Of a stretch of 64,000 nucleotides of DNA, positions 1-64,000 are shown piece after piece (positions within the stretch are counted from its first letter, which is position 1; the number at the start of each line of letters is the position of its first letter). The notes beneath the pieces are model-generated. The model saw nothing but the letters and a program-made list of their open reading frames with translations, was not told the DNA's origin and ran no database searches. The stretch is from Gemmatimonadota bacterium (GTDB taxonomy: Bacteria; Gemmatimonadota; Gemmatimonadetes; Palauibacterales; Palauibacteraceae), in contig JAGWBR010000015.1 of the NCBI GenBank assembly GCA_021295785.1, positions 1-64,000 on the forward strand. The letters run 5' to 3'. Both the position numbers and the translations under genes were made by a program.

Positions 1-553
1 GCCCAAAACTGGTTTTCCCGCACAACCCGGGCCGCTTGTGCGCCGCGTTCGTCACGCACAACCGACTTTCCCCCGAAAAGCCCTTTATCCACGGCCTGCT
101 AGGCTGGCACAGCCCTGCGCGGCTAAAGCGCAGAAGATGGTTACTACTCCGAAATGTAGTCTCATTCGTTCTCCTTGCCCATCAGCGGGCTCAGTGGAGT
201 GGGACGCGCTTGGCGCGCGCGGTGGCCGACCTCAAGACGGAGTCTGGATGACTCCCTAAGAAGTCGTTGTACTATAACGAAACCCCTCTCTGCCAACACG
301 TGCGAGACAAGAGGGGAGACAACAGCTTCGCGTAGGCCGATGTCTACGGAAAGCAGCTTCCGACTGCTACAGTCTTCGCTTGCGTCGCTGGCCCCCCTAT
401 CGCGACTTCTGGGCCTACCCCGTATCGGTGGACAGTTGAGAGTGGTGGATTTTCCCGGATGAATCCCATGCCGAGAGATCAATAAGTTGCCGCCCCGCCG
501 ATGGGGCAGTGGAAGATAGCGCGCTGTCGGCCGGTCCGGATGTTGCCCGGTCT
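1..553. other. Non-coding stretch at the left edge
   Basis: Short reading frames on both strands here have no recognisable motif, no convincing ribosome-binding site and no family resemblance. The stretch lies just beyond the transposase tail at 554-673, so it may be decayed mobile-element DNA, but I cannot identify either end of an element in it. Confidence 0.4.
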
Positions 554-673
554 TCATGCCGCCCCCTTTCGTGGGCGGGCTTCGAAGTTGACCGGGGACT
601 CGTAGCCGAGGCTTGAATGCCGCCGGTGGGGATTGTACCAGCCTTCGCTGTACTCGAACACCTCGCGGCGCAG
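554..673 (-). pseudogene. IS3-family transposase (OrfB) C-terminal remnant
   Basis: About 39 codons before the TGA at 554-556 read like the end of an IS3/IS150-type DDE transposase. The visible motif is VFEYSEGWYNPHRRHSSLGY, followed by SPVNFE, which is the usual closing segment after the last catalytic glutamate. Nothing upstream in this frame resembles the rest of the roughly 280-residue catalytic protein, so this is a decayed tail with no activity expected. No matching OrfA is adjacent. An IS3 OrfA fragment lies about 40 kb away at 40850-41106, but nothing shows that the two belong to one element. Confidence 0.75.
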
Positions 674-827
674 CGGGCGTAGCGCAGCCATCCCAACCAC
701 CCCAAACCCGAGGTGGTGACCAGGGCACCCAACGAGGTGTGATCCTGGGACATCACCCGGCTGCTGGGACCGCGCAAGGTGTTGCGATACGGTAAGTGGC
801 GGGCTGTCAGGCAGGTTGCTCCGTATG

Positions 828-1337
828 CTAGTGTTCCAGTTCCACCACAAAGGTCGACATCAACTTGTCATGCCAACCTTGGTTATCCTGGTCGATCAGG
901 ATCCAGACGTAGCCCAATCCCAAGAACAATCCGGCGACATATTTTCCGACCCACTCTCGAAGAAGCATGATCAGGAACCCGGGATCGGCCCCCGTGTCCC
1001 TGATGACGCGCATCTTGAGGACGTACTTGCCCGGGGTCGTACCTCGAACGAAGAGTTTGAGCGCCACAGCCACGTACGCGCCGAGAATCAGGAACGCGAC
1101 CAGCCCGCCTATCGTGTCTCCTACGAAAGCGGTGACAGCACCGGCTCCGGTCAGGATAACTAGCAGGAAGACCAGTGGAATCGTGAGGTCGATCCAATAG
1201 GCGCCGAGGCGCTTGATGGGCGAGGCCAGGCGACACCTGACCGGCAACGAGAAGAGGTTGGTGCGGCAGTGCGTGCACCAACGGGCACCGGGCATTTGAT
1301 CCGCACTGCAGGACGGACACGGCGAGGATTGGGACAT
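828..1337 (-). CDS. RDD-family membrane protein with N-terminal zinc ribbon
   Basis: This 169-aa protein starts with a small zinc-ribbon-like head (Cys7, Cys10, Cys21, Cys24). An RDD domain follows, with the hallmark arginine and aspartates in RLGAYWIDLTIP (about residues 43-54), a second and third hydrophobic segment (about 55-95), and the TPGKYVLKMRV loop typical of RDD proteins. The family is an integral membrane family of uncertain, possibly transport-related, function. The start is supported by an AGGAGA-like site about eight bases before the ATG. It stands alone, with non-coding DNA on both sides. Confidence 0.85.
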   Translation of the reverse strand: MSQSSPCPSCSADQMPGARWCTHCRTNLFSLPVRCRLASPIKRLGAYWIDLTIPLVFLLVILTGAGAVTAFVGDTIGGLVAFLILGAYVAVALKLFVRGTTPGKYVLKMRVIRDTGADPGFLIMLLREWVGKYVAGLFLGLGYVWILIDQDNQGWHDKLMSTFVVELEH

Positions 1338-1790
1338 GAAACGCGTCTCCTGGATCGAATCAGTGGGGTGAGGGCGTGGGCGGAAGTCGAGCTTGACTAA
1401 AGGGTCCCGGAGCGCAAGCAGTTGCCACGAAGAGCATTGGCAGGTTCGGGCTTTCCTGTTCCAGGATCAAACGGTACGACGGCGGCCTCTTCGGCGCAAA
1501 GGGCGGGCCGGCGGGTCGTGCCTTGCGCGAGTAGAAATGTTCGGTCTTGGCAAAGTTCTTCACCCTTATGCGGGGTCGCTGACAGAGTGCGAACTGCTGA
1601 GGCGCAGCAGAGTGGTGCGGTTTGTCGCGGAGCGGCTTCCGGAAGAGCGCGGGACCGGCGCCGGATCCGGCAGTCGTGATCACCGACTGCGTCCGCCGTC
1701 GCGGCCCTTCGCCACCGTCAACACGGCGTGGTGTCGATCCAGATCGACACGACCGAGTACGCCCTCGACCTGGCAACGAGCCGGGCCGCG
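1338..1790. other. Gap without a recognisable gene
   Basis: This stretch of about 450 bases lies upstream of the RDD gene and downstream of the DUF6152 gene, both on the minus strand. It should hold the RDD promoter and the end of the DUF6152 operon. The open frames within it have low-information, arginine- and proline-rich translations typical of chance frames in GC-rich DNA. I see no clear terminator hairpin with a T tract. Confidence 0.35.
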
Positions 1791-2285
1791 CTAGGCGCAG
1801 GGATCGCGTTCGTATTCCGCATTGCGCCGGCCGGGGACTCCGCCGGGAGGCGCTCCGGCACCGGTGGACCCCATGAAGAATTTCCGCCCGTCCGGGAGGG
1901 TGATGTCCTTCCCGTTCACGCGCTTCAGCGAGCGATCCTTGGACTGATAACCGTCCACAACCAGCTCGGTGCCCGGCGCAATGCAGTCGCGACGCAAGCC
2001 CCGCCTCAGGAGGGTGTTCGGGGTACCTCCCTCGGCCATCCATACGTCCGCCGGTTCACCGGCGGGAGCCACGTCAATGTGAATCCAGGCGTGCGGGTTG
2101 ATCCACTCCAGTTTGACCACCCTCCCGCGCAACTGGATCGGCGCGTCTCGGTCAAACTCGGCCCCGAAAGCGTGGTGGGCGGTCGCGTGTGGCGCGGGAA
2201 ACGCGGCAACGGCCGCAGTGGCAAGCGCCAGCATCCACGACGGGCGCGCGCGTCTTCGACGGGCATCGGATAATTCTCGGGTCAA
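1791..2285 (-). CDS. DUF6152 family exported protein
   Basis: A 164-aa protein with a hydrophobic signal region (about residues 17-36). The mature part opens at AHHAFGAEFD (His37-His38) and carries a later INPHAWIHID segment, both characteristic of DUF6152 proteins, small periplasmic proteins of unknown function. The probable TTG start overlaps the stop of the upstream gene (the shared bases read aaTTGAccc), implying translational coupling. An internal ATG at the start of the hydrophobic stretch is an alternative start. It is the last gene of a three-gene operon read leftward from 4239. Confidence 0.8.
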   Translation of the reverse strand: MTRELSDARRRRARPSWMLALATAAVAAFPAPHATAHHAFGAEFDRDAPIQLRGRVVKLEWINPHAWIHIDVAPAGEPADVWMAEGGTPNTLLRRGLRRDCIAPGTELVVDGYQSKDRSLKRVNGKDITLPDGRKFFMGSTGAGAPPGGVPGRRNAEYERDPCA

Positions 2286-3361
2286 TTCTCGTTCTCTCGC
2301 TGTGAATCCGGCTGCGAACCGGTGCCTGTCCTTTCCTGGGCACGGGCACCCTGAAGCACGTTCGCGAGTCCGTAGTTGCCCTCGTGGCAGGCGTACTCGT
2401 AGATGCGCTGCGCACTCGCCTCAAACACCACTTCTCCGCCCCACGGCCCCGCATACGTGTCCGGGTCGTCAACGGTGAATTCATAGTTTATAGCATCCGC
2501 GCCGGGGCGCGTGAACCGTTCGGTCACTCTGAACCCTCCCGACGCCCCGCGAAACCAGCGGCTGTCGTTGAGCTGGGCCGGGTTGATGTTGGTCGTCTCC
2601 ACCACCAGCGTGTCGCCCTCCCACCGACCCCGCGAGTCACCCATCCATGGGCGCACATGGTCCGCAAGCGGGTCCCCCTCGCCGAGGCTGATGATGCGCG
2701 TGTCATGCACCATCTCGGTCATGATGGCAACATGGTCGGGGGTCTGAACGATCATGTAGTAGTTGTTGTAGAAATAATTGGGGAGCATGGGCGGGCCGGC
2801 GTTGAACCCGAACGACATCAGGCACCGCTCGCCCAGGGGCCGGCCCTCGGGATTGTCGAATTGGCCCAGTCCGCGGTGGGAGAGCGACATACTGTCTTGC
2901 CGGGCCAGGGCAGCTTCGGTAAAGGGCGGCACGCGACCGTCTTCGGGCATGCTGATGATGGAGCTCCGGTACCGGCCCTGCCATCGCATCAGCCTGTCGC
3001 CCTGCTCGAACCAGAAGATGTTGTAGCCGCCGGTGCCGCCCTGCGCCTCGGCGGCGAAGGGATCCTGATCTCCCGACTCGGGCGGCCCCCGGTCGGCATC
3101 GCTGGGGGCCAGCTGGTCCGACCACTGGCGCTGCCGAGCCTCCTCGATTTCGGCGGCGAGCTGCGGCGGGAGCACGGCCGGGGCCCCAGGAGGCCGTTCA
3201 ACCCTGGTCATGGTGGCGTTTGACCAGGTTCCCCGGAAATCGGGCGTCCCCCAGGGAGTTCTGGGGGGCTGGGAGCCTTGTCGGGCCGCTGCCGCGCCAA
3301 TCACAGCAGAGCAGACCACCATCACGAACCAGACCCACCTTGTCCGGTAAGGGGCGCTCAC
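2282..3361 (-). CDS. Exported protein of an uncharacterised family (paralogue of upstream gene)
   Basis: A 359-aa protein with a signal peptide (about residues 8-27), then a conserved opening in which a PWGTPDFRGTW segment announces the family. Related segments recur in the upstream gene (PDMSGLWQ), so the two are paralogues. Shared blocks include a WEGDTLVVETTNIN stretch, a TERFTRP strand and a VDDPDTYAGPW stretch. Proteins of this kind are common in soil and marine Gemmatimonadota and Acidobacteriota and often sit next to DUF6152 genes; no function is established. A GTG start overlaps the upstream stop as GTGA, and the downstream DUF6152 gene also overlaps, so this is a tight operon. Confidence 0.8.
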   Translation of the reverse strand: MSAPYRTRWVWFVMVVCSAVIGAAAARQGSQPPRTPWGTPDFRGTWSNATMTRVERPPGAPAVLPPQLAAEIEEARQRQWSDQLAPSDADRGPPESGDQDPFAAEAQGGTGGYNIFWFEQGDRLMRWQGRYRSSIISMPEDGRVPPFTEAALARQDSMSLSHRGLGQFDNPEGRPLGERCLMSFGFNAGPPMLPNYFYNNYYMIVQTPDHVAIMTEMVHDTRIISLGEGDPLADHVRPWMGDSRGRWEGDTLVVETTNINPAQLNDSRWFRGASGGFRVTERFTRPGADAINYEFTVDDPDTYAGPWGGEVVFEASAQRIYEYACHEGNYGLANVLQGARAQERTGTGSQPDSQRENEN

Positions 3362-4239
3362 CGGGGCAGCGGCTCCTTCCTCAGGTGCCCGTAAAGCAGT
3401 TCCTCAACAAACTCGGCACACTTGAACTGCCCCAGCCGGGCCTGCGGGTCGAGGTTCCGGTAGAGCGTGAACCGCATGGTCCACGGCTCGGTGTAGGTAT
3501 CCGGGTCGTCCAACACGGCTTCATATGAAATGTGGTCCGGGCTGGTCATGGTCCACCGTTCGGTTACGGTGAGCCGGGATCCGTGGTGGTTCCCGGCCCG
3601 GTCCAGCCACGTCATTCCGTTGAACCCGGTCACGGTGACCACGAGCGTGTCTCCCTCCCACGCGCCAACCGATTGTCCCATCCACGTATCCACCTGAGGC
3701 GGACCCGGATCGTCGAACAACACCTCGCGCACCGCCCCGGCGTATTCGTAGGCCACAAAGAACTGTGACTCGTTCTGGAGAATCTGAAAAGGCAGGTGCA
3801 TGTAGTTGGCCCTGGGCACTCCGGGCAGGTAGCACTTGACCTCCGGGTCCAGCTCCAGCCGCTGCTCACGGTTCCGGTCGCGAACGGCCAGAGCCTGGGC
3901 CGTGTACGGGATTGGCCCACCGACCACGATTCCGTAGGTGGACGGAACCGACCCGATCGCACCCAGTGCGAGCACTTCCGCCGCCGGAACCGGTGTGACC
4001 GGACCCGGGCGCATCGCCAGGGCGGCAGCGGGGCCGCTTGGTTCGATGTTCCAGTAGGCTGAGCCCATCGCCTGCCACAACCCGCTCATGTCGGGTCGCC
4101 CGTCCGCGGTCCAGGGCAGATCCGGACCCCCGCTTCCCGCACATCCCGCGAAAGCGACCTGAAGGCACATGCAGGCTGCGGCCGCGGAAACGGAGGCGTG
4201 ACCCGATCGGACGGTACGAAGTGGCGAGGAGAGGGGCAT
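3358..4239 (-). CDS. Exported protein of the same uncharacterised family
   Basis: The 293-aa first gene of the operon. Its signal or lipoprotein-type leader ends near a Cys in LQVAFAGCAGSGG, so it is probably a lipoprotein. Family markers are a GRPDMSGLW opening, WEGDTLVVTVTGFN, an LTVTERW strand and a VLDDPDTYTEPW segment, all shared with the next gene. Its function is unknown. The gene diverges from the NHL-propeller gene starting at 4305, so the 65-base gap between them must hold both promoters. Confidence 0.78.
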   Translation of the reverse strand: MPLSSPLRTVRSGHASVSAAAACMCLQVAFAGCAGSGGPDLPWTADGRPDMSGLWQAMGSAYWNIEPSGPAAALAMRPGPVTPVPAAEVLALGAIGSVPSTYGIVVGGPIPYTAQALAVRDRNREQRLELDPEVKCYLPGVPRANYMHLPFQILQNESQFFVAYEYAGAVREVLFDDPGPPQVDTWMGQSVGAWEGDTLVVTVTGFNGMTWLDRAGNHHGSRLTVTERWTMTSPDHISYEAVLDDPDTYTEPWTMRFTLYRNLDPQARLGQFKCAEFVEELLYGHLRKEPLPR

Positions 4240-4304
4240 GGGTTCAGTTTCGTTTTGCCTGACCTGGTTTGCAACGGCCGTGGTCCATAACGAAAGAGGT
4301 CAAC

Positions 4305-5531
4305 ATGCCAAACGCCCGCACTCAACCAAGAGCCACACGCTCCGGTGCCGCCCTTTCTCTGATGCCGGGGGGACCGCTACTGCTGCTTGCCGCGCTATTG
4401 GCCGCGTGCCAGGGCGCCGAACAGGACGGATACGGCGAAACTGCCGAGGTTACCCCAAGCGATATCGCGGATCCGGCGGCGGCCGGGCTCCCCAACCCCA
4501 ATCCGGTGGTCAACAAGAACTGGGCGTTGTTGCCGGACGACCGGCAGTGGGGCTCAACGGCGGGAATCGACATCGATCCGATCGACGGGCACATCTGGGC
4601 GTACGACCGGTGCGGCGCGGTGGGCCTGACGGGTGGATGCGACGCCAACGAAGTCGATCCCGTGTTCAAGTTCCACCGGGAGACGGGGGAGATTCTGGCC
4701 AGTTTCGGGGCTGGATTGTTCGTGCTTCCCCACGGCATCCACGTGGACGCGGGCGGAAACGTCTGGATCACAGATTCGATGGGGAACGAGGCCGGTACCA
4801 AGGGGCACCGGGTGATCAAGTTCAGCCCGGACGGCGAGGTGTTGCTGGTGCTGGGTCACGCCGGGCAGCCCGGGACCGAACCCGGCTACCTGAATGAACC
4901 GTGCGACGTGATCACGGCCGCCGACGGCAGCATTTTCGTTTCCGACGGTCACAGCGGGCAGAACGCCACCATTCCGGAGGGAGCCACCGGCCGCATCATC
5001 AAGTTCACGGCCGACGGGGAGTACGCGGCCGAATGGGGACAGATCGGCGACGGCCCCGGCGAGTTCCGCACCCCGCACGCGCTGGCTTTCGACTCTGAGG
5101 GGCGCTTGTTCGTCGCGGACAGGGGAAACCACCGGATCCAGATCTTCGACCAGGAAGGCGGCTATCTGGACTCATACTACCAGTTTTCCCGCGTTAGCGG
5201 CTTGTTCATCGACAGCCACGACAACCTCTACGCGATCGACTCGGAATCGAACCACGACAACCACGACGGTTGGGCGACCGGGATCCGCATCGGGCACGCG
5301 TCGGAAGACCGGGTTACGCATTTCATTCCCCCGCATCCGTCGGAACGAGGGCCGCAGGGAGTTGCCGGTGAAGGCGTGGCGGTGGACGGGGACGGGAATG
5401 TTTACGCGGCCGAGGGTCCGATCTCCCGGGCAGACGCCGGGGGCGGAATCACCAAGTACGGGACTGACCCGGCAGCGGAGGCCGGGCCAGACGGCAACTC
5501 TGAGGAGGGATCCGAACCCGAGACGGCGTGA
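4305..5531 (+). CDS. NHL-repeat beta-propeller lipoprotein
   Basis: A 408-aa secreted protein. The ATG at 4305 follows a GAAAGAGG site and gives a classical lipoprotein leader ending LLAALLAAC. A TTG 36 bases upstream is possible but less likely. The body contains repeated NHL-type strands such as VIKFSPDGEVLLVLG, IIKFTADGEYAAEWG, and DRGNHRIQIFDQEG, as in six-bladed propellers related to peptidyl-alpha-hydroxyglycine amidating lyases. Propellers of this type bind ligands or act as lyases; the exact role cannot be read from sequence. The tail is acidic (EEGSEPETA). It diverges from the DUF6152 operon. Confidence 0.85.
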   Translation: MPNARTQPRATRSGAALSLMPGGPLLLLAALLAACQGAEQDGYGETAEVTPSDIADPAAAGLPNPNPVVNKNWALLPDDRQWGSTAGIDIDPIDGHIWAYDRCGAVGLTGGCDANEVDPVFKFHRETGEILASFGAGLFVLPHGIHVDAGGNVWITDSMGNEAGTKGHRVIKFSPDGEVLLVLGHAGQPGTEPGYLNEPCDVITAADGSIFVSDGHSGQNATIPEGATGRIIKFTADGEYAAEWGQIGDGPGEFRTPHALAFDSEGRLFVADRGNHRIQIFDQEGGYLDSYYQFSRVSGLFIDSHDNLYAIDSESNHDNHDGWATGIRIGHASEDRVTHFIPPHPSERGPQGVAGEGVAVDGDGNVYAAEGPISRADAGGGITKYGTDPAAEAGPDGNSEEGSEPETA

Positions 5532-5728
5532 CACCTTTGGGAAGATGTGCCGGCAACCTGTGGCTCGCGGGAGGGGTCGGGATGTCGTGGAGCCTGGAGC
5601 GGATTGGGCAGAGGGTAACGAGTTGCCTCCGCTGGATGAGCGCAGGTTTGAGGACGGTGCAAAGGTTGCGGCCAGCCGCGCGGACCATGCGGACCCAGAG
5701 CGAGTGTGGACGGACACGTCCGAGCCTT
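5532..5728. other. Unassigned DNA before the IS256 remnant
   Basis: Between the propeller stop codon and the first recognisable transposase codons I see no gene. Open frames cross it, but none matches a known transposase N-terminus. It may be decayed left-hand sequence of the IS256-type element. Confidence 0.35.
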
Positions 5729-5962
5729 GAGATCGAGGTGCCGCGGGACCGTGATTGGACGTTTGATCCGGAGTTGGTCAGGAAGGGCCAGAAGCAGCGC
5801 AAGGCCGTCGCCAGGGACTTGCGGGCCATCTACCGGGCTGCGAGCCTGGAGGCGGCCGAGCCCTGAACCACCTGTCGATCGTGTTCGAGGGCCGAGTGCC
5901 CGTATGAAGTGCGAGGGCCATTTACACAGAAAATCTGACAGTCCCCACCCGGCACGCCTTTT
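5729..5962 (+). mobile_element. IS256-family (mutator) element remnant with right-end terminal repeat
   Basis: Codons from 5729 read LEIEVPRDRDWTFDPELVRK, a conserved N-terminal block of IS256-type transposases. They join directly to AVARDLRAIYRAASLEAAE, a block that normally lies far downstream, and then reach a stop at 5864-5866. Most of the DDE domain is therefore deleted. About 60-95 bases after the stop is a sequence of the form ggccatttacacagaaaatc followed by tgacagt, which looks like an IS256-family right terminal repeat. It abuts a second transposase fragment read on the other strand, suggesting insertion into it. No left terminal repeat is evident. Confidence 0.7.
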
Positions 5963-6101
5963 CCGCAAACTCGTCAAAACCGCTTTTGCGCAGCAGCTTG
6001 TCCAGGGCCGCGTAAAACGGATTGTCCAGCGCCCCGACCACACTGGAAGCAATGGACAACTCCTCCTGACGCTCACCAGGCATCTTGCCTATGGCATCGC
6101 C
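5943..6101 (-). pseudogene. IS1182/IS5-like transposase N-terminal fragment
   Basis: Read on the minus strand, this region gives MPGERQEELSIAS, then LDNPFYAALDKLLRKSGFDE and FAEKACRVG. It resembles the opening of IS1182-type transposases, which start with a similar PGHPFY...LN.LL...GFD.FVE segment. The frame breaks exactly where the IS256-type terminal repeat begins, so the rest of the gene has been lost or displaced. It is not functional as it stands. Confidence 0.6.
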
Positions 6102-6219
6102 CCCACCTCCTGCTGAGATCCTTGTGTAACCCTAATTTGTCTCATTCACAAAGGCCCGTGGAACGGACTTCCACGGCCTGCCAGACCTCACGTGGTCAAC
6201 CACTGCTGGAAGGATCCCG

Positions 6220-7437
6220 ATGATGTCCAAGCGTTGCTCAACCACCGGTGGCGCGACGGCTATCGCAATCGCCGTTGCGGGGTGCGGCGACGGCGCACCC
6301 GCCGACCGCCCCTCGGCCATGGTCAAGGACAGCGCGGGCATCGAAATCACCACCAGCGATCCGTGGACTGCGGAGGCGCACTGCGCAATCGGCGACGATC
6401 CAATCCTCTCGATCGGCGCCCGCGAAGGGGACGGTCCGCAGATCTTCTTTCAGGTGCGCCATGCCGCCCGCCTGTCGGACGGCTCCGTCGCGGTCGTGGA
6501 CGGCTCCAGCCGAGAAGTCCGCGTGTTCACCGGGACCGGTGCACACCTCGTTTCCATGGGTGGTCGTGGTGAAGGGCCCGGCGAATTCGGCAGCCCCTGG
6601 CTCCTATGGGTGCTGCCGGGTGACACCCTCTGGGTAGGCGACTACCTGCCATGGCGCTTCAACGTCTTTTCTGCGGGCGGGGAATTCGTCCGTTCCGTAA
6701 CCCCCGAAGACTTTTTCCTGCACACGCTGATCCCTCCTGGCGGCGTGCTGGACGGCGGCTTCTCCGTGAATGTGACGCAAGCGACTGGAGGAGGGGGTGA
6801 TTTCGCCACTCCGGTGAACTTCCTGGTTATCGCGCATGGCCCCGATGGTGCCGTTCTCGATACGCTTGCGACCCTACCGGGAAAGCGTCTCGGCTCGTTG
6901 CAGGGATTCGCCGGTTTCATCGAGCCAATGTTCGAGGCGTCTTCGTTGGTGGCCGCCCGCTCGTCCACCGTCGCGATGACCACCGCGCGGGAACCGGAAG
7001 TTCGGATCCTGGATGGAGCGTTCCGGCTGCGCCGCATCATTCGCTGGTCGGATCCGGACAGAGAGGTGACCGGCGTACACGTGCAGGCGGCTCACGAGGA
7101 CTACATCGCCCGGCACGGCGGTCCGGAAAGCCCGGGTTGGAGCGCAGGACACGAGGCTGCCATCAGCGACAGTCGACCCGTGGCCGAGTTTTTTCCGACC
7201 GCTTCGGATCTCATGATCGGGCGGGACGGGCGTCTGTGGCTGAAGCGCTACACGAGACCCGGCGAAGAACCGTCTTGGATGGCGTTCCAGACGGGTGGGG
7301 ATTTCTACTGCCACTTCCGCCCGGGTCTGCAATTGACGCCGCTCGAATTCGGAGCCGACTACCTGCTCGCCTTGCACCGCGACGACCTGGAGGTGGAGCG
7401 GGTCATGATGTACGACCTGACCAGGAACCCTGGTTGA
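6220..7437 (+). CDS. Six-bladed beta-propeller lipoprotein
   Basis: A 405-aa protein whose leader ends at a lipobox (AVAGC, Cys22). The body has the signature of Gemmatimonadota-type 6-bladed propellers: an early SIGAREGDGPQIFFQV strand, then VVDGSSREVRVF, GGRGEGPGEFGSPW, and later LWVGDYLPWRFNVFSAGG. The GEGPGEF turn recurs in the propellers at 38490 and 54630. It probably acts as an outer-membrane or periplasmic binding or scaffolding protein; the ligand is unknown. Two adjacent ATG codons (6220 and 6223) follow a GGAAGGA-like site. It is flanked by mobile-element debris and tRNA-Leu. Confidence 0.82.
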   Translation: MMSKRCSTTGGATAIAIAVAGCGDGAPADRPSAMVKDSAGIEITTSDPWTAEAHCAIGDDPILSIGAREGDGPQIFFQVRHAARLSDGSVAVVDGSSREVRVFTGTGAHLVSMGGRGEGPGEFGSPWLLWVLPGDTLWVGDYLPWRFNVFSAGGEFVRSVTPEDFFLHTLIPPGGVLDGGFSVNVTQATGGGGDFATPVNFLVIAHGPDGAVLDTLATLPGKRLGSLQGFAGFIEPMFEASSLVAARSSTVAMTTAREPEVRILDGAFRLRRIIRWSDPDREVTGVHVQAAHEDYIARHGGPESPGWSAGHEAAISDSRPVAEFFPTASDLMIGRDGRLWLKRYTRPGEEPSWMAFQTGGDFYCHFRPGLQLTPLEFGADYLLALHRDDLEVERVMMYDLTRNPG

Positions 7438-7538
7438 ACCGTCCCGGTTCACCTTTTCTCGGTGGATGGTGCCGTCCGTTAGCCGCAGGCCGAGGTGAGC
7501 CTCCCCGCGGAGTTCAGCGCGGAACGCAGAGAATTATG

Positions 7539-7621
7539 TGCCGGGAGTGGGAGTCGAACCCACACGGGCCGAAGCCCCTCGGATTTTAAGTCCGATGCGT
7601 CTGCCGTTCCGCCACCCCGGC
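7539..7621 (-). tRNA. tRNA-Leu (anticodon TAA)
   Basis: The minus strand folds as a complete class II tRNA. The 5' acceptor GCCGGGG pairs with 3' TCCCGGC and is followed by discriminator A. The anticodon stem has loop CTTAAAA (anticodon TAA), with a variable arm around GGGGCTTCGGCCC, and the T-loop reads GGTTCGACTCC. The 3' CCA is not encoded. The long variable arm and the anticodon agree on leucine. AT-rich DNA just upstream on the minus strand (about 7640-7660) may hold the promoter. Confidence 0.95.
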
Positions 7622-7917
7622 GTGTATTCCGTATCGTGTAGCAGGAAAAAAACATAACTGATGTTCGATGCCCCATGTCCCAGGCCGACTCGGAGCATGG
7701 TCTCGTCGTAGAAAGCGCAGCCCATTCCTCGCCGGTGTGCGCAGAGCGCGCTCGGCTTGCGTATCTTTCCTTTCATGCCGTACCGTGGCCGCGTTGCTCT
7801 GCAATTTCCGTCGGCCCGATAGAATACGGAGATGACAATGGTCACGAGAGGAGTGCCAGTGCTTGAATCCAGAGTGCCGAGCCCCGGTGGTAAGGGCCTG
7901 CGACGGGGGCGGAATCA
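7622..7917. other. Intergenic region between tRNA-Leu and a lipoprotein gene
   Basis: Just under 300 bases separate the divergent tRNA and the small lipoprotein gene. An A/T-rich patch near 7645-7660 is unusual in this window and is a candidate promoter region. The open frames here look like chance translations. Confidence 0.4.
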
Positions 7918-8349
7918 ATGACCAAACGACCAGGAAGGTTTCTGCTCGCGGTCATCCTTGCCACCGCCGGGTGTGGCGTGTTCACGGAACCGTTGCCGCG
8001 GCACGTGGCGTTGCTAGCGGAGGACCCACCGGTGGTGACGATTCCGGACACAGTGTCGGCTGGAATGGAGTTTGAGGTTTCCTTCACGACCTTGTACCTC
8101 GGTTATTGTCAGCGGCCCGGCCCAACCGAAGTGGAGATTGTAGATCTGGTGGCAAGGATCACGCCCTTCACGCTGTCCCTGACCCCGAAGGGGCGGGCTT
8201 GTCCGGACGCGGCCCACGAGATCAGACGCGCCGCGAAGGTCAAATTCGACCGTCCCGGGCTGGCACGGGTGTTGCTTCGAGGACTCACCAACAGCGACAG
8301 CGCGACAACCCTGGAGTTCGATGTCGTGGTTCGCGCCACCAACACTTGA
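7918..8349 (+). CDS. Small putative lipoprotein, family not recognised
   Basis: A 143-aa protein with a basic N-terminus, a hydrophobic core and a lipobox-like LATAGC (Cys19), so probably lipid-anchored. The mature part is mostly beta-strand in character (VSAGMEFEVSFTTLYLG, LEFDVVVRATN), with two later cysteines (CQRPG and RACPD) that could form a disulphide. It looks like a single immunoglobulin-like fold, but I do not recognise the family. It has no operon partner: the next gene is convergent on the other strand. Confidence 0.6.
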   Translation: MTKRPGRFLLAVILATAGCGVFTEPLPRHVALLAEDPPVVTIPDTVSAGMEFEVSFTTLYLGYCQRPGPTEVEIVDLVARITPFTLSLTPKGRACPDAAHEIRRAAKVKFDRPGLARVLLRGLTNSDSATTLEFDVVVRATNT

Positions 8350-8376
8350 CCGAGAGTCGGTGGCCGGTTCCTGGCG

Positions 8377-9225
8377 CTAGCCTGCCCTGACCCCGTCGGC
8401 CTGTTGCCGTAAGGCGGCCACGCGTTCTTCGGTCGGCGGGTGGGTGCGGAACAGGGTCGTCATCCCCCGTCGCATCCCCCCAAACGGATGCACGATGGCC
8501 AGAGCCGCCCCCGCCGGATTGACGTTCATGGGAATCCGGCCCGCCCCCTGCTCCAGCCTTCGGAGGGCCCGCGCCAGACCCATCGGGTCACCCGTGATCT
8601 CGCCACCGGTCCTGTCTGCCTGAAATTCGTTGCGCCGGCTGATCGCCATCTGGATTACCACGGCGGCCAGCGGAGCGACAATCGCCATCACCAGCAGCGC
8701 CAGGGGGTTGTCGCCGTCGTCGTTCGACGAACCGAAAATGGCGCCCCACCGGGCGATCGAGGCGATCATCCCAATCGCTCCCGCCATGGTGGCCGCCACT
8801 GTGCCCACCAGCATGTGGCGGTGTTTGATGTGGGCCAGTTCGTGTGCTATAACGCCGTCCAGTTCCCGGTCCGGCAGCCCGCTCAGGATCCCCTGGGTGA
8901 AGCACACGACCGCGTTTTCGGGGTTGCGCCCAGTCGCGAACGCATTGGCCTGTTTCTGGGACGAAATCGCCACAACCGGCATGGGCAGTCCCGCGCGTCG
9001 GCGAAGCGCATCGACCCTCGCGTAGAGCCCCGGAGCCTGGGACCGGTCCACTATTTGGGCCTTGTACATGCGCAGCACGACTTTGTGGCTCCACCAGTAC
9101 ATGCCAAAATTCATCAGGGTGGCCAGGGCCAGGAACAACACCGCCCCACCACCTCCAAACATCCTGTCGCCGACGAAGACGAACAGCAGCGTCATCGCCA
9201 ACATCAAACCAAAAATCCTCAGCAT
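8377..9225 (-). CDS. htpX: HtpX-family membrane zinc metalloprotease
   Basis: A 282-aa M48 protease that degrades or processes misfolded membrane proteins. Two N-terminal membrane segments (about residues 4-20 and 27-45) precede the zinc motif HELAH (His128, Glu129, His132) within AHELAHIKHRH. Further membrane segments (about 140-160 and 176-195) precede the third ligand in NEFQAD (Glu200). Length, order and spacing match HtpX. It is monocistronic here, transcribed away from a secreted-protein gene at 9379; the intervening region holds a palindrome. Confidence 0.93.
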   Translation of the reverse strand: MLRIFGLMLAMTLLFVFVGDRMFGGGGAVLFLALATLMNFGMYWWSHKVVLRMYKAQIVDRSQAPGLYARVDALRRRAGLPMPVVAISSQKQANAFATGRNPENAVVCFTQGILSGLPDRELDGVIAHELAHIKHRHMLVGTVAATMAGAIGMIASIARWGAIFGSSNDDGDNPLALLVMAIVAPLAAVVIQMAISRRNEFQADRTGGEITGDPMGLARALRRLEQGAGRIPMNVNPAGAALAIVHPFGGMRRGMTTLFRTHPPTEERVAALRQQADGVRAG

Positions 9226-9299
9226 CCTTCGTCGCCTTGTATAGCGTCAAATCCCGGCACCGCTTCGCTGCACAGCCGCGGCGCGCACCACAACCCGCA

Positions 9300-9316
9300 A
9301 CCGTAGAATCTACGGT
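9300..9316. promoter_or_regulatory. Perfect 17-base palindrome in a divergent intergenic region
   Basis: The sequence ACCGTAGA, a central A, then TCTACGGT is a perfect inverted repeat midway between htpX (start 9225, minus) and the gene at 9379 (plus). Its placement between divergent genes fits an operator, but no regulator is encoded nearby and the match could be chance. Confidence 0.35.
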
Positions 9317-9330
9317 GACCGGCCGGGCTC

Positions 9331-9365
9331 GGTTCACGGGCAGGCCACACTCACGGGCAGACCAC
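9331..9365. repeat. Short direct repeat in the leader of the 9379 gene
   Basis: Two copies of tcacgggcaggccacac-like sequence (the second has gac for gcc) sit back to back just before the ribosome-binding site of the next gene. With only two copies, a simple slippage duplication is the plainest explanation. Confidence 0.4.
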
Positions 9366-9378
9366 ACAGGGAGAGACC

Positions 9379-10017
9379 ATGCATAACCCTTCGCGGTCGG
9401 CGGCACTGGCAGTCGGGGCCGCAGTGGCCGGGCTCGTTTTTTTCGCCGACGGTACCGCGGCGCAGGCCCACCGCAACCCGGCCAGGCCGGATTCGATGCG
9501 GATCATCCAGTCGGTGGAGCCCCGCTCAGGGCCGCCGGGCACCGAAGTGAGACTGTATACGGAGAACCTCCCCTTGCTCGCGCAGGTGATCATCGGCGTT
9601 GGAACCGAAACCGGATTTGAAGAGATCGGCCGTGCCCGGCAGATGGAGTTCGGGGAGATCGGGGCAACCGTCACGGTGCCGGCCGACGCCTCGTGGGACC
9701 GGCCGATCGTGTTCATCATCTTCCACGGCAACTTTGCCCCGGCGGGGATGTCGCCCCCCTTCCATGTGACCAACGGAGACGGCCTGGTGCGCCGAACGGG
9801 AACGGTGACCGCGGCGGCGGACGGTTCAGGGTGTTTCGTACTGACCGACGGCGACGGCTACGCGTATGCCCTGTCTTCCCCGGGCCACGCCGTTTCGGCG
9901 GGGGAGACCGTTACCGTGGAAGGTCGGTTCTTGCCGGGGGCGGACGTCGAGCCGGCCGCGGGTGTTTGCGGCGGCGAAACCCTGGAGGTGGTGGCTTTGG
10001 AGAGACTCCCGGTCTAA
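9379..10017 (+). CDS. Secreted protein with an IPT/TIG-like N-terminal domain
   Basis: A 212-aa protein with a signal peptide (cleavage probably after GTAAQA). An immunoglobulin-like segment opens with IQSVEPRSGPPGTEVRLY, the typical beginning of IPT/TIG folds. The C-terminal part (about 130-212) carries TGTVTAAADGSGCFVLTDGD, GETVTVEGRFLPG and a closing cysteine. This looks like a small OB- or beta-barrel module of the DUF5818 type; that assignment is tentative. GGAGAG precedes the ATG. It ends by overlapping the convergent dUTPase gene by four bases. Confidence 0.65.
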   Translation: MHNPSRSAALAVGAAVAGLVFFADGTAAQAHRNPARPDSMRIIQSVEPRSGPPGTEVRLYTENLPLLAQVIIGVGTETGFEEIGRARQMEFGEIGATVTVPADASWDRPIVFIIFHGNFAPAGMSPPFHVTNGDGLVRRTGTVTAAADGSGCFVLTDGDGYAYALSSPGHAVSAGETVTVEGRFLPGADVEPAAGVCGGETLEVVALERLPV

Positions 10018-10550
10018 CCGCGTTCCGGCGGAGGTTCGGAGGTGCTGCCGAGCCCCCCCGTGCGCTGGGTGGTGGTGCCGACCTGCCCCGTCCGCCAAAC
10101 CGGGACGGCATACCGGAGTACCACCGCCTGGGCGATTCGCTCGCCTTCCAGAATTCTTGCGTCGGCCGGTCCGGCGTTCAGCACAAGCACGAACCACTCG
10201 CCCGGATAGTCTGCATCGACCGTCCCGGGGGCGTTGGGAACGGTCAGGCCGTGCTTCCACGCGACCGACGAACGCATCCTGATTTCGGCGACGTGGCCCG
10301 CGGGGAGTCTTGCCTTGAAACCCGTTGGAACGAGGGCGCGGTCACCCGGAGCAAGGGTCACGAAACGGGTCCCGCCCTCCGATTGGACCAACTCGGCGCG
10401 GCTTTCCGCCTCTCCTGCCCGGTGGACCTGGACCTTGCCCCTCCAAAACCGCGCCCGAAGGTCAAACCCCGCCGATTCGGCGGTCGCTCGCCGGGGTGGC
10501 GTCACACCGGTTGCAAGCGACTCGAAAACGACTTCCGCGGTTTCAGTCAC
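10014..10550 (-). CDS. dut: dUTP diphosphatase
   Basis: A 178-aa trimeric-type dUTPase that hydrolyses dUTP to dUMP and pyrophosphate, supplying dUMP and keeping uracil out of DNA. All five motifs are visible: motif 1 around AGFDLRA (Asp30), motif 2 RSSVAWKHG (about 93-101), motif 3 NAPGTVDADYPGE (catalytic Asp112), motif 4 ERIAQAVV (137-144) and the nucleotide-closing motif 5 TGGLGSTS (164-171). A 40-60 insertion between motifs 1 and 2 makes it slightly longer than the usual 145-155 residues. It overlaps the preceding FMN-reductase gene by eight bases, indicating co-transcription. Confidence 0.93.
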   Translation of the reverse strand: MTETAEVVFESLATGVTPPRRATAESAGFDLRARFWRGKVQVHRAGEAESRAELVQSEGGTRFVTLAPGDRALVPTGFKARLPAGHVAEIRMRSSVAWKHGLTVPNAPGTVDADYPGEWFVLVLNAGPADARILEGERIAQAVVLRYAVPVWRTGQVGTTTQRTGGLGSTSEPPPERG

Positions 10551-11106
10551 CGGTGCGGAACCGCACGGCCCAGTCGGCCGCGGCTGCCATGAACCCGCTC
10601 AGGCGCTCTTCGGTGCGGGAGTCGGCCAGGGCTCCGACCTCCGTGAACGCCTGCCCGGCGCGGGACAGCATCATGCGGGGCAGCGGCATGGCGTGAGCCC
10701 CTGCATGAGCCAGCGACGCCCGGAGCTGTGCCTGTGCCAGCGTGGTACCGAATCCCCCCGGCGTGGCACCCATTACCGCCACGGGCTTGCCGTCCCAGGC
10801 CTGCGGGCGGGGGGGGCGGGACACCCAGTCCAGCGCGTTCTTCAGCACGCCCGGAAGCCCCGAGTTGTATTCCGGGGTGGCAATGACCACGAGGTCGGCC
10901 TGACGCACGGCTGCCTTCAGGACGGCTACCGGCTCCGGGTCGCCGTCCGATTCAAGGTCCTGGTTGTACATGGGCACCGGAGCGAGGTCGAAGACGCGCA
11001 GGTCAATGCGCGGCTGGCCGGCGGACACGGCAGCGTTCAGCAGGGCGGTGTTCAGCGAGCCGCGGCGCAGGCTTCCGCACAGCCCGACGGCGGTGACTTC
11101 GGTCAC
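10543..11106 (-). CDS. NADPH-dependent FMN reductase (flavodoxin-like)
   Basis: A 187-aa flavoprotein of the NADPH-dependent FMN reductase / chromate-quinone reductase family. The phosphate-binding loop reads GSLRRGSLN (residues 11-19), and the characteristic PEYNSGLPGVLKNALDW stretch (78-94) packs on the flavin. The later GATPGGFGTTLAQ loop is also typical. It likely reduces quinones, azo compounds or metals with NAD(P)H; the substrate cannot be fixed from sequence. It is the first gene of a two-gene unit with dut. Confidence 0.88.
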   Translation of the reverse strand: MTEVTAVGLCGSLRRGSLNTALLNAAVSAGQPRIDLRVFDLAPVPMYNQDLESDGDPEPVAVLKAAVRQADLVVIATPEYNSGLPGVLKNALDWVSRPPRPQAWDGKPVAVMGATPGGFGTTLAQAQLRASLAHAGAHAMPLPRMMLSRAGQAFTEVGALADSRTEERLSGFMAAAADWAVRFRTGD

Positions 11107-11304
11107 CAGACGTATGCCCGGTGCGTGGCGTTGGTCATGGTCCTCCGACTGGTCTGGTGCCCCGGGTCAGGGGTGCACTTTCCCGTGGTTCGCAGCCGGC
11201 TCAAGTTACGCTAACGTCGCCGGTACCCCCGGCAATGCCGCGTCACTGACAGCCGCCGCGCACCCGCGATTACTCCGGACCCCTTGATCCAAAAGGCCTG
11301 ACTC

Positions 11305-14300
11305 ATGCGATCCGAACGCACTCCGCTTCTTGCCGCCCTTGCACTATTCGCCGTGGCGTTCGTCGCCGCGCCGGCCGCGGCCCAGGACCAAGACGATTCC
11401 TCCGACCAGAACGGGCCCGAAAACGAGAACCTCCCGCTCCCGGTCGACCGGACAGTTCCGATCGACATGACGGAAGGAAGCTGGATATCGCTGGACGTGA
11501 GCCCCGACGGTTCCACCATCGTCTTCGATTTCCTCGGAGACCTGTTCACAGTGCCGCTGGAGGGCGGCGACGCCACCCAGATCACCAATGGCATGGCCTT
11601 TGACGCCCAGCCCAGGTTCTCTCCCGACGGCACCAGGATCGTGTACACGTCTGACTACGACGGTGGTCAGAACATCTGGATCATGGCGGTCGACGGAAGC
11701 GACACAACGCAGATATCGACAGGGTCCTCCAACAGGGCCGAGTCGCCCGACTGGATGCCGGGCGGCGAGTACGTGATCGCCTCGCTTGGCTCGTTCCGGG
11801 GAGGCGGCCTCCCGAACCTCAAGATGTTCCACATAGACGGAGGATCCGGGGCCGAGCTGATCGACGACGAGGGCGGGGGCAACTTCAAACGGATCGGTGC
11901 CGCCGTGTCACCCGACGGCCGGTGGATCTGGTACGCGCGCCGCAGCGGTGATTGGCAATACAACGCCCAGATGCCGCAGTACCAGCTGGAGGCGTACGAC
12001 ACCGAATCCGGCCAGCGGTACACGCGGTCGTCGCGGTACGGGTCGGCTGTGCGCCCGACGCTTTCTCCCGACGGACGATGGCTGGTTTTCGGCACCCGGC
12101 ACGAGAGCGACACCGGCCTGATCATCAGGGATCTGGAAACTGGAGACGAGCGGTGGCTGGCGTACCCTGTGCAGCATGACGATCAGGAATCCCGGGCCAC
12201 GCTGGACGTGCTGCCCGGGATGTCATTCACGCCCGATTCACGGTATCTGGTGGCGTCGTACGGGGGGAAGATCTGGAAGCTGCCGGTTGAGGGCGGTGAC
12301 GCGGAGGAGATCCCCTTCAGGGTCCAGTTTGACCTGACGCTGGGACCGCGCGTCGAGTTTGAATACCCGATTGAGGACACGCCCACGTTCACCGTGCGGC
12401 AGATCCGCGACTCGGCCCCGTCTCCCGACGGTACCCGGATCGCGTTCACGGCTCTGGACCGCCTTTGGACCGCGGATGCCGACGGCTCGTCGCCCGCGAG
12501 GGTTACCGATTCTGACATGTCCGAGCACTTCCCCGTTTGGTCGCCCGACGGGCGGTGGCTGGTGTATTCGACCTGGGACGGCGAGGCCGGTCACCTGTAC
12601 AAGGTTGCGTCCAACGGCAGGGGGTCGCCCCGGCGCCTGACCCAGGACGCGGGAACCTATTTCCAGCTCGCCTGGGGCCCCGGCGACCGAATCGTGGCAA
12701 TCCGCGGACCGGTCAGACCGTACGTCACGCAGGGCGAGGGCGGCCCCCCGGGGCGCGAGATCGTGTGGGTGCCGGCTGACCCGGACAGTGACAGTGGCAG
12801 TGGGGCAAACCTGATTGCCCCCACCGACGGCAGGTCGGTTCCCCACTTCCGCGACGGGTCTGACCGAATCCACATGTTCCGTTCGCCCGACGCGCTGGTG
12901 TCGATTCGCTGGGACGGGACCGACGAGAAGGAGATCGTGAAGGTCAGGGGCCCGAACACTGGCGGCTCCTCGGACGCAACGCCTTCGATGATCGTCATGG
13001 CTCCGCGGGGCGACCAGGCTCTGGCCGAGATTCAGCGGAACATCTATACCGTCACCGTGCCCGAGCTCGGGGTCGCACCCACCATCAGCGTCGCAAATCC
13101 CGACCGCGCTTCTTTCCCCGCTCGCCGGCTGACCGACATCGGGGGCGAATTTCCCACGTGGGCGGCCGACGGACGAACCGTTCATTGGTCGCTGGGGAAC
13201 GCTTGGTTTTCATACGACCTGGATGACGCCCGGGCTTTCGAAGACAGCCTTGCCGCGGCCAGCGAGGACGAAGAAGACGAGGAAGAAACCGGAGAAGAAG
13301 ACGAGGGCGATGACGAAGACGAAGAAAACCAGGATGAGGGCGACGAAGACGAAGAGGACGCCGAATACCGGGCAATCGAAACCCGCGTCCTGATCGAAGC
13401 GCCCCGCGATCTGCCCGAAGGAACCGTGGTACTCCGCGGGGCCCGCGTCATCACCATGAACGGCGACGAAGTCATTGAGAACGCAGACATCCTGGTCGAA
13501 GGGGCCCGGATTGCGGCGGTCGGTCCGATTGGTACCACCGGTGCGCCGGACGGCACCAGGGTGATCGACGTTGGCGGAATGACGGTGGTGCCGGGTTTCG
13601 TGGATACACACGCCCACTTGCGGGCCAGAGACCAGCTGCACCGCACGGACGTCTGGCCGTATCTGGCGAACCTGGCCTTCGGGGTGACGACGACCCGCGA
13701 CCCTCAGACAGGCAACACCGAAGTGCTCTCCTACGCGGACATGGTCAGGACCGGCGCGATAATCGGCCCCCGCGTGTATTCGACCGGGCCGGGAGTTTTC
13801 TGGCAGGACGGGATAGATACCGAAGAAGAGGCCATGGACGTCCTGCGGCGCTACAGCGACTATTTCGACACCAAGACCATCAAGATGTACGTGGCGGCGG
13901 CCCGAAAGGGGCGGCAGCACATTATCGCGGCGGCGCGCGAGCTTGGGTTGATGCCTACGACCGAGGGGTCTCTGAACATCAAACAAAACCTGACCGAGAC
14001 GATCGACGGGTACCCCGGCCTGGAACACAACATCCCGATTTTTCCGGTTTACGAGGATTACGTGAGGTTGTTCGTGGAGACCGGCCGTGTTTATACACCC
14101 ACGCTTCTGGTGACATACGGCGGTCCCTGGTCCGAGAACTACTTCTATAGCCGCGAGAGTCCGCACGAAGACGAAAAACTCCGCCGGTTTGTACCGCGCG
14201 ATGAAATCGACTCGCGGACCCTGCGCCGGGGCCAGTGGTTCCACAAGAGCCAGCACACGTTCACCCGGCACGGCGAGTTCGTTCGCGATCTGGTTGAGGC

Positions 14301-14673
14301 CGGCGGCAGGGCGGGCGTTGGAAGCCACGGCCAGATGCAGGGCATCGGCTACCACTGGGAGCTGTGGGCCATGGCGTCGGGCGGAATGGATCCCCACGAC
14401 GCTCTGCGGATGGCCACCCTCCTGGGAGCGGAGGGGCTCGGGCTGGGGAGCGACCTCGGGTCGATTGAGGCCGGAAAGCTCGCCGACCTGGTGGTTCTGG
14501 CGGGCAACCCGCTTGAGGACCTGCGGCACACGAATTCTGTTGAGATGGTAATGCTGAACGGGCGCCTGTACGACGGTGATACGCTGAACGAGATCTACCC
14601 GCGCCAGCGGGCGCTTGCCCCGCTCTGGTGGTGGAACGACGACCCGGCGGGGGTCCCGGGCGTGAACCGTTGA
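11305..14673 (+). CDS. TolB-like beta-propeller / amidohydrolase fusion, exported
   Basis: A 1122-aa exported protein in three parts. After the signal peptide (to about residue 27), WD40-like TolB/PD40 repeats fill about 60-640, with blades such as SPDGSTIVFDFLGDLF and FSPDGTRIVYTSDYDG. A long glutamate/aspartate run (about 650-690) follows. An amidohydrolase domain fills about 700-1110: VVPGFVDTHAHLRAR gives the paired metal-binding histidines (near 768 and 770), TIKMY supplies the candidate bridging lysine, and IEAGKLADLVVLAGNPLED closes the fold. It probably hydrolyses an amide or peptide-like substrate outside the cytoplasm. The architecture is common in Gemmatimonadota-type genomes. The substrate is unknown. 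Confidence 0.87.
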   Translation: MRSERTPLLAALALFAVAFVAAPAAAQDQDDSSDQNGPENENLPLPVDRTVPIDMTEGSWISLDVSPDGSTIVFDFLGDLFTVPLEGGDATQITNGMAFDAQPRFSPDGTRIVYTSDYDGGQNIWIMAVDGSDTTQISTGSSNRAESPDWMPGGEYVIASLGSFRGGGLPNLKMFHIDGGSGAELIDDEGGGNFKRIGAAVSPDGRWIWYARRSGDWQYNAQMPQYQLEAYDTESGQRYTRSSRYGSAVRPTLSPDGRWLVFGTRHESDTGLIIRDLETGDERWLAYPVQHDDQESRATLDVLPGMSFTPDSRYLVASYGGKIWKLPVEGGDAEEIPFRVQFDLTLGPRVEFEYPIEDTPTFTVRQIRDSAPSPDGTRIAFTALDRLWTADADGSSPARVTDSDMSEHFPVWSPDGRWLVYSTWDGEAGHLYKVASNGRGSPRRLTQDAGTYFQLAWGPGDRIVAIRGPVRPYVTQGEGGPPGREIVWVPADPDSDSGSGANLIAPTDGRSVPHFRDGSDRIHMFRSPDALVSIRWDGTDEKEIVKVRGPNTGGSSDATPSMIVMAPRGDQALAEIQRNIYTVTVPELGVAPTISVANPDRASFPARRLTDIGGEFPTWAADGRTVHWSLGNAWFSYDLDDARAFEDSLAAASEDEEDEEETGEEDEGDDEDEENQDEGDEDEEDAEYRAIETRVLIEAPRDLPEGTVVLRGARVITMNGDEVIENADILVEGARIAAVGPIGTTGAPDGTRVIDVGGMTVVPGFVDTHAHLRARDQLHRTDVWPYLANLAFGVTTTRDPQTGNTEVLSYADMVRTGAIIGPRVYSTGPGVFWQDGIDTEEEAMDVLRRYSDYFDTKTIKMYVAAARKGRQHIIAAARELGLMPTTEGSLNIKQNLTETIDGYPGLEHNIPIFPVYEDYVRLFVETGRVYTPTLLVTYGGPWSENYFYSRESPHEDEKLRRFVPRDEIDSRTLRRGQWFHKSQHTFTRHGEFVRDLVEAGGRAGVGSHGQMQGIGYHWELWAMASGGMDPHDALRMATLLGAEGLGLGSDLGSIEAGKLADLVVLAGNPLEDLRHTNSVEMVMLNGRLYDGDTLNEIYPRQRALAPLWWWNDDPAGVPGVNR

Positions 14674-14710
14674 CGATGCCGGGCGGGGCTGGCGGGAGCG
14701 GTTGGGGCTG

Positions 14711-15442
14711 ATGCTGCTGAACTGCGACATGGGCGAGAGCTACGGCCCCTGGACCAAGGGTTCCGACGAAGCCGTGATGCCGCTCACGGACCTCGCGAAC
14801 ATCGCCTGCGGCGGGCACGCGGGTGACCCCGACACAATGGCCCGGACCCTTGAGCTGGCGGCGGAGCACGGAGTCCGCCCGGGCGCGCATCCCGGTTATC
14901 CCGACCGGCGCAATTTTGGTCGGCTCCGGTTGGACTGGCCGACCGAGTCTCTGGTTCGCGAGACGCAGGCCCAGATCGGCGCTCTGTCGGCGATCGCACG
15001 GGCCCTGGGAACCCCCCTTTTTCACGTCAAGGTGCACGGGGCGCTTTACCTGGCCATGATGAAGGACGACCACCTGTTGAGGCGTCTGGCCGAAGGGGTG
15101 GCGGCGGCGGACCCTTCGCTTGTGTTCATGGTGCAGGCCACCCCCGACCGCGCGCGTTACGAGGAGCTTCTCGCCCATACAGGGCTGACGCTGATGTTCG
15201 AGGCGTTTGCCGACAGGGCTTACGGGGCTGACGGACACCTCGTGCCCCGCTCGCGGGCCGGGGCCGTTTTGACCGAACCGGACGCCGTTGCGGCCCACGT
15301 CCAGAACATGCTCGGCGGGTTTGTCGAGACGGCCGGCGGCCGGGTGGAGTTTGAAGCAGAGACGCTCTGCGTGCACGGCGACAACCCGGCGGCGTTTGAA
15401 GCGCTGACGCGTGTGCGGAAGGTGATCCCGCGGCGGAACTGA
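14711..15442 (+). CDS. pxpA: 5-oxoprolinase subunit A (LamB/YcsF family)
   Basis: A 243-aa subunit of the ATP-dependent 5-oxoprolinase PxpABC, which opens 5-oxoproline to glutamate. The family opening NCDMGES is at residues 4-10. IACGGHAGDP, RPGAHPGYPD and a VKVHGALY block follow in the standard order, and an ETLCVHGDNP motif lies near the end. I chose the ATG at 14711 because family members start only two or three residues before NCD; a TTG nine bases earlier is the alternative. The next two genes complete the complex. Confidence 0.93.
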   Translation: MLLNCDMGESYGPWTKGSDEAVMPLTDLANIACGGHAGDPDTMARTLELAAEHGVRPGAHPGYPDRRNFGRLRLDWPTESLVRETQAQIGALSAIARALGTPLFHVKVHGALYLAMMKDDHLLRRLAEGVAAADPSLVFMVQATPDRARYEELLAHTGLTLMFEAFADRAYGADGHLVPRSRAGAVLTEPDAVAAHVQNMLGGFVETAGGRVEFEAETLCVHGDNPAAFEALTRVRKVIPRRN

Positions 15443-16122
15443 TTTCGTTTCCGGGGCCGACCAGCGCCCTCGTAACGCTGCCCGTCGCGCCGGACCGCGT
15501 GGGGGTAGGCCGCGTGCTTCAGCTGGAGCGACACGTCAGGAGCGAATTCGCCGGCGTGCGGTCCACCGTGCCGGCCTTCAACCGGTTGTTGATCGAAGGC
15601 GCGCCGGACCTGTGGGACCCGGACCGGATTCGGTCGCGGCTGGCCGGGGCCGTTCAAGCGGTCCTCGAAGAAGAGGAGCCCGGCATGCCGGACGCAGCTC
15701 CGGTCATCCTGCCCGTGTGCTACGGTTCTGACATGGGTCCCGACCTGCCCGCTCTGGCCGGCCACCGCGGCATGACGCCCGATGAAGTCTCCGACCTGCA
15801 CGCGGCCGGGACCTACGTGGTTCTGGCCACGGGGTTTGCACCCGGTTGGGCCTACCTGGGGGACGTCGACCCGCGGCTGGAGTTTCCGCGCCACGCGGAG
15901 CCGCGCAGCCGGGTGCCCCGTGGTTCGGTCGGGATCGCGGACAGGCGCACCGGCGTCTACCCCATGGACGGCCCGGGCGGCTGGCAGTTGATCGGTCGGG
16001 TACCCCCCGCCCTTTTCGCGGATGCCTCGGTGCGGATCGCGCGATTCTCGGTTGGGGGCCTGGTCACGTTCCGTCCCGTGTCGCGCGCCGATTACGACGC
16101 AGAGGCCGGGGATCCGGCGTGA
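15439..16122 (+). CDS. pxpB: 5-oxoprolinase subunit B (KipI-like)
   Basis: KipI-type subunit B, pairing with subunit C to phosphorylate and open 5-oxoproline. Conserved blocks include LPVCYGSDMGPDLPALA, the LHAAGTYVVLATGFAPGWAYL core, and RSRVPRGSVGIADRRTGVYP followed by GPGGWQLIGR. The first standard start codon is GTG at 15499, but family similarity (PTSALVTLPV) continues upstream of it. A non-AUG start at CTG 15439 or ATT 15442, overlapping the pxpA stop, is therefore likely, giving 227 residues. The stop overlaps the start of pxpC as GTGA. Confidence 0.85.
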   Translation: MISFPGPTSALVTLPVAPDRVGVGRVLQLERHVRSEFAGVRSTVPAFNRLLIEGAPDLWDPDRIRSRLAGAVQAVLEEEEPGMPDAAPVILPVCYGSDMGPDLPALAGHRGMTPDEVSDLHAAGTYVVLATGFAPGWAYLGDVDPRLEFPRHAEPRSRVPRGSVGIADRRTGVYPMDGPGGWQLIGRVPPALFADASVRIARFSVGGLVTFRPVSRADYDAEAGDPA

Positions 16123-17065
16123 GCCCCGGCGGCGGCCGGGCAGTGCCAAGCGCGGTAGTCGGTGCCCCGGGGCCCTGGTGCACCGTGCAGGACATGGGAC
16201 GCACACGCGGGCGGAGGGCCGGACTCTCTCCAGGCGGGGCGATGGACCGGCGCGCCTGCCTCTGGGCCAATCGGCTGCTCGGCAACGATCCTCGCGCCCC
16301 CGTGCTGGAAATCGCACTCGGTGGTTTCTCACTGACATTTGAGTCTGCGGCGACCGTGGCTCTTACCGGGGCCGGCTGGCGCCCCCCCGGGGGGGGGGGC
16401 CTGGCCGCCCCGGTAAGAGCCACGGTCGCCGCAGACTGGCATACAGCGCAACCGGGATGCGGGCCTATCTGGCCTTCCCCGGTGGTCTCAGGGCCGAAAA
16501 GGCGTTCGGGTCCGCATCGGGCGTGGCCCGCGACGGACTGCAGGGCCTGCTCGGGCGGGCCCTGCGGGCGGGCGAGCGGATCGAATGGCTGGATCCCTCC
16601 GCGGGCCGTCTGGCCCGGAGGGTGCCGGCGGCGATGGTCCCCCGGCCACCTCCGCCGGCCGGGGCGGCGGCGGAGGTGCCGTTTGTTCGCGGCTACGAAT
16701 GGGACGAATTCTCCAGGGCCGACCGGCAGGCGTTCCTGGATACGGAATGGGAGATCGAACCGGCCAGCGACCGCGTCGCGACCAAACTCTCCGGTCCGTC
16801 GCTCGAGTCAGGCCCCAGGGTACTGGACTCGGCTCCGCTGGTCGACGGTACCGTTCAGGTTACGGGCAGCGGCAGGCCGCTCGTGTTCATGCGCGACCGG
16901 CCGACCATTGGGGGCTACGCCAAGTTGGGCGCTGTCGATCCGCTGGCACTGGATGGGCTTGCCCAGGCCCGGTCCGGGACCGCTATTCGGTTCGTGCCCG
17001 GCCAACCCGCCCGCATGCGCGAGGAAATGGCGCGCCACGAGCGGTTTTTTGGCCTGTCCCGGTAA
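16119..17065 (+). pseudogene. pxpC: 5-oxoprolinase subunit C (KipA-like), frameshifted
   Basis: The GTG start at 16119 overlaps the pxpB stop. The N-terminal half reads as a KipA protein: APGPWCTVQDMGRTRGRRAG, SPGGAMDRRACLWANRLLGN, and VLEIALGG, up to VALTGAG near 16375. The frame then fails, and family sequence resumes one frame over at GMRAYLAFPGGLRAEKAF (from 16457). It continues to the end with VRGYEWDEFS and PTIGGYAKLGAVDPLALDG. The break coincides with a C7G11 homopolymer inside a 31-base perfect inverted repeat. This is either true gene damage or a sequencing or assembly fault; adding one base in the G run would restore the frame. Confidence 0.8.
16343..16437. repeat. 31-base perfect inverted repeat with C7G11 centre inside pxpC
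   Basis: The left arm (16343-16373) is the exact reverse complement of the right arm (16407-16437). Between them lie a partly self-complementary stretch and the run CCCCCCC followed by eleven G. A hairpin this long inside a coding region is exceptional, and both arms would have to code for protein. It could be a fold-back assembly artefact. Confidence 0.9.
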
Positions 17066-17085
17066 TCGGTGCCCGCCGGGGGCCG

Positions 17086-17580
17086 CTACCGACCGTGGTA
17101 GGCCGGGTGCGCCTGCCTAACAGCCACGAATACGCCGCGGCAGGTCGCGGTCACCTTTCCTCCTGAATGCAGCTCGGCATCTATTTCGGCACGCCTGGGC
17201 CCGGAGTCCACGGCCCGGGCGGTCAGGCGGACCGGCGCGTCGGTTGGGGTCGGCGCCAGCAGCCTGACCGAATATTCCGCGGTCACGGTCACCGGAGGTT
17301 CCGTGGCTCCTGCCTGTAGCATCAGCCAGTGCGCGGCCGTCCAGTTGGCATGGCAGTCCAGGAGGGTGCCGATTATGCCTCCGTTCAGCACACCGGGGAA
17401 CGCGTGGTGATTGAGACCGGGGGTCCACTCCGCCACTACCTCGGGCGCGCCATCGGGACCCTTGCCGCCCTCTGGCGGACCGGCGAAACTCCTCAGACGC
17501 AGGCCCTCCGGGTTGGCGGGCCCGCATCCCCAGCAGACCATTTCGGGCGCGTACTCCTCCTGCAGACATTTCTCGGCCAT
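17086..17580 (-). CDS. PaaI-family hotdog thioesterase
   Basis: A 164-aa single-hotdog protein. The N-terminus has a CWGCGPANPEGL motif (Cys16, Cys19) seen in a subset of PaaI-like thioesterases. The helix-capping FPGVLNGGIIGTLLDCHANW (about 60-79) carries the family's catalytic region, and VTVTAEYSVRLLAPTPTD is the central sheet. It likely hydrolyses an acyl-CoA thioester; the substrate is undetermined. It converges on pxpC and diverges from the SURF1 gene. Confidence 0.85.
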   Translation of the reverse strand: MAEKCLQEEYAPEMVCWGCGPANPEGLRLRSFAGPPEGGKGPDGAPEVVAEWTPGLNHHAFPGVLNGGIIGTLLDCHANWTAAHWLMLQAGATEPPVTVTAEYSVRLLAPTPTDAPVRLTARAVDSGPRRAEIDAELHSGGKVTATCRGVFVAVRQAHPAYHGR

Positions 17581-17674
17581 ATTCGTTTATACCCGCTTCA
17601 CGTTTCTTGGATTGCGTGCCCCCGCCGGCCGGGCGGCCTCGACCCAACTCGGTGACAAAGCTAGGGCGTCAGGC

Positions 17675-18394
17675 ATGAAAAACGCCCTCACACTGATTGC
17701 GGCGCTCGCGATTGCCGCTGTCTGCGTGCGACTCGGGTTCTGGCAACTCGACCGACACCGGGAACGCACGGCGGCCATCGAGTCCCGTCTAGCCCGGTCG
17801 GCGTTGCCGGAGGTCACCTGGCACACCCAGGTGCCCTCTGACACCGCCGGCCTTACGGGGCGCCGGGTGCGCGTGACGGGCCGGTGGGGTGACCCCTCCA
17901 GCGATGTGATCCTGCGCAGCCGGTCAATGGACGGACGGCCCGGCGTGGAGTTGTTGTCCGCGTTCCTGGTCGGAGATCCCGGCGCAGTCGAAGGTGCGGG
18001 CGACGCCGTGATGGTGGTTCGCGGCTGGCTCCCCGCTGCCGACGGTCTCAGCCCCCAACTCGCCCGGGCGGGCACCCGAAGAACCGCTAACGAACTGTCG
18101 GGCACTCTAATCTCCTCGCGCGAGGGCCGCGGGGGGGCGCCCGTTTGGGCCGAAACCGACGCCGGACCAAGACTCGCCCTGGGCGGGGTTGACCTCGACG
18201 TGATCGCCGACAGCCTGGGACTGGATCCGTCGCCACACGTTATCCTGGCAGACTGGGACGGATCGGGGGGATTTGGCCCGCCGCGGGAGCTCCCGACAGA
18301 CGGCGGTCCGCACCTTTCCTACGCGGTCCAGTGGTTCTCGTTCGCCGTTATCGGACTGGTCGGCACGGCAATTCTCCTCCGCCGCCGGAGGTAA
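17675..18394 (+). CDS. SURF1-family cytochrome oxidase assembly protein
   Basis: A 239-aa SURF1 protein, involved in haem a delivery to or assembly of haem-copper oxidases. Membrane segments lie at both termini: residues 3-20 (TLIAALAIAAVCVRLG), directly followed by the signature GFWQLDRHRER, and the C-terminal SFAVIGLVGTAILL. The periplasmic body contains RRVRVTGRWG, VMVVRGWLPAADG and the closing HLSYAVQWFSFA motif. Together with the menaquinone genes it indicates an aerobic respiratory chain with a haem-copper oxidase. No cox gene is in the window. Confidence 0.9.
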   Translation: MKNALTLIAALAIAAVCVRLGFWQLDRHRERTAAIESRLARSALPEVTWHTQVPSDTAGLTGRRVRVTGRWGDPSSDVILRSRSMDGRPGVELLSAFLVGDPGAVEGAGDAVMVVRGWLPAADGLSPQLARAGTRRTANELSGTLISSREGRGGAPVWAETDAGPRLALGGVDLDVIADSLGLDPSPHVILADWDGSGGFGPPRELPTDGGPHLSYAVQWFSFAVIGLVGTAILLRRRR

Positions 18395-18415
18395 ACCGGG
18401 CGGGACCCGGGCGGA

Positions 18416-19138
18416 CTACCTGGGGGCCGGTATCTGGTGCCGTTCCGCGACCGTCATGCCGGTTAGCCCCGGAGGCGGGCTGAACACCTCGCTTGCAACC
18501 AGCGCCCTGATCAGAGGGTCGTAACGGTCCAGGGCAGCCAGCGGGGCCGCGCCCGGCGCGCCGACGGACCTTCTCCGGGCCGCTGGTCGCTCGATCGTCG
18601 GGACCGGTGGCAAATCCTCAAGGCTTTGGGAACGCCGGGGAGGTCGATCGGGGCCTCTGTAGCTCCGGTCGGACCGCTCACGGCCGCGTTGGCTGACCGG
18701 CGCGGCGACCTTTTCGGATCGCCCGGATCGTGCTGTCGCCCCGATTCCCCACGGGTCCGGCACAGGCAGGTTCCTGGGCGGAAGCGGCGGCTCGTCGTGG
18801 CGCGGAAAACCACCCGCCGGCACAGGCGTTCCAACGAGGGGCCGGGGCTCCTCGGGCTCTTTGGAACCCGCGCGCTCAACCCCTGTTTCGACATCAGTAT
18901 CAGTCCCCATTTGGCGCGAAAGCTCCTCGGCCAGGTCAGGGAATCCCAGAACTTCAAGGAATCCCCGCGACCTCGTCGCCTCCCCCACGGGGTCGGTGGC
19001 GGGGCGCTCATCCGGTGGGACGACCACGACGGGTCGCCGCGCCTTCTCCCTCTGCTCACGCTGCTGCTTTCGCTTCTGCACCGAGGCAAACAGCGAAGCC
19101 GCTATCGCAAACAGGACAAAGAGGTTACCAAAGTCCAT
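18416..19138 (-). CDS. Membrane-anchored low-complexity protein next to floA
   Basis: A 240-aa protein with one N-terminal membrane segment (LFVLFAIAASLFASV, about residues 6-20). A basic coiled stretch KRKQQREQREKARR follows, then a long proline- and arginine-rich disordered region, and a short conserved-looking C-terminus (DRYDPLIRALVASEVFSPPP). I do not recognise a family. It sits two bases after floA in a three-gene unit with NfeD and FloA, so a role in the same membrane-domain system is plausible but unproven. Confidence 0.65.
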   Translation of the reverse strand: MDFGNLFVLFAIAASLFASVQKRKQQREQREKARRPVVVVPPDERPATDPVGEATRSRGFLEVLGFPDLAEELSRQMGTDTDVETGVERAGSKEPEEPRPLVGTPVPAGGFPRHDEPPLPPRNLPVPDPWGIGATARSGRSEKVAAPVSQRGRERSDRSYRGPDRPPRRSQSLEDLPPVPTIERPAARRRSVGAPGAAPLAALDRYDPLIRALVASEVFSPPPGLTGMTVAERHQIPAPR

Positions 19139-19140
19139 CG

Positions 19141-20127
19141 TTATTCCTTGTCAGCATCCTGGCGGGGAGGATTCGCGATGGACGAACGCATTTCGGTGTC
19201 GCTCTGGACGTTCCGGTAGCGCATGTAGTCCATGATCCCGAGGTTCCCCTCGCGGAAAGCCTCGGAAATAGCAAGCGGAACCGCCGCTTCGGCCTTGACC
19301 AGCTCCGCGCGCATCTCCTCCACCCGAGCCCGGTTTTCTTGCTCGGACGCAACGGCCATGGCGCGCCTTTCCTCGGCCTTGGCCTGCGCGATGCGCTTGT
19401 CGGCTTCGGCCTGGTCGGTCTGGAGTTCGGCGCCAATGTTCTTGCCCACGTCCACGTCGGCGATATCGATCGACAGAATCTCAAACGCCGTGCCGCTGTC
19501 CAACCCCTTGGCCAGCACGGTCTTTGAGATGTTGTCGGGGTTTTCCAGCACCGCCTTGTGGGATGCCGCCGAACCGATCGTCGACACGATTCCCTCGCCC
19601 ACACGAGCCAGGATCGTCTCCTCCCCCGCACCACCGACCAAGCGGTTGATGTTGGCGCGCACGGTGACCCGCGCAGTGGCGATCAACTGAATACCGTCTT
19701 TCGCCATCGCTGCGACCTTCGGCGTCTGGATGACCCTCGGGTTGACCGACACCTGCACGGCATCGAGCACGTTACGGCCCGCCAGGTCAATCGCCGCAGC
19801 CTGACGGAAGGGCAGCTCAATGTTGGCCTTGTCCGCGGAAATCAGGGCATTGACCACTCGTTCCACCTTGCCCCCGGCCAGATAATGCGATTCAAGCTCG
19901 TTGGTGTTCAGGGGAAGCCCCGCCTTGGACGAGCTGATCAACGGGTAGACAATGCTCGGCGGGTGAATCTTCCTGAGCCTCATCCCCACGAGAGCACCCA
20001 GACTGACGCGAACGCCCGAAGCGATGGCCGTTATCCACAGCCTCACCGGGACGGCCCACATCAAGATCAGGATGCCGATCGCAACGGCGATCGCCAATAA
20101 CAAACTGGTTCCGGCGAGTCCTTCCAT
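19141..20127 (-). CDS. floA: Flotillin-like protein FloA
   Basis: A 328-aa SPFH-type scaffold of bacterial functional membrane microdomains. The N-terminal hairpin membrane segment (about residues 5-30) leads into the FloA-specific [20 protein letters not shown] block. The SPFH/band-7 domain covers about 60-230 (including [20 protein letters not shown]), and an alanine/glutamate coiled coil lies at about 230-290 ([20 protein letters not shown]). Length and order match FloA (YqfA). It sits directly downstream of a NfeD protease gene, the standard genomic pairing. Confidence 0.94.
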
Positions 20128-20177
20128 TAGAAGCCCCTCGTTGGTTTCTGTTTAGTTGTGCCGGGTTCTGCGCGGAA

Positions 20178-21569
20178 TCACACAGCCCGGACGACGTGTC
20201 TGTAACCGTCCGCGCTAACTATTTCGATCGCGGTATCGGCTTCAATCCAGGGCCCCTCGGTCACCACGTCAACGCGTTCCTCGTTGATCAGCGCGGTGCC
20301 CGCGGGGCGCAGGTCCGTGAGCGCGACGCCCCGTGCGCCAATGAGATCGTCGCGTTCGGGGGCCGACAAGTAGCCCGTATCGCGGTCGGTGGTTTCCCTC
20401 AGGTAAACCCCCGAAAGCCAGCGGCTCCGCGGCAGATGTCTCACCAGGGCCCAGGCCGATACGCTGGCCAGTATGATCGAAAGCGCCACAAGCCCCATGG
20501 CGTTGAAAACATCTCCGAACGTCGGAAATCGTCCCAACATGCTCATTACCGATGCTCCCAGAATTGCCCCCGCGCCCAGGATGCCGGCGACCCCCATGCC
20601 CGGAATCACGAACACTTCCACGGCAATCAGGATAACGCCCGCACCCAAGAGCAACAGTTCTTCCACGCCCGCCAGGTGAACCAGGTGATGGGCCCCGAAG
20701 AACGCAGCCAGTGAGGCAATCCCGAGGGCTCCCGGAATACCGAACCCTGGCGATCTGATTTCCATGAAAACGCCGACCATGCCGAGGCTCAGCAGCAGCG
20801 GCGCCACCTGCGACATGGTCAAGAACCGCACCAGCGCTTCTGCCCAGCTCGGGGCGGATTCCACCTCCACCGCACCGGTAAGGCCAATATCCTCCAGGAC
20901 CGCGGCCGCCCCGTCGACTTGCGCCACCGCCACGCCGATTTCGACGGCTTCCGAAGTTGTCAGGGTAAGCAGGCGGCCTTCGGGCGCGTAACCCGGCAGG
21001 TCAACCGCCTCGTCCACCATCGCCTCTCCGATTGTCGGATCGAGGCCGCGTTCCTCCGCCAGCGCACGGAACTCCGAACGCATGGCGCTGACCATCTTCT
21101 CGGAGGCCTTCTGGTCGCCCACCACGGGGGTGGCGGCGCCGATCGACCCTCCGCCGCGCATGTAGATGCCGTCCGTGGCGAGCGCGATCATCGCTCCGGC
21201 CGAAAGCGCGCGGGGGTTGATGAACGTGTAAACCGGGACCTCGCTCTCGCGCAGGGCATCCACGATTCGCCACGCGGCGTCCACCCGCCCGCCAGGCGTG
21301 TCCATTTCCAAGATCACGGCCGCGGCCCCGGTCTCGGCGGCTTCTTCCAAGACCCTCTCCACAAAAGGCGCGAGCCCCATCTCGATTTCGCCCTGAACGG
21401 GAGCGAACACCACGGTCTGCTCCTGCGGGCCTGCGTAGAGCGCCGCGGCCCCGACAAAACCGGCCGCGACAAGTGCGACGAAGACAAGATTCGCGAGGCG
21501 GACACCCGTCCAACCTCTCCAACCGCGCTGCGAGCGCACCCGCGTGCGCGAACCACCACAAGCCGTCAT
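20178..21569 (-). CDS. NfeD-family membrane serine protease
   Basis: A 463-aa long-form NfeD. A signal or membrane segment (about 26-46) is followed by a ClpP-class protease domain. ILEMDTPGGRVDAA forms the oxyanion strand, ALSAGAM holds the nucleophile Ser123, and GDQKASEKMV holds the candidate general-base lysine (153 or 157). Four or five membrane segments (about 235-360) and a C-terminal OB-fold (about 400-463) complete the family layout. NfeD proteins act with flotillin or stomatin partners, and the floA gene 50 bases downstream fits that. I kept the first ATG as start. Confidence 0.92.
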   Translation of the reverse strand: MTACGGSRTRVRSQRGWRGWTGVRLANLVFVALVAAGFVGAAALYAGPQEQTVVFAPVQGEIEMGLAPFVERVLEEAAETGAAAVILEMDTPGGRVDAAWRIVDALRESEVPVYTFINPRALSAGAMIALATDGIYMRGGGSIGAATPVVGDQKASEKMVSAMRSEFRALAEERGLDPTIGEAMVDEAVDLPGYAPEGRLLTLTTSEAVEIGVAVAQVDGAAAVLEDIGLTGAVEVESAPSWAEALVRFLTMSQVAPLLLSLGMVGVFMEIRSPGFGIPGALGIASLAAFFGAHHLVHLAGVEELLLLGAGVILIAVEVFVIPGMGVAGILGAGAILGASVMSMLGRFPTFGDVFNAMGLVALSIILASVSAWALVRHLPRSRWLSGVYLRETTDRDTGYLSAPERDDLIGARGVALTDLRPAGTALINEERVDVVTEGPWIEADTAIEIVSADGYRHVVRAV

Positions 21570-21639
21570 ACCCTGAACTCCTACCTCCGCGCTAGCCCCT
21601 GCCGGCGCTGGCAGGCCCGGGGCGTCTGAAACCTTGAAT

Positions 21640-22332
21640 CTACTCTGGGATAAGTCCTCCCGCCCATTCGGCCGTGATTTCGACTAACTCCCGGATCACG
21701 TCCGACTTGGTGCGACCCGACCTTTTCGGTACGCCGAAACCGTGGTCGGCCGATTCGATCTCACGCAGTTCGGCGCCGCGGATGCCCCGGATCGTCCGGG
21801 AGACTTCGTGCGGCTTGCCCAGAGCGTCCCTAGATCCTTGCAAAAACAGCATGGGCAACCCCGTTTCGGGTAAGTGGGCGGCCCGGCGCGCCGCCATTTC
21901 CGGGCGACCCGGAGGGTGAAGCGGAAACCCAAAGAGCACGATTCCCCGCACTCCGGGCAGGCCCCCGGAAGCGGCGGCGGTTGTGGTCATCCGGCCACCC
22001 AGCGACTTCCCGCCGGCCAGCAGCGGGAGCCCTTCCGACAGTTCCGCCGCGCAGGCCACCGCGGCCCGCACGGCACGGACCAGCACGGGCGGACGGTCCG
22101 GCGGGAAGCGGCGCCCCCCGGATTCCGCCCGGTCCATATAGGGGAAGTTGTAGCGCAGAGCCGCGATTCCCGCATCAGACAGCACCCCGGCAAGGTCGGC
22201 CATGAACTGATGAGACTTCCCCGCCCCCGCTCCGTGAGCCAGCGGCATGATCGCCCGGGCACCCGGGGGCATGGTCAGGACCGCGGATAGCCCGTCCGGC
22301 GGAATTTGGACCTCGCGTTCAGCCGTTGACAT
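21640..22332 (-). CDS. Alpha/beta-hydrolase of the KANL3/Tex30-like family
   Basis: A 230-aa hydrolase. The ATG at 22332 overlaps the end of the MFS gene by 14 bases and begins just before the conserved strands; an upstream ATG in the same frame would run 66 bases further into that gene. Features are LAHGAGAGKSHQFM (oxyanion and switch region), the nucleophile elbow GGKSLGG (Ser110), a GFPLHPPGRPE stretch, LFLQGSRDALG (acid) and ADHGFGVPKRSG (histidine). This arrangement matches KANL3/Tex30-like hydrolases. The substrate is unknown. Confidence 0.85.
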   Translation of the reverse strand: MSTAEREVQIPPDGLSAVLTMPPGARAIMPLAHGAGAGKSHQFMADLAGVLSDAGIAALRYNFPYMDRAESGGRRFPPDRPPVLVRAVRAAVACAAELSEGLPLLAGGKSLGGRMTTTAAASGGLPGVRGIVLFGFPLHPPGRPEMAARRAAHLPETGLPMLFLQGSRDALGKPHEVSRTIRGIRGAELREIESADHGFGVPKRSGRTKSDVIRELVEITAEWAGGLIPE

Positions 22333-23545
22333 TGCCTGCGGGTTGGCTCCCCGCGCCGGGCAAGACCTCCGAATCCGCGGGAGGGGGCGGTAGGGCAAAC
22401 GCCATCAACAACGCCACGGCCGCAAGCGCCGACGCGAAAAAGAACGGAAGCTCGGGTGAGTGGGCCTGGAACATCAATCCGGCCGCCAGCGGCCCGATCA
22501 CCCTTCCCGAGCCGCCGGCAAGCTGCCCCGCGCCCATAACCGACCCTTGGATATGGTCCCGGGCAAACTGAGACATCAGCGACTGAATCGAAGGGAACAA
22601 CGCGGCGGTGGAAAGGGCCCAGCACGGTACGATCACGTAGATCCACGACTGGCTCGGCGCAAGCGGAATCGCAAGCACCGACCCCGCGAGCATCAAGCAC
22701 CCTATCCGCAGGGTCTTGGTCTCGCCGAGGCGCCCCACTACCCGCCCCACCAAACCCCCGCGCACAATCACCGTCACCGCCCCGGCCAGAGTGAACACGA
22801 TGCCCATATCGGAGGCGGTCATCTCAAACCGCCTCTCGCCAAACAGCGCGAGAATCGAGGTCATGGCCGCAAAACAGGTTATGGACAGGAAATAGGTGGG
22901 AAAGAGCAGAGAAAGCGGGAAGGAGGTGACGGCCCCGAATATCTCTCGCGGCGGCGGCCCCGGTTGCCGGGATTTTTTGGACTTCCCGCGAAAACGGGGC
23001 GACTCCGGCAGGAACAACAATGCGGCCAGGGCGTTGGCGGCACACAGAATCGCCGCGAAGTACCCGGCCGCGCCAAGACCGTAACGGCTGGCGTAACCCC
23101 CGATCGCGGGCCCAATCATCACGCCGAGGCCCGCCGCCGCCCCGACCCTGGCCATTGCCGCCGCCCGCCGGTTCCCGGTACTGGAGTCCGCCGAATATGC
23201 CTGCGCCACGGCCATTGACCCGCTGGCACCCGCGGCCACGCGCGACAGCAGCAGCACGGGCACCGTCGCGGCGAGGGCAAACAGCAGGTAAGACAACGAA
23301 GACGCCATCAGACCCGCCACCATTACAGGGCGCCGGCCGATGCTGTCGGAGAGTCTGCCCAAGAGCGGGCCGGCAACCAGTTGCGCGGCCGAAAAAGACG
23401 CCAGAATCAGCGTGATCTCGAACGGGGATGCGCCCATTTCCTCCGCGTAGAAGGGCAAGAGCGGGAGGACAATTCCGAACCCCATCATGTCCGCCGCGAC
23501 AGCCGCAAGCAGGATCGGAGTCCCGGACCGCTCGGATTTAGGCAT
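22319..23545 (-). CDS. Major facilitator superfamily transporter (TetA-like)
   Basis: A 408-aa transporter with twelve predicted hydrophobic segments. The opening DMMGFGIVLPLLPFYAEEMG and the loop-2 motif GRLSDSIGRRPVM are characteristic of drug:proton antiporters of the TetA/DHA1 group. An antiporter motif C-like GLGVMIGPAIGG lies in the fifth segment. It probably exports a drug or metabolite; the substrate cannot be named. Its stop overlaps the start of the alpha/beta-hydrolase gene, suggesting that the two are co-expressed. Confidence 0.9.
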   Translation of the reverse strand: MPKSERSGTPILLAAVAADMMGFGIVLPLLPFYAEEMGASPFEITLILASFSAAQLVAGPLLGRLSDSIGRRPVMVAGLMASSLSYLLFALAATVPVLLLSRVAAGASGSMAVAQAYSADSSTGNRRAAAMARVGAAAGLGVMIGPAIGGYASRYGLGAAGYFAAILCAANALAALLFLPESPRFRGKSKKSRQPGPPPREIFGAVTSFPLSLLFPTYFLSITCFAAMTSILALFGERRFEMTASDMGIVFTLAGAVTVIVRGGLVGRVVGRLGETKTLRIGCLMLAGSVLAIPLAPSQSWIYVIVPCWALSTAALFPSIQSLMSQFARDHIQGSVMGAGQLAGGSGRVIGPLAAGLMFQAHSPELPFFFASALAAVALLMAFALPPPPADSEVLPGAGSQPAGNVNG

Positions 23546-23704
23546 CGAGTCGATTCATCGTGGCGGCGGCATTCGTTTCAGGATAGCTTTGGCCTCTCGG
23601 CGAGGCCCCTTCGGCCGCGCCTTTTTCCGGCTTGGGGCTGCCTTTCCGGCACGCCTCCCCAAGCGCCTTTCAGAACTGTCCAAACACCAACTGGAACACC
23701 GCCA

Positions 23705-24499
23705 ATGGCCGATACGCTGGTTCGTTTCGAAGTGGTCGACGGCGTCGCCGTGCTGACGCTGGACGACGCTCCCGCCAACACCTACACCCACCAGATGATG
23801 CGCGACCTGGACGACGCCATTCTCCAGGCCCGTTTCGACGAGAACGTACACGTAATCGTTCTCCGGGGCGCGGGGAGCAAGTTTTTCTGCGCCGGAGCCG
23901 ACATTTCGATGCTCCGCGATTCAGACCCCTACTTCAAATACAATTTCTGCCTCCACGCCAATGAGACACTGGTGCGTCTGGAGCAGACGCCCAAGCTGGT
24001 GATTGCGGCCCTGAACGGTCATACCGTCGGCGGCGGTCTGGAAATCGCCATGGCCTGCGACTTGCGTATCGCCCGGCGCGACAGCGGCAAGATCGGCCTG
24101 CCCGAGGTGAAGCTGGGCGTGCTTCCAGGAACCGGCGGTACGCAGAGGCTGGGACGGATGGTCGGCAAATCCAAGGCGATTGAACTTATGGCCGAAGGCA
24201 ACGTGTTCGGCTTCGAAGATGCTCGGGCGATGGGCATGGTCAACAGGATTCTGGACGGGGACGCCGACGACTTCATGGCTCAGGTGATGGACTACGCCCG
24301 GGGGTTTGTGCCGCCCTCCACCGCCTCGGCCGCCGTGGGCCGCATCAAGCGCTCCGTGCAGAGCGGGGTGGAGGTGTCGTTCTCCGAAGGGCTCGCCATC
24401 GAACGCGAGCTCCAGCAGCTCCTCTTCCAGGGGCAGGATGCCAAGGAAGGTCTGGCCGCCTACCTGGAGAAGAGGGCGCCCGAATTTTCGGGGCGGTAA
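23705..24499 (+). CDS. Enoyl-CoA hydratase/isomerase (crotonase family)
   Basis: A 264-aa crotonase that hydrates 2-enoyl-CoA or does related chemistry. The first oxyanion segment is [11 protein letters not shown] (about 58-68), and the second is [19 protein letters not shown] (about 106-124). The catalytic-glutamate region [20 protein letters not shown] follows. I start at the ATG at 23705 because the family begins about eight residues before VAVLTLDD; the same frame extends further upstream without family similarity. It opens a four-gene block with thiolase, a second crotonase and a 3-hydroxyacyl-CoA dehydrogenase. Confidence 0.9.
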
Positions 24500-24507
24500 C
24501 CCGCACC

Positions 24508-25779
24508 TTGACCCGGACCGTGGCGGCGGGCGCGGACGGGGCGGTGTCCAGGGCGCTCCCCGGGTCATCCCCCGTAATCCTCGATGCGGTCCGCACCCCC
24601 GTTGGGCGGGCGGGCGGCACGCTGTCACGCGTGCGGCCCGACGATCTCCTGGCCACGGCCATCCGCGGGTTGATCGAGCGAAACCACTTCCCCGCCGGCA
24701 AGCTTGAGGATGTGATTGCCGGGTGCACCAACCAGGCAGGCGAAGACAACCGCAACGTAGCTCGAATGGCGGTGCTCCTGGCCGGACTCCCGGTAGAGGT
24801 CGCCGGGCAAACTGTGAACCGCCTGTGCGGCTCGGGCCTCCAGGCCGTGGTCACTGCCGCCAACGCGATCAGGGCCTCGGAGGGGTCGTTATTCATTGCC
24901 GGGGGGGTGGAGAGCATGTCCCGCGCGCCCTGGGTGATGTTGAAACCCGAGAGCGGGCTGCCGCGCGGCGTTCCCGAAATGGCCGACAGCATGCTGGGAT
25001 GGCGTTTCGTCAACCCCGCGCTGCCGGCCCGGCAAACGGTTTCACTCGGAGAAACCGCCGAAATCGTGGCCGAAGAAAACGGTGTTTCGCGAGTGGCGCA
25101 GGACGCATTGGCGCTGGAAAGCCAGCGGCGCGCGGCGGCGGCCGCGACCGACGGACGTTTTCGGGACGAGATCGTTCCGGTCGAGTTGCCCTGGCGCCGG
25201 GGCGATCCCGGGCCACGGGGCCAACCCCGCGTCGCAACAACCGACGAGCATCCCCGACCCGACACCACGGCGGCCCCGCTCGCCGGCCTGCGGACTGCGT
25301 TCCGAAGAGACGGAGGGACGGTAACGGCGGGCAATTCCTCGGGCATCAGTGACGGTGCCGCAGCCGTCTTAATGGGCAGCCTTGACGAAGCCCGCGAGCT
25401 GGGGCTGAAACCGATGGCGCGCGTGGGTCCGTCGGCCGTGGCGGGCGTTGACCCGGAGCGGATGGGCCTGGGTCCCGTGCCCGCGGTGCGCAAGGCCCTG
25501 GACCGGGCCGGCCTCGGCGCGGCCGACCTGGAGTTGGTGGAACTGAACGAAGCGTTTGCGGCGCAGGCGATTCCATGTATTGAACAGCTGGAACTTGACC
25601 CCTCGCGAGTCAACGTGAGCGGCGGCGCCATCGCGCTGGGTCACCCGCTGGGGTGCACCGGGGCGCGCATGGTGACGTCTCTCGTGCACGAAATGAAGAG
25701 ACGGGAGGCGCGAGTTGGGTTGGCGGCGATGTGCATAGGAGTGGGTCAGGGTATCGCGGCGGTTTTCTACCGGGACTGA
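24508..25779 (+). CDS. Acyl-CoA thiolase (3-oxoadipyl-CoA thiolase-like)
   Basis: A 423-aa degradative thiolase cleaving 3-oxoacyl-CoA with CoA. Residues are the nucleophile in NRLCGSG (Cys107), the histidine in [14 protein letters not shown] (about 379) and the second cysteine in CIGVGQG (about 409). The N-terminal [20 protein letters not shown] block closely resembles PcaF/PaaJ thiolases, which act on 3-oxoadipyl-CoA. The start is a TTG at 24508, eight bases after the preceding stop; GTG codons a few residues in are alternatives. The substrate assignment is inference. Confidence 0.9.
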
Positions 25780-25846
25780 CAGCCGGGCGGGGCCGCGGGG
25801 AAATGCAGCAGCTCGCGGCAACGGAACAGCAGAAATTGGGACCTGT

Positions 25847-26659
25847 ATGGTGGGTAACGGACATTTCCCCGTTGAGCGGCACGGCGCGGTCGCCGTCGTA
25901 AGGATCAGCCGCCCCGACAAACTGAACGCGTTTTTTGGGAAGATGCGCGACGAAGCGGCCGAGGTCTTCGAGGAACTGGGCGAAGACACCTCGGTGCGGG
26001 CGGTAGTGGTGACCGGTGCCGGGCGCGCCTTCTGCGCGGGGGCCGACGTGGGCTATCTGGCCATGTTGCTGGAGGAACGGCGCTACGACGAGGCCGACGA
26101 GCTCGTGACCGCGGGCCGCCGGGTCGTTACGGCAATCCGCAACATGCCCAAGGCCGTTATCGCAGCGATCAACGGGGCTGCCGCAGGCGGAGGGGCCAAC
26201 CTGGCTCTGGCCTGCGACCTGCGCCTGGCCTCCGATAACGCCTCGATCGGCCAGACCTTCAACCGAATTGGTGTTAACCCCGATTGGGGCGGCACCTATG
26301 CGGTACCCCGTTTGGTGGGACCGGCCCGGGCCGCCGAACTGTTCATGTTCGCCGACATGGTCCCGGCCCGTGAAGCCGGGCGGATCGGTCTGGTGAACCG
26401 GGTCGTGGCGCCCGAAGAGCTGATGCCGCTGGCCATGGAGTGGGCGCAGACCCTGGCGGCCAAGCCTGCCCTGCCGATTCGCCTGTCCAAAGAGGCGATT
26501 GCCCGCAGCCTGACCTCCACCCTCGAGGAGATGCTCCAGTTTGAAGAGGCTGCGCAGCGCGAGTGCTTCGAGTCGGCCGACGCGCGCGAAGGCACATTGG
26601 CCTTCACGGAGAAACGCGCACCCCGGTTCGGGCGCGGAGCGGGCCAGGGTGATCCATGA
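25847..26659 (+). CDS. Enoyl-CoA hydratase/isomerase, second copy (PaaG-like)
   Basis: A 270-aa crotonase distinct from the one at 23705. The oxyanion segments are RAFCAGADVGYLAML (about 63-77) and NGAAAGGGANLALACDLRLA (about 106-125). The third block reads NRIGVNPDWGGTYAVPRLVG, whose aspartate is the position used by isomerase-type members such as PaaG (1,2-epoxyphenylacetyl-CoA isomerase). That specificity is suggestive only. The stop overlaps the next start as ATGA, so it is translated with the dehydrogenase. Confidence 0.88.
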   Translation: MVGNGHFPVERHGAVAVVRISRPDKLNAFFGKMRDEAAEVFEELGEDTSVRAVVVTGAGRAFCAGADVGYLAMLLEERRYDEADELVTAGRRVVTAIRNMPKAVIAAINGAAAGGGANLALACDLRLASDNASIGQTFNRIGVNPDWGGTYAVPRLVGPARAAELFMFADMVPAREAGRIGLVNRVVAPEELMPLAMEWAQTLAAKPALPIRLSKEAIARSLTSTLEEMLQFEEAAQRECFESADAREGTLAFTEKRAPRFGRGAGQGDP

Positions 26660-27558
26660 TGGGTGATCCCGGGGTGGGTGCAGGCACGACGCGAACCGCG
26701 GGCGAGACGAAGCTCGAGAGGGTCGCGGTGCTGGGCGCGGGAGTCATGGGCCACGGGATCGCTCAGGCTGCCGCCATGTCAGGGAGCGAGACACGCCTCT
26801 TCGACCCCGACCCCGGCGCACTGGACGGGGCCGGCGAACGCGTACGCGCCAATCTCAGGAAGGGCTTGGAACTCGGTAAGGTCTCGCAGGCCCAGATGGA
26901 CGCCGCCCTGGACCGCCTGAGCCCCGCACCGGACCTTGCCACCGCGGTCCGCGGAGCAACCATGGTGATCGAGGCGGCGCCCGAACGGCTGGCGATCAAA
27001 CGAGCCCTGTTCGCCGACTGCGTCAGGCACGCGAGCCCCGGCACGGTGCTGGCCAGCAACACTTCTTCAATCCCCATCGGTTTGTTGCAGGAAGGGATGC
27101 CGCACCCCGGGGCAATGGTCGGAATGCACTTTTTCAACCCGGTCCACCTGATGCGACTGGCCGAGATCGTGCGGGGGCCGGCGACGGCAGAGGAAACGGT
27201 CGACCGGGCCCGGGCTGCGGCGCAGGCCATGGGCAAAACCGTGATAGTGGTCAACGACGCCCCGGGTTTTGCATCATCCCGGCTCGGCGTGGCGCTTGGA
27301 CTGGAGGCCATTCGGATGGTCGAAGAGGGAGTGGCCTCTCCGGAGGACATCGACACGGCCATGAGCGTCGGTTACCGGCACCCGATGGGGCCGCTCCGTC
27401 TGACCGACCTGGTGGGGCTCGATGTGCGGCTTGACATCGCCCGGTCGCTTTCCGCCGGCCTCGAGTCCTCGCGGTTCGAACCGCCCGCCCTGCTGGTCCG
27501 CATGGTTGATGAGGGGAAACTGGGGAAGAAAACCGGAGAGGGGTTCTACAAATGGTAA
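26656..27558 (+). CDS. 3-hydroxyacyl-CoA dehydrogenase
   Basis: A 300-aa NAD-dependent dehydrogenase of the Hbd/PaaH type. The Rossmann loop is GAGVMGHGIAQ (residues 27-37). SNTSSIPI and GMHFFNPVHLMRLAEIVRG (catalytic His near 158, Glu a few residues on) follow. The C-terminal helical domain has YRHPMGPLRLTDLVGLDV and the end LGKKTGEGFYKW. It is short, without fused hydratase, as in PaaH. Its end overlaps the DUF885 gene by seven bases. Confidence 0.92.
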   Translation: MMGDPGVGAGTTRTAGETKLERVAVLGAGVMGHGIAQAAAMSGSETRLFDPDPGALDGAGERVRANLRKGLELGKVSQAQMDAALDRLSPAPDLATAVRGATMVIEAAPERLAIKRALFADCVRHASPGTVLASNTSSIPIGLLQEGMPHPGAMVGMHFFNPVHLMRLAEIVRGPATAEETVDRARAAAQAMGKTVIVVNDAPGFASSRLGVALGLEAIRMVEEGVASPEDIDTAMSVGYRHPMGPLRLTDLVGLDVRLDIARSLSAGLESSRFEPPALLVRMVDEGKLGKKTGEGFYKW

Positions 27559-29366
27559 CCGTCTCCCGGACCAGCGCGGTACTGGCGGCGACGGCGGCGC
27601 TGGTCGGGGCGGCCGCTTGCGGAGGCCCGGGCGAGGGCTCGGCCGGAGGTGAACCCCCGGCGACCGAAATTGCCGCCCTGTCTTCGCGTTACTGGGACGC
27701 GTACCTCTCCTGGAACCCCCTGCAGGCCACCTATCTGGGCGTGCACAGGCTGGGCGACCGGGTCCCGGACATCACTCCCGCCGGGCGCACGGCCAGGGCG
27801 CGCGAAGTTGCCGACCTGGCCGATGCGCTCGACGCCATCGACTTCGATTTCCTTCCCGAAGAAGACAGGCTCACCTACCTGGCGCTGGCCCACCAGATCG
27901 ATCTGGCGGAGGCGCGCCTGACCTGTGCGGTTGAGGACTGGGTCGTGGATCACAGGCATGGATTCCAGCTGGACTTCCTGCACATCGCCACCGCGCAACC
28001 GCTGGCCACTCCCGTAGACGGAGAACGGATGATCCGCCGCTGGAACGCCATGCCGGACTATATCGACCAGGCCATCTCGAACCTGCGGGGGGGGATTGAG
28101 ATCGGCCGCGTGGCCCCGCAGGCGTCTGTACACCGCACGATCCTCCAACTCGACGCCCTGCTCGGCAGTCCGGTGGAGGAATGGCCCGTGTACGGACCCG
28201 CGGGCGCCAGCCTGGACACATGGCCGGAAGGGGCGCGGCGCAACTTCAGGACCAGCATCCGCGAAGCGGCCGTCGACCGTATCCGGCCAGCGTACGAGAG
28301 ATACCGGGACTTCCTGCGAGACGAGCTCTTTCCTCGTTCGCGCACGGGCCCCGAGGCGGGCCTGGGCGGGCTTCCCGGAGGTGCCGAGTGCTACCGGGCC
28401 CTGATTCGGGTCAACACGAATCTCGATCTGACGGCGGGGGAGATCCACGAGACCGGGCTGGCCCAGGTAGCGTCGACCAACAGGGCACTTCTCGCCCTGG
28501 CAAGCGAGCAGTTCGGTTCTTTGCCGCCTCAGGAGCTGAGGCAGCGCCTCTCCGGGGACCGGGAGATGTTCTTCAGGTGGCCCGACGAGATAGTCGGCAC
28601 GGCCAAAGAGGCGTACTCGAGGGCGCGCGAGGTGGCGCCCGGGTGGTTCCCCGACCTTCCCGGCTCGGAGATGGAGGTGAGCCCCATTCCGCTCTACGAG
28701 GCACCCAACAGTTCGGTGGCCTACTACCGCCAGCCGGCCCCCGATGGGTCGCGGCCGGGCACTTATTACGTCAACACCTACCGGCCCGAAACCCGCCCGC
28801 GTTACCAGGCAGAGGCGCTGGCCTTCCACGAGGGGCTGCCGGGTCACCACCTCCAGGTGGCCCTGGCCCAGGAAATCGAAGGCATGCCGGAATTCCGGCT
28901 TCACCTCGGGTCGATGGCCTTTGCCGAGGGCTGGGCGCTCTATGCCGAACTCCTGGCCGACGAAATGGGGCTCTACTCGGACGATCTGCAGCGACTGGGG
29001 CGCTTGTCGTACGACGCCTGGCGCGCCAGCCGGCTGGTGGTCGACACCGGGATCCACTCCCGGGGCTGGACCCGCGACGAGGCGGCCGATTTCCTCAGGC
29101 GCTACACCCTGCTCTCCGAGGCCAACATTGAGAACGAGGTAGACAGGTACATCACCTCCCCGGCCCAGGCCCTGTCATACAAGATCGGCCAAATGGAGAT
29201 ACTGGCTCTGAGAACCGAGGCGATGGAGGCGCTGGGGCCGCGCTACTCGGCCAGCGAGTTTCACGAGAAGGTATTGTCCGGCGGCGCGCTGCCGCTCCCT
29301 GCTCTGCGAGAATCGGTTACCTCCTGGATCGCCGCGCGGACCGAGACCGATGCCGCCGGGAACTAG
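27552..29366 (+). CDS. DUF885 family lipoprotein, putative metallopeptidase
   Basis: A 604-aa protein with a lipoprotein leader (VGAAACGG) and a DUF885 domain. The zinc-type motif FHEGLPGHHLQ lies near residues 425-435 (His426, Glu427, His432), followed by GSMAFAEGWALYAELLADEMG with the candidate third ligand. The closing FLRRYTLLSEANIENEVDRY and ALSYKIGQMEI blocks are family landmarks. DUF885 proteins are thought to be secreted zinc peptidases. Overlap with the dehydrogenase gene implies co-transcription, although the functional link to acyl-CoA metabolism is unclear. Confidence 0.87.
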   Translation: MVTVSRTSAVLAATAALVGAAACGGPGEGSAGGEPPATEIAALSSRYWDAYLSWNPLQATYLGVHRLGDRVPDITPAGRTARAREVADLADALDAIDFDFLPEEDRLTYLALAHQIDLAEARLTCAVEDWVVDHRHGFQLDFLHIATAQPLATPVDGERMIRRWNAMPDYIDQAISNLRGGIEIGRVAPQASVHRTILQLDALLGSPVEEWPVYGPAGASLDTWPEGARRNFRTSIREAAVDRIRPAYERYRDFLRDELFPRSRTGPEAGLGGLPGGAECYRALIRVNTNLDLTAGEIHETGLAQVASTNRALLALASEQFGSLPPQELRQRLSGDREMFFRWPDEIVGTAKEAYSRAREVAPGWFPDLPGSEMEVSPIPLYEAPNSSVAYYRQPAPDGSRPGTYYVNTYRPETRPRYQAEALAFHEGLPGHHLQVALAQEIEGMPEFRLHLGSMAFAEGWALYAELLADEMGLYSDDLQRLGRLSYDAWRASRLVVDTGIHSRGWTRDEAADFLRRYTLLSEANIENEVDRYITSPAQALSYKIGQMEILALRTEAMEALGPRYSASEFHEKVLSGGALPLPALRESVTSWIAARTETDAAGN

Positions 29367-30402
29367 GGCCGTGGCAGTTCAGCCGAGCCGGCCGCCGGCC
29401 GACGCGGGGTTTGCCCTGCCCGCCACAATCATGACCCTGACGCTGCTCTCGCTGTTGGCCGCCGGGGGCCTCTTGATGGCCTGGACCGAGCTCCTTTCGG
29501 CACGGGCATTTCGTCACTCGGGCCGGGCCCACGGATTGGCCGAGGCGGGGCTGGCCACCGCGATCGCCCGGGCCCGGGGACCATCTCCGTCCATCGGCCC
29601 GATCGGTTTCGGCCCCGATACGGTGCGTGTCAGTTTCACCCAGATCGGCCTGTTGTCGAAGTCGGAACGGCTTTTTGAGGTCCGGTCCGAGGCTACGGTG
29701 GCCGTCGGAGCGGACCGGTTCGTCCGGACCGTGGCGGAGGTGCTGTGGATAGCCGATCCGCTGTCCGTGCCGGCGGCCCTTTCGGCGCAGGGAAACGTGG
29801 CGGGGTCGGCGGCTTCCGGGAGCGTGTCGGGCCTCAGCGCCACGCCGACCTGCCTTTCGCCCCACGCCTCGCCGGTCGCCGGAATCGCCGCCCGCCCGGC
29901 GGATTCGGTAAATGTGGGCTCGCTAACGGTCACGGGCTCTCCGGCGGGAACCAACCTTTCGGACGCGCTGGCCAGGGTTGCGGGGCTGCGGTGGGAACGC
30001 CTTGTCGGGGGGCGCGGTGCCCGGCCCGACGCCACTTGGCCCGACGAACCGTGGCCGGACTCCGACAGCTCTGGGCCGGTGTTTGTGATCGTCCCGGCGC
30101 CGGACACCCTTACCTCGTCGGAGTCGGGATACGGTGTAATCGCCGGGGCGGCGGACCTCACGCTGGGACACGGCTTCACCTGGGACGGACTGGTGCTGGC
30201 GGGCCAGACGCTCCACTTGCTGGGAAACGCGACCGTATCCGGTGCCGTTATGGCCGGGCTGGGGGGCGGCGCGGCGCTGGCGGCCGACCTGGGGACCGGG
30301 CAGGTCTCCTTCTCCTTCGACCCGTGTGCGGTGGCGAGGTCGGCCGAGCGCATCGCCGAACCCCCGGCACCAGTGCCGGGGACCTGGCGGGAGGTTTGGT
30401 AG
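29350..30402 (+). CDS. Pilin-like (PilX-type) exported protein
   Basis: A 350-aa protein whose N-terminus looks like a class III prepilin leader: a hydrophilic stretch ending in AG, then FALPATIMTLTLLSLLAAGG as the hydrophobic helix, and an AEAGLATAIARARG stretch typical of PilX/GspK-like minor components. The remainder is glycine/serine-rich beta sequence with no recognised domain. The ATG at 29350 overlaps the DUF885 end by 17 bases; a GTG at 29371 right after that stop is an equally good start. No other pilus gene is in the window. Confidence 0.6.
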   Translation: MPPGTRAVAVQPSRPPADAGFALPATIMTLTLLSLLAAGGLLMAWTELLSARAFRHSGRAHGLAEAGLATAIARARGPSPSIGPIGFGPDTVRVSFTQIGLLSKSERLFEVRSEATVAVGADRFVRTVAEVLWIADPLSVPAALSAQGNVAGSAASGSVSGLSATPTCLSPHASPVAGIAARPADSVNVGSLTVTGSPAGTNLSDALARVAGLRWERLVGGRGARPDATWPDEPWPDSDSSGPVFVIVPAPDTLTSSESGYGVIAGAADLTLGHGFTWDGLVLAGQTLHLLGNATVSGAVMAGLGGGAALAADLGTGQVSFSFDPCAVARSAERIAEPPAPVPGTWREVW

Positions 30403-30471
30403 GGCGGCCCTCACCGGCCTAGGTTCGGCACAGAGCTGTCCGATGAGGATCAGATCCATGAGGAGGCCGCC

Positions 30472-31851
30472 ATGCCATCCGTCCCGTCCGTCCCGCATTC
30501 AGACCGCCGGACCTTCCTCAGACGGGCTGGATCGAGTGTCCTCCTGGCGGCGGCGGGCAGTGCTTCGCTTGCCCGCCCCGGTTCCGCCGGACCACACCCC
30601 GACACGGGGTCCGGCCCGTCCCTTCTCCGCGATGACTGGGATTTCGACGAGGTCTACGATCGGGTCGGGACCGACAGTGTTCGCTGGGACCGCGCGGTTG
30701 AACGATTCGGGACGGGGATCGTTGCCGGAATGGGCGTGGCCGACATGGATTTCCGGGCACCGCCCTGCGTTACGCGCGCCCTTGCCGAGCGCTGCGCTCA
30801 CGAGAACTGGGGGTACATGCACCGCCCCGACTCGTACGCCGAGGCGGTAGCCGAATGGAACTCGCGCCGCTACGGTCTGGAAATCGACCCGTCGACCATC
30901 GAGTTCACGACGGGCGTGCACCCGGGGCTGATTGCGGCCCTCCATACTTTTTCCCCCCCGGGGACCCGGGTCCTCCTGACAACCCCCACGTACGCTGGTT
31001 TCTACACCGACACCACTTTCACCCGCACGGTACCCGACGACAATCCGATGATCGTGGACGCGGACGGGAATTGGTCCATTGATTTTGACGACTTCGAACG
31101 CCGGGCCCGGCGATGCAACACGTTCATTCTCTGTAACCCGCAGAACCCAACAGGCAACCACTGGTCGGCCGAAGACCTCACGCGCATGGGGGAGATCTGC
31201 CTGAAGCACCGGGTCGTGGTCCTGTCCGATGAGATTCACTGTGATTTCATCAACCGCGGCAGTACTTACACGCCGTTCGCCAGCCTTGACCCCGAGATCG
31301 TGGACAACAGCCTCACGTTCAAATCGGCGAGCAAATCCTTCAGCCTTGCCGCGATGAAGGTGGCCTGGTACTACGGCACCAACCCGACGTTGTTGGAGCG
31401 GGTCAGGGCCAACACCCGCGCCGACCTCAGCACGCTGGGGATGGTCGCCACCCGCGCCGCCCTCATCGACGGCGCACCCTGGCTAGACGACCTCCTGACT
31501 TACCTGGACGCCAACCACGACTTCGCCGAATCGTACATCCGCGACCGGCTGGGGGGCATCCGCCACCGCAAGGGCCAGGGCACCTATCTGGCCTGGCTGG
31601 ACGTATCTGAATTCGCGGAACGCATCGGGGCCGCCGACGCCGCCGAACGCGAGGGCGCAGATTCCGTCGACCCCGTTACTCCCGAACTGGTGATGCAGCG
31701 CTGGTTTGCCGAACAGGCGGGAGTGTACCTGAATGCGGGGTCCGCCTACGGCACCGGCGGAGCTGGTTTCATGCGCATGAATCTCGCTTCCTCGAGACAA
31801 GTCGTGGAGCTGGCGCTGGAACGCATGGCCGAGGCAGTAAACGCTGCCTGA
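30472..31851 (+). CDS. PatB/MalY-type aminotransferase with a Tat signal
   Basis: A 459-aa fold-type I PLP enzyme resembling cystathionine beta-lyase PatB/MalY. A twin-arginine signal (DRRTFLRRAG, about residues 11-20) and hydrophobic stretch precede the catalytic domain, predicting export in folded form. Landmarks are MGVADMDFRAPPCV, ILCNPQNPTGNHWS, LSDEIHCDF (PLP-binding Asp) and the Schiff-base lysine in KSASKSFSLAAMK (Lys288). It might cleave C-S bonds or transaminate outside the cytoplasm. It is preceded by a short GC-rich gap after the pilin-like gene. Confidence 0.85.
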   Translation: MPSVPSVPHSDRRTFLRRAGSSVLLAAAGSASLARPGSAGPHPDTGSGPSLLRDDWDFDEVYDRVGTDSVRWDRAVERFGTGIVAGMGVADMDFRAPPCVTRALAERCAHENWGYMHRPDSYAEAVAEWNSRRYGLEIDPSTIEFTTGVHPGLIAALHTFSPPGTRVLLTTPTYAGFYTDTTFTRTVPDDNPMIVDADGNWSIDFDDFERRARRCNTFILCNPQNPTGNHWSAEDLTRMGEICLKHRVVVLSDEIHCDFINRGSTYTPFASLDPEIVDNSLTFKSASKSFSLAAMKVAWYYGTNPTLLERVRANTRADLSTLGMVATRAALIDGAPWLDDLLTYLDANHDFAESYIRDRLGGIRHRKGQGTYLAWLDVSEFAERIGAADAAEREGADSVDPVTPELVMQRWFAEQAGVYLNAGSAYGTGGAGFMRMNLASSRQVVELALERMAEAVNAA

Positions 31852-32008
31852 AACTCCCGCCGACATTATATTGTAAGGTTGTCTTGCATCGGGTCCGAGC
31901 CTGCTGGTTTGTTCAGCGCCGGGCCGTGACCAGGTGTCATTCGCCAGAGTCTGGAGTGTAGCCCGTTCGGGCCCGAAAACTGGGTAACCAATGGAATGTG
32001 AGAATCAG

Positions 32009-34426
32009 ATGAAACGTCTTTCCCCGAGTGCTGTTTTCGTAGCATTTACTTTTGCTTTTGCGGCATTTGCGGCGCCGGCCCTGGGACAGGGTTACGCCAG
32101 TTCGGTCGCGGTCAGCGGAGGCCAGTTGCTCCTGCCCGACCAGGGCGGTGTGATCGGTGCCGGTGCGGTGCACGTTTTCGAGAGGTCGGACGAAGGCTCG
32201 TGGGTCGAATCAGGCTCGTTCACTTCGGAATCCGCCGAGGGTTTTGGCCAGTGGATCAACGTCTCCGGCGACCAGGCGCTTGTCGGCGCCCGCGGTTCGG
32301 TTGTCGTCTTCACCCGTCGGGACGGAAGCTGGTCCGAGTCATCGACTCTGACCGCTGACGCCGGCCAGAACGCCGACGGCGACGACCTGGTGTTCGGGGT
32401 CGGTGGTGCCGCGGCAGGCAATGTCGCGCTGGTGGCCGCCGGCATTCCCGCACCCCGGGGATACCGCGGGAACGGTGCCATGAAGGTGTTCGTGTTCGAG
32501 ATGGGCGAGGACGGCTGGACCCAGAGCGCCGAACTCAACCCCCCGGCCGAAGCGGGCGACGACGCGGGATTCGGTTCCGTGGTGCTGACCGACGGCGAGA
32601 ACGTCGCGGTTGCCGCCCCGGGGGCGGATGTCGACGGCGAGGCAGGGGCCGGTGCCGTCTACTACTACGCCAAAGGCGACGAAGGATGGTCGCACGAGGG
32701 TACGCTGACCGCCGACGAGCCCTTCGCCGGACAACGCTTCGGGTCGGCGCTGCACCTCTACGATTCCGGCGGCACCCTCGTTGTGTTGGCCGGCACTTCG
32801 CTCGGCCAGGACGGGACGGTTTACAGCGCTGCCTGGGTGGACGGCGCGTGGGAGAGCGGGCCGTCGTATCCCCCTCCGGTCGGCGGCCGGCAGCGTCGCG
32901 GGTTCGACCGCTCCGTCTCGCTGGCCAGTAGCGACGGCGAGCTTTTGATTGGTGGCGCTTACATCGCCACGGGTTTCAAGGGCCAGGTTGCGGTTTACGG
33001 GGGTTCGATGTCGCCCTTCCCGAACCTGCTTTTTGACGTGATCTCCGCCCCCACCGACGAGCAGTCCCGGGACCAGCTCGGCAGCGCCATTTCGGTTGAA
33101 GGTGACTTGGCGGCCGTATCGGCACTGGGCAATGGCGGCAGCGTCTATGTGATGGAACGCACCGACGGCGAGTGGGCCATTACCGACGAGGTTTGGGTTG
33201 AGGCAGCCAACTACGCCGCGATCAGCGGGGGCGAGGTCTCATGCGGCGACAACGGCCTGGCCCAGGACTTCGCGTGCGAAGAGATCGACATCCTGTCGTA
33301 CATGACGCCGGGCGATCTGGGCGGCGGCCGGGCAGTGAACGTCAACGATGTATGGGGTTGGACCGACCCGGAGACCAAGCGCGAATACGCTCTGGTCGGC
33401 ATGACCGATCAGACGTCGTTCGTTGACATTACAGATCCCGAAAACCCGGTATATCTGGGGCGCCTGCCCATGACCGACGGTGCTCGCGGCAGTGTGTGGC
33501 GCGACATCAAGGTGTATGAGAATCACGCCTTCATCGTGTCCGACGGCGCGGGCCAGCACGGCATGCAGGTCTTCGACCTTACGCGGCTCCGCGACGTTGG
33601 CGGCGAACCCGAAACGTTCGCCGAAGACGCCCTTTATTCGGACATCGCTTCGGCCCACAACATCGTGATCAACGAGGGCAGCGGTTACGCCTACAGCGTG
33701 GGCACCAGCGGTGGCGGCGAGAGCTGCGGCGGCGGGCTCCACATGATCGATATTCGCGAGCCGACGACACCCTCCTTTGCCGGTTGCTTCGCGCACGAGA
33801 ACACCGGCCGGACGGGCACGGGGTACTCGCACGACGCCCTGTGTTTGATCTACGGGGGTCCCGACACCGAGCATGTCGGCCGCGAGATCTGCATCGGTTC
33901 GAACGAGAACGCTATCTCGATCGCCGATGTCACCGATAAGTCGGCCCCGATCGCGCTCTCGACGGTTTCGGTGGGCGACGGCCCCTCTGGTTATTGGCAC
34001 CAGGGTTGGGTGACCGAGGACCACCGTTACTTCTATCTCGGCGACGAGCTGGACGAGATCGCGGCCGAGTCAGAGGCCCCGTTCTCCGGCACCCGTACGA
34101 TAATTTTCGACATTGAAGACCTCGACGACCCGCTGATGGCCGGCGAGTACTTCGGTGTCTCCACTTCGTCCGACCACAACCTTTACATCGTCGGCGACCG
34201 GATGTATCAGGCCAACTACAACAGCGGCCTGCGGATCCTGGACATCAGCGATCCGCTGAACCCGGTGGAAGTGGCCTACCTGGACACTGTTCCCCACGGC
34301 GAGGGCCCGGCCATGGACGGGGCGTGGAGCAACTACCCGTTCTTCGCGAGCGGCACGATTCTGGTTACCTCCGGAGCCGAGGGTCTGTTCATGGTGCGGC
34401 ACCGGGAGCAGGAATTGGTCCCGTAG
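32009..34426 (+). CDS. Choice-of-anchor B family secreted protein
   Basis: About 805 aa with a signal peptide (FTFAFAAFAAPALG). The first half holds FG-GAP-like blades that describe recorded events (GYASSVAVSGGQLLLPDQGG, VFTRRDGSWSESS). After a cysteine-containing spacer (SCGDNGLAQDFACEE), the second half has the LVIP-type propeller of choice-of-anchor B proteins: DVWGWTDPETKREYALVGM, TSFVDITDPENPVYLGRLP, and HNLYIVGDRMYQANYNSGLR. The ATG at 32009 directly precedes the signal peptide; an ATG 18 bases upstream also fits. These proteins are surface-exposed and of unknown function. A YncE-like gene follows immediately. Confidence 0.85.
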   Translation: MKRLSPSAVFVAFTFAFAAFAAPALGQGYASSVAVSGGQLLLPDQGGVIGAGAVHVFERSDEGSWVESGSFTSESAEGFGQWINVSGDQALVGARGSVVVFTRRDGSWSESSTLTADAGQNADGDDLVFGVGGAAAGNVALVAAGIPAPRGYRGNGAMKVFVFEMGEDGWTQSAELNPPAEAGDDAGFGSVVLTDGENVAVAAPGADVDGEAGAGAVYYYAKGDEGWSHEGTLTADEPFAGQRFGSALHLYDSGGTLVVLAGTSLGQDGTVYSAAWVDGAWESGPSYPPPVGGRQRRGFDRSVSLASSDGELLIGGAYIATGFKGQVAVYGGSMSPFPNLLFDVISAPTDEQSRDQLGSAISVEGDLAAVSALGNGGSVYVMERTDGEWAITDEVWVEAANYAAISGGEVSCGDNGLAQDFACEEIDILSYMTPGDLGGGRAVNVNDVWGWTDPETKREYALVGMTDQTSFVDITDPENPVYLGRLPMTDGARGSVWRDIKVYENHAFIVSDGAGQHGMQVFDLTRLRDVGGEPETFAEDALYSDIASAHNIVINEGSGYAYSVGTSGGGESCGGGLHMIDIREPTTPSFAGCFAHENTGRTGTGYSHDALCLIYGGPDTEHVGREICIGSNENAISIADVTDKSAPIALSTVSVGDGPSGYWHQGWVTEDHRYFYLGDELDEIAAESEAPFSGTRTIIFDIEDLDDPLMAGEYFGVSTSSDHNLYIVGDRMYQANYNSGLRILDISDPLNPVEVAYLDTVPHGEGPAMDGAWSNYPFFASGTILVTSGAEGLFMVRHREQELVP

Positions 34427-35519
34427 ATGACGTTGATCGGGCACTTGCGGGCCGCGGCGATCTTCGCGGCGGCCGCGGCCGCCGCAGGCCAGCACCCCGG
34501 GGCGGATGCAGGGCAGCGGCGCCGGCCCGTTTCTGTACGTGGCAAATCAGGAGGCCGGCTTTGTAACGGTCATTGACCTGGCGTCGAACCAGGTCACGGA
34601 GGTGATCGACCTCCCCGCCCTCGGGTTCGGGAACACGCCTAAACCCCACCACATCGCGGTGGAGCCGGACGGCTCGTATTGGTACGTCTCGCTGATCGCG
34701 GCCGATGTAGTGCTGAAGTTCAACCGCGACAACGAGATCGTGGCCCGCGCTGATTTTCTGCGGCCGGGACTGCTGGCGATCGACCCCGACAGCGACGCCC
34801 TGTGGGTGGGGCGTTCAATGGCGGCGGTCAACCCCCCGCAGCGGATCGGGCGCATCGAGCGGGGCACGATGGATGCCCTGGAAATCGAAGAATACGATGT
34901 GTTCATACCCCGTCCCCACGCCCTGGCGATTTCGCCGGGAGGTGGTTGGGTGTTCGCCGGCAGCCTGGCCGAGAACACGGTCGTCCCGGTGGAGGTCGGG
35001 AGCGGGCGGGCCAGCCTGAGCCGCCTCGAAGGCGACATGGCGCACGTACTGGTCCAGTTCGCGATTTCGCCCGACGGCAACACAATGGTGGCAACGGGGG
35101 AAATGAGCGCCGCACTGCTGGTTTTCGACATTTCCAATCCCGACTCCCCCGAACTGACCCACCGTATTGATGTGGGCAACCGCCCCTGGCACCCGTCGTG
35201 GTCGGCCGACGGCCGGTGGGTGTGGTTCGGGAACCTGGGCGACAGCACGGTTTCGCTCGTCGACACGAACGATTGGACCGTCGCCGACGTGATTTCGGGC
35301 ACGGGGTTGGCGCAGCCTCACGGAAGTGCGCTCTCGGCAGACGGGAAGTTCCTCTACGTCGCCAACCGAAACGAAACCGGTGACTACGGCGACACCCCGG
35401 AGGGCGAGACTCCGCCCGGCACGGTCGTCGTAATCGATACCGGGACCCGCGAAATCGTGGACGTGATCGAAACTCCCCCGTACGCCGCGGGGCTTGGCCT
35501 GGCGAGCGGCGGAAACTGA
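34427..35519 (+). pseudogene. YncE-like beta-propeller protein, apparent frameshift after signal peptide
   Basis: A signal peptide (MTLIGHLRAAAIFAAAAAAA) starts at the ATG touching the preceding stop codon, but it lies in a different frame from the rest. The body is the uninterrupted 337-codon frame from 34506: PFLYVANQEAGFVTVIDLAS, KPHHIAVEPDGSYWYVSLI, RPWHPSWSADGRWVWFG, and QPHGSALSADGKFLYVANRN, a YncE/cytochrome-D1-like propeller. Removing one base from the C4G4 run near 34500 joins the two. Either the gene is interrupted or the sequence has an error there; if the start is 34506 the protein lacks a signal. Confidence 0.75.
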
Positions 35520-35560
35520 TCCGCCGCACGACCCCACGCCTCCGTTCCGCATTGCGGGGG

Positions 35561-37474
35561 ATGTTCGTATGCGGGATGTCGGTCGCCGTCGCGTCGTGTG
35601 CGCCCTTTTCAGCTCCGAGCCAGGCCCCGGTGCCTGACCACGGGGCGGACGCTGGCATGGATTCCGGGTGGATGGCGGCCGACGCGGGTCAGGGATGGAT
35701 AAGGGTGGCCAACCCCTTCCCCGTCTTGGATGAGGCCGGCAACTCTTATGAAATCCCGTTCCTCGGCGGGTTCAACGTGCCCCGTCCGCAGTGGGCCGAC
35801 ATCGACGGGGACGGCGACCTGGACGTGTTCGTTCAGGAACAGACCGACCACCTATACTTCTTTGAACGCTCCGACGGGCCGGACGGCCCCCGCCACACCT
35901 GGCGGCCGGAAGCTTTTTCGGACCTGCGGGTGGGCGAGTGGTTCCGGTTCGTCGACGTAGACACAGACGGGGACCGCGACCTGCTGGCGGAGTCGCCCTT
36001 CAGCTACATGCGCATGTACCGGAACGTCGGAACCGCCGGTGCACCGCGCTTTGAGATTGCGTCCGACACGGTGCGCGACTCAAACGGTGACCCGATTTTT
36101 TCCGATCGGCAAAACATCCCCAATGCGGCCGACATCGACTGTGACGGGCGACTCGACCTGTTCATCGGACGGCTTGTGGGGACCGTGACCCGGTACGAGG
36201 CTCTGGGTGATCTTGCGACCGCCCCTGCCCCCTTCCGGCATGTGACCGACCGGTTCGAGGATATTGAGATAGTGGCGGATCCGGCTGCCCAGTTAGGGCG
36301 GCCCGTGGTTCCGTTTCAACAGCCCACGCGGCATGGGGCCAACACGATGGCGCTATCCGATTTTGACGGTGACGGCGATATCGACCTCTTCTGGGGAGAC
36401 TTCTTCGAGGCCGGGCTTCTGTTGATTGAGAATATCGGATCCTGCGAGCTACCCAACTTCCGGGTGTTCCCGGCTCCGTTTCCCCCGGAAGACCCAATCC
36501 AGACGAGCGGCTATAACGCGCCGACCTTCGGCGACTACGACCAGGACGGAGACCAGGACCTGCTGATGGGCGTGATCGGCGGAGCTTACGGTGCCAACCG
36601 CACCACGGCCGACAATCTCATGCTGTTCACGCAGGATGATCAGGGCCGCTTTTCGCTGGAGACAGAGCGTTTCATTTCCCAGGTGGACGTAGGCAGCGAG
36701 AGTATCCCGGTCGTGGTAGACATTGACGGAGACGGTGACCCGGATATCCTGCTCGGTAACAAGATTGACCCGGACGAGCTGAGGTCGGCCAAGATGTTCC
36801 TGTTCGAGAATCACGGAACGCCGCGCAGTCCCCGGTTCCGGCTGGCGGGCCAGTTCCCGCTGGAAGGTGCTTACCACAACGCCCCCGCGCTGGGCGATCT
36901 GAACGGCGACGGCGACCCCGACATGATTCTGGGCACCTGGCGACATCAGCTGAGGTTGCTGTGGGGTAAACGGGCGGAAAACGGGCAGCTGCGGTTCGAG
37001 CTGGCCGACAGCGCCTTCGTCGAGCTTACACGGGGCAGCAACGCCTCTCCCGACCTGGCCGACATCGACGGCGACGGCGACCTTGACCTCATAGTGGGCG
37101 AATCGTCCGGGACGCTCAATTTCTACCTCAACAACGGATCCCCTTCATCACCGGCGTTCGAGTTGGTCAGCGACGAGTATCAGGGCATCGATGTGGGGCG
37201 GCGGAGTTTCCCCAGGTTCGCCGACATTGACGGTGACGGCGATTTCGACCTGCTGTCTGGGTCCGAAATGAACGGGATTCTGTACTTCGAGAATCAGGGT
37301 TCGGAGACGGTGCCGGAGTTCGTGGAGCAACCAAGCCCGTTTCCGGCGGCCGACAACCTCCCGTTCTTCTCGACACCGGTGCTTGCCGACCTCGACGGCG
37401 ACGGAGTGCCAGAGCTGATTTCGGGCACGGCGGGCGGCGGAATCGTCTACTTCAGGCAGGCCCCGCCAAACTGA
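35561..37474 (+). CDS. VCBS/FG-GAP repeat secreted protein
   Basis: A roughly 637-aa exported protein with a leader ending at Cys (SVAVASCAPFS), probably a lipoprotein. About ten calcium-loop repeats of the form D-x-D-x-D-G-D follow, among them DIDGDGDLDVF, DVDTDGDRDLL, DFDGDGDIDLF, DYDQDGDQDLL, DLNGDGDPDMI and DLDGDGVPELI. This is the integrin-like FG-GAP/VCBS propeller. The aspartate loops should bind calcium, and an adhesive or ligand-binding surface role is likely. I start at the ATG; a TTG nine bases upstream is possible. It closes a run of three large surface proteins. Confidence 0.85.
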   Translation: MFVCGMSVAVASCAPFSAPSQAPVPDHGADAGMDSGWMAADAGQGWIRVANPFPVLDEAGNSYEIPFLGGFNVPRPQWADIDGDGDLDVFVQEQTDHLYFFERSDGPDGPRHTWRPEAFSDLRVGEWFRFVDVDTDGDRDLLAESPFSYMRMYRNVGTAGAPRFEIASDTVRDSNGDPIFSDRQNIPNAADIDCDGRLDLFIGRLVGTVTRYEALGDLATAPAPFRHVTDRFEDIEIVADPAAQLGRPVVPFQQPTRHGANTMALSDFDGDGDIDLFWGDFFEAGLLLIENIGSCELPNFRVFPAPFPPEDPIQTSGYNAPTFGDYDQDGDQDLLMGVIGGAYGANRTTADNLMLFTQDDQGRFSLETERFISQVDVGSESIPVVVDIDGDGDPDILLGNKIDPDELRSAKMFLFENHGTPRSPRFRLAGQFPLEGAYHNAPALGDLNGDGDPDMILGTWRHQLRLLWGKRAENGQLRFELADSAFVELTRGSNASPDLADIDGDGDLDLIVGESSGTLNFYLNNGSPSSPAFELVSDEYQGIDVGRRSFPRFADIDGDGDFDLLSGSEMNGILYFENQGSETVPEFVEQPSPFPAADNLPFFSTPVLADLDGDGVPELISGTAGGGIVYFRQAPPN

Positions 37475-37490
37475 TCGGAGCCTGCTAGAG

Positions 37491-37715
37491 CTAGCGAATC
37501 TCGTATCGCTCGATCAGCAGTTCGGCAGCCTCGATACCAAGGGACTGCATGGATCGGTCCGACATGGCCGCCGCTGCCTTAAGCCGCCGTGACGTGTCCG
37601 GGTCGAGGTAGATCACCCAAGCACGTTTCCCGCGCCGGGAGGGGGTCGTCTTCGCCTTCGGTTGCGGATCCGCCGCCGCTTTCTGCAGGGCGTCCGCCAT
37701 GGTGCGTTTCGTCAT
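37491..37715 (-). CDS. Small ribbon-helix-helix protein, ParA partner
   Basis: A 74-aa protein with a flexible basic N-terminal half, rich in Lys/Arg/Pro. A segment (RAWVIYLDPDTSRRLKAAAA, then SMQSLGIEAAELLIERY) matches the strand-helix-helix pattern of CopG/ParG DNA-binding proteins. Its ATG overlaps the stop of the truncated ParA gene as ATGA. Small RHH proteins of this kind serve as the centromere-binding partner in plasmid and integrated-element partition cassettes. That role is inferred from the motif and position. Confidence 0.65.
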   Translation of the reverse strand: MTKRTMADALQKAAADPQPKAKTTPSRRGKRAWVIYLDPDTSRRLKAAAAMSDRSMQSLGIEAAELLIERYEIR

Positions 37716-38230
37716 GACAGGGCCTCCATTGCCCACCTGTATAGGGCTACTGCTTCTGCCGCCGCCGGTGACGACGGCTCCGTTTCTTGGGCTGTGCGCC
37801 CGAGGGTGAACGCCTTCGCGTGCGCTACCCGCGCCCCGAGGGTGACGGGTGCCACCCCGAGGCCGAAGGTGCGCACCGCTTCGGACGCCTCGGCTACCCA
37901 CCGCCCGCGGGGCGGACAGGCGTTGAGCACCGCCAGCGCGGCCACCGCTCCAACGGTCGCCAGCGTGGCGGGAACCGCCGCCAGGTCCAACGAGGCCGGG
38001 CGGCAGGGAATCAACACCAGGCCCGCGAGCCGGGCCACCTCCGCAGCGCCTCCGGCTTCCCGGGGTGCCGTGTCGACCACAGCGAGGGATGCGCCGGCGT
38101 CGGCAGCGGCCGCGATCACCCGGGCAAGCCTGGGCGGGTGCGCCGGGGTCACCACCGGGGGAACGCCGTCGCGAAGCCGCCCCCATACCGTCGCCGATCC
38201 TTGCGGGTCCCGGTCAGTCACGGCCGCTTG
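37712..38230 (-). pseudogene. ParA-family ATPase lacking its N-terminus
   Basis: The reading frame from the GTG at 38221 gives 169 residues. It begins inside the family at AAVTDRDPQGSATVWGRL, the Walker A' / switch region. ASLAVVDTAPREAGG (Walker B) and LVLIPCRPASLDLAAVPATL follow. The deviant Walker A loop (KGGxGKT) that should come about 30 residues earlier is absent, and similarity fades at about 38230. The protein could not bind ATP normally, so this is a truncated partition gene left by a plasmid or integrative element, still coupled to an RHH gene. Confidence 0.72.
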
Positions 38231-38242
38231 AGACTCCCGAGA

Positions 38243-38497
38243 ATGACTCGGTGCCCTGGCTCACCCCCAAACCGGAGTTATGAGGTCACGAAAAACGTAC
38301 GCAATCTGTGTCTGCTGGTCGGAGCATTCGTTGTCACCTTCGCTGGCAGATGCGAGTATGAGGCTGACGATCCGACGCATCAGGTACCTTTTGAGGAGTG
38401 GTGCCTGGAGCAGCCGAACTCCGTGCTCAGAATAATCCAATACGAAAACGGGGCGATGCTCTTGATATGCGAGTATGATGGCCTTGACTATGAGTGA
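38243..38497 (+). CDS. Small exported protein coupled to a propeller gene
   Basis: An 84-aa frame with a hydrophobic segment ([14 protein letters not shown]) and a cysteine-rich acidic mature part ([25 protein letters not shown]). Its TGA overlaps the proposed start of the propeller gene (ATGAGTGA), suggesting translational coupling. I do not recognise a family. The start at the ATG 38243 is uncertain, because the part before the hydrophobic stretch looks non-conserved. Confidence 0.45.
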
Positions 38498-39974
38498 CGA
38501 CAGAGCGTTCTCGCTTGGGCGGCCCACCACCGTAGCTTTGGTGGCCCTGGTGGTCGCAGCGCTGGCGGTGTTGTTCGTTCGGCAAGCTAGCCGGATGCCA
38601 ACGGAGTTGCGTGTGGCGGCCCTGACGGAGAAGAATCCGACTGTGCTGCTCGACCGGCAAGCCGGTGTGGTGCAGTCCGCTTCAGGCATAGAGGACATCG
38701 TAGCCCAAGAGGTCGTTGACCTTCCTGTCGAAGATAGCTTTCTCAGTCCAGACCTTGAAGATGTCTTTCGTGTAGGCGATGGTGTCGAGGGTTGGGACCA
38801 GCTCACTAGCATTACCGGAGTTGCATTCGACTTGCGGGGCAATCTCTACATCGCCGACGTCTCGGCGGCCGGGACGGGAGTTGGCCTGAAGATCCTAGTC
38901 GTAGACGCCGAAGGCGAGTTCGTCGCGAAGTTTGGACGAGCGGGCGAAGGACCCGGCGAATGGCGGGAAACCAGTGGACGAATGGTGCTGTTTCCGGAAG
39001 GCCGCGTCGTGGTTCCCGACGGGGGACATGGGGCCTACCACATATTCGGCCCGGATGGTGTATTCAATCGCATGGTGCGAATGCCCGGGATGGGTGCCGA
39101 TCCGCTGCCGGCTCGACGCAGAATAATCGACGAGCGGAGCAGGATTCTGAAGGCCGGGCACGACAATAGCATCCTTTCCTATCTTCCAATGGCGACTCAG
39201 GTGGTCGAGCGCTCGTCGTCCCCAGGGGTCAATGCCCTCAGCATTACACGCACCCACGGTCGACGCCGAGTCGAGCGGATCGTGCTCGACCAAGACGAGG
39301 CAAGGGTTGAGTTGCTTGTCACGGGATGGACTCCGCCGAATATTTCGACCGACATGGTCTTCGTGCCCAAGTTCTTGTTTAGCCGTCTTCCAGGTGGAGG
39401 AATTGCCCTGTCTGACTCGTCCGCCTACGCGATCAAGATTGCGGATTCCACCGGACAGGTTCGCCGCGTTTTGCGCCGTGCCCTTCCACGCCGGCCCGTC
39501 ACGGAGCAGATCCGTGAGAACTACCGGGCCAGACGACTGGAAGCGGCCCGTGCGGAGGTACAGGCCGCGAGTGAACGTGCAGACGACTTGGGCGTGGCCG
39601 TTCGTCGTGCCATTCTGGGGGTTCCCGCCCGTACCGTTGACAGTTATGTCAGGAGCCAGATCGAGCGAGTCAAGTTCTATTCTGAGATCCCTCTCGTCGA
39701 CAACTTATGGACCACGTGGGATGGGAATCTCTGGGTCCGACGAACCCCAACACTTGGCTATCCTTCCGAACTCAACGGGATTGGCAAACTCGGAGCAACC
39801 CCCTCCCCCGTCGATGTCATCACGTCGGAGGGTCGCTACTTGGGCACCATCCCTGCCGAATGGGCCATTACGCCTGCCGCCTTCGGTCCCGGCGGGCTCG
39901 TGGCTTTTGTCGAAACGGACGAAATGGGCACACCCATCGTCGTCGTGCAGAGGCTCCAATATCAAGCCAGATAG
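38490..39974 (+). CDS. Membrane-anchored six-bladed beta-propeller
   Basis: About 494 aa. A single N-terminal membrane anchor ([15 protein letters not shown]) is followed by a linker and 6-bladed propeller strands: [31 protein letters not shown], and [20 protein letters not shown]. The GEGPGEW turn matches the propellers at 6220 and 54630. A helical insertion ([20 protein letters not shown], about 350-372) interrupts the propeller. I prefer the ATG at 38490, coupled to the small gene before it; ATGs at 38475 and 38478 are in frame. Base composition here is less GC-rich than its neighbours, which may reflect transfer. Confidence 0.78.
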
Positions 39975-40178
39975 CCAGTCAAGTTGGGCTGATGCAACCA
40001 CCGGCCAGCGTCTCCCGGTCCAGTCCGAGGCAGTACCGGGCCGCCCCGGCGAAGCTCGCCCCCCCGGCGTGAGCCTTCGCGACCATTCAGTCCCGCTTCT
40101 CGGGCATCAGCCCGTCCAGGAGCTCGGCCCGGTCGTCGACCGGCTCCTGAAACTCGACCCCCGCAAGGAGGCGACCCG

Positions 40179-40517
40179 ATGAGCGCCAACTCCACACTCG
40201 GACAGCTCAAGATTCTCCGTAAGAGCATGTAGAAGCGGGTCGACGCCCTTGACGAGCGGCTCGGCTCGATGGACAGCCGCCTCGAGGGTATCGAGGATCA
40301 CCTGGAGAACATCGCGAAGGACACGAACGCGATGGCCATCAGCCTCGAGACGCTTGTTGAAGTCGTCGGTAGTATCCGTGTTCGTATCTGCCACCGCCGC
40401 CTCATCCTGATCGGCTCCTACGTCGAATCGAAGACGACGGACGATCCGGAGCGTAGCGCCCGGTCTGCACGGCTGTCAAACCGGGCCTGGTCTCTCGGTC
40501 GGCCGGTGAGCCGGTGA
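40179..40517 (+). pseudogene. Small coiled-coil protein interrupted by an amber codon
   Basis: The frame starts at the ATG 40179 after an AAGGAGG-type site, reads MSANSTLGQLKILRKSM, meets TAG at 40230-40232, and then continues as KRVDALDERLGSMDSRLEGI and EDHLENIAKDTNAMA. The heptad pattern predicts a coiled coil of the kind seen in small phage or plasmid proteins. The strong ribosome-binding site argues that it was once a gene. Either the amber is a disabling mutation or the remaining part restarts at 40269. Confidence 0.5.
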
Positions 40518-40849
40518 CGATGGCTCGCCAGCTTTGCCACCGGCGCCGCAAAGTCTAACTCTAACACCGATTGTGGCGGAGACAAGAGTGGAGCGTCCGC
40601 CGCGGTCAGCGTCAGCGGGTCGCGGCGGCGTTCGTTATGGGGCCACAGGCGGGGAGAGAGAGGGAAATCACCGCTCCCACCCGCGCTCGCGGCGGCGCTC
40701 GATGCTGATCGTCACGCCAGGACCCTGCTGCTGTAGCTGCTGGCGGAATGTGGCCCGGTCGGCGGGGGACATCTCCTCTAAAGTGCCCCCGATTTCCCTG
40801 GACAGTAGTTTAGCAACCCTTCCGGGGTCCAAGAGAGAGGAGGCACGGG
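40518..40849. other. Gap preceding the IS3 OrfA fragment
   Basis: No gene is recognisable. The stretch near 40785-40850 (taaagtgcccccgatttccc and following bases) looks like the outer end of an IS3-family element, because it precedes the OrfA-like frame by the usual short distance. I cannot confirm a terminal repeat without its partner. Confidence 0.35.
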
Positions 40850-41106
40850 ATGTCTCGGAGTACGAAAGAGCAGGATCCGGCCGGAGGGCCTGCCGAAGCG
40901 GTGGAGCGCGCAGCGGAAGGCCGAGGTGGTTTTGCGGCTGCTGCGCGGCGAGGACATCGGCGAGGTGAGCCGGGAGATTCTGGTTGCGCCGCCGGAGCTG
41001 GAGCGGTGGCGGCGCGAGTTCCTGGAAGGGGGCCAGCAGGGTCTCAAGAAGAAGAACCGGCCGGGAGGCGAGTTGATGCGGACCCGGGCGAAGCTGGGAG
41101 AGATGA
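40850..41106 (+). pseudogene. IS3-family OrfA fragment, frameshifted and truncated
   Basis: After an AGAGAGGAGG site, the ATG at 40850 begins MSRSTKEQDPAGG. The next block continues in another frame as LPKRWSAQRKAEVVLRLLRG, EDIGEVSREI and PPELERWRREFLEGGQQGLK. This is the helix-turn-helix OrfA of IS3-type elements. It ends abruptly at AKLGEMT, where the normal leucine-zipper part should follow. One indel near 40885 plus the lost C-terminus make it non-functional. No OrfB follows. Confidence 0.7.
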
Positions 41107-41133
41107 CGGCGGCCACGGGAACCGCGTCAAGAC

Positions 41134-41160
41134 TGGCGAGCGGCGATCTGCCGCTCGCCA
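41134..41160. terminator. Strong 11-base-pair hairpin
   Basis: TGGCGAGCGGC, the loop GATCT, then GCCGCTCGCCA form a perfect stem. It lies just after the OrfA fragment and before the gene at 41198. No U tract follows, so a role as an intrinsic terminator is only possible. Confidence 0.4.
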
Positions 41161-41197
41161 CTTGCGCGGCCGTGCCCGCCCGCCGTAACGTTACCGC

Positions 41198-41437
41198 ATG
41201 GCACAGACGGCGGCACAACGAATGGCGCGCTACCGGGCGCGGCGGAAGGCTCGGGCGCAGGCGGAGCGTGAGCGCCTCCAGGCGCTGGAGGACGCGGCGG
41301 CCGCGCTCGAGGTGAAGCTCCGGACCATGGCCCGCGCTCCCGGAGACCCGCCCCGGGACGCCCACCGCCAGGCGTGGACCGAAGCCCTCGATGCGTGGCG
41401 GGACACCTTCGGCAACCTCATGGAGGTGCGGCGATGA
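41198..41437 (+). CDS. Small basic helical protein (mobile-element type)
   Basis: A 79-aa protein with a strongly basic helix (AQRMARYRARRKARAQAERE) and a heptad-like continuation, ending TFGNLMEVRR. Similar short proteins with an MARYRARRKA-type head occur in plasmid and prophage cassettes; no function is known. A perfect ten-base palindrome (GTAACGTTAC) sits four bases before the ATG. Its stop overlaps the next start as ATGA. Confidence 0.5.
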   Translation: MAQTAAQRMARYRARRKARAQAERERLQALEDAAAALEVKLRTMARAPGDPPRDAHRQAWTEALDAWRDTFGNLMEVRR

Positions 41438-41787
41438 CCTGGCCCGAAGTCTTCCGGTGGCTCGCGCTGATCGCCGGCGGCGGCGCGTCCGTCGCCGCGC
41501 TGGCGTGGACGCTGGGGCGCATCTTCCGCCCGTGGATGCGCGACGCGGCCCAAGATGCCGCCGACGGGCTGTACGAACGGCTGAAGAACAATGACTTCCA
41601 CCACATCGAAGAGGGCGTGAAGGCGCTGGGCGACCGCATCGAGCGCGTGGACGCCCGGAGACGGGAGGACACAGCCGCGATGGAGGCCCGGATCGGCGAC
41701 CGTATCGACCGCATGGGCGGCCGCATGGAGGCCCGCCTGCTGGCGGCGGTTCAGCGCCCGCCGGACACGGACGACCCCGAAGCCTGA
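41434..41787 (+). CDS. Small membrane-anchored coiled-coil protein
   Basis: A 117-aa protein with an N-terminal membrane segment (WLALIAGGGASVAALAWTLG), then a charged helix-rich body (IEEGVKALGDRIERVDARRR, EDTAAMEARIGDRIDRMGGR) predicted to be a coiled coil. It is translationally coupled to the 41198 gene. The pattern (TM anchor plus D-R-I/V-D-R-M heptads) is typical of small phage-associated proteins, but no specific family is recognised. Confidence 0.5.
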   Translation: MTWPEVFRWLALIAGGGASVAALAWTLGRIFRPWMRDAAQDAADGLYERLKNNDFHHIEEGVKALGDRIERVDARRREDTAAMEARIGDRIDRMGGRMEARLLAAVQRPPDTDDPEA

Positions 41788-42156
41788 ACACGGCTGGCGA
41801 CTGCGGAGACCTCCACCAAGCCGATTTCCACCCGATCCGTACCCCTCGGAGGTCGCGATCCTGGGCGCTCTCAGAGGCCATTCGGGCGGTCTTTGGGCCG
41901 TCCGGAGGCCCTCCGGACCCGTGGGAAGACCCCTCGCTTCCCCTCGGGGTAGCACGCAGTGACCGCAGCCCGGCGGGCCGCCGGGCTGTCTGCACGGCTG
42001 TCAGGCCGGGCCGCCGCCCGCTCGGCCAGGAACGCCTTGATGGCGGCCGCCCGGCTCTCTCGGGGGATGTCCTGCCAGCGGATCCGGCCGGGATCGGGGG
42101 TTTGCCGTTCCTCAACGGGCGATTGCCCCCCTTTTCGCGGGCTGGGCCGTCCTAGA
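41788..42156. other. Possible small minus-strand frame and repeat copy
   Basis: On the minus strand this stretch codes for GRIRWQDIPRESRAAAIKAF and LAERAAARP, which looks like real protein sequence of a small plasmid-type gene. However, the only in-frame ATG lies inside phzF and no good start is visible. On the plus strand a segment near 41988 repeats one near 40462 (gtctgcacggctgtca then ccgggcc), pointing to duplicated mobile DNA. Confidence 0.35.
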
Positions 42157-42948
42157 CTAGACCGAAATCTCGCCCCGGAGGTAGGGGGTAACATCGCCGG
42201 CGATCGCTACCCGGGTCCCCAGGTGCCGGCACAGCAGCCTCCCCCCCCGCTTGCTCAACTGGCGGGCCTCCATGATGGTGTCGCCCTTGGCCAGCCGACC
42301 TGCCCAATAGGGCGCCAGAGTACAGTGGGCCGAGCCGGTCGCCGGATCTTCCGGCACGCCTACACTCGGAGCAAAAAACCGAGACACGAAATCGGCGGTA
42401 TCGCCCGGCGCGGACACGATGATGCCGAGGCGGTCCAGGGCTCTCAGCCGCGCCATGTCGGGCCGCATCCTCTCGATGCTGTCTTCCGAGTCGAATATGG
42501 CCAGGTAATCACGTTCGGAAGCAAGCACCTCGACCGGTTCGTGCCCCAAACCCTCAACCAGTGCCCTTGAAGCGTTGCGAGGAACTGCCTCCCTGACCGG
42601 GAAATCCATGACCAGCTTGCCTCCCCACCCCGTCCGTACAGTCAGGCGCCCGCCGCGGGTCTCGAACGTCACCTGTTTCTTGTTCTGGTCCAGCTCGTTG
42701 AGCACCACCCATGCGGCAGCCAGGGTGGCGTGCCCGCAAAGATCCACTTCCACCTCGGGCGTGAACCAACGGAGCCGGTAGCCGTCACCCTCCGGCACCA
42801 AGAACGCGGTTTCCGAGACAGCGTTCTCGGTCGCGATCCTCTGCTGCAAGTCGTCGTCAATCCACTCTTCCAGCGGACACACAGCCGCGGGATTTCCCGA
42901 GAACACACGCGAGGAAAACGAGTCCAGCTGAAAAACGGAGATCTTCAT
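42157..42948 (-). CDS. PhzF-family isomerase/epimerase-like protein
   Basis: A 263-aa protein of the PhzF fold, two similar halves related to diaminopimelate epimerase. Features are FQLDSFSSRVFSGNPAAVCP, the catalytic-glutamate region ENAVSETAFL (about Glu46), RWFTPEVEVDLCGHATLAAA, a linker with LVMDFPVREA, and the second-half SRFFAPSVGVPEDPATGSAH. Most family members have unknown substrates; the name does not imply phenazine synthesis here, as no phz genes are present. It diverges from the LemA gene. Confidence 0.9.
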   Translation of the reverse strand: MKISVFQLDSFSSRVFSGNPAAVCPLEEWIDDDLQQRIATENAVSETAFLVPEGDGYRLRWFTPEVEVDLCGHATLAAAWVVLNELDQNKKQVTFETRGGRLTVRTGWGGKLVMDFPVREAVPRNASRALVEGLGHEPVEVLASERDYLAIFDSEDSIERMRPDMARLRALDRLGIIVSAPGDTADFVSRFFAPSVGVPEDPATGSAHCTLAPYWAGRLAKGDTIMEARQLSKRGGRLLCRHLGTRVAIAGDVTPYLRGEISV

Positions 42949-43031
42949 GGGATGCTAAGTTTGGGCTGCGGGGTCGGTTCGTCCAGTGATGAACCCGTCA
43001 CCCTCCGCGAATACCTGTTCAGGAGACATGG

Positions 43032-43649
43032 ATGACGTTCGTTTTTCTCGGGGCTTTCGCGCTGATCGCATTGTGGCTGGTCTCGTCGTACAACCGCCTC
43101 GTGCGGCTTCGGTCAGAGTCAAACAGCGCCTGGGCCGACATTGATGTTCAGCTGGAACGCCGGTGGGATCTGATTCCCAATCTGGTCGAGACCGCCAAGG
43201 TCGCCGCAAGCCGCGAACGGGATATCCTGGAAGGTGTGATCGCCGCCCGTGGGCGTGCCATGTCGGCCGTGACCGTGGACGAGAAGGCCGACGCCGAGCG
43301 TGCCCTGACGGGGGCACTCTCGGGAGTGTTCGGACTGGCCGAGTCATACCCGCAACTGCGCTCAATGGAGAGTTTTCTGGAGTTGCAGCGGTCGCTGGAA
43401 AGGGTTGAAGAAGCCGTGCAGAACGCGCGCCGCTACTACAACGCGGTGGTTCGCGACTACAACACCCGGGTCGAGGCGTTTCCCGGGAACCTGTTAGCGC
43501 GCCCCATGGGGTTTGAGCACCGGCGATTCTTCTCCCTCCGGGACGACTCCAGACGTGCTGGTCCGAGGCTTTCGCTGGCCTCGGATGGTGCATCCGACCA
43601 GGGCGACGGGGCACGGTCGGCCCTCGGCGCGGGTCAGCGGTCCCCATAG
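43032..43649 (+). CDS. LemA family protein
   Basis: A 205-aa LemA protein. An N-terminal membrane segment (FLGAFALIALWLVSSYN) with the short family motif YNRLVRLR is followed by the helical repeat region with DVQLERRWDLIPNLVETAK and NARRYYNAVVRDYNTRVEAF, then the closing PGNLLARPMGFEHRRFF. About 40 residues after that look non-conserved and serine/glycine-rich, slightly longer than usual. It pairs with the DUF2207 gene 32 bases downstream, a frequent arrangement. Confidence 0.9.
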   Translation: MTFVFLGAFALIALWLVSSYNRLVRLRSESNSAWADIDVQLERRWDLIPNLVETAKVAASRERDILEGVIAARGRAMSAVTVDEKADAERALTGALSGVFGLAESYPQLRSMESFLELQRSLERVEEAVQNARRYYNAVVRDYNTRVEAFPGNLLARPMGFEHRRFFSLRDDSRRAGPRLSLASDGASDQGDGARSALGAGQRSP

Positions 43650-43681
43650 CCATCGCGCGCCCAACCGCAACCGCGGCAGCG

Positions 43682-45481
43682 TTGGCGGTTGCGGTCGTCT
43701 GCCTTGCAACGGCGGTTGACCCGCGGCCGGTCGCGGCCCAGGACAGGTCATTGCGGATCGACCGCTTCCACGCCGACATCGAGGTCGCCGCGGACGGGAG
43801 CATCAGCGTGGAAGAGACGCTGGACTTGTCATTCGTTGGCTCGTGGAACGGATTAATCCGCATGATTCCGGTCGAGAACGAATACCGCGGGAGGCGGATT
43901 CGCCTTGATTTCAGCGTCGCCGGGGTTACCGATGGTCGGGGTGCACCGCTTGAGTACGAAGTAGAGCGCGCCGGCCGTTACCGCCGGGTAAAGATTTGGA
44001 TTCCGGGAGCCAACAACACATCCCGGACAGTCACCGTCAGTTACAGCGCAGGCGGAGCGCTGCTCCATTTCGACGCGGACGCCGGCGACGCGGCCAGCGA
44101 CGCGTTCGGTCCGCAGGACTCCGTCGGCTACGACGAGCTCTACTGGAACGTCACGGGGACCGAGTGGGACGTGCCGATTGGTCAGGCCTCCGCGGCGGTG
44201 GCCTTGCCGTCGGGAGTGACCGGGGTCCGGGCGCACGCATTCACCGGAGCGTACGCGTCGACGGAGCAAGACGCCGAGGTGGAGACACGCGGGGGAACCA
44301 CGGTCTTGGCGACCACGACCCGCTCGCTCGCACCCCGCGAAGGCCTGACCGTGGGCGTGGCCTGGGACGCCGGCATCGTCGCACGGCCGAGCGCCGCGGC
44401 AAAGGCCGGGCGTGCCGTTCTGGGCCCGGACGGCATCCTGGAGCGCCACTGGCCCTGGGCCTTCCCGATTGTGGCGGGTTTCTTGATGTTCAGGCTTTGG
44501 TGGCGGAGGGGCCGGGACCCGCGCACTGGTCCGATTCAGCCCCAGTACGAACCGCCCGCCGGACTTTCGCCCGCGGAGGCGGGAGTCGTGATCGACGACC
44601 GGGTCGATCACCGCGACATCGTCGCCACCATCGTGGACTTGGCCCGGCAAGGCTTCCTGCACATCACCGAACAGCCCAGAACCTCGCGCAGGGGTGACCC
44701 CGATTTCAAGCTTACGCGCCTGCGCGAGGACGAAGAACCCGCCAAACACCATGAGCGGGCGGTCCTGCGGGCGCTGTTCAGGAAGGCGCGTCGCGGGCAG
44801 CAGAACATGTCCAAACTCAGGAAGACGTTCCATTCCGACATGGACTCGCTGGTCCCCCGCCTGGAGTCCGTTCTGGTTGAGAGCGGCGTGTATTCGTCAT
44901 CGCCGGCCGGCATCCGCGGCGGGTGGGCCGTTACCGGGATTGTTGCCGCCATTGTGCTGGTCGTTGGTGGTTCGATGGTACAGGTGGAGTTGATCGGGAA
45001 CCGGTTCATTTTTCCGGCCTTTGGCAGCGGGATCGCGACTGCCGCCATCGTATTGGGCTTCGGTTGGGCCATGCCCGCCAGGACCGCCTTGGGGGCCGAG
45101 ATCAGGCGTCACCTGCTGGGCTTCCAGCATTTTCTGGAGCGTGTCGAGGGCCCGAGGTTGAAACGGCTCGAAGCGACGCCCGATCTGTTCGAAGTCTTCC
45201 TTCCCTACGCGATCGCCCTGGGGGTGGAGAAGCAGTGGGCCGGCGCGTTTGCTGACATCCATACCCAACCGCCCGACTGGTACACGGGGGCGGACTGGAG
45301 TGGGTTTGACACGTTTATTCTGATCTCCGCCATCAACAACCTGAGCCATTCCACGACCGGTTTGATGAACTACACGCCGCGGGGCGCGGGGCCCACCGGC
45401 ACGGTCGGCGGGATGGGAAGCTTTGGCGGAGGCGGTTTTTCTGGCGGTGGTTTCGGAGGTGGGGGCGGAGGGGGTTTTTGA
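43682..45481 (+). CDS. DUF2207 family membrane protein
   Basis: A 599-aa exported membrane protein. The signal peptide ends at PVAAQD. The DUF2207 ectodomain (about 20-245) has FHADIEVAADGSISVEETLD and PVGASA-like later strands, including DELYWNVTGTEWDVPI. One membrane segment lies near 255-270 (FPIVAGFLMFRLWW), and two adjacent ones near 415-465. The cytoplasmic FLHITEQP winged-helix-like part lies between them. A glycine-rich tail (GGGGFSGGGFGGGGG) closes it. The TTG at 43682 is the first standard start in frame. DUF2207 has no settled function, and LemA is its usual neighbour. Confidence 0.87.
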   Translation: MAVAVVCLATAVDPRPVAAQDRSLRIDRFHADIEVAADGSISVEETLDLSFVGSWNGLIRMIPVENEYRGRRIRLDFSVAGVTDGRGAPLEYEVERAGRYRRVKIWIPGANNTSRTVTVSYSAGGALLHFDADAGDAASDAFGPQDSVGYDELYWNVTGTEWDVPIGQASAAVALPSGVTGVRAHAFTGAYASTEQDAEVETRGGTTVLATTTRSLAPREGLTVGVAWDAGIVARPSAAAKAGRAVLGPDGILERHWPWAFPIVAGFLMFRLWWRRGRDPRTGPIQPQYEPPAGLSPAEAGVVIDDRVDHRDIVATIVDLARQGFLHITEQPRTSRRGDPDFKLTRLREDEEPAKHHERAVLRALFRKARRGQQNMSKLRKTFHSDMDSLVPRLESVLVESGVYSSSPAGIRGGWAVTGIVAAIVLVVGGSMVQVELIGNRFIFPAFGSGIATAAIVLGFGWAMPARTALGAEIRRHLLGFQHFLERVEGPRLKRLEATPDLFEVFLPYAIALGVEKQWAGAFADIHTQPPDWYTGADWSGFDTFILISAINNLSHSTTGLMNYTPRGAGPTGTVGGMGSFGGGGFSGGGFGGGGGGGF

Positions 45482-45549
45482 TCCCGCCGGCCATGAATCG
45501 AGCGGTCGGCCCGCCCGCAGGGGCGGCGCGATCTGAGAGGAGCTAGATA

Positions 45550-45891
45550 TTGTCGGAGCGACTGGCGGCCGGGACATGTGTTCCGTGCCGGGGCGGAGTG
45601 CCGCCTCTTCAGGGAGAAGAACTGGACGCCCTGGCAACCGAGTTGGGCGGCGGATGGCAGGTCATTGACGGGCACCATCTGGAAAGAGAGTTCCGTTTCA
45701 GCAACTTCGCCGAGGCCCTGGCTTTCGTGAACCGCGTGGGCGCGCTGGCCGAAGAGGTGGATCACCACCCCGACCTGTATTTGGCGTGGGGTCGCGCCCG
45801 GGTTGTGATATGGACCCACAAGATTGACGGATTGACGGAGAGCGACTTCGTTTTCGCGGCGAAGGCCGGGGCGATGGCGTGCACCGAATGA
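45550..45891 (+). CDS. Pterin-4a-carbinolamine dehydratase
   Basis: A 113-aa protein. It dehydrates 4a-hydroxytetrahydrobiopterin and recycles the cofactor of aromatic amino-acid hydroxylases. The active-site block is EEVDHHPDLYLAWGRARVVI (about 70-89), then WTHKIDGLTESDFVFAAK. The N-terminal ALATELGGGWQVIDGHHLER matches the family. The start is a TTG after GAGAGGAGC. No hydroxylase lies in the window. Its stop overlaps the next gene as ATGA. Confidence 0.9.
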   Translation: MSERLAAGTCVPCRGGVPPLQGEELDALATELGGGWQVIDGHHLEREFRFSNFAEALAFVNRVGALAEEVDHHPDLYLAWGRARVVIWTHKIDGLTESDFVFAAKAGAMACTE

Positions 45892-47198
45892 GCCGCGCGG
45901 GGGCTGCTGGCGGGGCTGCCGCGCGCCAGGCGGTCGAGCCCCCTTCGCCGGGCACGGCGACTGCGTCCGGGGCCGCGGCGTTCAGGGAATCGGCCGCCGC
46001 ACGCCGGATCGGGACCTGCCGGGCGCTGGAACCGGGTCCGATGCTGATCTGCATTGGATCTTTACACGGCAACGAGCCGGCGGGCACGCTGGCGCTGGAA
46101 AGGGTCATCGCGTCGCTTCAGTCGCCGGGCGCTTCCCGCCGGGCGCTCTTCCGCGGCGACGTGGTGGCGCTGCGCGGGAACATTCGCGCCCTGGCCCGGG
46201 ACGTGAGGTTCATGGATGAAGACATGAACCGTGTTTGGGGGCGGGCGAGGGTCGCGAAACTGCTGGCCACCATCCGCGAGACCGAAAAGCGAAGGCAAGC
46301 TGGCAGCCCCCCGCTTCCGCCTGATCTTGGGCCGACCGCCGAGGCCCTGGAGCAGTTGTCACTGCTTACGGAGGTCCGCGCCGAAGTGCGGCGGGCACGG
46401 GGGCCGGTGTGCGTGTTGGACCTGCACACCACGTCGTCCGAGAGCGTGCCCTTCTCTACCCTCACAGACACCCTCCAGAACAGGAAGTTAGCTGTGATGC
46501 TGGGGTTGCCGGCGGTGCTCGGCATTGAAGAGGCACTGCGCGGCCTGATGCCCCACTACTTCGACCGGCTGGGGTGGCCCAGTCTGGGCGTGGAGGGTGG
46601 CAGGCACCGGGCGGCCGGCTCGGTCCCGGCATTGGAGCGTGTCACCTGGGCGACGATGGCCGCGCTCAACATGGTTCCGGCCGGGGAGGTCGCCAAAGCC
46701 ACGGCGCCGTTCCCCGAAGGGTGCGACCGGCTGCCGCGTTTCATGGAGGTGAGGTACCGGCACAGCATCAAACCTTCGGACGAGTTCAAGATGGAGCCGG
46801 GGTACGACAATTTCACACCCGTAAAGCGCGGCCAGCCGATTGCCGGCGACCGCAACGGGGTGGTGAGGGCCCCCATGTCCGGCAGGCTGTTGATGCCCTT
46901 GTATCAGCGCCTGGGCGAGGACGGGTTCTTTGTTGTGCGGCCGGTGAAGCCGATCTGGCTGACGTTTTCGCGGATCCTCAGGAACGCCGGGGCGCACCGC
47001 CTGGCCACGTGGCTACCGGGCGTGCGGAGGCATCCCGACCGTACCGACGCTGCGCTGCTGGCTCCGGTGGCCCGTACCCGGCCGATCATGGGAGCGCTGC
47101 ACCTTCTTGGATATCATGCCAGGCTCGACGGCGACCAGGCGATCGCGATTCGCCGCGAGGGTCTTGTGCCCGATCCGAGGCTCAACCCACTCAACTAG
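45888..47198 (+). CDS. Succinylglutamate desuccinylase/aspartoacylase family protein
   Basis: A 436-aa zinc-dependent amidohydrolase of the M14-like AstE/AspA group. The zinc motif is HGNEPAG (His60, Glu63), the third ligand is in VLDLHTTSSES (about His180), and the GNIRALARDVRFMDEDMNR block carries the substrate-binding Asn/Arg. The C-terminal beta domain appears from about residue 290 (GYDNFTPVKRGQPIAGDRNG). An extra region of about 60 residues follows. It presumably releases an amino acid from an N-acyl derivative; the substrate is unknown. It is coupled to the dehydratase gene by ATGA. Confidence 0.82.
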   Translation: MSRAGAAGGAAARQAVEPPSPGTATASGAAAFRESAAARRIGTCRALEPGPMLICIGSLHGNEPAGTLALERVIASLQSPGASRRALFRGDVVALRGNIRALARDVRFMDEDMNRVWGRARVAKLLATIRETEKRRQAGSPPLPPDLGPTAEALEQLSLLTEVRAEVRRARGPVCVLDLHTTSSESVPFSTLTDTLQNRKLAVMLGLPAVLGIEEALRGLMPHYFDRLGWPSLGVEGGRHRAAGSVPALERVTWATMAALNMVPAGEVAKATAPFPEGCDRLPRFMEVRYRHSIKPSDEFKMEPGYDNFTPVKRGQPIAGDRNGVVRAPMSGRLLMPLYQRLGEDGFFVVRPVKPIWLTFSRILRNAGAHRLATWLPGVRRHPDRTDAALLAPVARTRPIMGALHLLGYHARLDGDQAIAIRREGLVPDPRLNPLN

Positions 47199-47223
47199 CC
47201 CCGCCGGCGGGTGGCGGACCGCG

Positions 47224-48393
47224 TTAACCCGAAGAGACTGACCGCATAACGCCGATCAGTGCGCCAATGTCGGATTCCTCGCTGAAGACTCCGGGCGAGA
47301 CCCGGAGAGAACCGCCCCGCCTCGACAGGTAGACCCTCTCGGCAGCCAGGGCTCGGTCAAACGCTTCCGGGTCCACGTGGTCTGGCAGTCTGAGGCCCAA
47401 AAAGTGCCGTGCCCTCCACGCTTCGTCCTCGCACGGCCAGCCCAGCTCTCCTGCCGCCTCCGCCAGAGGGGTGAGAAGTTCTCCCAGGCGAAGTTCGATT
47501 GACGCCGGATCCCATTCGGAGATGCGCCGGAGCGCTTCCCGCATCATGGGTACAGTGATGAAATTCGAGGTCTCGCCGGCGTCGTAGCGGGCTGCGCCGG
47601 GCCGGTAGTGTGAGGTGTACTCGGCCAGTCGCGAAAAATCCTCGGCTCCTTCCCTGCCCATCCAACCGGCCTCCAGGGGACGCCCGTCGTCGAACCGGGG
47701 GCCGAAGTGTGCCGCGCCCAGGCTGTAGGGTCCCATCAGCCACTTGTAAGCCACGGTCACCATCATGTCGGGCTGCACCTCTGAAACACTGAACGGCGCT
47801 GCGCCGACCGTCTGAGACGCGTCCACGATCAAGGCCGCACCGACCTGCCGGGCCAGGCGACCGGCGGCTACCAAATCGAATAAGCTCCCGTCGGTCCAAT
47901 GATGCTGCGGGAGGGCGACAACCGCCGTTGCCACATCGATGGCGCTAAGTACGCGGTCGTTCCACAGACCCCGCGACGGGGGCGGCCCGGGGCGTCCAAC
48001 CACGCGGATCTCAAGGTCGCGCTCCGCGGCAAGGCGTTGCCAGGCGTACACGTTGCTCGGGAATTGGTCCTCGACTATCACGATGTTCTGGCCCGGCCCG
48101 GCGCACACGTTGTCGGCCGCCGCCGATACCGCATACGAGACGGAACCGACGACGGCGACCCTGTGGGCCTCCCCTCCCACCAAGCGGGCAAACTCCGTTT
48201 TGAGCCCGTCGATGTCAGTGAAGAAGTTTGTACTCGGAAACGGTGCTGGCGACGATTTCATCCGTATGCCGGCTATCCCCGCCGCCTCGACTGATTTCGG
48301 CAGGGGGCCGAAATAGGCGCAGTTCAGGTAGTGGACGCCGTCTTCGACGGAAAACTCACTTCGCTGAGACGGCAGGGGTCTTGCCGTGGTCAT
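47224..48393 (-). CDS. Class V aminotransferase-fold PLP enzyme
   Basis: A 389-aa fold-type I enzyme of the class V/cysteine desulfurase-like group. It opens with VHYLNCAYFGPLPKSV. The cofactor-binding ALIVDASQTVGAAPF (Asp) and the lysine in TVAYKWLMGPYSLGAAHFGP (Lys217) follow. The C-terminal small domain has FLGLRLPDHVDPEAF and VYLSRRGGSLRVSPGVF. The absence of an active-site cysteine loop disfavours a desulfurase role; an aminotransferase or lyase is more likely. It lies just downstream, in transcription order, of the menE remnant. Confidence 0.85.
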   Translation of the reverse strand: MTTARPLPSQRSEFSVEDGVHYLNCAYFGPLPKSVEAAGIAGIRMKSSPAPFPSTNFFTDIDGLKTEFARLVGGEAHRVAVVGSVSYAVSAAADNVCAGPGQNIVIVEDQFPSNVYAWQRLAAERDLEIRVVGRPGPPPSRGLWNDRVLSAIDVATAVVALPQHHWTDGSLFDLVAAGRLARQVGAALIVDASQTVGAAPFSVSEVQPDMMVTVAYKWLMGPYSLGAAHFGPRFDDGRPLEAGWMGREGAEDFSRLAEYTSHYRPGAARYDAGETSNFITVPMMREALRRISEWDPASIELRLGELLTPLAEAAGELGWPCEDEAWRARHFLGLRLPDHVDPEAFDRALAAERVYLSRRGGSLRVSPGVFSEESDIGALIGVMRSVSSG

Positions 48394-48429
48394 GAACGGA
48401 CGCTGTTCTTTGCTACCGGGCGGTTACCC

Positions 48430-48505
48430 GGGGATCGGCTGCGGCGGTCAGCAGGGCACGCAGGCGGGGCTGATCAACCTCTGGTCCAACCGGCCAGTGA
48501 TCTTC
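48430..48505 (-). pseudogene. Decayed copy of the menE 3' end
   Basis: Bases 48430-48480 match 57133-57183 in the tail of menE at 49 of 51 positions (encoding DQPRLRALLTAAADP). Bases 48480-48505 match 57433-57458 at 24 of 26 (encoding ITGRLDQ). The 250 bases between these blocks in menE are missing here, so the frame is lost. The copy points the same way as the intact gene 8.7 kb to the right. Confidence 0.85.
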
Positions 48506-48554
48506 TCGGGATAGGCGCGGGCCGTGCGGCTACTAACTGCAGGGAGAGGAGGGT

Positions 48555-51500
48555 TTACCCATCCAAGCCCTCCCGCCCTGATTCGTTTTCCTTTTCCTCC
48601 ATCAACGGCCTCACGACCTCCCAGCCCTGCAGCCACAGGTTCTCGACAGCGTAGTCCATGGGGGTCTTGCCGTACCGGTCGGCGGCCTCGGGATCGGCAC
48701 CCAGATCCAGCAGGATCGGGAAGAGGGTGGGGTTGCGGAGCGCGGCCAAGTGAAGCGGGGTCCACCCTGCCCCACTACGGGCGTTCATATCTGCTCCGGC
48801 CCGCGCGAGCAGCTCCGGCACGGCAGGGTGGGGGTTGGCCGATGCGGCCCAGTGGAGCGGGGTCGCGGCAGGCTCCATACTCCGGTGCAGATCGCCGCGG
48901 GCATTTACGTCGGCGCCGGCTTCGATCAGCGTGGCGACCACCGCGGAGTCGCCGCGCCCCATGACGGCTTCGTGCAGGGGGGCCCGGATGCCGGTCTGGT
49001 CGGACAGGTTGACGTTTCCGCCCCACGGGGTGAAGTCCCTTACCGTCGCGGAGGCAATCATGCTCTCCCGATCCGGCCACACTTCGTCACTCGCACCCCA
49101 AGCGTTCACGTCCGCTCCGGCCTTCAGCAGCGCGGTCAGAATGCCAGGATTGCGGTTCGCGGCCGCCGCTTCGTGAAGCGGGGTTCTCCCCCCCGGAAGT
49201 CTGGCGTTCACGTTGGCTCCCCGGCTCACCAGTTCGGTGACGACGGCCGGATTGGTGTTCTCCGCGGCCGCCCTGTGGAGCGGCATCTTTCCGCCGGCCG
49301 CCACCGCATTGACGTCGGCCCCTGCATCGAGCAACTCTGCCGCAATGGCGGCGCTCTCATTCCGCGCCGCCTCGTGCAGCGGCGTGACGTCCCACCCGGG
49401 CTGCGGGTGGTGCGGCAGCAATCCGGTCCGCCAGGCGTCCACCTCGGCCCCGGCCGCAACCAGGACAGCGATGACGGCGGGCTCGCTGTTGTCGCGGGCG
49501 GCGTAGTGCAGGGGCGTGTATCGGTGCCGGTTGCGCGCGTTCACGTCCGCTCCGGCCGCCAGCAGCACTGTGATCACGGCCGGGTCCCTGGTCCACCCGG
49601 CCGCCACATGGAGCGGCGTTGAACCGGCCGCGTACGATTCCAGCCGACCCGAGGGGTTTCTCACCAGATCGTAGCGCGCCTCCGCATCGACTCCCACACC
49701 GGAATCGATGCAACGGACCACGGTGGCAGCCGTGGCATGGTGGAAGAACACCGGATCGGGCCATCGGCGGCAGCTCGCGGGGTCGGCGACCGTGCCCGAG
49801 TCGTCCACCTGTGTGCGATCGGCGCCGAGTTCCAGCAGGAGCGCCGCCACGGTAGGGTTTTGCTCGCGCGCGGCCCGGTGAAGCGGGGTTTCGCCGTTGT
49901 CAGCGGGCGCGTCGACGTCGGCACCCGCTCGCATCAGCAGCCGGACCATGGCGGGGTGCCCTGAACGTCCCGATGCACGGTACAGAGGCGTACCGCCGGA
50001 CTCGTCGCGCAGGTTGACGTCGCCGCCGGCGTCCAGCAGCACCGTAGCGGTGAAGTTGTTGTCGAAAAGAGTTTCCGCGGCAACGTGTAGCGGTGTACGC
50101 CCCCCCCGGTTGCGGGCGTTCACGTCGGCGCCTCCCGCCAGCAGGGCGGCTGCGGCGTCCGGCAACGGGAACGGACCCCCAACCCAATAACCGCGTGCAC
50201 CTCCCGCGACTTGGTGCAGCAAGGTCGCACCCTGTCCATCCCGTGCGTCAGTGTCCGCCCCGGCACCGATCAGCGCCGTGATGGCGGCGGGGAGGAAGTA
50301 GTGATTCGCCGTCATATCCCCCACGAGGGCATGGAGCGGCGAGTGACCCCGGCGGTCGAGGGCGCTCACGCCCACGCCGGCCTCCAGGCACCCCTCGAGG
50401 CTGACGACCGGGGCGTCCGCGAACATGGTGTGGGTCGCCCAGTCGCACACCGGAACGGCGGAGGGCGTTACTGCCGTCAGTCCAGGTTCCGGGGGCGACC
50501 CCAGCTCCAGGAGCTTGCTCACCAACCGGTCCTTTCCGTGCCTGGCGGCTGTTGCCAGCGCAGTCTCGCCGCTGTCGTTGCGGGCCACCATGTCCGCACC
50601 CGCGCCGACAAGCGCCGCGACGAGCGCCGTGTCACGGTCGGAACGCGTCGGGTAGCCGGAGCGGTTCTCAGTGTAAAACTGCGGCGGTGCGTTGTAATGA
50701 AAGGTCATGGGTGGCGCATGGCGAGGCTGTGCTCTCGCTACGGCACGGTGCAAGGGGGTGTCACCGTTGCCGGCGCGTGCGTTGATGTCGGCACCCCCCT
50801 CCAGGAGTGCGTTTACGGTGGCGAGATTCGGCCAAGCGGCCGCGCGGTGCAGTGGGGTGGCGCCCGAGGTATCCTCCGAGTTGACATCCGCGCCGCCCGC
50901 CAGCAGGGCGTGAAGTTGTGCGATGTCGTCATTGTAGGGGACTGCCAGGTGAAGCGGCGTTTCGCCGCTCGCGGCTCGTGCGTTCGCGTCCGCGCCCGCC
51001 TCCAGCAGCGCAGCGATGGCGGCCGTTCCCGAGGACGAATACCGGGCTGCCGCGTGCAACGGCGTCTCGTTCGAAGCGTTGAGTGCGTTCACGTCCGCGC
51101 CGGCTTCCAGCAGCACCTCGGCGGGGAGGCTGGAAGCCCAGTTCCTGAGAGACCAGTGCAGCGGAGTGTCGCCGTGTTCGTCAGGGGCATCGACTTCCGC
51201 TCCTGCATCGATATGCGCACGGACGACATCCAGGGCGGGACTCACTGCTGCACGATGTAGCGGAGTCGCACCAGACTCGTCGCGCGCGTCAAGGTCCGCA
51301 CCAGCTTCCAGAAGGAGCGTGACGGCCGCGGGATCGGCTACCCGGTGCAGTGGCGTCATCTTCCGGCCATCCGGCAGGTTCGGGTCGGCCCCCGCCTCCA
51401 GGAGCAGGGCCAGTGCATCCGTGCGTTGCCATTGGATCGCCAGGTCCAGTGGCGTCTGGCCGCCGGAGTTCGGCATGTTGATGTCCCAGCCGGACGCCAG

Positions 51501-54200
51501 GCATTCGCGCAAGCCATCGACGTCGACGTATTCCCGGAACAGCCGGGTGTCCCAGTTCTCGCAGTCGCGGGGCTCGGCGGCCCTGCCGCGGTTGTTGCGC
51601 GCCGTCGGGTCAGCACCTAGCTCCAACAGCCTCTCGACGACGGAGTTGTGGTTGTGCCAGGCGATGTGCAGCGGGGTGTTGCCCATGGCATCTCTTGCGT
51701 CCACATCGGCTCCGGCCGCCACCAGCGCTCCGATGACGGAGGCACGCTCGTACTCGGCTGCTTCGTGCAGCGAAGTCCTGCCCCTGAGATCCGCCGCGTG
51801 CACATTCGCGCCCGCTGCCAACAGGGCGGCAAGCCCGCGGTGGCCGTAACCCGAGTACAGGTGCAGGGGCGTTCGGCCCCAGACGTCCACCGCATTCACG
51901 TCCGCACCGGCCGCCAGGAGCGCGTTGATGACATCTTCACCACTAGCCCTGAACAGGGGCACAGTCCCGAACAGGGGCGTCGCTCCCGTCCAGTTTCGGG
52001 CGTCGACCTCCGCACCGGCCTCCAGGAGCGCGGCGATGACGCCCGCATCGGAGGCGATGTGCAACAGGCTCGTGCCGTCGTGGCTGCGAGAGTTGACGTC
52101 CGCGCCGGCCGCCAGGAGCTGCGACCTGATCGCGCGGTGCCTGAACGCCCCCCTATAGTGCAGCGGCGGCGTGCCCAGGTGGTCACGTGCATTGGCGTCG
52201 GCGCCCCTTGCAAGCAGAAAGGCCACTGCGGCCGAGTCGGCGTTCGCAGCGGCATGGTGCAGGAGTGTCGCGCCGTTGTCGTCCCGGGTGTTGATGTCGT
52301 GACCAGCAGCCAGGCACGCAGTAACCTGTTCCGGGGTGGCCTCCGCCATGAATTGGGGGTTGCGCCAATTCTCGCAGCGGGTCGCGTCAGCCAACTCGCC
52401 GCGGGCGTTTTGCGCCATGGGATCGGCACCGAGTTCCAGCAGTTGCTGCACTACCGCCCGGTTCCACCCATAATGCCCGTCGGCCCAGTGGGCATGCAGC
52501 GGGGTGTTGCCCCGCCTGTCGCGCGCGTTCACGTCCGCGCCGGCGGCTGCCAGCGCGCCGACAGCGGCGGTATCGCCAGCTTGCGCCGCCATGTGCAGGG
52601 CCGTTCTCCCGTCCGCGGAGTGGGCATTCACGTCCACACCGGCCTCGATCAGCGCTTGGATCGAGAGATGATTATCGCTCTTTTCCGACGCCCTGTGCAA
52701 AGTGGTCTCGCCCCGCCCCGTGCGCACATTCGGGTCCGCGCCAGCGGCCAGCAGGGCGGCAACCACCTCGGAAATCGTCTCGCGGTTCGAGTTGCCCCAA
52801 AATGCCAGATGCAGGGGAGTCGCGCCCTCGTTGTCGCGCGCGTTTGCGTCAGCGCCGGCCGCCAGCAGCTCCGCTATCGCGGCGGCACCAAAGGCCCGAT
52901 CCGCTGCCCGGTGCAGGGGAGTGCGGCCGCTGCGGTCACGGGCATGGACATCGGCGCCGGCCGCCAACAGTGCGCTGGCAACGGCGGAGCCGGCGTGCAG
53001 GTGCAACGGGGTATCGCCATCTCCACTTTGGGCGTTTACGTCCGCGCCCGCCGCCAGCAATGCCACGATGGCTGGCCTGGAGTCTCCGCCAAAAGACCTG
53101 AAATGCAACGGAGTCTGCCCCACGGCGTCACGCGCATTGACATCCGCTCCGGCCGCCAGCAGCGCGACTACCCCGGCGTCGCTATACGCCCGGGACGCAG
53201 CGTGGAGAGGCGTGGCTCCCCTTCGATCCCGTGCACCCAGGTCCGCTCCGGCGGCCAGCAGCGCGTCAATCACGGCCGGCTTCGGATCTGGACCGGACGC
53301 CGAATGCAGCGGCGTTTGACCCTTGTCGTCCCGTGCGCCAATATCGGCACCGGCCTTTAACAGCAGTCGTACGACGGAGCCGTCGCCGCCCCAGCGGGAC
53401 GCATGATGCAAAGGCGTTTCACCTCGGTCGTTGCGCGCCGCATTCAGTAGCACCCGGACAACTGTCGTGTCGCTGCGTGTCGCTGCGTGCATCGGCGTCC
53501 TGCCGTCCCGGTCTCCCGCGTTGACGTTGGCACCTGCCTCCACCAGCACCCCGACGATGGCCGCATCCCCCTCCCGGGCCGCCCGGTGCAGAGGAGTCCC
53601 GCTCCGGTCTGCCAAAGCATTGACGTCCGCGCCCGCCTCCAGCAACCGCACAACCATGGCGAGATCCCCGTCGTAGACCGCGTGGTGGAGCCAGGTGTTG
53701 CCATCGGGGCCCCGCGCGTTGACGCCCGGGGCGGATTCGACGCACCTGGCCACGTCGGCGGCGTCCGCCGCCCGGGCGAACGCTTCCGTGCCGGCGTTCT
53801 CGCAGTTCGCAGGATCGGCCGGCCGGCCCTCGCGGTTGCGGGCCATGCGGTCCGCCCCGAGCTCCAGCAGTGTTGCGCCCACCTCGGGATTCGAGTTGGA
53901 CCACGATGCATGCAGGGGCGTGTTTCCGGCGGCGTCCCGGGCATTGACATCCGCTCCCGCCTCGATCAGGGCGATAAGCAGGTCCGGCTTCCAAAACGAG
54001 GCCGCAACTGCGTGCAGCGGAGTCCTGCCATTCGGGCCCCGTGCGTTCGCGTCTGCGCCGGCTTCGAGACAGCTCGTTACCTGTTCGGCGGTGGCGTTCC
54101 GGAAGAAGTACGGAGAGCCCCAGCCCGCGCAGTCCACCTGGCCGGCGGCGGGCACCGCGCAGAGGAGGAAGATGGCTGCGCTCGAAATGAATCGTTGCAT
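48555..54200 (-). CDS. Giant secreted ankyrin-repeat protein
   Basis: A 1881-aa protein with a signal peptide (SSAAIFLLCAVPAAGQ) and then almost only ankyrin repeats of the form G-x-TPLH-x-A...LL-x-AGADVNARD. I see several tens of them. The solenoid is cut into six modules, each opened by a Cys/Trp/Phe cap. Caps lie near residues 24 (CAGWGSPYFFRNAT), 133 (CENAGTEAFARAAD), 610 (CENWRNPQFMAEAT), 880 (CENWDTRLFREYVD), 1253 (CDWATHTMFADAP) and 1476 (CRRWPDPVFFHHAT). Each is followed by a V..C..(A/S)G segment. Five modules end in LLELGAD or LLELGS; the last ends in LLDLGAD. Secreted ankyrin proteins often contact eukaryotic hosts; that role is inference. It is flanked by a menE remnant. Confidence 0.93.
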   Translation of the reverse strand: MQRFISSAAIFLLCAVPAAGQVDCAGWGSPYFFRNATAEQVTSCLEAGADANARGPNGRTPLHAVAASFWKPDLLIALIEAGADVNARDAAGNTPLHASWSNSNPEVGATLLELGADRMARNREGRPADPANCENAGTEAFARAADAADVARCVESAPGVNARGPDGNTWLHHAVYDGDLAMVVRLLEAGADVNALADRSGTPLHRAAREGDAAIVGVLVEAGANVNAGDRDGRTPMHAATRSDTTVVRVLLNAARNDRGETPLHHASRWGGDGSVVRLLLKAGADIGARDDKGQTPLHSASGPDPKPAVIDALLAAGADLGARDRRGATPLHAASRAYSDAGVVALLAAGADVNARDAVGQTPLHFRSFGGDSRPAIVALLAAGADVNAQSGDGDTPLHLHAGSAVASALLAAGADVHARDRSGRTPLHRAADRAFGAAAIAELLAAGADANARDNEGATPLHLAFWGNSNRETISEVVAALLAAGADPNVRTGRGETTLHRASEKSDNHLSIQALIEAGVDVNAHSADGRTALHMAAQAGDTAAVGALAAAGADVNARDRRGNTPLHAHWADGHYGWNRAVVQQLLELGADPMAQNARGELADATRCENWRNPQFMAEATPEQVTACLAAGHDINTRDDNGATLLHHAAANADSAAVAFLLARGADANARDHLGTPPLHYRGAFRHRAIRSQLLAAGADVNSRSHDGTSLLHIASDAGVIAALLEAGAEVDARNWTGATPLFGTVPLFRASGEDVINALLAAGADVNAVDVWGRTPLHLYSGYGHRGLAALLAAGANVHAADLRGRTSLHEAAEYERASVIGALVAAGADVDARDAMGNTPLHIAWHNHNSVVERLLELGADPTARNNRGRAAEPRDCENWDTRLFREYVDVDGLRECLASGWDINMPNSGGQTPLDLAIQWQRTDALALLLEAGADPNLPDGRKMTPLHRVADPAAVTLLLEAGADLDARDESGATPLHRAAVSPALDVVRAHIDAGAEVDAPDEHGDTPLHWSLRNWASSLPAEVLLEAGADVNALNASNETPLHAAARYSSSGTAAIAALLEAGADANARAASGETPLHLAVPYNDDIAQLHALLAGGADVNSEDTSGATPLHRAAAWPNLATVNALLEGGADINARAGNGDTPLHRAVARAQPRHAPPMTFHYNAPPQFYTENRSGYPTRSDRDTALVAALVGAGADMVARNDSGETALATAARHGKDRLVSKLLELGSPPEPGLTAVTPSAVPVCDWATHTMFADAPVVSLEGCLEAGVGVSALDRRGHSPLHALVGDMTANHYFLPAAITALIGAGADTDARDGQGATLLHQVAGGARGYWVGGPFPLPDAAAALLAGGADVNARNRGGRTPLHVAAETLFDNNFTATVLLDAGGDVNLRDESGGTPLYRASGRSGHPAMVRLLMRAGADVDAPADNGETPLHRAAREQNPTVAALLLELGADRTQVDDSGTVADPASCRRWPDPVFFHHATAATVVRCIDSGVGVDAEARYDLVRNPSGRLESYAAGSTPLHVAAGWTRDPAVITVLLAAGADVNARNRHRYTPLHYAARDNSEPAVIAVLVAAGAEVDAWRTGLLPHHPQPGWDVTPLHEAARNESAAIAAELLDAGADVNAVAAGGKMPLHRAAAENTNPAVVTELVSRGANVNARLPGGRTPLHEAAAANRNPGILTALLKAGADVNAWGASDEVWPDRESMIASATVRDFTPWGGNVNLSDQTGIRAPLHEAVMGRGDSAVVATLIEAGADVNARGDLHRSMEPAATPLHWAASANPHPAVPELLARAGADMNARSGAGWTPLHLAALRNPTLFPILLDLGADPEAADRYGKTPMDYAVENLWLQGWEVVRPLMEEKENESGREGLDG

Positions 54201-54629
54201 CGCTTTGCCTTAGCCTGGTTCCACAAACCGCCCCGCTCCGGTCGCTGCACTCCCTCTGCTGGGTGTGTCAGATTTTCGATGGCCATTGACATACGTCACA
54301 CAGTTGTCGTTTGCAACCGTCCGCGCATCCTTCGGGCAGAAAGATTTCGGGCAGCTCGCCTTCATCGCAGGGGACATCGGGCAGCCGAAAACGCAGGAGT
54401 CGGACTTGACGATCATGACACGGCTGTCACTCGAAAAGCGCGTGCGAAGCGCCCCGGACCACACTCCGTCGAACCCTTCCGCGACGACCTCACGGCATCG
54501 AATGCCAACGTCCTGGAGACAATAGGGAGATTCCCTACGGGTTGACTCGCTCGCAAGCGGCTCTTCAGCGTCCGGGCATGAAGATGCCGAAGCGGCAGTT
54601 CCACTCGCCCGCTGCGGCCCTGCGGGGGC
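54201..54629. other. Gap upstream of the ankyrin gene
   Basis: About 430 bases between the ankyrin start (minus) and the end of the next propeller gene (also minus). It must hold the ankyrin promoter. The minus-strand frame here (SDSCVFGCPMSPAMKASCPK) has several cysteines but no signal or family match, so I do not call it. A tgtcagatttt motif near 54268 resembles the end sequence of the IS256 remnant at 5950; this may be coincidence. Confidence 0.35.
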
Positions 54630-55727
54630 CTATCGTAAGGTCGGCGGTGCCAGCACTGTGACCTTGGGAAAAGGCAGATCGTGTGTGACCGCAGTTCGGT
54701 GGCTGGACCCGTCCAGAAGGATACCACCATAGACTTCACGCCCTACCTCGATACCAGTCTCGATGTCGAGTAGCACGAGTAGCCCCTCGTTGCTCGGCTC
54801 CTGGCCGCGGGGCAAGTGCTTCTCCACCGAGATACCGAGGACGCCCTGCTCAACCTCGGCAGCACCCGTCACATCGTGTGAGAATTTGAGGTCAGGATCG
54901 AAATTATACTTTACGCCGCCGCCAGCGGCTGGAAGGATAAGTACCCTCGTGAAATCGCGGATCGGAGCATGCCAGGCCAAGTCGCCACCGAGCGTGTAGG
55001 CGCGTACCCACCCCGTCCTATTGGGGATGTGGATGATCGTCTGCGAGTCCTCTGAACACACCAGCCTCCCAGCGACCGCTTCGTCACGCCAAGCCCACGC
55101 CACCGATTCCGGAGCGCCCTCTTCGGCCCACTCACCGAGTTCACTGCCTGAGAACGACCGCCGGACCGAGCCATCGCGGTCCACCTCATGCACCGACGAC
55201 TCTTCCAGATACCCGAGCACGAAGATCCTGCCCTCCATGACACAGCTCCCATTGGGCCAAAGCGGCAGTAGTGCAGACCGTTCAGCCTCCACGAACGTGC
55301 CTACGCTGTCTGGTACGAAGTACTGAATCAAGCGCTTTGCTCGGCTGACCACCGCCAGGGTGTCATCCGCGATGCGTAGAAGCCCGGTGGGGTCAGTAAA
55401 CTCCCCCGGCCCGGAACCCGAGCGGCCAAATGAAAAGGTGTGTCGGCCCTCAGCGTCGAAACCCGATATCCGTGACGACTGAACATCGAGCACCGTCAGG
55501 CCGCCCGACTCCATAACAACGGCGTGGCGAATCGGACCGAACACTTCGCTCTCCGGCGGCCCGTCCATCACCCCGATCTCCGTGACGGTGTGCCAGTTGC
55601 CTGGGAAGCCAGTTGATACTCGATGTTCCCCCGGTTCCGACGTGTCGCGCGGTTCCGACGTGTCGCAGGCAGCAAAAACCCACGAGGTGGCGAGGAACAG
55701 CGCGGTAACAGCACGAGCCTGCCTCAT
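54630..55727 (-). CDS. Six-bladed beta-propeller lipoprotein
   Basis: About 365 aa. The ATG at 55727 gives a lipoprotein leader ending VFAAC; an ATG 93 bases upstream would add an implausible hydrophilic head and overlap the neighbour. After the lipobox, DTSEP is repeated (encoded by two 18-base units at 55632-55666). Propeller strands include RISGFDAEGRHTFSFGRSGS, GPGEFTDPTGLL, and FVLGYLEESSVHEVDRDG. It resembles the propellers at 6220, 38490 and 55786. It sits in tandem with the 55786 gene inside the block bounded by menE sequence. Confidence 0.8.
   Translation of the reverse strand: MRQARAVTALFLATSWVFAACDTSEPRDTSEPGEHRVSTGFPGNWHTVTEIGVMDGPPESEVFGPIRHAVVMESGGLTVLDVQSSRISGFDAEGRHTFSFGRSGSGPGEFTDPTGLLRIADDTLAVVSRAKRLIQYFVPDSVGTFVEAERSALLPLWPNGSCVMEGRIFVLGYLEESSVHEVDRDGSVRRSFSGSELGEWAEEGAPESVAWAWRDEAVAGRLVCSEDSQTIIHIPNRTGWVRAYTLGGDLAWHAPIRDFTRVLILPAAGGGVKYNFDPDLKFSHDVTGAAEVEQGVLGISVEKHLPRGQEPSNEGLLVLLDIETGIEVGREVYGGILLDGSSHRTAVTHDLPFPKVTVLAPPTLR
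55632..55667. repeat. Two-copy 18-base tandem repeat after the lipobox
   Basis: The unit cggttccgacgtgtcgc plus one base occurs twice in succession. It encodes DTSEP twice directly after the acylated cysteine of the propeller lipoprotein, lengthening the spacer between anchor and fold. Confidence 0.8.
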
Positions 55728-55785
55728 CAAACAAGCAGCGAGGCTACGCGCCACCGGATGCGCCTTTTCCCCGATCGTTGGCCGC

Positions 55786-56910
55786 TCACGGCCACTGAAT
55801 ATCCACTTGATACTTGACAACGTTCGGTGGGCTGAGGAACGTCAGAAACACCGTGCCGGCATCAGCTCCGGCATCCAGTGACAGGACCCCACCCAAGCCA
55901 GGGAAGATCCCCTCCGCGATCACCTCACCACCATGGTCGATCAAGGTGAGCGTCAAATACCCATCTTTAGCGTCGAGCTCCCGACTGAGCACCATGACAC
56001 CTTGGCTACCCCACTCAACCACCCCATAGGTGACTTCGCGTGGACCGTACAAGGGCTCCAGCCCAGGTGGCGGGTTTTCTTCGTATTTCCAGTCCGACAA
56101 CGGACCCACGGGCACAATCCGGTCTGACCCGTCCGCATCCGCGAACTGAAGGAATGCACCGCTGCCGTGCACATAGGCGATGCCACCGTCTCGGAGCGCC
56201 CCGATGTTCCCGCTGACGCCCGCCTCTTGGTACGCACTGTCGGTTGCATGAAGGCCAACCCGGGCCACGGGCTGGCCGCCAGCCCAGTCATAAAGGTCCA
56301 CCATGTGCCCCTGTCTCACATACATGAGCTCGACCCATAGCCCGGAGGCCGTCGCGGCGACATACCTGCCTTTGTCGGCAAGCCGAATCGTTCGTTCGAC
56401 TCGCCCGTTCCGGTCAAAGACGATCACCCGGTCGAGTTCATAGGCCAGCACATAAAGGTCGTCGTCGTAGGCAACCATATCCACGGGGAGCAGCATTTCC
56501 CCCTCGCCGGTCCCGTACCCTCCCATCCTGCGGAGTAGCGCCCCGGAGGAATCGAAGGCAAACACTTGTTTCCAGTCCGAGTCCAAGACATAGATATGCC
56601 CGTCGCCGGCTTCCACAACGGCGCGAGGCTTACCCAGGGCCCACTCGCCCACCGAGTCGGTACCGGCGGATATGACAAGCAACTCGCGAAGCGTCAAATC
56701 GTGGCGCGGCCCGGTCCGTTGCTCGCGCAACTCGTCGGCGTACACATACCAGGTGCCCCCGGCCACTGTGGCTGGCACACCTCCCCCGCCCTGGTCACAC
56801 CCAACGAAGAGAACCGCGCAGAAAACCAGCGGGCAGGCCAACGCCAGGAAACCCGGCGGCGAAGCGTGCCGACAGGCGTCGGCGTGACCGGCAATGACCC
56901 GCCCTCTCAT
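55786..56910 (-). CDS. Six-bladed beta-propeller lipoprotein, second tandem copy
   Basis: About 374 aa from the ATG at 56910, preceded by GGTGAGAG. The leader (GFLALACPLVFCAVLFVGC) ends in a lipobox. Strands include GKPRAVVEAGDGHIYVLDSD, WKQVFAFDSSGALLRRMGGY and DLYVLAYELDRVIVFDRNGR, then a long second half with VMVLSRELDAKDGYLTLTLI. The frame runs open 132 bases further upstream, but that part lacks a signal peptide. It is the first gene of a two-propeller unit, read toward the ankyrin gene. Confidence 0.8.
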   Translation of the reverse strand: MRGRVIAGHADACRHASPPGFLALACPLVFCAVLFVGCDQGGGGVPATVAGGTWYVYADELREQRTGPRHDLTLRELLVISAGTDSVGEWALGKPRAVVEAGDGHIYVLDSDWKQVFAFDSSGALLRRMGGYGTGEGEMLLPVDMVAYDDDLYVLAYELDRVIVFDRNGRVERTIRLADKGRYVAATASGLWVELMYVRQGHMVDLYDWAGGQPVARVGLHATDSAYQEAGVSGNIGALRDGGIAYVHGSGAFLQFADADGSDRIVPVGPLSDWKYEENPPPGLEPLYGPREVTYGVVEWGSQGVMVLSRELDAKDGYLTLTLIDHGGEVIAEGIFPGLGGVLSLDAGADAGTVFLTFLSPPNVVKYQVDIQWP

Positions 56911-57097
56911 ACGCTTTCTCTCACCATCGCTTTTGTTTGGTGAAGCTGGTCTAATCTTGCATCCGAGTTGGATTGCCTCCCCTCCCCCTCCCGAGAAGAT
57001 TTCCGCTCGGCGAGTACAAAGACGACAGTAACTTCTGATCAACTAGGGCCCGAAGCGCCATTTGTCAAAGGCCACCGACCTTTCTTTGGGCCTATTG

Positions 57098-58483
57098 TCA
57101 TGTGATTACCGTACTACAACGACGGGCGTTCAGGGGATCGGCTGCGGCGGTCAGGAGGGCACGCAGGCGAGGCTGATCAACCTTGTCGGGCACCACTCTC
57201 CAGATTCGCGGCGCGCTGGGTCCCGAAAGGCGTGTGCGAGCCCAGATTTTCAAACGCGCTTCGAGTCCCGGGGCCGGTACCGAATTCGCAGAGGGTACCA
57301 CAGCGGCGGCAGGAATGCTGCCGAGGCGGTCGTCCGGCAGACCGGTCACGGCCGCCTGCTCCACTTCGGGGTGCTCCGAAAGGGCATGCGCAACCTCTTG
57401 AGGATCTACGTTCGCCCCCCCGCAGGTAAATCTCTGGTCCAGCCGGCCGGTGATCTTCAGGGCGACCGGCGTCGGCGAACTGTCTCCGGCAACCAACTCG
57501 GCGAGATCCCCCGTATTGAACCAGCTCCCCTTCCGCCGACGCCGGTCGCCGACATGACCCCGAAACATGGCCGGGCCCCGAACGCTGAGACCGCCCGTTT
57601 TCGGGTCGGTCTTCGCCTCCGCCCAGTCCAGCAGGGTGAGTGCGCACGCGGGATTGTCGCGTACCTCTTTCGGACCGGCCAGGGCAACAGCGGACCCCGC
57701 TTCGGTAAGCCCGTACGTGACTGCAACAGGCCAACCGGCCTGGACGGCCTTAGCCAAGAGCGCGGGCGGCGCGGGTGCACCACCGATCAGAGCGGTCTTG
57801 AGCGAACTCGGGGGGGCGAGGTGGTGGTTGAGCAGGTCGTGCAGCATGGCGGGTACGAGCGAGACCTGGGTGGCGCGGGTCGATTTCAGGGCTGAGGCGA
57901 TTTCGGGCGCGCGGACCGGGAGCGGCGCGAATGCGAGCCTTCCCTCCGCCAGCGCGGAACGGACGAACACGGCGAGTCCGCCGACGTGCCCCCAGGCCAG
58001 GGTCGCCAGCCACAGGTCGTCCCGCCCCCATCCGAGCCTGCGCCTGAACGACTCCGCGTTGGCGCGCAGGGTGTCCCAAGTGTGGATGGCGTAGCGCGGC
58101 ATGCCCGATGTGCCGGAAGTACGGAGCGCCACGTCCCCGGCCCGGGGCAGTGCGTGCGAGGCCCGGCACCCGGGCGGACGCCGCCACATGGCAATCCCGT
58201 CCGTCCGCGGCCCCCATGCCACCGGGCTTGATTGCCACCCGGGAAGAGGGGGCGAGCCGTCGGGGGCCAAAATTCGGTCGATTGCCAGGTCATCCGCCCA
58301 CTGCACGCGTTCGGGCACCCGCCAGTTGTGATTACCAATGGCGGCGGACACTTCAGAGGCAGCTGCGAGCAGAGCCCGCAGGGAGAGTTCTCCCGCCGGG
58401 GTGAGCGGAAACAGGTGCCCGACGAAACCCGTCCCGTCGGCCCCAATCTGGTGCGCCGGCTCCCGGACTGGTTCGTCGATCAC
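57098..58483 (-). CDS. menE: o-Succinylbenzoate-CoA ligase
   Basis: A 461-aa AMP-forming ligase that activates o-succinylbenzoate in menaquinone synthesis. It carries the P-loop-like RTSGTSGMPRYAIHTW (about 127-142), the YGLTEAGSAVAL A5 motif, WFNTGDLAE (A7) and ITGRLDQRFTCGGANVDPQE (A8). The A10 lysine region near PDKVDQPRLRALL is present. Its context as last gene of menF-D-B-A-E fixes the identity. The stop of menA overlaps its start (58480-58483). Its 3' end was copied to 48430-48505. Confidence 0.92.
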   Translation of the reverse strand: MIDEPVREPAHQIGADGTGFVGHLFPLTPAGELSLRALLAAASEVSAAIGNHNWRVPERVQWADDLAIDRILAPDGSPPLPGWQSSPVAWGPRTDGIAMWRRPPGCRASHALPRAGDVALRTSGTSGMPRYAIHTWDTLRANAESFRRRLGWGRDDLWLATLAWGHVGGLAVFVRSALAEGRLAFAPLPVRAPEIASALKSTRATQVSLVPAMLHDLLNHHLAPPSSLKTALIGGAPAPPALLAKAVQAGWPVAVTYGLTEAGSAVALAGPKEVRDNPACALTLLDWAEAKTDPKTGGLSVRGPAMFRGHVGDRRRRKGSWFNTGDLAELVAGDSSPTPVALKITGRLDQRFTCGGANVDPQEVAHALSEHPEVEQAAVTGLPDDRLGSIPAAAVVPSANSVPAPGLEARLKIWARTRLSGPSAPRIWRVVPDKVDQPRLRALLTAAADPLNARRCSTVIT

Positions 58484-59352
58484 CAGATCGCGGTGCCTGC
58501 GCCCAGAAGCAAACCGTAGGCCCCGGCCGCGGCGGCGGTCTTTCCCAGGGCCGGGTTCAGCTCACGCGGGTCCTGAAAGCCCCAAACCGTTCTGAGCGGA
58601 TTCAGGCACGGCGCGACTGCCGCCAGAGCCAGACCGGCCCCAGCGGGCAGAAGGCCGGTGAGCGGTCCAACCAGGGCAACCGCCCCGGCCAGCCCGAGCA
58701 AGGCAGTGTACTGAACCCGGGTCCGGGCCGGCCCGAGGATTACTGCCAGCGTGCGCTTTCCGGCGGCGGCGTCGGTTCCAAGGTCCCGCAGGTTGTTGAT
58801 TACCAGAATCGCGGCGTTGAGCGCTCCTACCCCCGCCCCGGCGACTATCGCGCCGGGCGGCCACGTCAGGGTGACCGCGTAGGCCGTACCCGCCACGGCC
58901 ACCGGCCCGAAAAACAGGAATACCGACAGGTCGCCGAAGCCCCGGTATCCGTACGGCCACGGTCCCCCGGTGTAAGTGACCGCCGCAAGGATGGCGCCGG
59001 AGCCGACCGCAACAATCGGCCATCCCCCTCGCAACGCCAAGTAGACTCCCACCGCAACCGCAAGAGCGAACGCCACGGCAGCGCCGGCCTTCACCGCCCC
59101 GGGACTCAGCAACTCGGACACCACCGCCCTGCGCGGTCCGATCCGGTCAGAAGTGTCCGCCCCGCGCGCGAAATCCGAATAGTCGTTGGCCAGGTTGACG
59201 CCGACCTGCAGAAGGAGCGCACCCAACATGGCCGCGACAAAGGGGAGCAGCACGAACCCGCCGGCGTCCCAGGCCAGCCCCCCTCCGGCCGCCACGGGAC
59301 CCACGGCTGCCGGCAAGGTTCGGGGTCTGATGGCGCCGATCCAGACCGCCAC
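58480..59352 (-). CDS. menA: 1,4-Dihydroxy-2-naphthoate polyprenyltransferase
   Basis: A 290-aa UbiA-family membrane prenyltransferase that attaches the isoprenoid tail to DHNA. I start at the GTG at 59352 (RVAVWIGAIRPRTLP), 14 bases after menB, with GGGGCGG in front; the frame remains open upstream but only in antisense to menB. The first aspartate motif is NLANDYSDFARGADTSDRIG and the second is INNLRDLGTDAAAGKRT, matching MenA. About eight membrane segments follow. It overlaps menE by four bases. Confidence 0.92.
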   Translation of the reverse strand: MAVWIGAIRPRTLPAAVGPVAAGGGLAWDAGGFVLLPFVAAMLGALLLQVGVNLANDYSDFARGADTSDRIGPRRAVVSELLSPGAVKAGAAVAFALAVAVGVYLALRGGWPIVAVGSGAILAAVTYTGGPWPYGYRGFGDLSVFLFFGPVAVAGTAYAVTLTWPPGAIVAGAGVGALNAAILVINNLRDLGTDAAAGKRTLAVILGPARTRVQYTALLGLAGAVALVGPLTGLLPAGAGLALAAVAPCLNPLRTVWGFQDPRELNPALGKTAAAAGAYGLLLGAGTAIW

Positions 59353-59366
59353 CCGCCCCGGTGCGC

Positions 59367-60209
59367 CTACGGGCGCCAGGGGAATTTGCGGAACTGGGGC
59401 GGTCGCTTCTCCAAGTAGGCGTTCCGCCCTTCCTGGCCCTCTTCGGTCATATAGAACAGCATGGTCGCGTGCCCTGCCAATTCCTGAAGGCCGGCCTGAC
59501 CGTCGCAGTCGGCGTTCATGGCCGCTTTCAGACACCGGATGGCCAGCGGGCTCTTGGTCAGGATCTCCCTGGCCCACTTCACGCCTTCGGCTTCCAGGTC
59601 CTCCACGGGTACCACTGCATTCACCAGGCCCATCTTTTCGGCCTCGACGGCGGTGTACTGCCGGCACAGGTACCAGATTTCTCTTGCTTTTTTCTGTCCT
59701 GTTATCCGCGCCAGGTAGGACGAACCGAACCCGCCGTCGAAGCTCCCCACCTTTGGGCCGGTCTGCCCGAACACGGCATTGTCGGCGGCAATGGTCAGAT
59801 CGCACACCACGTGAAGGACGTGGCCGCCGCCGATCGCATATCCGGCCACGAGGGCGATCACCGGTTTGGGCATCGTCCTGATCAGGCGCTGCAACTCCAA
59901 CACGTTGAGGCGTGAGGCGCCTTCCCGGCTCACGTACCCCGAATCGCCCCGAACTCTCTGGTCTCCCCCCGAACAGAATGACCACACGCCGTCTTTGGGC
60001 GACGGCCCGTTCCCGGTCAGCAGCACTACTCCGACGCTCTCGTCGTCGCGGGCGTCGGCGAAGGCGCCGTACATCTCGGAAACGGTCTCGGGCCGGAAGG
60101 CATTGCGGACCTCCGGGCGGTCAATCCCTATCCGCGCGATCCCGTCGCATTTGTGATAGGTGATATCCTCGAAATCGCCGGCAGGCTCCCAGTCAACAAT
60201 TTGTCGCAT
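59367..60209 (-). CDS. menB: 1,4-Dihydroxy-2-naphthoyl-CoA synthase
   Basis: A 280-aa crotonase-fold enzyme that cyclises OSB-CoA. It has the diagnostic [11 protein letters not shown] loop, the [20 protein letters not shown] oxyanion segment, and the near-invariant [19 protein letters not shown] followed by [15 protein letters not shown], as in E. coli MenB. The C-terminus [20 protein letters not shown] is also canonical. The ATG at 60209 shares its A with the menD stop (TGATG); the longer upstream frame is not conserved. Confidence 0.96.
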
Positions 60210-62062
60210 CAATCCCCCGGGGTTGCTGAAACCGCGCCCAAGCCGAGTGCCCGGCCGGCCGCGGCCGCCGCCTCTCGCATCAGTGCGCGGCGAGTTCGCC
60301 AACTGGCGTCCGGGTCGGCCACCACCTCGGTCACCACGGGGCCGGGCGTCGTGGCGGACTGACGGAGGGCGGCTTCCAGTTCGGACAATGAATTTGCCCG
60401 CCTGAACGGTAGACGGGCGGCCGCGGCAATCTTACCCAGGTCCGCTTCCTGCGGCATTTCGATATGCCGCGTAAAGGGCGGATCGAACGCATGCAGCGGC
60501 AGACCCCTGAAGATGGTCCCGCCCCTGTTCTGAACCACAACGATGTGCAGGCGGAGGTCAGACGGACGGTTCACCATGAGCGCTCCCGCGTCGTGGAGAA
60601 ACGTGAGGTCGCCCATCAGGGCCACGGGTGGAATGCTGCTTCCGCCACCGGAAATCTCTCTTGCGCTCCGTCCGAAGACCCCCGCGGTCAGCCCAGCGCC
60701 CATGCACGCGCTCACGAAACCGTCGATACCCGAGGCTCCGCGGAATCCAATGGCCCGTATTGGTTTGTCGTGCGCGGGGACGAACGTGTCGACATCGCGG
60801 ACCGGCATTGAGTTCCCGACCAGCCATAGCCCGTTCGGGGGGAGCAGTCGGGCGATCACGGCGGCCACGCTCCCTTCGAAACAGACCTTGCCGAGTTGGT
60901 CCTGGATGACGGCGGCGGCGGCTCGCTCGGCTCCGTCCCAGCCGGCCTTGAAGGCGCCCGTACCAGCGTGCGCGGGTTCGCCAGGTGCAGCTCGGACACG
61001 ACTGGCGGCCTCCCTCAGGACATCTGCCGGATCGCCCTCGATGCGTTCACTGCCGGGAACGAGGTGGTCGGTCGGACCGTCCGGAAACACAACCCGGACG
61101 TGGTTGGCGCCCGCGTGCTCCTTGACGAACGTGGCAACAGAGCGGGTCGGAGGCGCCGCTCCCGTACGAATCACGAGGTCAGGGGCCAGAGCGCGCCGCA
61201 CGGCGCGAGAAGAAAGGAACGCGGGCGCCAACCCGGCCACTGAGTCCGAAGCACCGGGACAGAACCGGGCCCCCGAGAGGGCGTCGGCAACTACCGGGCA
61301 CCCCAGTGCCCTACCGAGCTCAAGCGCCGCCCTCCCCAGCCCCGGGTCAACTGCCGGTCCCGCGATCACCAGAGGGCGGACCGCATCGGCGGCCAGTTGA
61401 GCCAACCGTGCTCCCGCTTTCCCGGACCGCCGGTTCCCCGGCGCTCCACGCCCCTGGCCGGGGCCTGCCCGAACATGGGTTGGTACCGCCCGAGCCCGCG
61501 CGGGCTCCAGTGGTTTCTCGAACTGCACGTTCAGGTGCACCGGGCCCGGGCGCAGCTCCCTTGGCCCCCCGGGCTCTCTGGTGCCCAGGCACGCCGACCA
61601 GGCACGTCGGGCGGCGGCGCGCAATGTCTCCGGTTCCTCGTCAACATCAAGAGGCTCCAGGTCCAGAGCCAACCGCGGATAGGGCCCGAACAGGTCCCGC
61701 TGCCAGACGGTCTGGTTGGCGTCCGTGCCCCGCAACCTGGCCGGTCGGTCGGCAGTCAGCGCCACCAGGGGAATCCCCGTCTGGCTGGCTTCGATTACGG
61801 CCGGAAACAGGTTGGACGCCGCCGTGCCCGACGTCGTGACTACCGCGGCAGGTTCGCCGCTCGTTGCCGCCGCGCCCAAGGCCCAAAACGCCGCCGACCG
61901 CTCATCGACGTGCGGTTCCACGCGAATCCTGGGATGCCGCACCAACGCTTCGACCAGTGGAGCCGAGCGCGCCCCCGATCCCACAAACGCCATGCGAAGC
62001 CCGAGTCGAACGAGTTCGTCCACCAGGGTGCGGGCCCGGGCCGTGGAGCGCCCCGTCAACAT
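60209..62062 (-). CDS. menD: SEPHCHC synthase (2-succinyl-5-enolpyruvyl-6-hydroxy-3-cyclohexene-1-carboxylate synthase)
   Basis: A 617-aa ThDP-dependent enzyme joining isochorismate and 2-oxoglutarate. The pyrimidine-binding domain has [20 protein letters not shown] and [40 protein letters not shown] follows. The PP domain has the ThDP/Mg motif [14 protein letters not shown] and [16 protein letters not shown] start at the ATG at 62062, which overlaps the menF stop (TGATG); 22 further residues upstream are not conserved. Spacing throughout the men cluster implies one transcript. Confidence 0.95.
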
Positions 62063-63471
62063 CAGGGCAGGCGGCTCAGCCCCAGTGCACTCAACATCGT
62101 CTGCAGTTTCACCCGGGTCTCGTCCCATTCGGCTCCCGCCCTGGACCCCTCAACCAGCCCGGCTCCCGCGAACAGTCGCATCAGGGTGCCCCGACACACC
62201 GCGGCCCGAAGCGCCGGTGCAAACTCCCCGTTGCCCTTTTCGTCGAACCACCCCACGGGACCAGAATACCAGCCCCGGTCGGTCGTTTCGGCATCCCGGA
62301 TCATGCGCAGCGCGTCTGCCGCCGGCTCCCCGCATACCGCGGCCGTCGGGTGGACCACCGTCAGCAGAGACAAGATGTGCGTTCCCGGCGGCACGCACGC
62401 GAGAATGTCGGTGCGCAGGTGCTGGATCCTGTGAAGCGGAAGCAGGTGCGGCTCACCGTCGGTCTCGGGGCTGAATCCCGCCTGCTCCAGGTCTCTTATG
62501 ATGCCGTCCACAACGATGCGGTGTTCGCCGAGGTCTTTCCGGCTATTGAGGAGTTGGCGGCCCAGCCATCTGTCGGCCACCGGATCCGCCCCGCGCGGAG
62601 TGGAGCCGCCGACCGCCATGGTCCTGAAGTCCGGGCAGCGCAGCGTGCCGATCAACTCCGGCGCGGCCCCCACCAGGAAATTCGTCCGGGCAAACTGGGC
62701 CAGAAAAATGTGAGCGAGAGGGTTCACCGGAAGGAGCGCGGAGAGGATCGCGGCGGAATCCGGCGGTTCTTCCAGCGTCACATCGAGGGGACGCGCCAGA
62801 ACCACCTTGCCAACGGTTCCCGCGCGGATCGCGGCCAGTACGGCATCAACTCCCCCGGCCCACTCCTTCCGGCTCACGACTTCCTCCATGGCGGTCGCCC
62901 CGGGGATGCCGTTGGTCGCACCGGGTTGCCTGTCCAAACACACAATCATGTCGCGCATGCGTTCGGCCCGGGATCGCAGCTCCGCCTCGGCACCCGGTTC
63001 ACCGCGCCGCGATGTAACTGTCAGGAACGCACCCGACCCGCTGGCGGAGACTTCGTAGACCGGAAGCACGAACTTGGCCGCCGGAAAAGCGTCCCAGAAC
63101 CCCGCCTCCCCGCGCGCCCCGGAACGAAAATCGAAGGAAAATCCGCCGAAGAAACGGGGGCGTCTACTGTCCTCGCGCACATCCCACTGCGTCCCGTACA
63201 TCTCGTCTGCCCTTGCGCGCACCCACTCGGCCAGGCAGTAGGTATCTTCCGGCGCGCCGCGGCTGTCGATCTCGGCCACCGCCCCGCCCCAGGCCATCCA
63301 ACGCTGTCCGCTTTGCCAGAACCCTCGAACCGCGACCGGAGGGAGTCCAAATACGGCCTCCGGTTCCAGACTCGGGAGCCTGAGGGTGATGCTTGCAAAC
63401 CCGGCGGGTGCCTTTTTCAGAAGAAGCGCACCTGGAGGCGTAGAAGCCGGCCGGGTCGCGGTAGCCCGCAC
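62062..63471 (-). CDS. menF: Isochorismate synthase (menaquinone-type)
   Basis: A 469-aa chorismate-utilising enzyme converting chorismate to isochorismate. The C-terminal domain (about 205-460) carries KVVLARPLDVTLEEPPDSAA, the HIFLAQFARTNFLVGAAPEL loop, STPRGADPVADRWLG, TVVHPTAAVCGEPAADALRM and GWYSGPVGWFDEKGNGEFAP. The N-terminal part is poorly conserved, as usual. The start at 63471 makes a 55-base overlap with the TonB-receptor gene, so translation may begin a little later. It is the first men gene here; menC and menH are not in the window. Confidence 0.92.
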   Translation of the reverse strand: MRATATRPASTPPGALLLKKAPAGFASITLRLPSLEPEAVFGLPPVAVRGFWQSGQRWMAWGGAVAEIDSRGAPEDTYCLAEWVRARADEMYGTQWDVREDSRRPRFFGGFSFDFRSGARGEAGFWDAFPAAKFVLPVYEVSASGSGAFLTVTSRRGEPGAEAELRSRAERMRDMIVCLDRQPGATNGIPGATAMEEVVSRKEWAGGVDAVLAAIRAGTVGKVVLARPLDVTLEEPPDSAAILSALLPVNPLAHIFLAQFARTNFLVGAAPELIGTLRCPDFRTMAVGGSTPRGADPVADRWLGRQLLNSRKDLGEHRIVVDGIIRDLEQAGFSPETDGEPHLLPLHRIQHLRTDILACVPPGTHILSLLTVVHPTAAVCGEPAADALRMIRDAETTDRGWYSGPVGWFDEKGNGEFAPALRAAVCRGTLMRLFAGAGLVEGSRAGAEWDETRVKLQTMLSALGLSRLP

Positions 63472-64000
63472 TGGTCGTACAGGGCGCGGTCCGTGAGATT
63501 CTCCAGAGCCACCGTGATTTCGGCATCGGCCAACGGGCCGCCGACTTTGAGCCGTTTGCCGAACTGGGCATCCAGAGCATGTTCAGCCGACAGCCTGGAC
63601 CAGCCCCCTGCCCCGGACGCCTCGGGGTTGACGCAGTACTGGGTACCGACCCCCTCCAGGCTGGCCCTCGCACTAACGTCCCACGGCAACGGCACCTCGG
63701 CGTAGAACCTACCGGCCACCGACGGCTGATACTCCGCCCGGAGCTCGCTTCCCTCAAGCGGAGGGGAGCCGCCCATCCCCGGCCCGCCACCGGACACCGA
63801 GACTGCCTGGAGGGTGATGTCGCCGCCCAGGCCCAGGCGCCCCCAATTGGCCGCGGCGAGCAGCTCAAGGCCGGTCGCGGTCGTGCGGTCACGGTTCTGG
63901 CGCTGGTACTGGTTGTCGCCCACCCCCACCCGGGCGATCGCACCCGAAAACACCTGGCCAAACAGAACCGCCTGAACTTCGTACTGAGCGCCCATCACGC
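63417..64000 (-). CDS. TonB-dependent receptor, C-terminal part (runs off the edge)
   Basis: The last roughly 194 residues of an outer-membrane beta-barrel. Strands alternate in the receptor pattern (YEVQAVLFGQVFSGAIARVG, QYQRQNRDRTTATGLELLAA, FYAEVPLPWDVSARASLEGV). The end VALENLTDRALYDQCGLPRP and GRLLRLQVRFF is the classical TonB-receptor C-terminus with terminal Phe. The N-terminal plug and TonB box lie beyond position 64000. It is the upstream neighbour of menF and overlaps it, so the receptor may share a transcript with the men genes. Confidence 0.8.
   Translation of the reverse strand, partial: VMGAQYEVQAVLFGQVFSGAIARVGVGDNQYQRQNRDRTTATGLELLAAANWGRLGLGGDITLQAVSVSGGGPGMGGSPPLEGSELRAEYQPSVAGRFYAEVPLPWDVSARASLEGVGTQYCVNPEASGAGGWSRLSAEHALDAQFGKRLKVGGPLADAEITVALENLTDRALYDQCGLPRPGRLLRLQVRFF

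Follow-up and report, generated by a model that had tools for sequence, protein, structure and literature searches.

The window analysed here is a stretch of 64,000 nucleotides from the draft genome of a Gemmatimonadota bacterium (GCA_021295785.1, contig JAGWBR010000015.1) and contains a pxpABC operon on the + strand. The first gene, pxpA (14702-15442), encoding 5-oxoprolinase subunit A, is intact, matching PF03746 (E 1.1e-81) and scoring above the cut-off of the NCBIfam PxpA subfamily NF003816. No break was seen in pxpB (15445-16122; carboxyltransferase subdomains C and D), which matches PF02682 over positions 15445-16119 (E 2.9e-54); its open reading frame as listed starts at 15499. The third gene, pxpC, is present as two genuine parts in different frames, and its CT_A_B domain (PF02626) is discontinuous, with about columns 53-82 lost. 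The 5' part (16122-16376, + strand) covers columns 2-52 (E 1.1e-16) and aligns with relatives up to VALTGA, and the 3' part (16436-17065, + strand), which resumes at LAYSATGMRAYLAF, covers columns 83-261 (E 2.9e-43) and also aligns with relatives. An earlier note on this DNA had placed the frame loss of pxpC at a C7G11 run, and the matches of the upstream and downstream parts to PF02626 in different frames agree with this.

A near-palindrome of 96 nt (16342-16437) lies between the two pxpC pieces. It consists of an inverted repeat with arms of 47 nt (16342-16388 and 16391-16437) and a complementarity of 91%, with the C7G11 run (C7, 16382-16388; G11, 16389-16399) as its centre and the axis at 16389.5, leaving no true loop. 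All five mismatches among the 48 mirrored pairs are located within the inner 17, and the outer 31 match perfectly. The perfect inverted repeat of 31 bases around a homopolymer, described in the earlier note, is indeed present, and the end of the span given there (16343-16437) is correct; the true start is one base earlier, at 16342. Three segments could be distinguished, i.e., the left arm (16342-16372, + strand), a filler (16373-16406) of G and C with only two T besides, which includes the C7 and G11 runs and contains the five mismatches of the palindrome, and the right arm (16407-16437), which is the perfect inverted copy of the left arm and thus lies on the - strand. The left arm encodes ESAATVALTGA and aligns with those relatives whose sequence reaches that far; it is genuine pxpC and the source of the copy, and the right arm is not genuine. 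With loops of up to 600 allowed, 60 first-order Markov surrogates of the window yielded no perfect inverted repeat longer than 17 nt, versus 31 nt observed, and the expected count of 31-nt arms from base composition was about 2e-10. The length of the palindrome is far beyond chance. Long perfect inverted repeats within protein-coding genes are also present in mitochondria of Nematomorpha; however, both arms encode conserved protein there (PMC6649704), which is not the case for the right arm in pxpC.

The downstream part of pxpC was used as a query against 100 genomes (this genome and 99 relatives) and was found in 31 of the 99 relatives searched. The earlier note had pointed to the residues between VALTGAG and MRAYLAF as those to be compared with homologues, and this comparison bears out its suspicion that genuine sequence is lacking. 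In the 23 relatives measured (L004-L026; six distant loci and places without the locus were left out), the segment from VALTGA(x) to L(x)Y is conserved, being 75 nt long in 22 relatives and 69 nt in one (23-25 residues), versus 59 nt in the window. The best scores of the 59 nt translated in the three + strand frames were attained by 159, 32, and 120 of 200 shuffles, respectively, and were 19-26 versus a native median of 109 obtained when one relative was compared with the others. Judged against shuffled letters, likeness of the filler and right arm to the native PxpC segment was absent in every + strand frame. The nearest named relatives were metagenome-assembled genomes (MAGs) of Gemmatimonadota, with 3 of 27 titled Candidatus Palauibacter; the search yielded no other genome of this species, and the best relatives were about 64% identical in PxpC. 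These data also bear on phase variation, in which slippage in the G tract would toggle pxpC on and off. The location of G11 at the frame change is in line with such a switch. However, slippage may restore a frame but not missing conserved residues (23-25 in the relatives versus 59 unrelated nt here), and a glycine/proline run occurs at this site in no aligned relative. A phase-variable homopolymer was rejected on the ground that no tract length would restore a normal PxpC, the conserved residues being missing in every + strand frame, and its probability is considered close to nil.

The structure could also be read as the result of a real template switch, in which a nascent strand copied 31-48 nt of pxpC backwards and returned to its template further on, so that the conserved segment was deleted and pxpC inactivated. 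Left sequence followed by a reverse-complement copy and a return to the same strand is the anatomy of the four-point model as outlined in PMC7954356, in which two short-range switches yield a perfect inverted repeat together with a net deletion. At pxpC, an inverted local copy is present and the original strand is regained after it, and the new sequence is partly templated, since the inner 17 pairs are palindromic with five mismatches. The remaining operon is without a break, as would be expected after a recent mutation. A fold-back with one switch only, as in a simple MDA product or a hairpin read, was rejected because the sequence regains the original strand and the downstream gene. The earlier note had proposed that a fold-back artefact replaced genuine pxpC sequence; this proposal is supported, but a simple fold-back with a single switch is at odds with a gene that resumes downstream.

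The draft genome comprises 2,176,790 bases in 36 contigs and is 85% complete. There are 26 runs of at least nine G, 13 per strand, and when all 26 loci were scanned, five of the runs were found to adjoin a local inverted repeat whose longest perfect piece was 22-71 nt. The five fold-back sites are in pxpC of the window, ruvA, fabG, an NrfD-like gene, and one unnamed gene. Two more G runs, in kdsB and at the lpd-lipB junction, substitute for sequence without an inverted copy. The seven patches share a layout in which genuine left sequence is followed by G/C-rich filler with a G run and then by genuine right sequence, with a segment missing, and five of them contain an inverted copy of nearby sequence. 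Comparison with relatives, carried out for five genes only (pxpC, ruvA, fabG, kdsB, and the NrfD-like gene), showed the loss of a segment in each. Nine runs outside the fold-back sites, kdsB and lpd-lipB among them, were assessed by visual inspection of the translations, whereas the final 12, of which 11 lie on the minus strand, were checked for open frames alone, without homologue comparison. Of the 19 runs besides the seven patches, these 12 showed no clear break; the other seven include G10 runs in open frames that we take to be topA-like and GMC-type, and a G15 run, which may or may not be disruptive, after what is presumably a groEL-like gene. In a sample of 812,836 bases from the same genome, which was not aimed at G runs and includes the window, given because of its palindrome, perfect arms of at least 20 nt with a loop of at most 600 were found at three sites. 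Two of these were the window and fabG, both with G11, and the third was a hairpin of 20 nt with a loop of 22 and without a long run. An AT-rich inverted repeat of 19 nt with a loop of 126 was also noticed elsewhere in the genome (G000 C28; L121:5541-5704), with no long G run nearby. A mobile element was ruled out, as the copied sequence was local and different at each of the five sites.

In ruvA (G000 C21:77625-77839; L093:1409-1623), the left part extends to LDDL and is followed by G/C filler with a G21 run, a 70-nt inverted copy, and EELVKAALAVA, and an open ruvB start lies downstream of the broken gene. The left part of fabG (G000 C20:3163-3381; L089:1420-1638) stops at ADAGAR and the right part restarts at NAGITRDN; the fold-back beside G11 is made up of four perfect stretches (22, 20, 18, and 14 nt) that share one axis, and the copy has several mismatches to its source. 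The gene for an NrfD-like membrane subunit is on the minus strand (G000 C1:82122-82356; L083:1543-1777) and has a 71-nt fold-back with an adjoining G12, in which the copy is derived from the other flank and the loop is 93 nt. The unnamed gene (G000 C33:57595-57800; L106:1512-1717) has a fold-back next to G9, with pieces of 26, 14, and 15 nt that share an axis. The patches without an inverted copy are a G24 inside kdsB (G000 C20:10263-10286) and a G53 (G000 C19:2126-2178) between the ends of two genes that we presume to be an lpd-like gene and lipB.

Based on these results, it is very probable that the palindrome in pxpC is an artefact, i.e., a poorly closed region of the draft assembly and not DNA of the organism, and the living bacterium probably has an intact pxpC. 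This reading is supported by the recurrence of the pattern, with five fold-backs beside runs of at least nine G and two sequence-replacing G runs in the same assembly. It is also supported by the genes affected. Both fabG and kdsB are presumably essential genes, and both are broken here, with no close second copy found in the 85% complete genome (other fabG-like places were at most 39% identical, and kdsB gave a single match). Since the assembly is only 85% complete, a second fabG or kdsB could have been missed, and the argument from essential genes is strong but not final. Under a real template switch, on the other hand, five separate loci of a single genome would have been affected, all beside a + strand run of at least nine G and one of them in the only close fabG found, and the two further G runs that replace sequence, one of them in the only kdsB found, would be left aside. 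The second proposal of the earlier note, a real hairpin-mediated mutation that kills the oxoprolinase, is accordingly disfavoured, as the same patch recurs at other loci including fabG and kdsB, and template switching is regarded as an unlikely origin of the pxpC palindrome. It could also be imagined that the lineage repeatedly switches templates at GC-rich hairpins, producing untemplated G-rich filler and inverted copies, and that broken alleles of essential genes were assembled from a mixed population, but we hold this to be very improbable.

The length of the fillers is of further relevance to the artefact reading. The fillers approach the native length at the four fold-backs measured, i.e., pxpC, ruvA (139 nt vs 144-159 nt in 15 relatives), fabG (146 nt vs about 165 nt, counted by hand in one relative), and the NrfD-like gene (115 nt vs about 117 nt, both counted by hand, with one relative). 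Such agreement points to gaps that were closed under a distance estimate, whereas a mutation would have no reason to refill the lost length. The filler of kdsB (43 nt) does not fit, being far below the native 90-99 nt (14 relatives), and counts against the artefact reading. As described in PMC7954356, the four-point model predicts neither G/C filler, nor G bias, nor a filler of near-native length, and the sites described here also differ from it in the bias of the contig strand and in the recurrence in presumed-essential genes.

The G runs of the fold-backs were all on the + strand of the contigs (5/5), with the 26 runs split 13:13 (chance 0.02), which is a further argument for an artefact; this count is unaffected by the uneven scrutiny of the runs. 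When all disruptive runs were considered, 7/7 were on the + strand (p 0.016), a figure to be read with the uneven scrutiny in mind, as the minus-strand runs were examined less closely. Runs of at least 12 G were distributed 5 versus 0 between the strands, and runs of at least seven 163 versus 168. A base bias was also seen within two of the palindromes. In the window and ruvA, which are both without a loop, the mirror mismatches comprised 18 G-G and 2 C-C (p 0.0004, the pairs not being independent), and for 15 of the 17 mismatches in ruvA, the left arm shows G although C would be expected from the mirrored arm. This excess of G-G mismatches in the window and ruvA would likewise favour an artefact. 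However, the bias was weaker at fabG (9:6), the unnamed gene on C33 (6:2), and the NrfD-like gene (8:4), with loop or flank counted in, and this counts against the artefact reading; the copies at fabG and C33 also have other types of mismatches.

Long G runs are not confined to this genome, and runs of at least 12 G were present in 51 of the 99 relatives. About 30 to 108 such runs per genome were recorded in G098, G075, G065, G091, and others. Many of the long G runs of the relatives, among the places listed, lay no more than about 150 bases from a contig end. Fold-backs with arms of at least 20 nt were found at none of 20 long-G/C-run loci from relatives. This result counts against the artefact reading; it was also the reason for taking the fold-back class as a trait of this assembly and not of the clade. 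Among 124 loci of relatives (400,556 bases), four inverted repeats of at least 18 nt were found, i.e., 29 nt with a loop of 29 in L153, which is hairpin-like, 20 nt with a loop of 385 in L031, 18 nt of low complexity in L190, and 22 nt with a loop of 19 in L156. The last of these belongs to a different MAG of the class (G089:C11, at about 4594-4656) and consists of G15, 17 N, and C17 in succession with inverted flanks. Provided that the N run represents an assembly gap rather than a withheld stretch, the pattern is that of G tails bordering a gap, as expected under the artefact reading.

The way in which the artefact arose is less certain. In two-colour sequencing, absent signal is read as G. 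Reads may fail within GC-rich stretches, where base calls would drift to G and the read tails be miscalled, and a G-called tail could then have been joined to a read, inverted or folded back, that was anchored on the opposite flank, by which the gap would have been bridged. We would give this particular route an even chance. It has the difficulty that a G tail at the 3' end of a read accounts for where a run begins on the left, whereas the genuine same-strand sequence after it is not directly explained. A chimera from library preparation or whole-genome amplification, with an inverted join and a deletion, assembled at low coverage without a separate gap-closing error, is another technical route that overlaps with the one above, so the two assessments are not exclusive; it is considered possible but the less likely course. 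The junction between the right arm and the downstream gene has the form of an inverted join, and in inverted chimeric reads a reverse-complement copy of nearby sequence is likewise joined with loss of the intervening segment. Inverted joins accounted for 406 of 475 MDA chimeras, with inverted sequences and intervening deletions (PMC1855051), and ordinary library preparation also yields inverted-repeat chimeric reads (PMC10908179). However, a chimera would account for one junction but would leave the G/C filler, the bias to G, and the two copy-less G runs unexplained, and there was no sign that the genome was amplified. The present sites further differ from such reads in that the copy also joins G/C filler and the defect is within finished contigs at several loci. 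No description of G-run filler with an inverted copy inside finished contigs was found in a limited literature search with combined terms.

Because of the patch, a pxpABC operon that otherwise looks intact appears to contain a pseudogene, and ruvA, fabG, kdsB, and others are broken by the same defect. Conclusions about lost genes or reduced genomes drawn from such drafts could mislead. A run of at least nine G beside a short-range inverted repeat within a conserved gene is a signature that is easily scanned, and the hairpin in pxpC could be useful as a flag of assembly quality. Apart from this, a contig titled Bacteroidota (JAJCYP010000042.1; L183) encodes a PxpC that is 55% identical to the Gemmatimonadota pxpC product here, which possibly reflects a mislabelled bin or a transfer.

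What the first reader, a model, noticed from the sequence alone, without database searches (positions are those of the whole stretch)
48555..54200. Six-module secreted ankyrin giant with recurrent Cys/Trp caps
The 1881-aa protein is not one uniform solenoid. At about residues 24, 133, 610, 880, 1253 and 1476 a non-ankyrin cap recurs (C-x2-W-type start, aromatic pair, then V-x2-C-x3-G). Each cap but the first follows a block ending in LLELGAD or LLELGS plus a degenerate linker. This implies amplification of a cap-plus-solenoid unit. The paired cysteines in each cap could form disulphides after export, which would stabilise a long extracellular fibre. I do not recognise this as a described architecture.
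Basis: partly seen in the sequence, partly recalled or inferred. Interest (0 to 1): 0.72.

Follow-up and report, generated by a model that had tools for sequence, protein, structure and literature searches.

The report
Disulphide-capped modular exported ankyrin giant
A marine (probably sponge-dwelling) bacterium exports a giant protein made of six ankyrin domains in a row, each opening with the same unusual two-cysteine cap that is very likely locked by a disulphide bond; the same capped modules occur, sometimes dozens per genome, in a few related symbiont-type lineages and look like interchangeable binding units.

Summary
In the 1881-aa exported protein, all 12 cysteines outside the signal peptide form six pairs, one per cap, 19-20 residues apart. 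In 155 caps found with a cysteine-blind profile, 153 have both cysteines in register and the other two are one-residue shifts; pairs survive 1-6-residue insertions, and surplus cysteines in complete relatives come in even numbers. Isolated caps match no Pfam ankyrin model, whereas ordinary repeats of equal length do. AlphaFold nevertheless predicts each of three modelled caps as an ankyrin-like helix pair preceded by the C-x2-W turn, so a cap is a specialised N-terminal ankyrin repeat, not a foreign domain. The genome carries a VKOR-DsbA-like oxidation pair.

The protein is therefore a string of separately capped ankyrin domains. Module 1 is 88% DNA-identical to a gene from another family, while modules 3-6 match same-genus orthologues: cap-delimited mosaicism. 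The cap is restricted: 4 of 138 Gemmatimonadota genera sampled and 4 of 396 Acidobacteriota genomes, with up to 53 caps per genome. The 'extracellular fibre' is unsupported. Most likely role: multivalent protein binding at the symbiont-host interface (inferred). Closest known kind: exported ankyrin proteins of sponge symbionts. New variant, not a new class.

The parts
48555..54200 (-). whole gene: 1881-aa exported ankyrin protein with six capped modules
54141..54200 (-). signal peptide (residues 1-20; cleavage near AAG|QVDC, predicted by eye)
   Evidence: hydrophobic core score 2.47
54069..54131 (-). cap 1, CAGWGSPYFFRNATAEQVTSC (residues 24-44)
   Evidence: AlphaFold helices
53805..54140 (-). 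module 1 (residues 21-132): cap 1 plus two repeats and a terminal half-repeat; residues 1-135 are 88.4% DNA-identical to G055, a genome of another family
53742..53804 (-). cap 2, CENAGTEAFARAADAADVARC (residues 133-153), Trp lost, Cys pair kept
52377..53804 (-). module 2 (residues 133-608): cap 2 plus about 13 repeats
52314..52376 (-). cap 3, CENWRNPQFMAEATPEQVTAC (residues 609-629)
   Evidence: AlphaFold model
51564..52376 (-). module 3 (residues 609-879): cap 3 plus about 7 repeats; 67-68% identical to same-genus orthologues
51501..51563 (-). cap 4, CENWDTRLFREYVDVDGLREC (residues 880-900)
50448..51563 (-). module 4 (residues 880-1251): cap 4 plus about 9 repeats
50388..50447 (-). cap 5, CDWATHTMFADAPVVSLEGC (residues 1252-1271), the C-x-W type with 19 spacing that recurs as the penultimate cap in relatives
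49773..50447 (-). module 5 (residues 1252-1476): cap 5 plus about 5 repeats
49710..49772 (-). cap 6, CRRWPDPVFFHHATAATVVRC (residues 1477-1497)
48558..49772 (-). module 6 (residues 1477-1881): cap 6 plus about 9 repeats; 75-77% identical to same-genus orthologues

Best explanation
The gene encodes an exported, multi-domain ankyrin protein. Each of the six modules is a separately folded ankyrin domain. It opens with a specialised N-capping repeat: a C-x2-W turn, then a short helix pair that replaces the usual TPLH helix, with the second cysteine at the first Leu position of the ordinary V-x2-L-L helix. The two cysteines most likely form one intra-cap disulphide made after Sec export by the VKOR-DsbA-like pair, pinning the N-terminal strap over the exposed end of the hydrophobic core. 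The end of one domain (LLELGAD...G..ADP) runs into the cap of the next, so the protein is a chain of capped binding domains rather than one endless solenoid. Shown: cap recurrence, cysteine pairing pattern, export signals by sequence, predicted fold, mosaic modules, restricted distribution. Inferred: the bond itself, and the function, namely multivalent binding of host or community proteins at the symbiont surface or in the periplasm, as with other ankyrin 'eukaryotic-like' proteins of sponge symbionts. Confidence about 0.85 for the capped, stapled, modular architecture and about 0.35 for the host-interaction role.
For: All 12 mature Cys are cap pairs. Cys-blind profile: 153 of 155 caps CC, the other two are one-residue register shifts. 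C-to-C distance 20 in 131 caps and 19 in 23, with 21-26 in caps that carry insertions yet keep both Cys; 16 of 22 complete proteins with 4 or more caps have no Cys outside caps, and the other six have 2 or 4. Caps follow an export-type N-terminus, SPI-like or lipobox, in nearly all N-intact ORFs. AlphaFold pLDDT 91.5 and pTM 0.82-0.83, cap as helix pair. Foldseek: the best PDB hits include many DARPin-DARPin and other DARPin fusions. VKOR next to a Thioredoxin_4 gene in the own genome, VKOR in 19 of 20 genomes searched. Module 1 versus modules 3-6 have different closest relatives. Sponge-associated Gemmatimonadota MAGs are ankyrin-enriched, 0.25% of genes versus 0.09% in seawater (PMC8163846).
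Against: No coordinates were available, so the S-S distance was not measured. Foldseek TM-scores to the fusions are modest (about 0.4-0.7, rmsd mostly 5-16), and the hits partly reflect consensus-like sequence. The host of this genome is not given, so sponge association is inferred from relatives' record names. No binding partner, expression or localisation evidence exists.
Confidence: 0.72

Rival explanations
1. A continuous extracellular fibre: caps are structural joints, cross-linked by disulphides, in a long secreted filament.
For: Export signal and great length; 1000-2000-aa relatives in tandem arrays.
Against: No surface anchor, sorting or secretion domain besides Ank in Pfam; each cap holds an even, locally closed pair, so no cysteine is left for cross-linking; some relatives are single-cap proteins with a mature part of only about 243 residues; some are lipoproteins.
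Confidence: 0.08
2. A periplasmic housekeeping or self-protection protein, for example inhibitor or chaperone-like binding of the cell's own envelope enzymes, unrelated to the host.
For: A signal-peptide-I protein in a diderm is periplasmic by default; relatives with lipobox; another exported-looking capless ankyrin protein in the same genome.
Against: Absent from most genera of the same phylum and from other genera of the same family, patchy, mosaic and multiplied to 53 caps per genome, which is unlike a housekeeping gene.
Confidence: 0.3
3. The cysteines bind a metal or cofactor rather than forming a disulphide.
For: Conserved Cys plus Trp.
Against: Only two Cys per cap, no conserved His or third ligand in 36 columns; spacing varies from 18 to 26 with both Cys kept; oxidising compartment with VKOR-DsbA.
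Confidence: 0.05
4. Caps are just degenerate ankyrin repeats with chance cysteines.
For: AlphaFold shows an ankyrin-like helix pair and the last third is ankyrin-like.
Against: No Pfam ankyrin score for caps versus clear scores for control repeats; 155/155 Cys pairs; first and penultimate cap types conserved in position across genera.
Confidence: 0.03

Closest known systems
Ankyrin 'eukaryotic-like' proteins (ARPs) of sponge symbionts (Nguyen et al. 2014; Reynolds and Thomas 2016; Robbins et al. 2021, PMC8163846; the first two cited through its references)
   Same: Ankyrin repeats, exported-looking, in lineages that include sponge-type MAGs, enriched in sponge-associated Gemmatimonadota
   Different: Those papers report repeats and abundance as far as read here; a cysteine-paired cap and multi-domain cap-delimited layout were not found described in the papers searched
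Engineered DARPins and DARPin-DARPin rigid fusions (for example 5LE2, 5LEL, 6F5E)
   Same: Separate ankyrin domains with dedicated N-caps joined in series; among the top Foldseek and sequence matches
   Different: Designed, without the C-x2-W strap or Cys pair; DARPins do not depend on disulphides
Dot/Icm type IV effectors with ankyrin repeats (AnkY, AnkH, AnkG families of NCBIfam)
   Same: Ankyrin repeat similarity
   Different: All below the curated cut-offs, and this protein carries a Sec signal peptide
Ankyphage ANKp proteins (from memory)
   Same: Secreted ankyrin proteins from the sponge microbiome
   Different: No cap relative in 2.9 million viral contigs with the pattern used
Large natural ankyrin solenoids (ankyrin-1/2, NOMPC, latrotoxins)
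   Same: Long ankyrin arrays
   Different: No recurrent Cys cap; PDB matches of the cap profile are confined to its ordinary-repeat end

Membership tests
Ankyrin repeat protein (Pfam PF00023/PF12796) | Multiple repeats above the Pfam cut-off | tested here: met
   661.9 bits, 36 stretches
Ankyrin repeat protein (Pfam PF00023/PF12796) | Caps themselves score as ankyrin repeats | tested here: not met
   No ankyrin match at E<=10 for the six caps; five controls match
Exported ankyrin protein of sponge symbionts (ARP) | Export signal | tested here: met
   Signal peptide by inspection and hydropathy, also in relatives; no dedicated predictor available
Exported ankyrin protein of sponge symbionts (ARP) | Encoded by a sponge symbiont | tested here: inconclusive
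   Relatives include RHO- and SB-named MAGs; the genome's own host is not given
Exported ankyrin protein of sponge symbionts (ARP) | Modulates uptake by phagocytic cells | not testable with these tools
   needs a binding or uptake assay
Dot/Icm ankyrin effector (NCBIfam AnkY, AnkH, AnkG and others) | Score above the curated equivalog cut-off | tested here: not met
   492.7 of 600, 358.3 of 600, 292 of 500 bits
Disulphide-stapled N-cap (defined here) | Both cap cysteines present in homologues found without using them | tested here: met
   153 of 155, the other two being register shifts
Disulphide-stapled N-cap (defined here) | The two sulphurs are in bonding distance | not testable with these tools
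   No coordinates returned with the models
Disulphide-stapled N-cap (defined here) | Oxidative folding machinery in the same genome | tested here: met
   VKOR at C8:59738-60133 beside Thioredoxin_4 at C8:60259-60750

The most novel reading that the evidence does not exclude
The capped ankyrin module is an undescribed, evolvable cassette for making multi-specific binding proteins outside the cytoplasm: a disulphide strap replaces the usual N-cap, so that domains of 2 to 13 repeats can be shuffled, multiplied (up to 53 caps per genome) and exchanged between families and even phyla of animal-associated bacteria, a natural counterpart of engineered DARPin chains that mediates recognition in symbiosis.
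Probability: 0.4. Interest if true: 0.8.

Novelty: new variant of a known kind. Interest (0 to 1): 0.6.

Why it matters
Ankyrin domains are textbook cysteine-independent folds. A lineage-specific, cysteine-locked capping repeat that starts each domain would explain how very large ankyrin proteins are kept stable and modular outside the cytoplasm. It also gives a sequence handle (a 36-column profile) for finding and testing the poorly understood ankyrin proteins of sponge symbionts domain by domain, and a natural template for stapled designed ankyrins.

Tried and rejected
Viral contigs gave no cap relative. Plasmid and phage tblastn hits were ordinary ankyrins: the two inspected hits (Salinibacter, Mycobacterium) lack the cap. 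PHROGs hits are generic repeat families. NCBIfam PA4642 (NF038106) passes its cut-off at 103 bits but with no single significant stretch; treated as repeat noise. Neighbouring genes of the window (class V aminotransferase, 6-bladed beta-propeller, AMP-binding enzyme) are not shared with the orthologous loci and gave no functional clue. Metal binding and simple degenerate-repeat readings were rejected for the reasons given under rivals. The cap-order test is clean only for first and penultimate caps; last caps match by position in 12 of 22 and second caps mostly do not.

Full report
WHAT IS THERE. The reverse-strand ORF 48555..54200 encodes 1881 residues from an ATG. It begins with a signal peptide and otherwise consists of ankyrin repeats (Pfam Ank, 36 stretches, 661.9 bits) interrupted by six caps. 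Apart from Cys14 inside the signal peptide, the protein has exactly twelve cysteines, and they are the six cap pairs: 24/44, 133/153, 609/629, 880/900, 1252/1271, 1477/1497. Shuffling the mature sequence 10,000 times never gave more than three C-x18/19-C pairs against six observed.

ARE THE CAPS ANKYRIN REPEATS? By profile, no: the six caps (and two from relatives), cut out as 35-37-mers, match no ankyrin model at E<=10, while five ordinary repeats of the same protein cut to the same length all match Ank. By predicted structure, yes in part: AlphaFold with homologue alignments gives confident models for residues 559-745 (cap 3; pLDDT 91.5, pTM 0.83) and 21-237 (caps 1 and 2; pLDDT 91.5, pTM 0.82). 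In both, the cap is a short helix pair like an ankyrin repeat; the two internal caps are preceded by a short turn that carries the first cysteine. By inspection the second cysteine occupies the first Leu of the usual V-x2-L-L helix. So the cap is a specialised N-capping repeat with an extra strap. In the PDB, the listed matches of the cap profile lie at its LEAGADVNAR end, none covering the strap and first cysteine.

CYSTEINE CONSERVATION. I rebuilt the cap profile with both cysteine columns masked and searched 2953 ORFs from the loci fetched: 155 hits spanned both columns, 153 had Cys in both, and the other two are the same pair shifted by one residue. The profile was trained on caps chosen by their cysteines, and many hits are paralogues, so this is not 155 independent events. 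Still, no cap without the pair was found. In the distinct cap set the distance is 20 residues in 131 caps, 19 in 23 and 18-26 in the rest, where insertions of up to six residues lie between the cysteines and both are kept. Of 22 complete relatives with four or more caps, 16 have no cysteine outside the caps and the other six have two or four extra. That parity is what intramolecular disulphides predict. The own genome has a VKOR gene directly beside a DsbA-like Thioredoxin_4 gene. The S-S geometry itself could not be measured because the tools return no coordinates.

DOMAIN CHAIN, NOT FIBRE. The best Foldseek hits for both models include many DARPin-DARPin and other DARPin fusions, that is, independent ankyrin domains in series; the scores are modest, so I use this only as support. 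Modules hold roughly 2, 13, 7, 9, 5 and 9 repeats (counted by eye). Pfam shows no anchor, sorting or secretion domain. Relatives include single-cap proteins whose mature part is about 243 residues and apparent lipoproteins.

EVOLUTION. Same-genus orthologues in G009 (1770 aa) and G012 (1799 aa) have five caps; the second cap of the window is missing there with both its cysteines. The 4-cap layout with spacings near 150, 410 and 190 recurs in many 1000-1250-aa proteins of another family. Across genera, first caps best match first caps and penultimate caps match penultimate caps (21 of 22 each); last caps do so in 12 of 22. The multi-cap plan is therefore old. On top of it lies exchange: residues 1-135 of the window protein, ending at cap 2, are 88.4% identical at the DNA level to G055, a genome of a different family, but only about 49% identical in protein to the same-genus orthologues; modules 3-6 are 60-77% identical to those orthologues and 38-58% to G055. 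Similarity to G055 resumes for residues 181-272, so the breakpoint picture is a mosaic rather than a single clean join. The orthologous loci share no flanking genes with the window. Chimeric assembly cannot be fully excluded, but the gene lies well inside its contig.

DISTRIBUTION. In a sample of 395 Gemmatimonadota genomes the cap occurs in 39, confined to 4 of 138 genera: the own genus and three genera of family f6. In that family 31 of 121 genomes have it, in 3 of 40 genera, with up to 53 caps in one genome and tandem gene arrays. Four of 396 Acidobacteriota genomes have it, including the record RHO1_bin_34. Named records are MAGs called RHO1/RHO3, SB0661/SB0662 and jk18, plus a Longimicrobiales chromosome, OX639991.1. 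Their sponge origin is suggested by some of the names and by the published ankyrin enrichment of sponge-associated Gemmatimonadota (0.25% versus 0.09% of genes in seawater MAGs, PMC8163846), but was not proven here. Published Palauibacterales MAGs from sponges fall in one genus while sediment and soil ones fall in others (PMC10469786), the same shape as the distribution seen here; the identity of the own genus is not told and this is inference.

HOW IT MOST LIKELY WORKS. After Sec export the VKOR-DsbA-like pair oxidises each cap; the strap is pinned over the otherwise exposed end of the ankyrin core, so each domain is sealed and stable on its own and can be added, lost or swapped. The concave faces of the modules would bind proteins, several at once. 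Whether the ligands are host proteins (favoured, because of patchy, expanded, exchanged genes in symbiont-type lineages) or the cell's own envelope proteins is open.

NOVELTY. Exported ankyrin proteins of symbionts are known; a conserved cysteine-paired capping repeat that divides giant ankyrin proteins into modules was not found in Pfam, PDB or the papers searched. I call it a new variant of a known kind.

Noticed in passing
L022 (G003:C3), L025 (G012:C57), L007: A second exported ankyrin family in the same genus has a different Cys N-cap (CWEG-x-LD...FLA-x-GC, 18 apart), a Cys pair 33-35 apart in neighbouring repeats, and a Cys-paired C-terminal cap (CDLARQ...W...LGIC): apparently independent stapling of both ends of a solenoid.
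   Followed up: partly
window 53796-54200 (gene nt 1-405): 88.4% DNA identity of signal peptide plus module 1 to a genome of another family, ending at cap 2, against about 49% protein identity to same-genus orthologues: exchange of one module between lineages.
   Followed up: yes
G000:C8:59738-60750: VKOR gene directly beside a DsbA-like Thioredoxin_4 gene in the window's genome, a likely disulphide-forming operon.
   Followed up: partly
L019 (G035:C1:2979736-2982992) and L017: Several cap genes of G035 are split across reading frames (for example 780 + 110 + 387 aa): pseudogenes, phase-variable genes or long-read assembly errors.
   Followed up: no
G328:C3:76964-99796, G189:C93 and C171, G138:C15 and C23: Tandem arrays of 1000-1250-aa capped ankyrin genes, up to 53 caps per genome.
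   Followed up: partly
L001 (G000:C18), ORF 3059..5320 (-): The other large ankyrin protein of this genome lacks the cap and has a different Cys pattern, although its N-terminus also looks exported.
   Followed up: no
L047, L048, L046 proteins with extra Cys: Some four-cap relatives carry a vicinal Cys-Cys in the last module plus one further pair.
   Followed up: no
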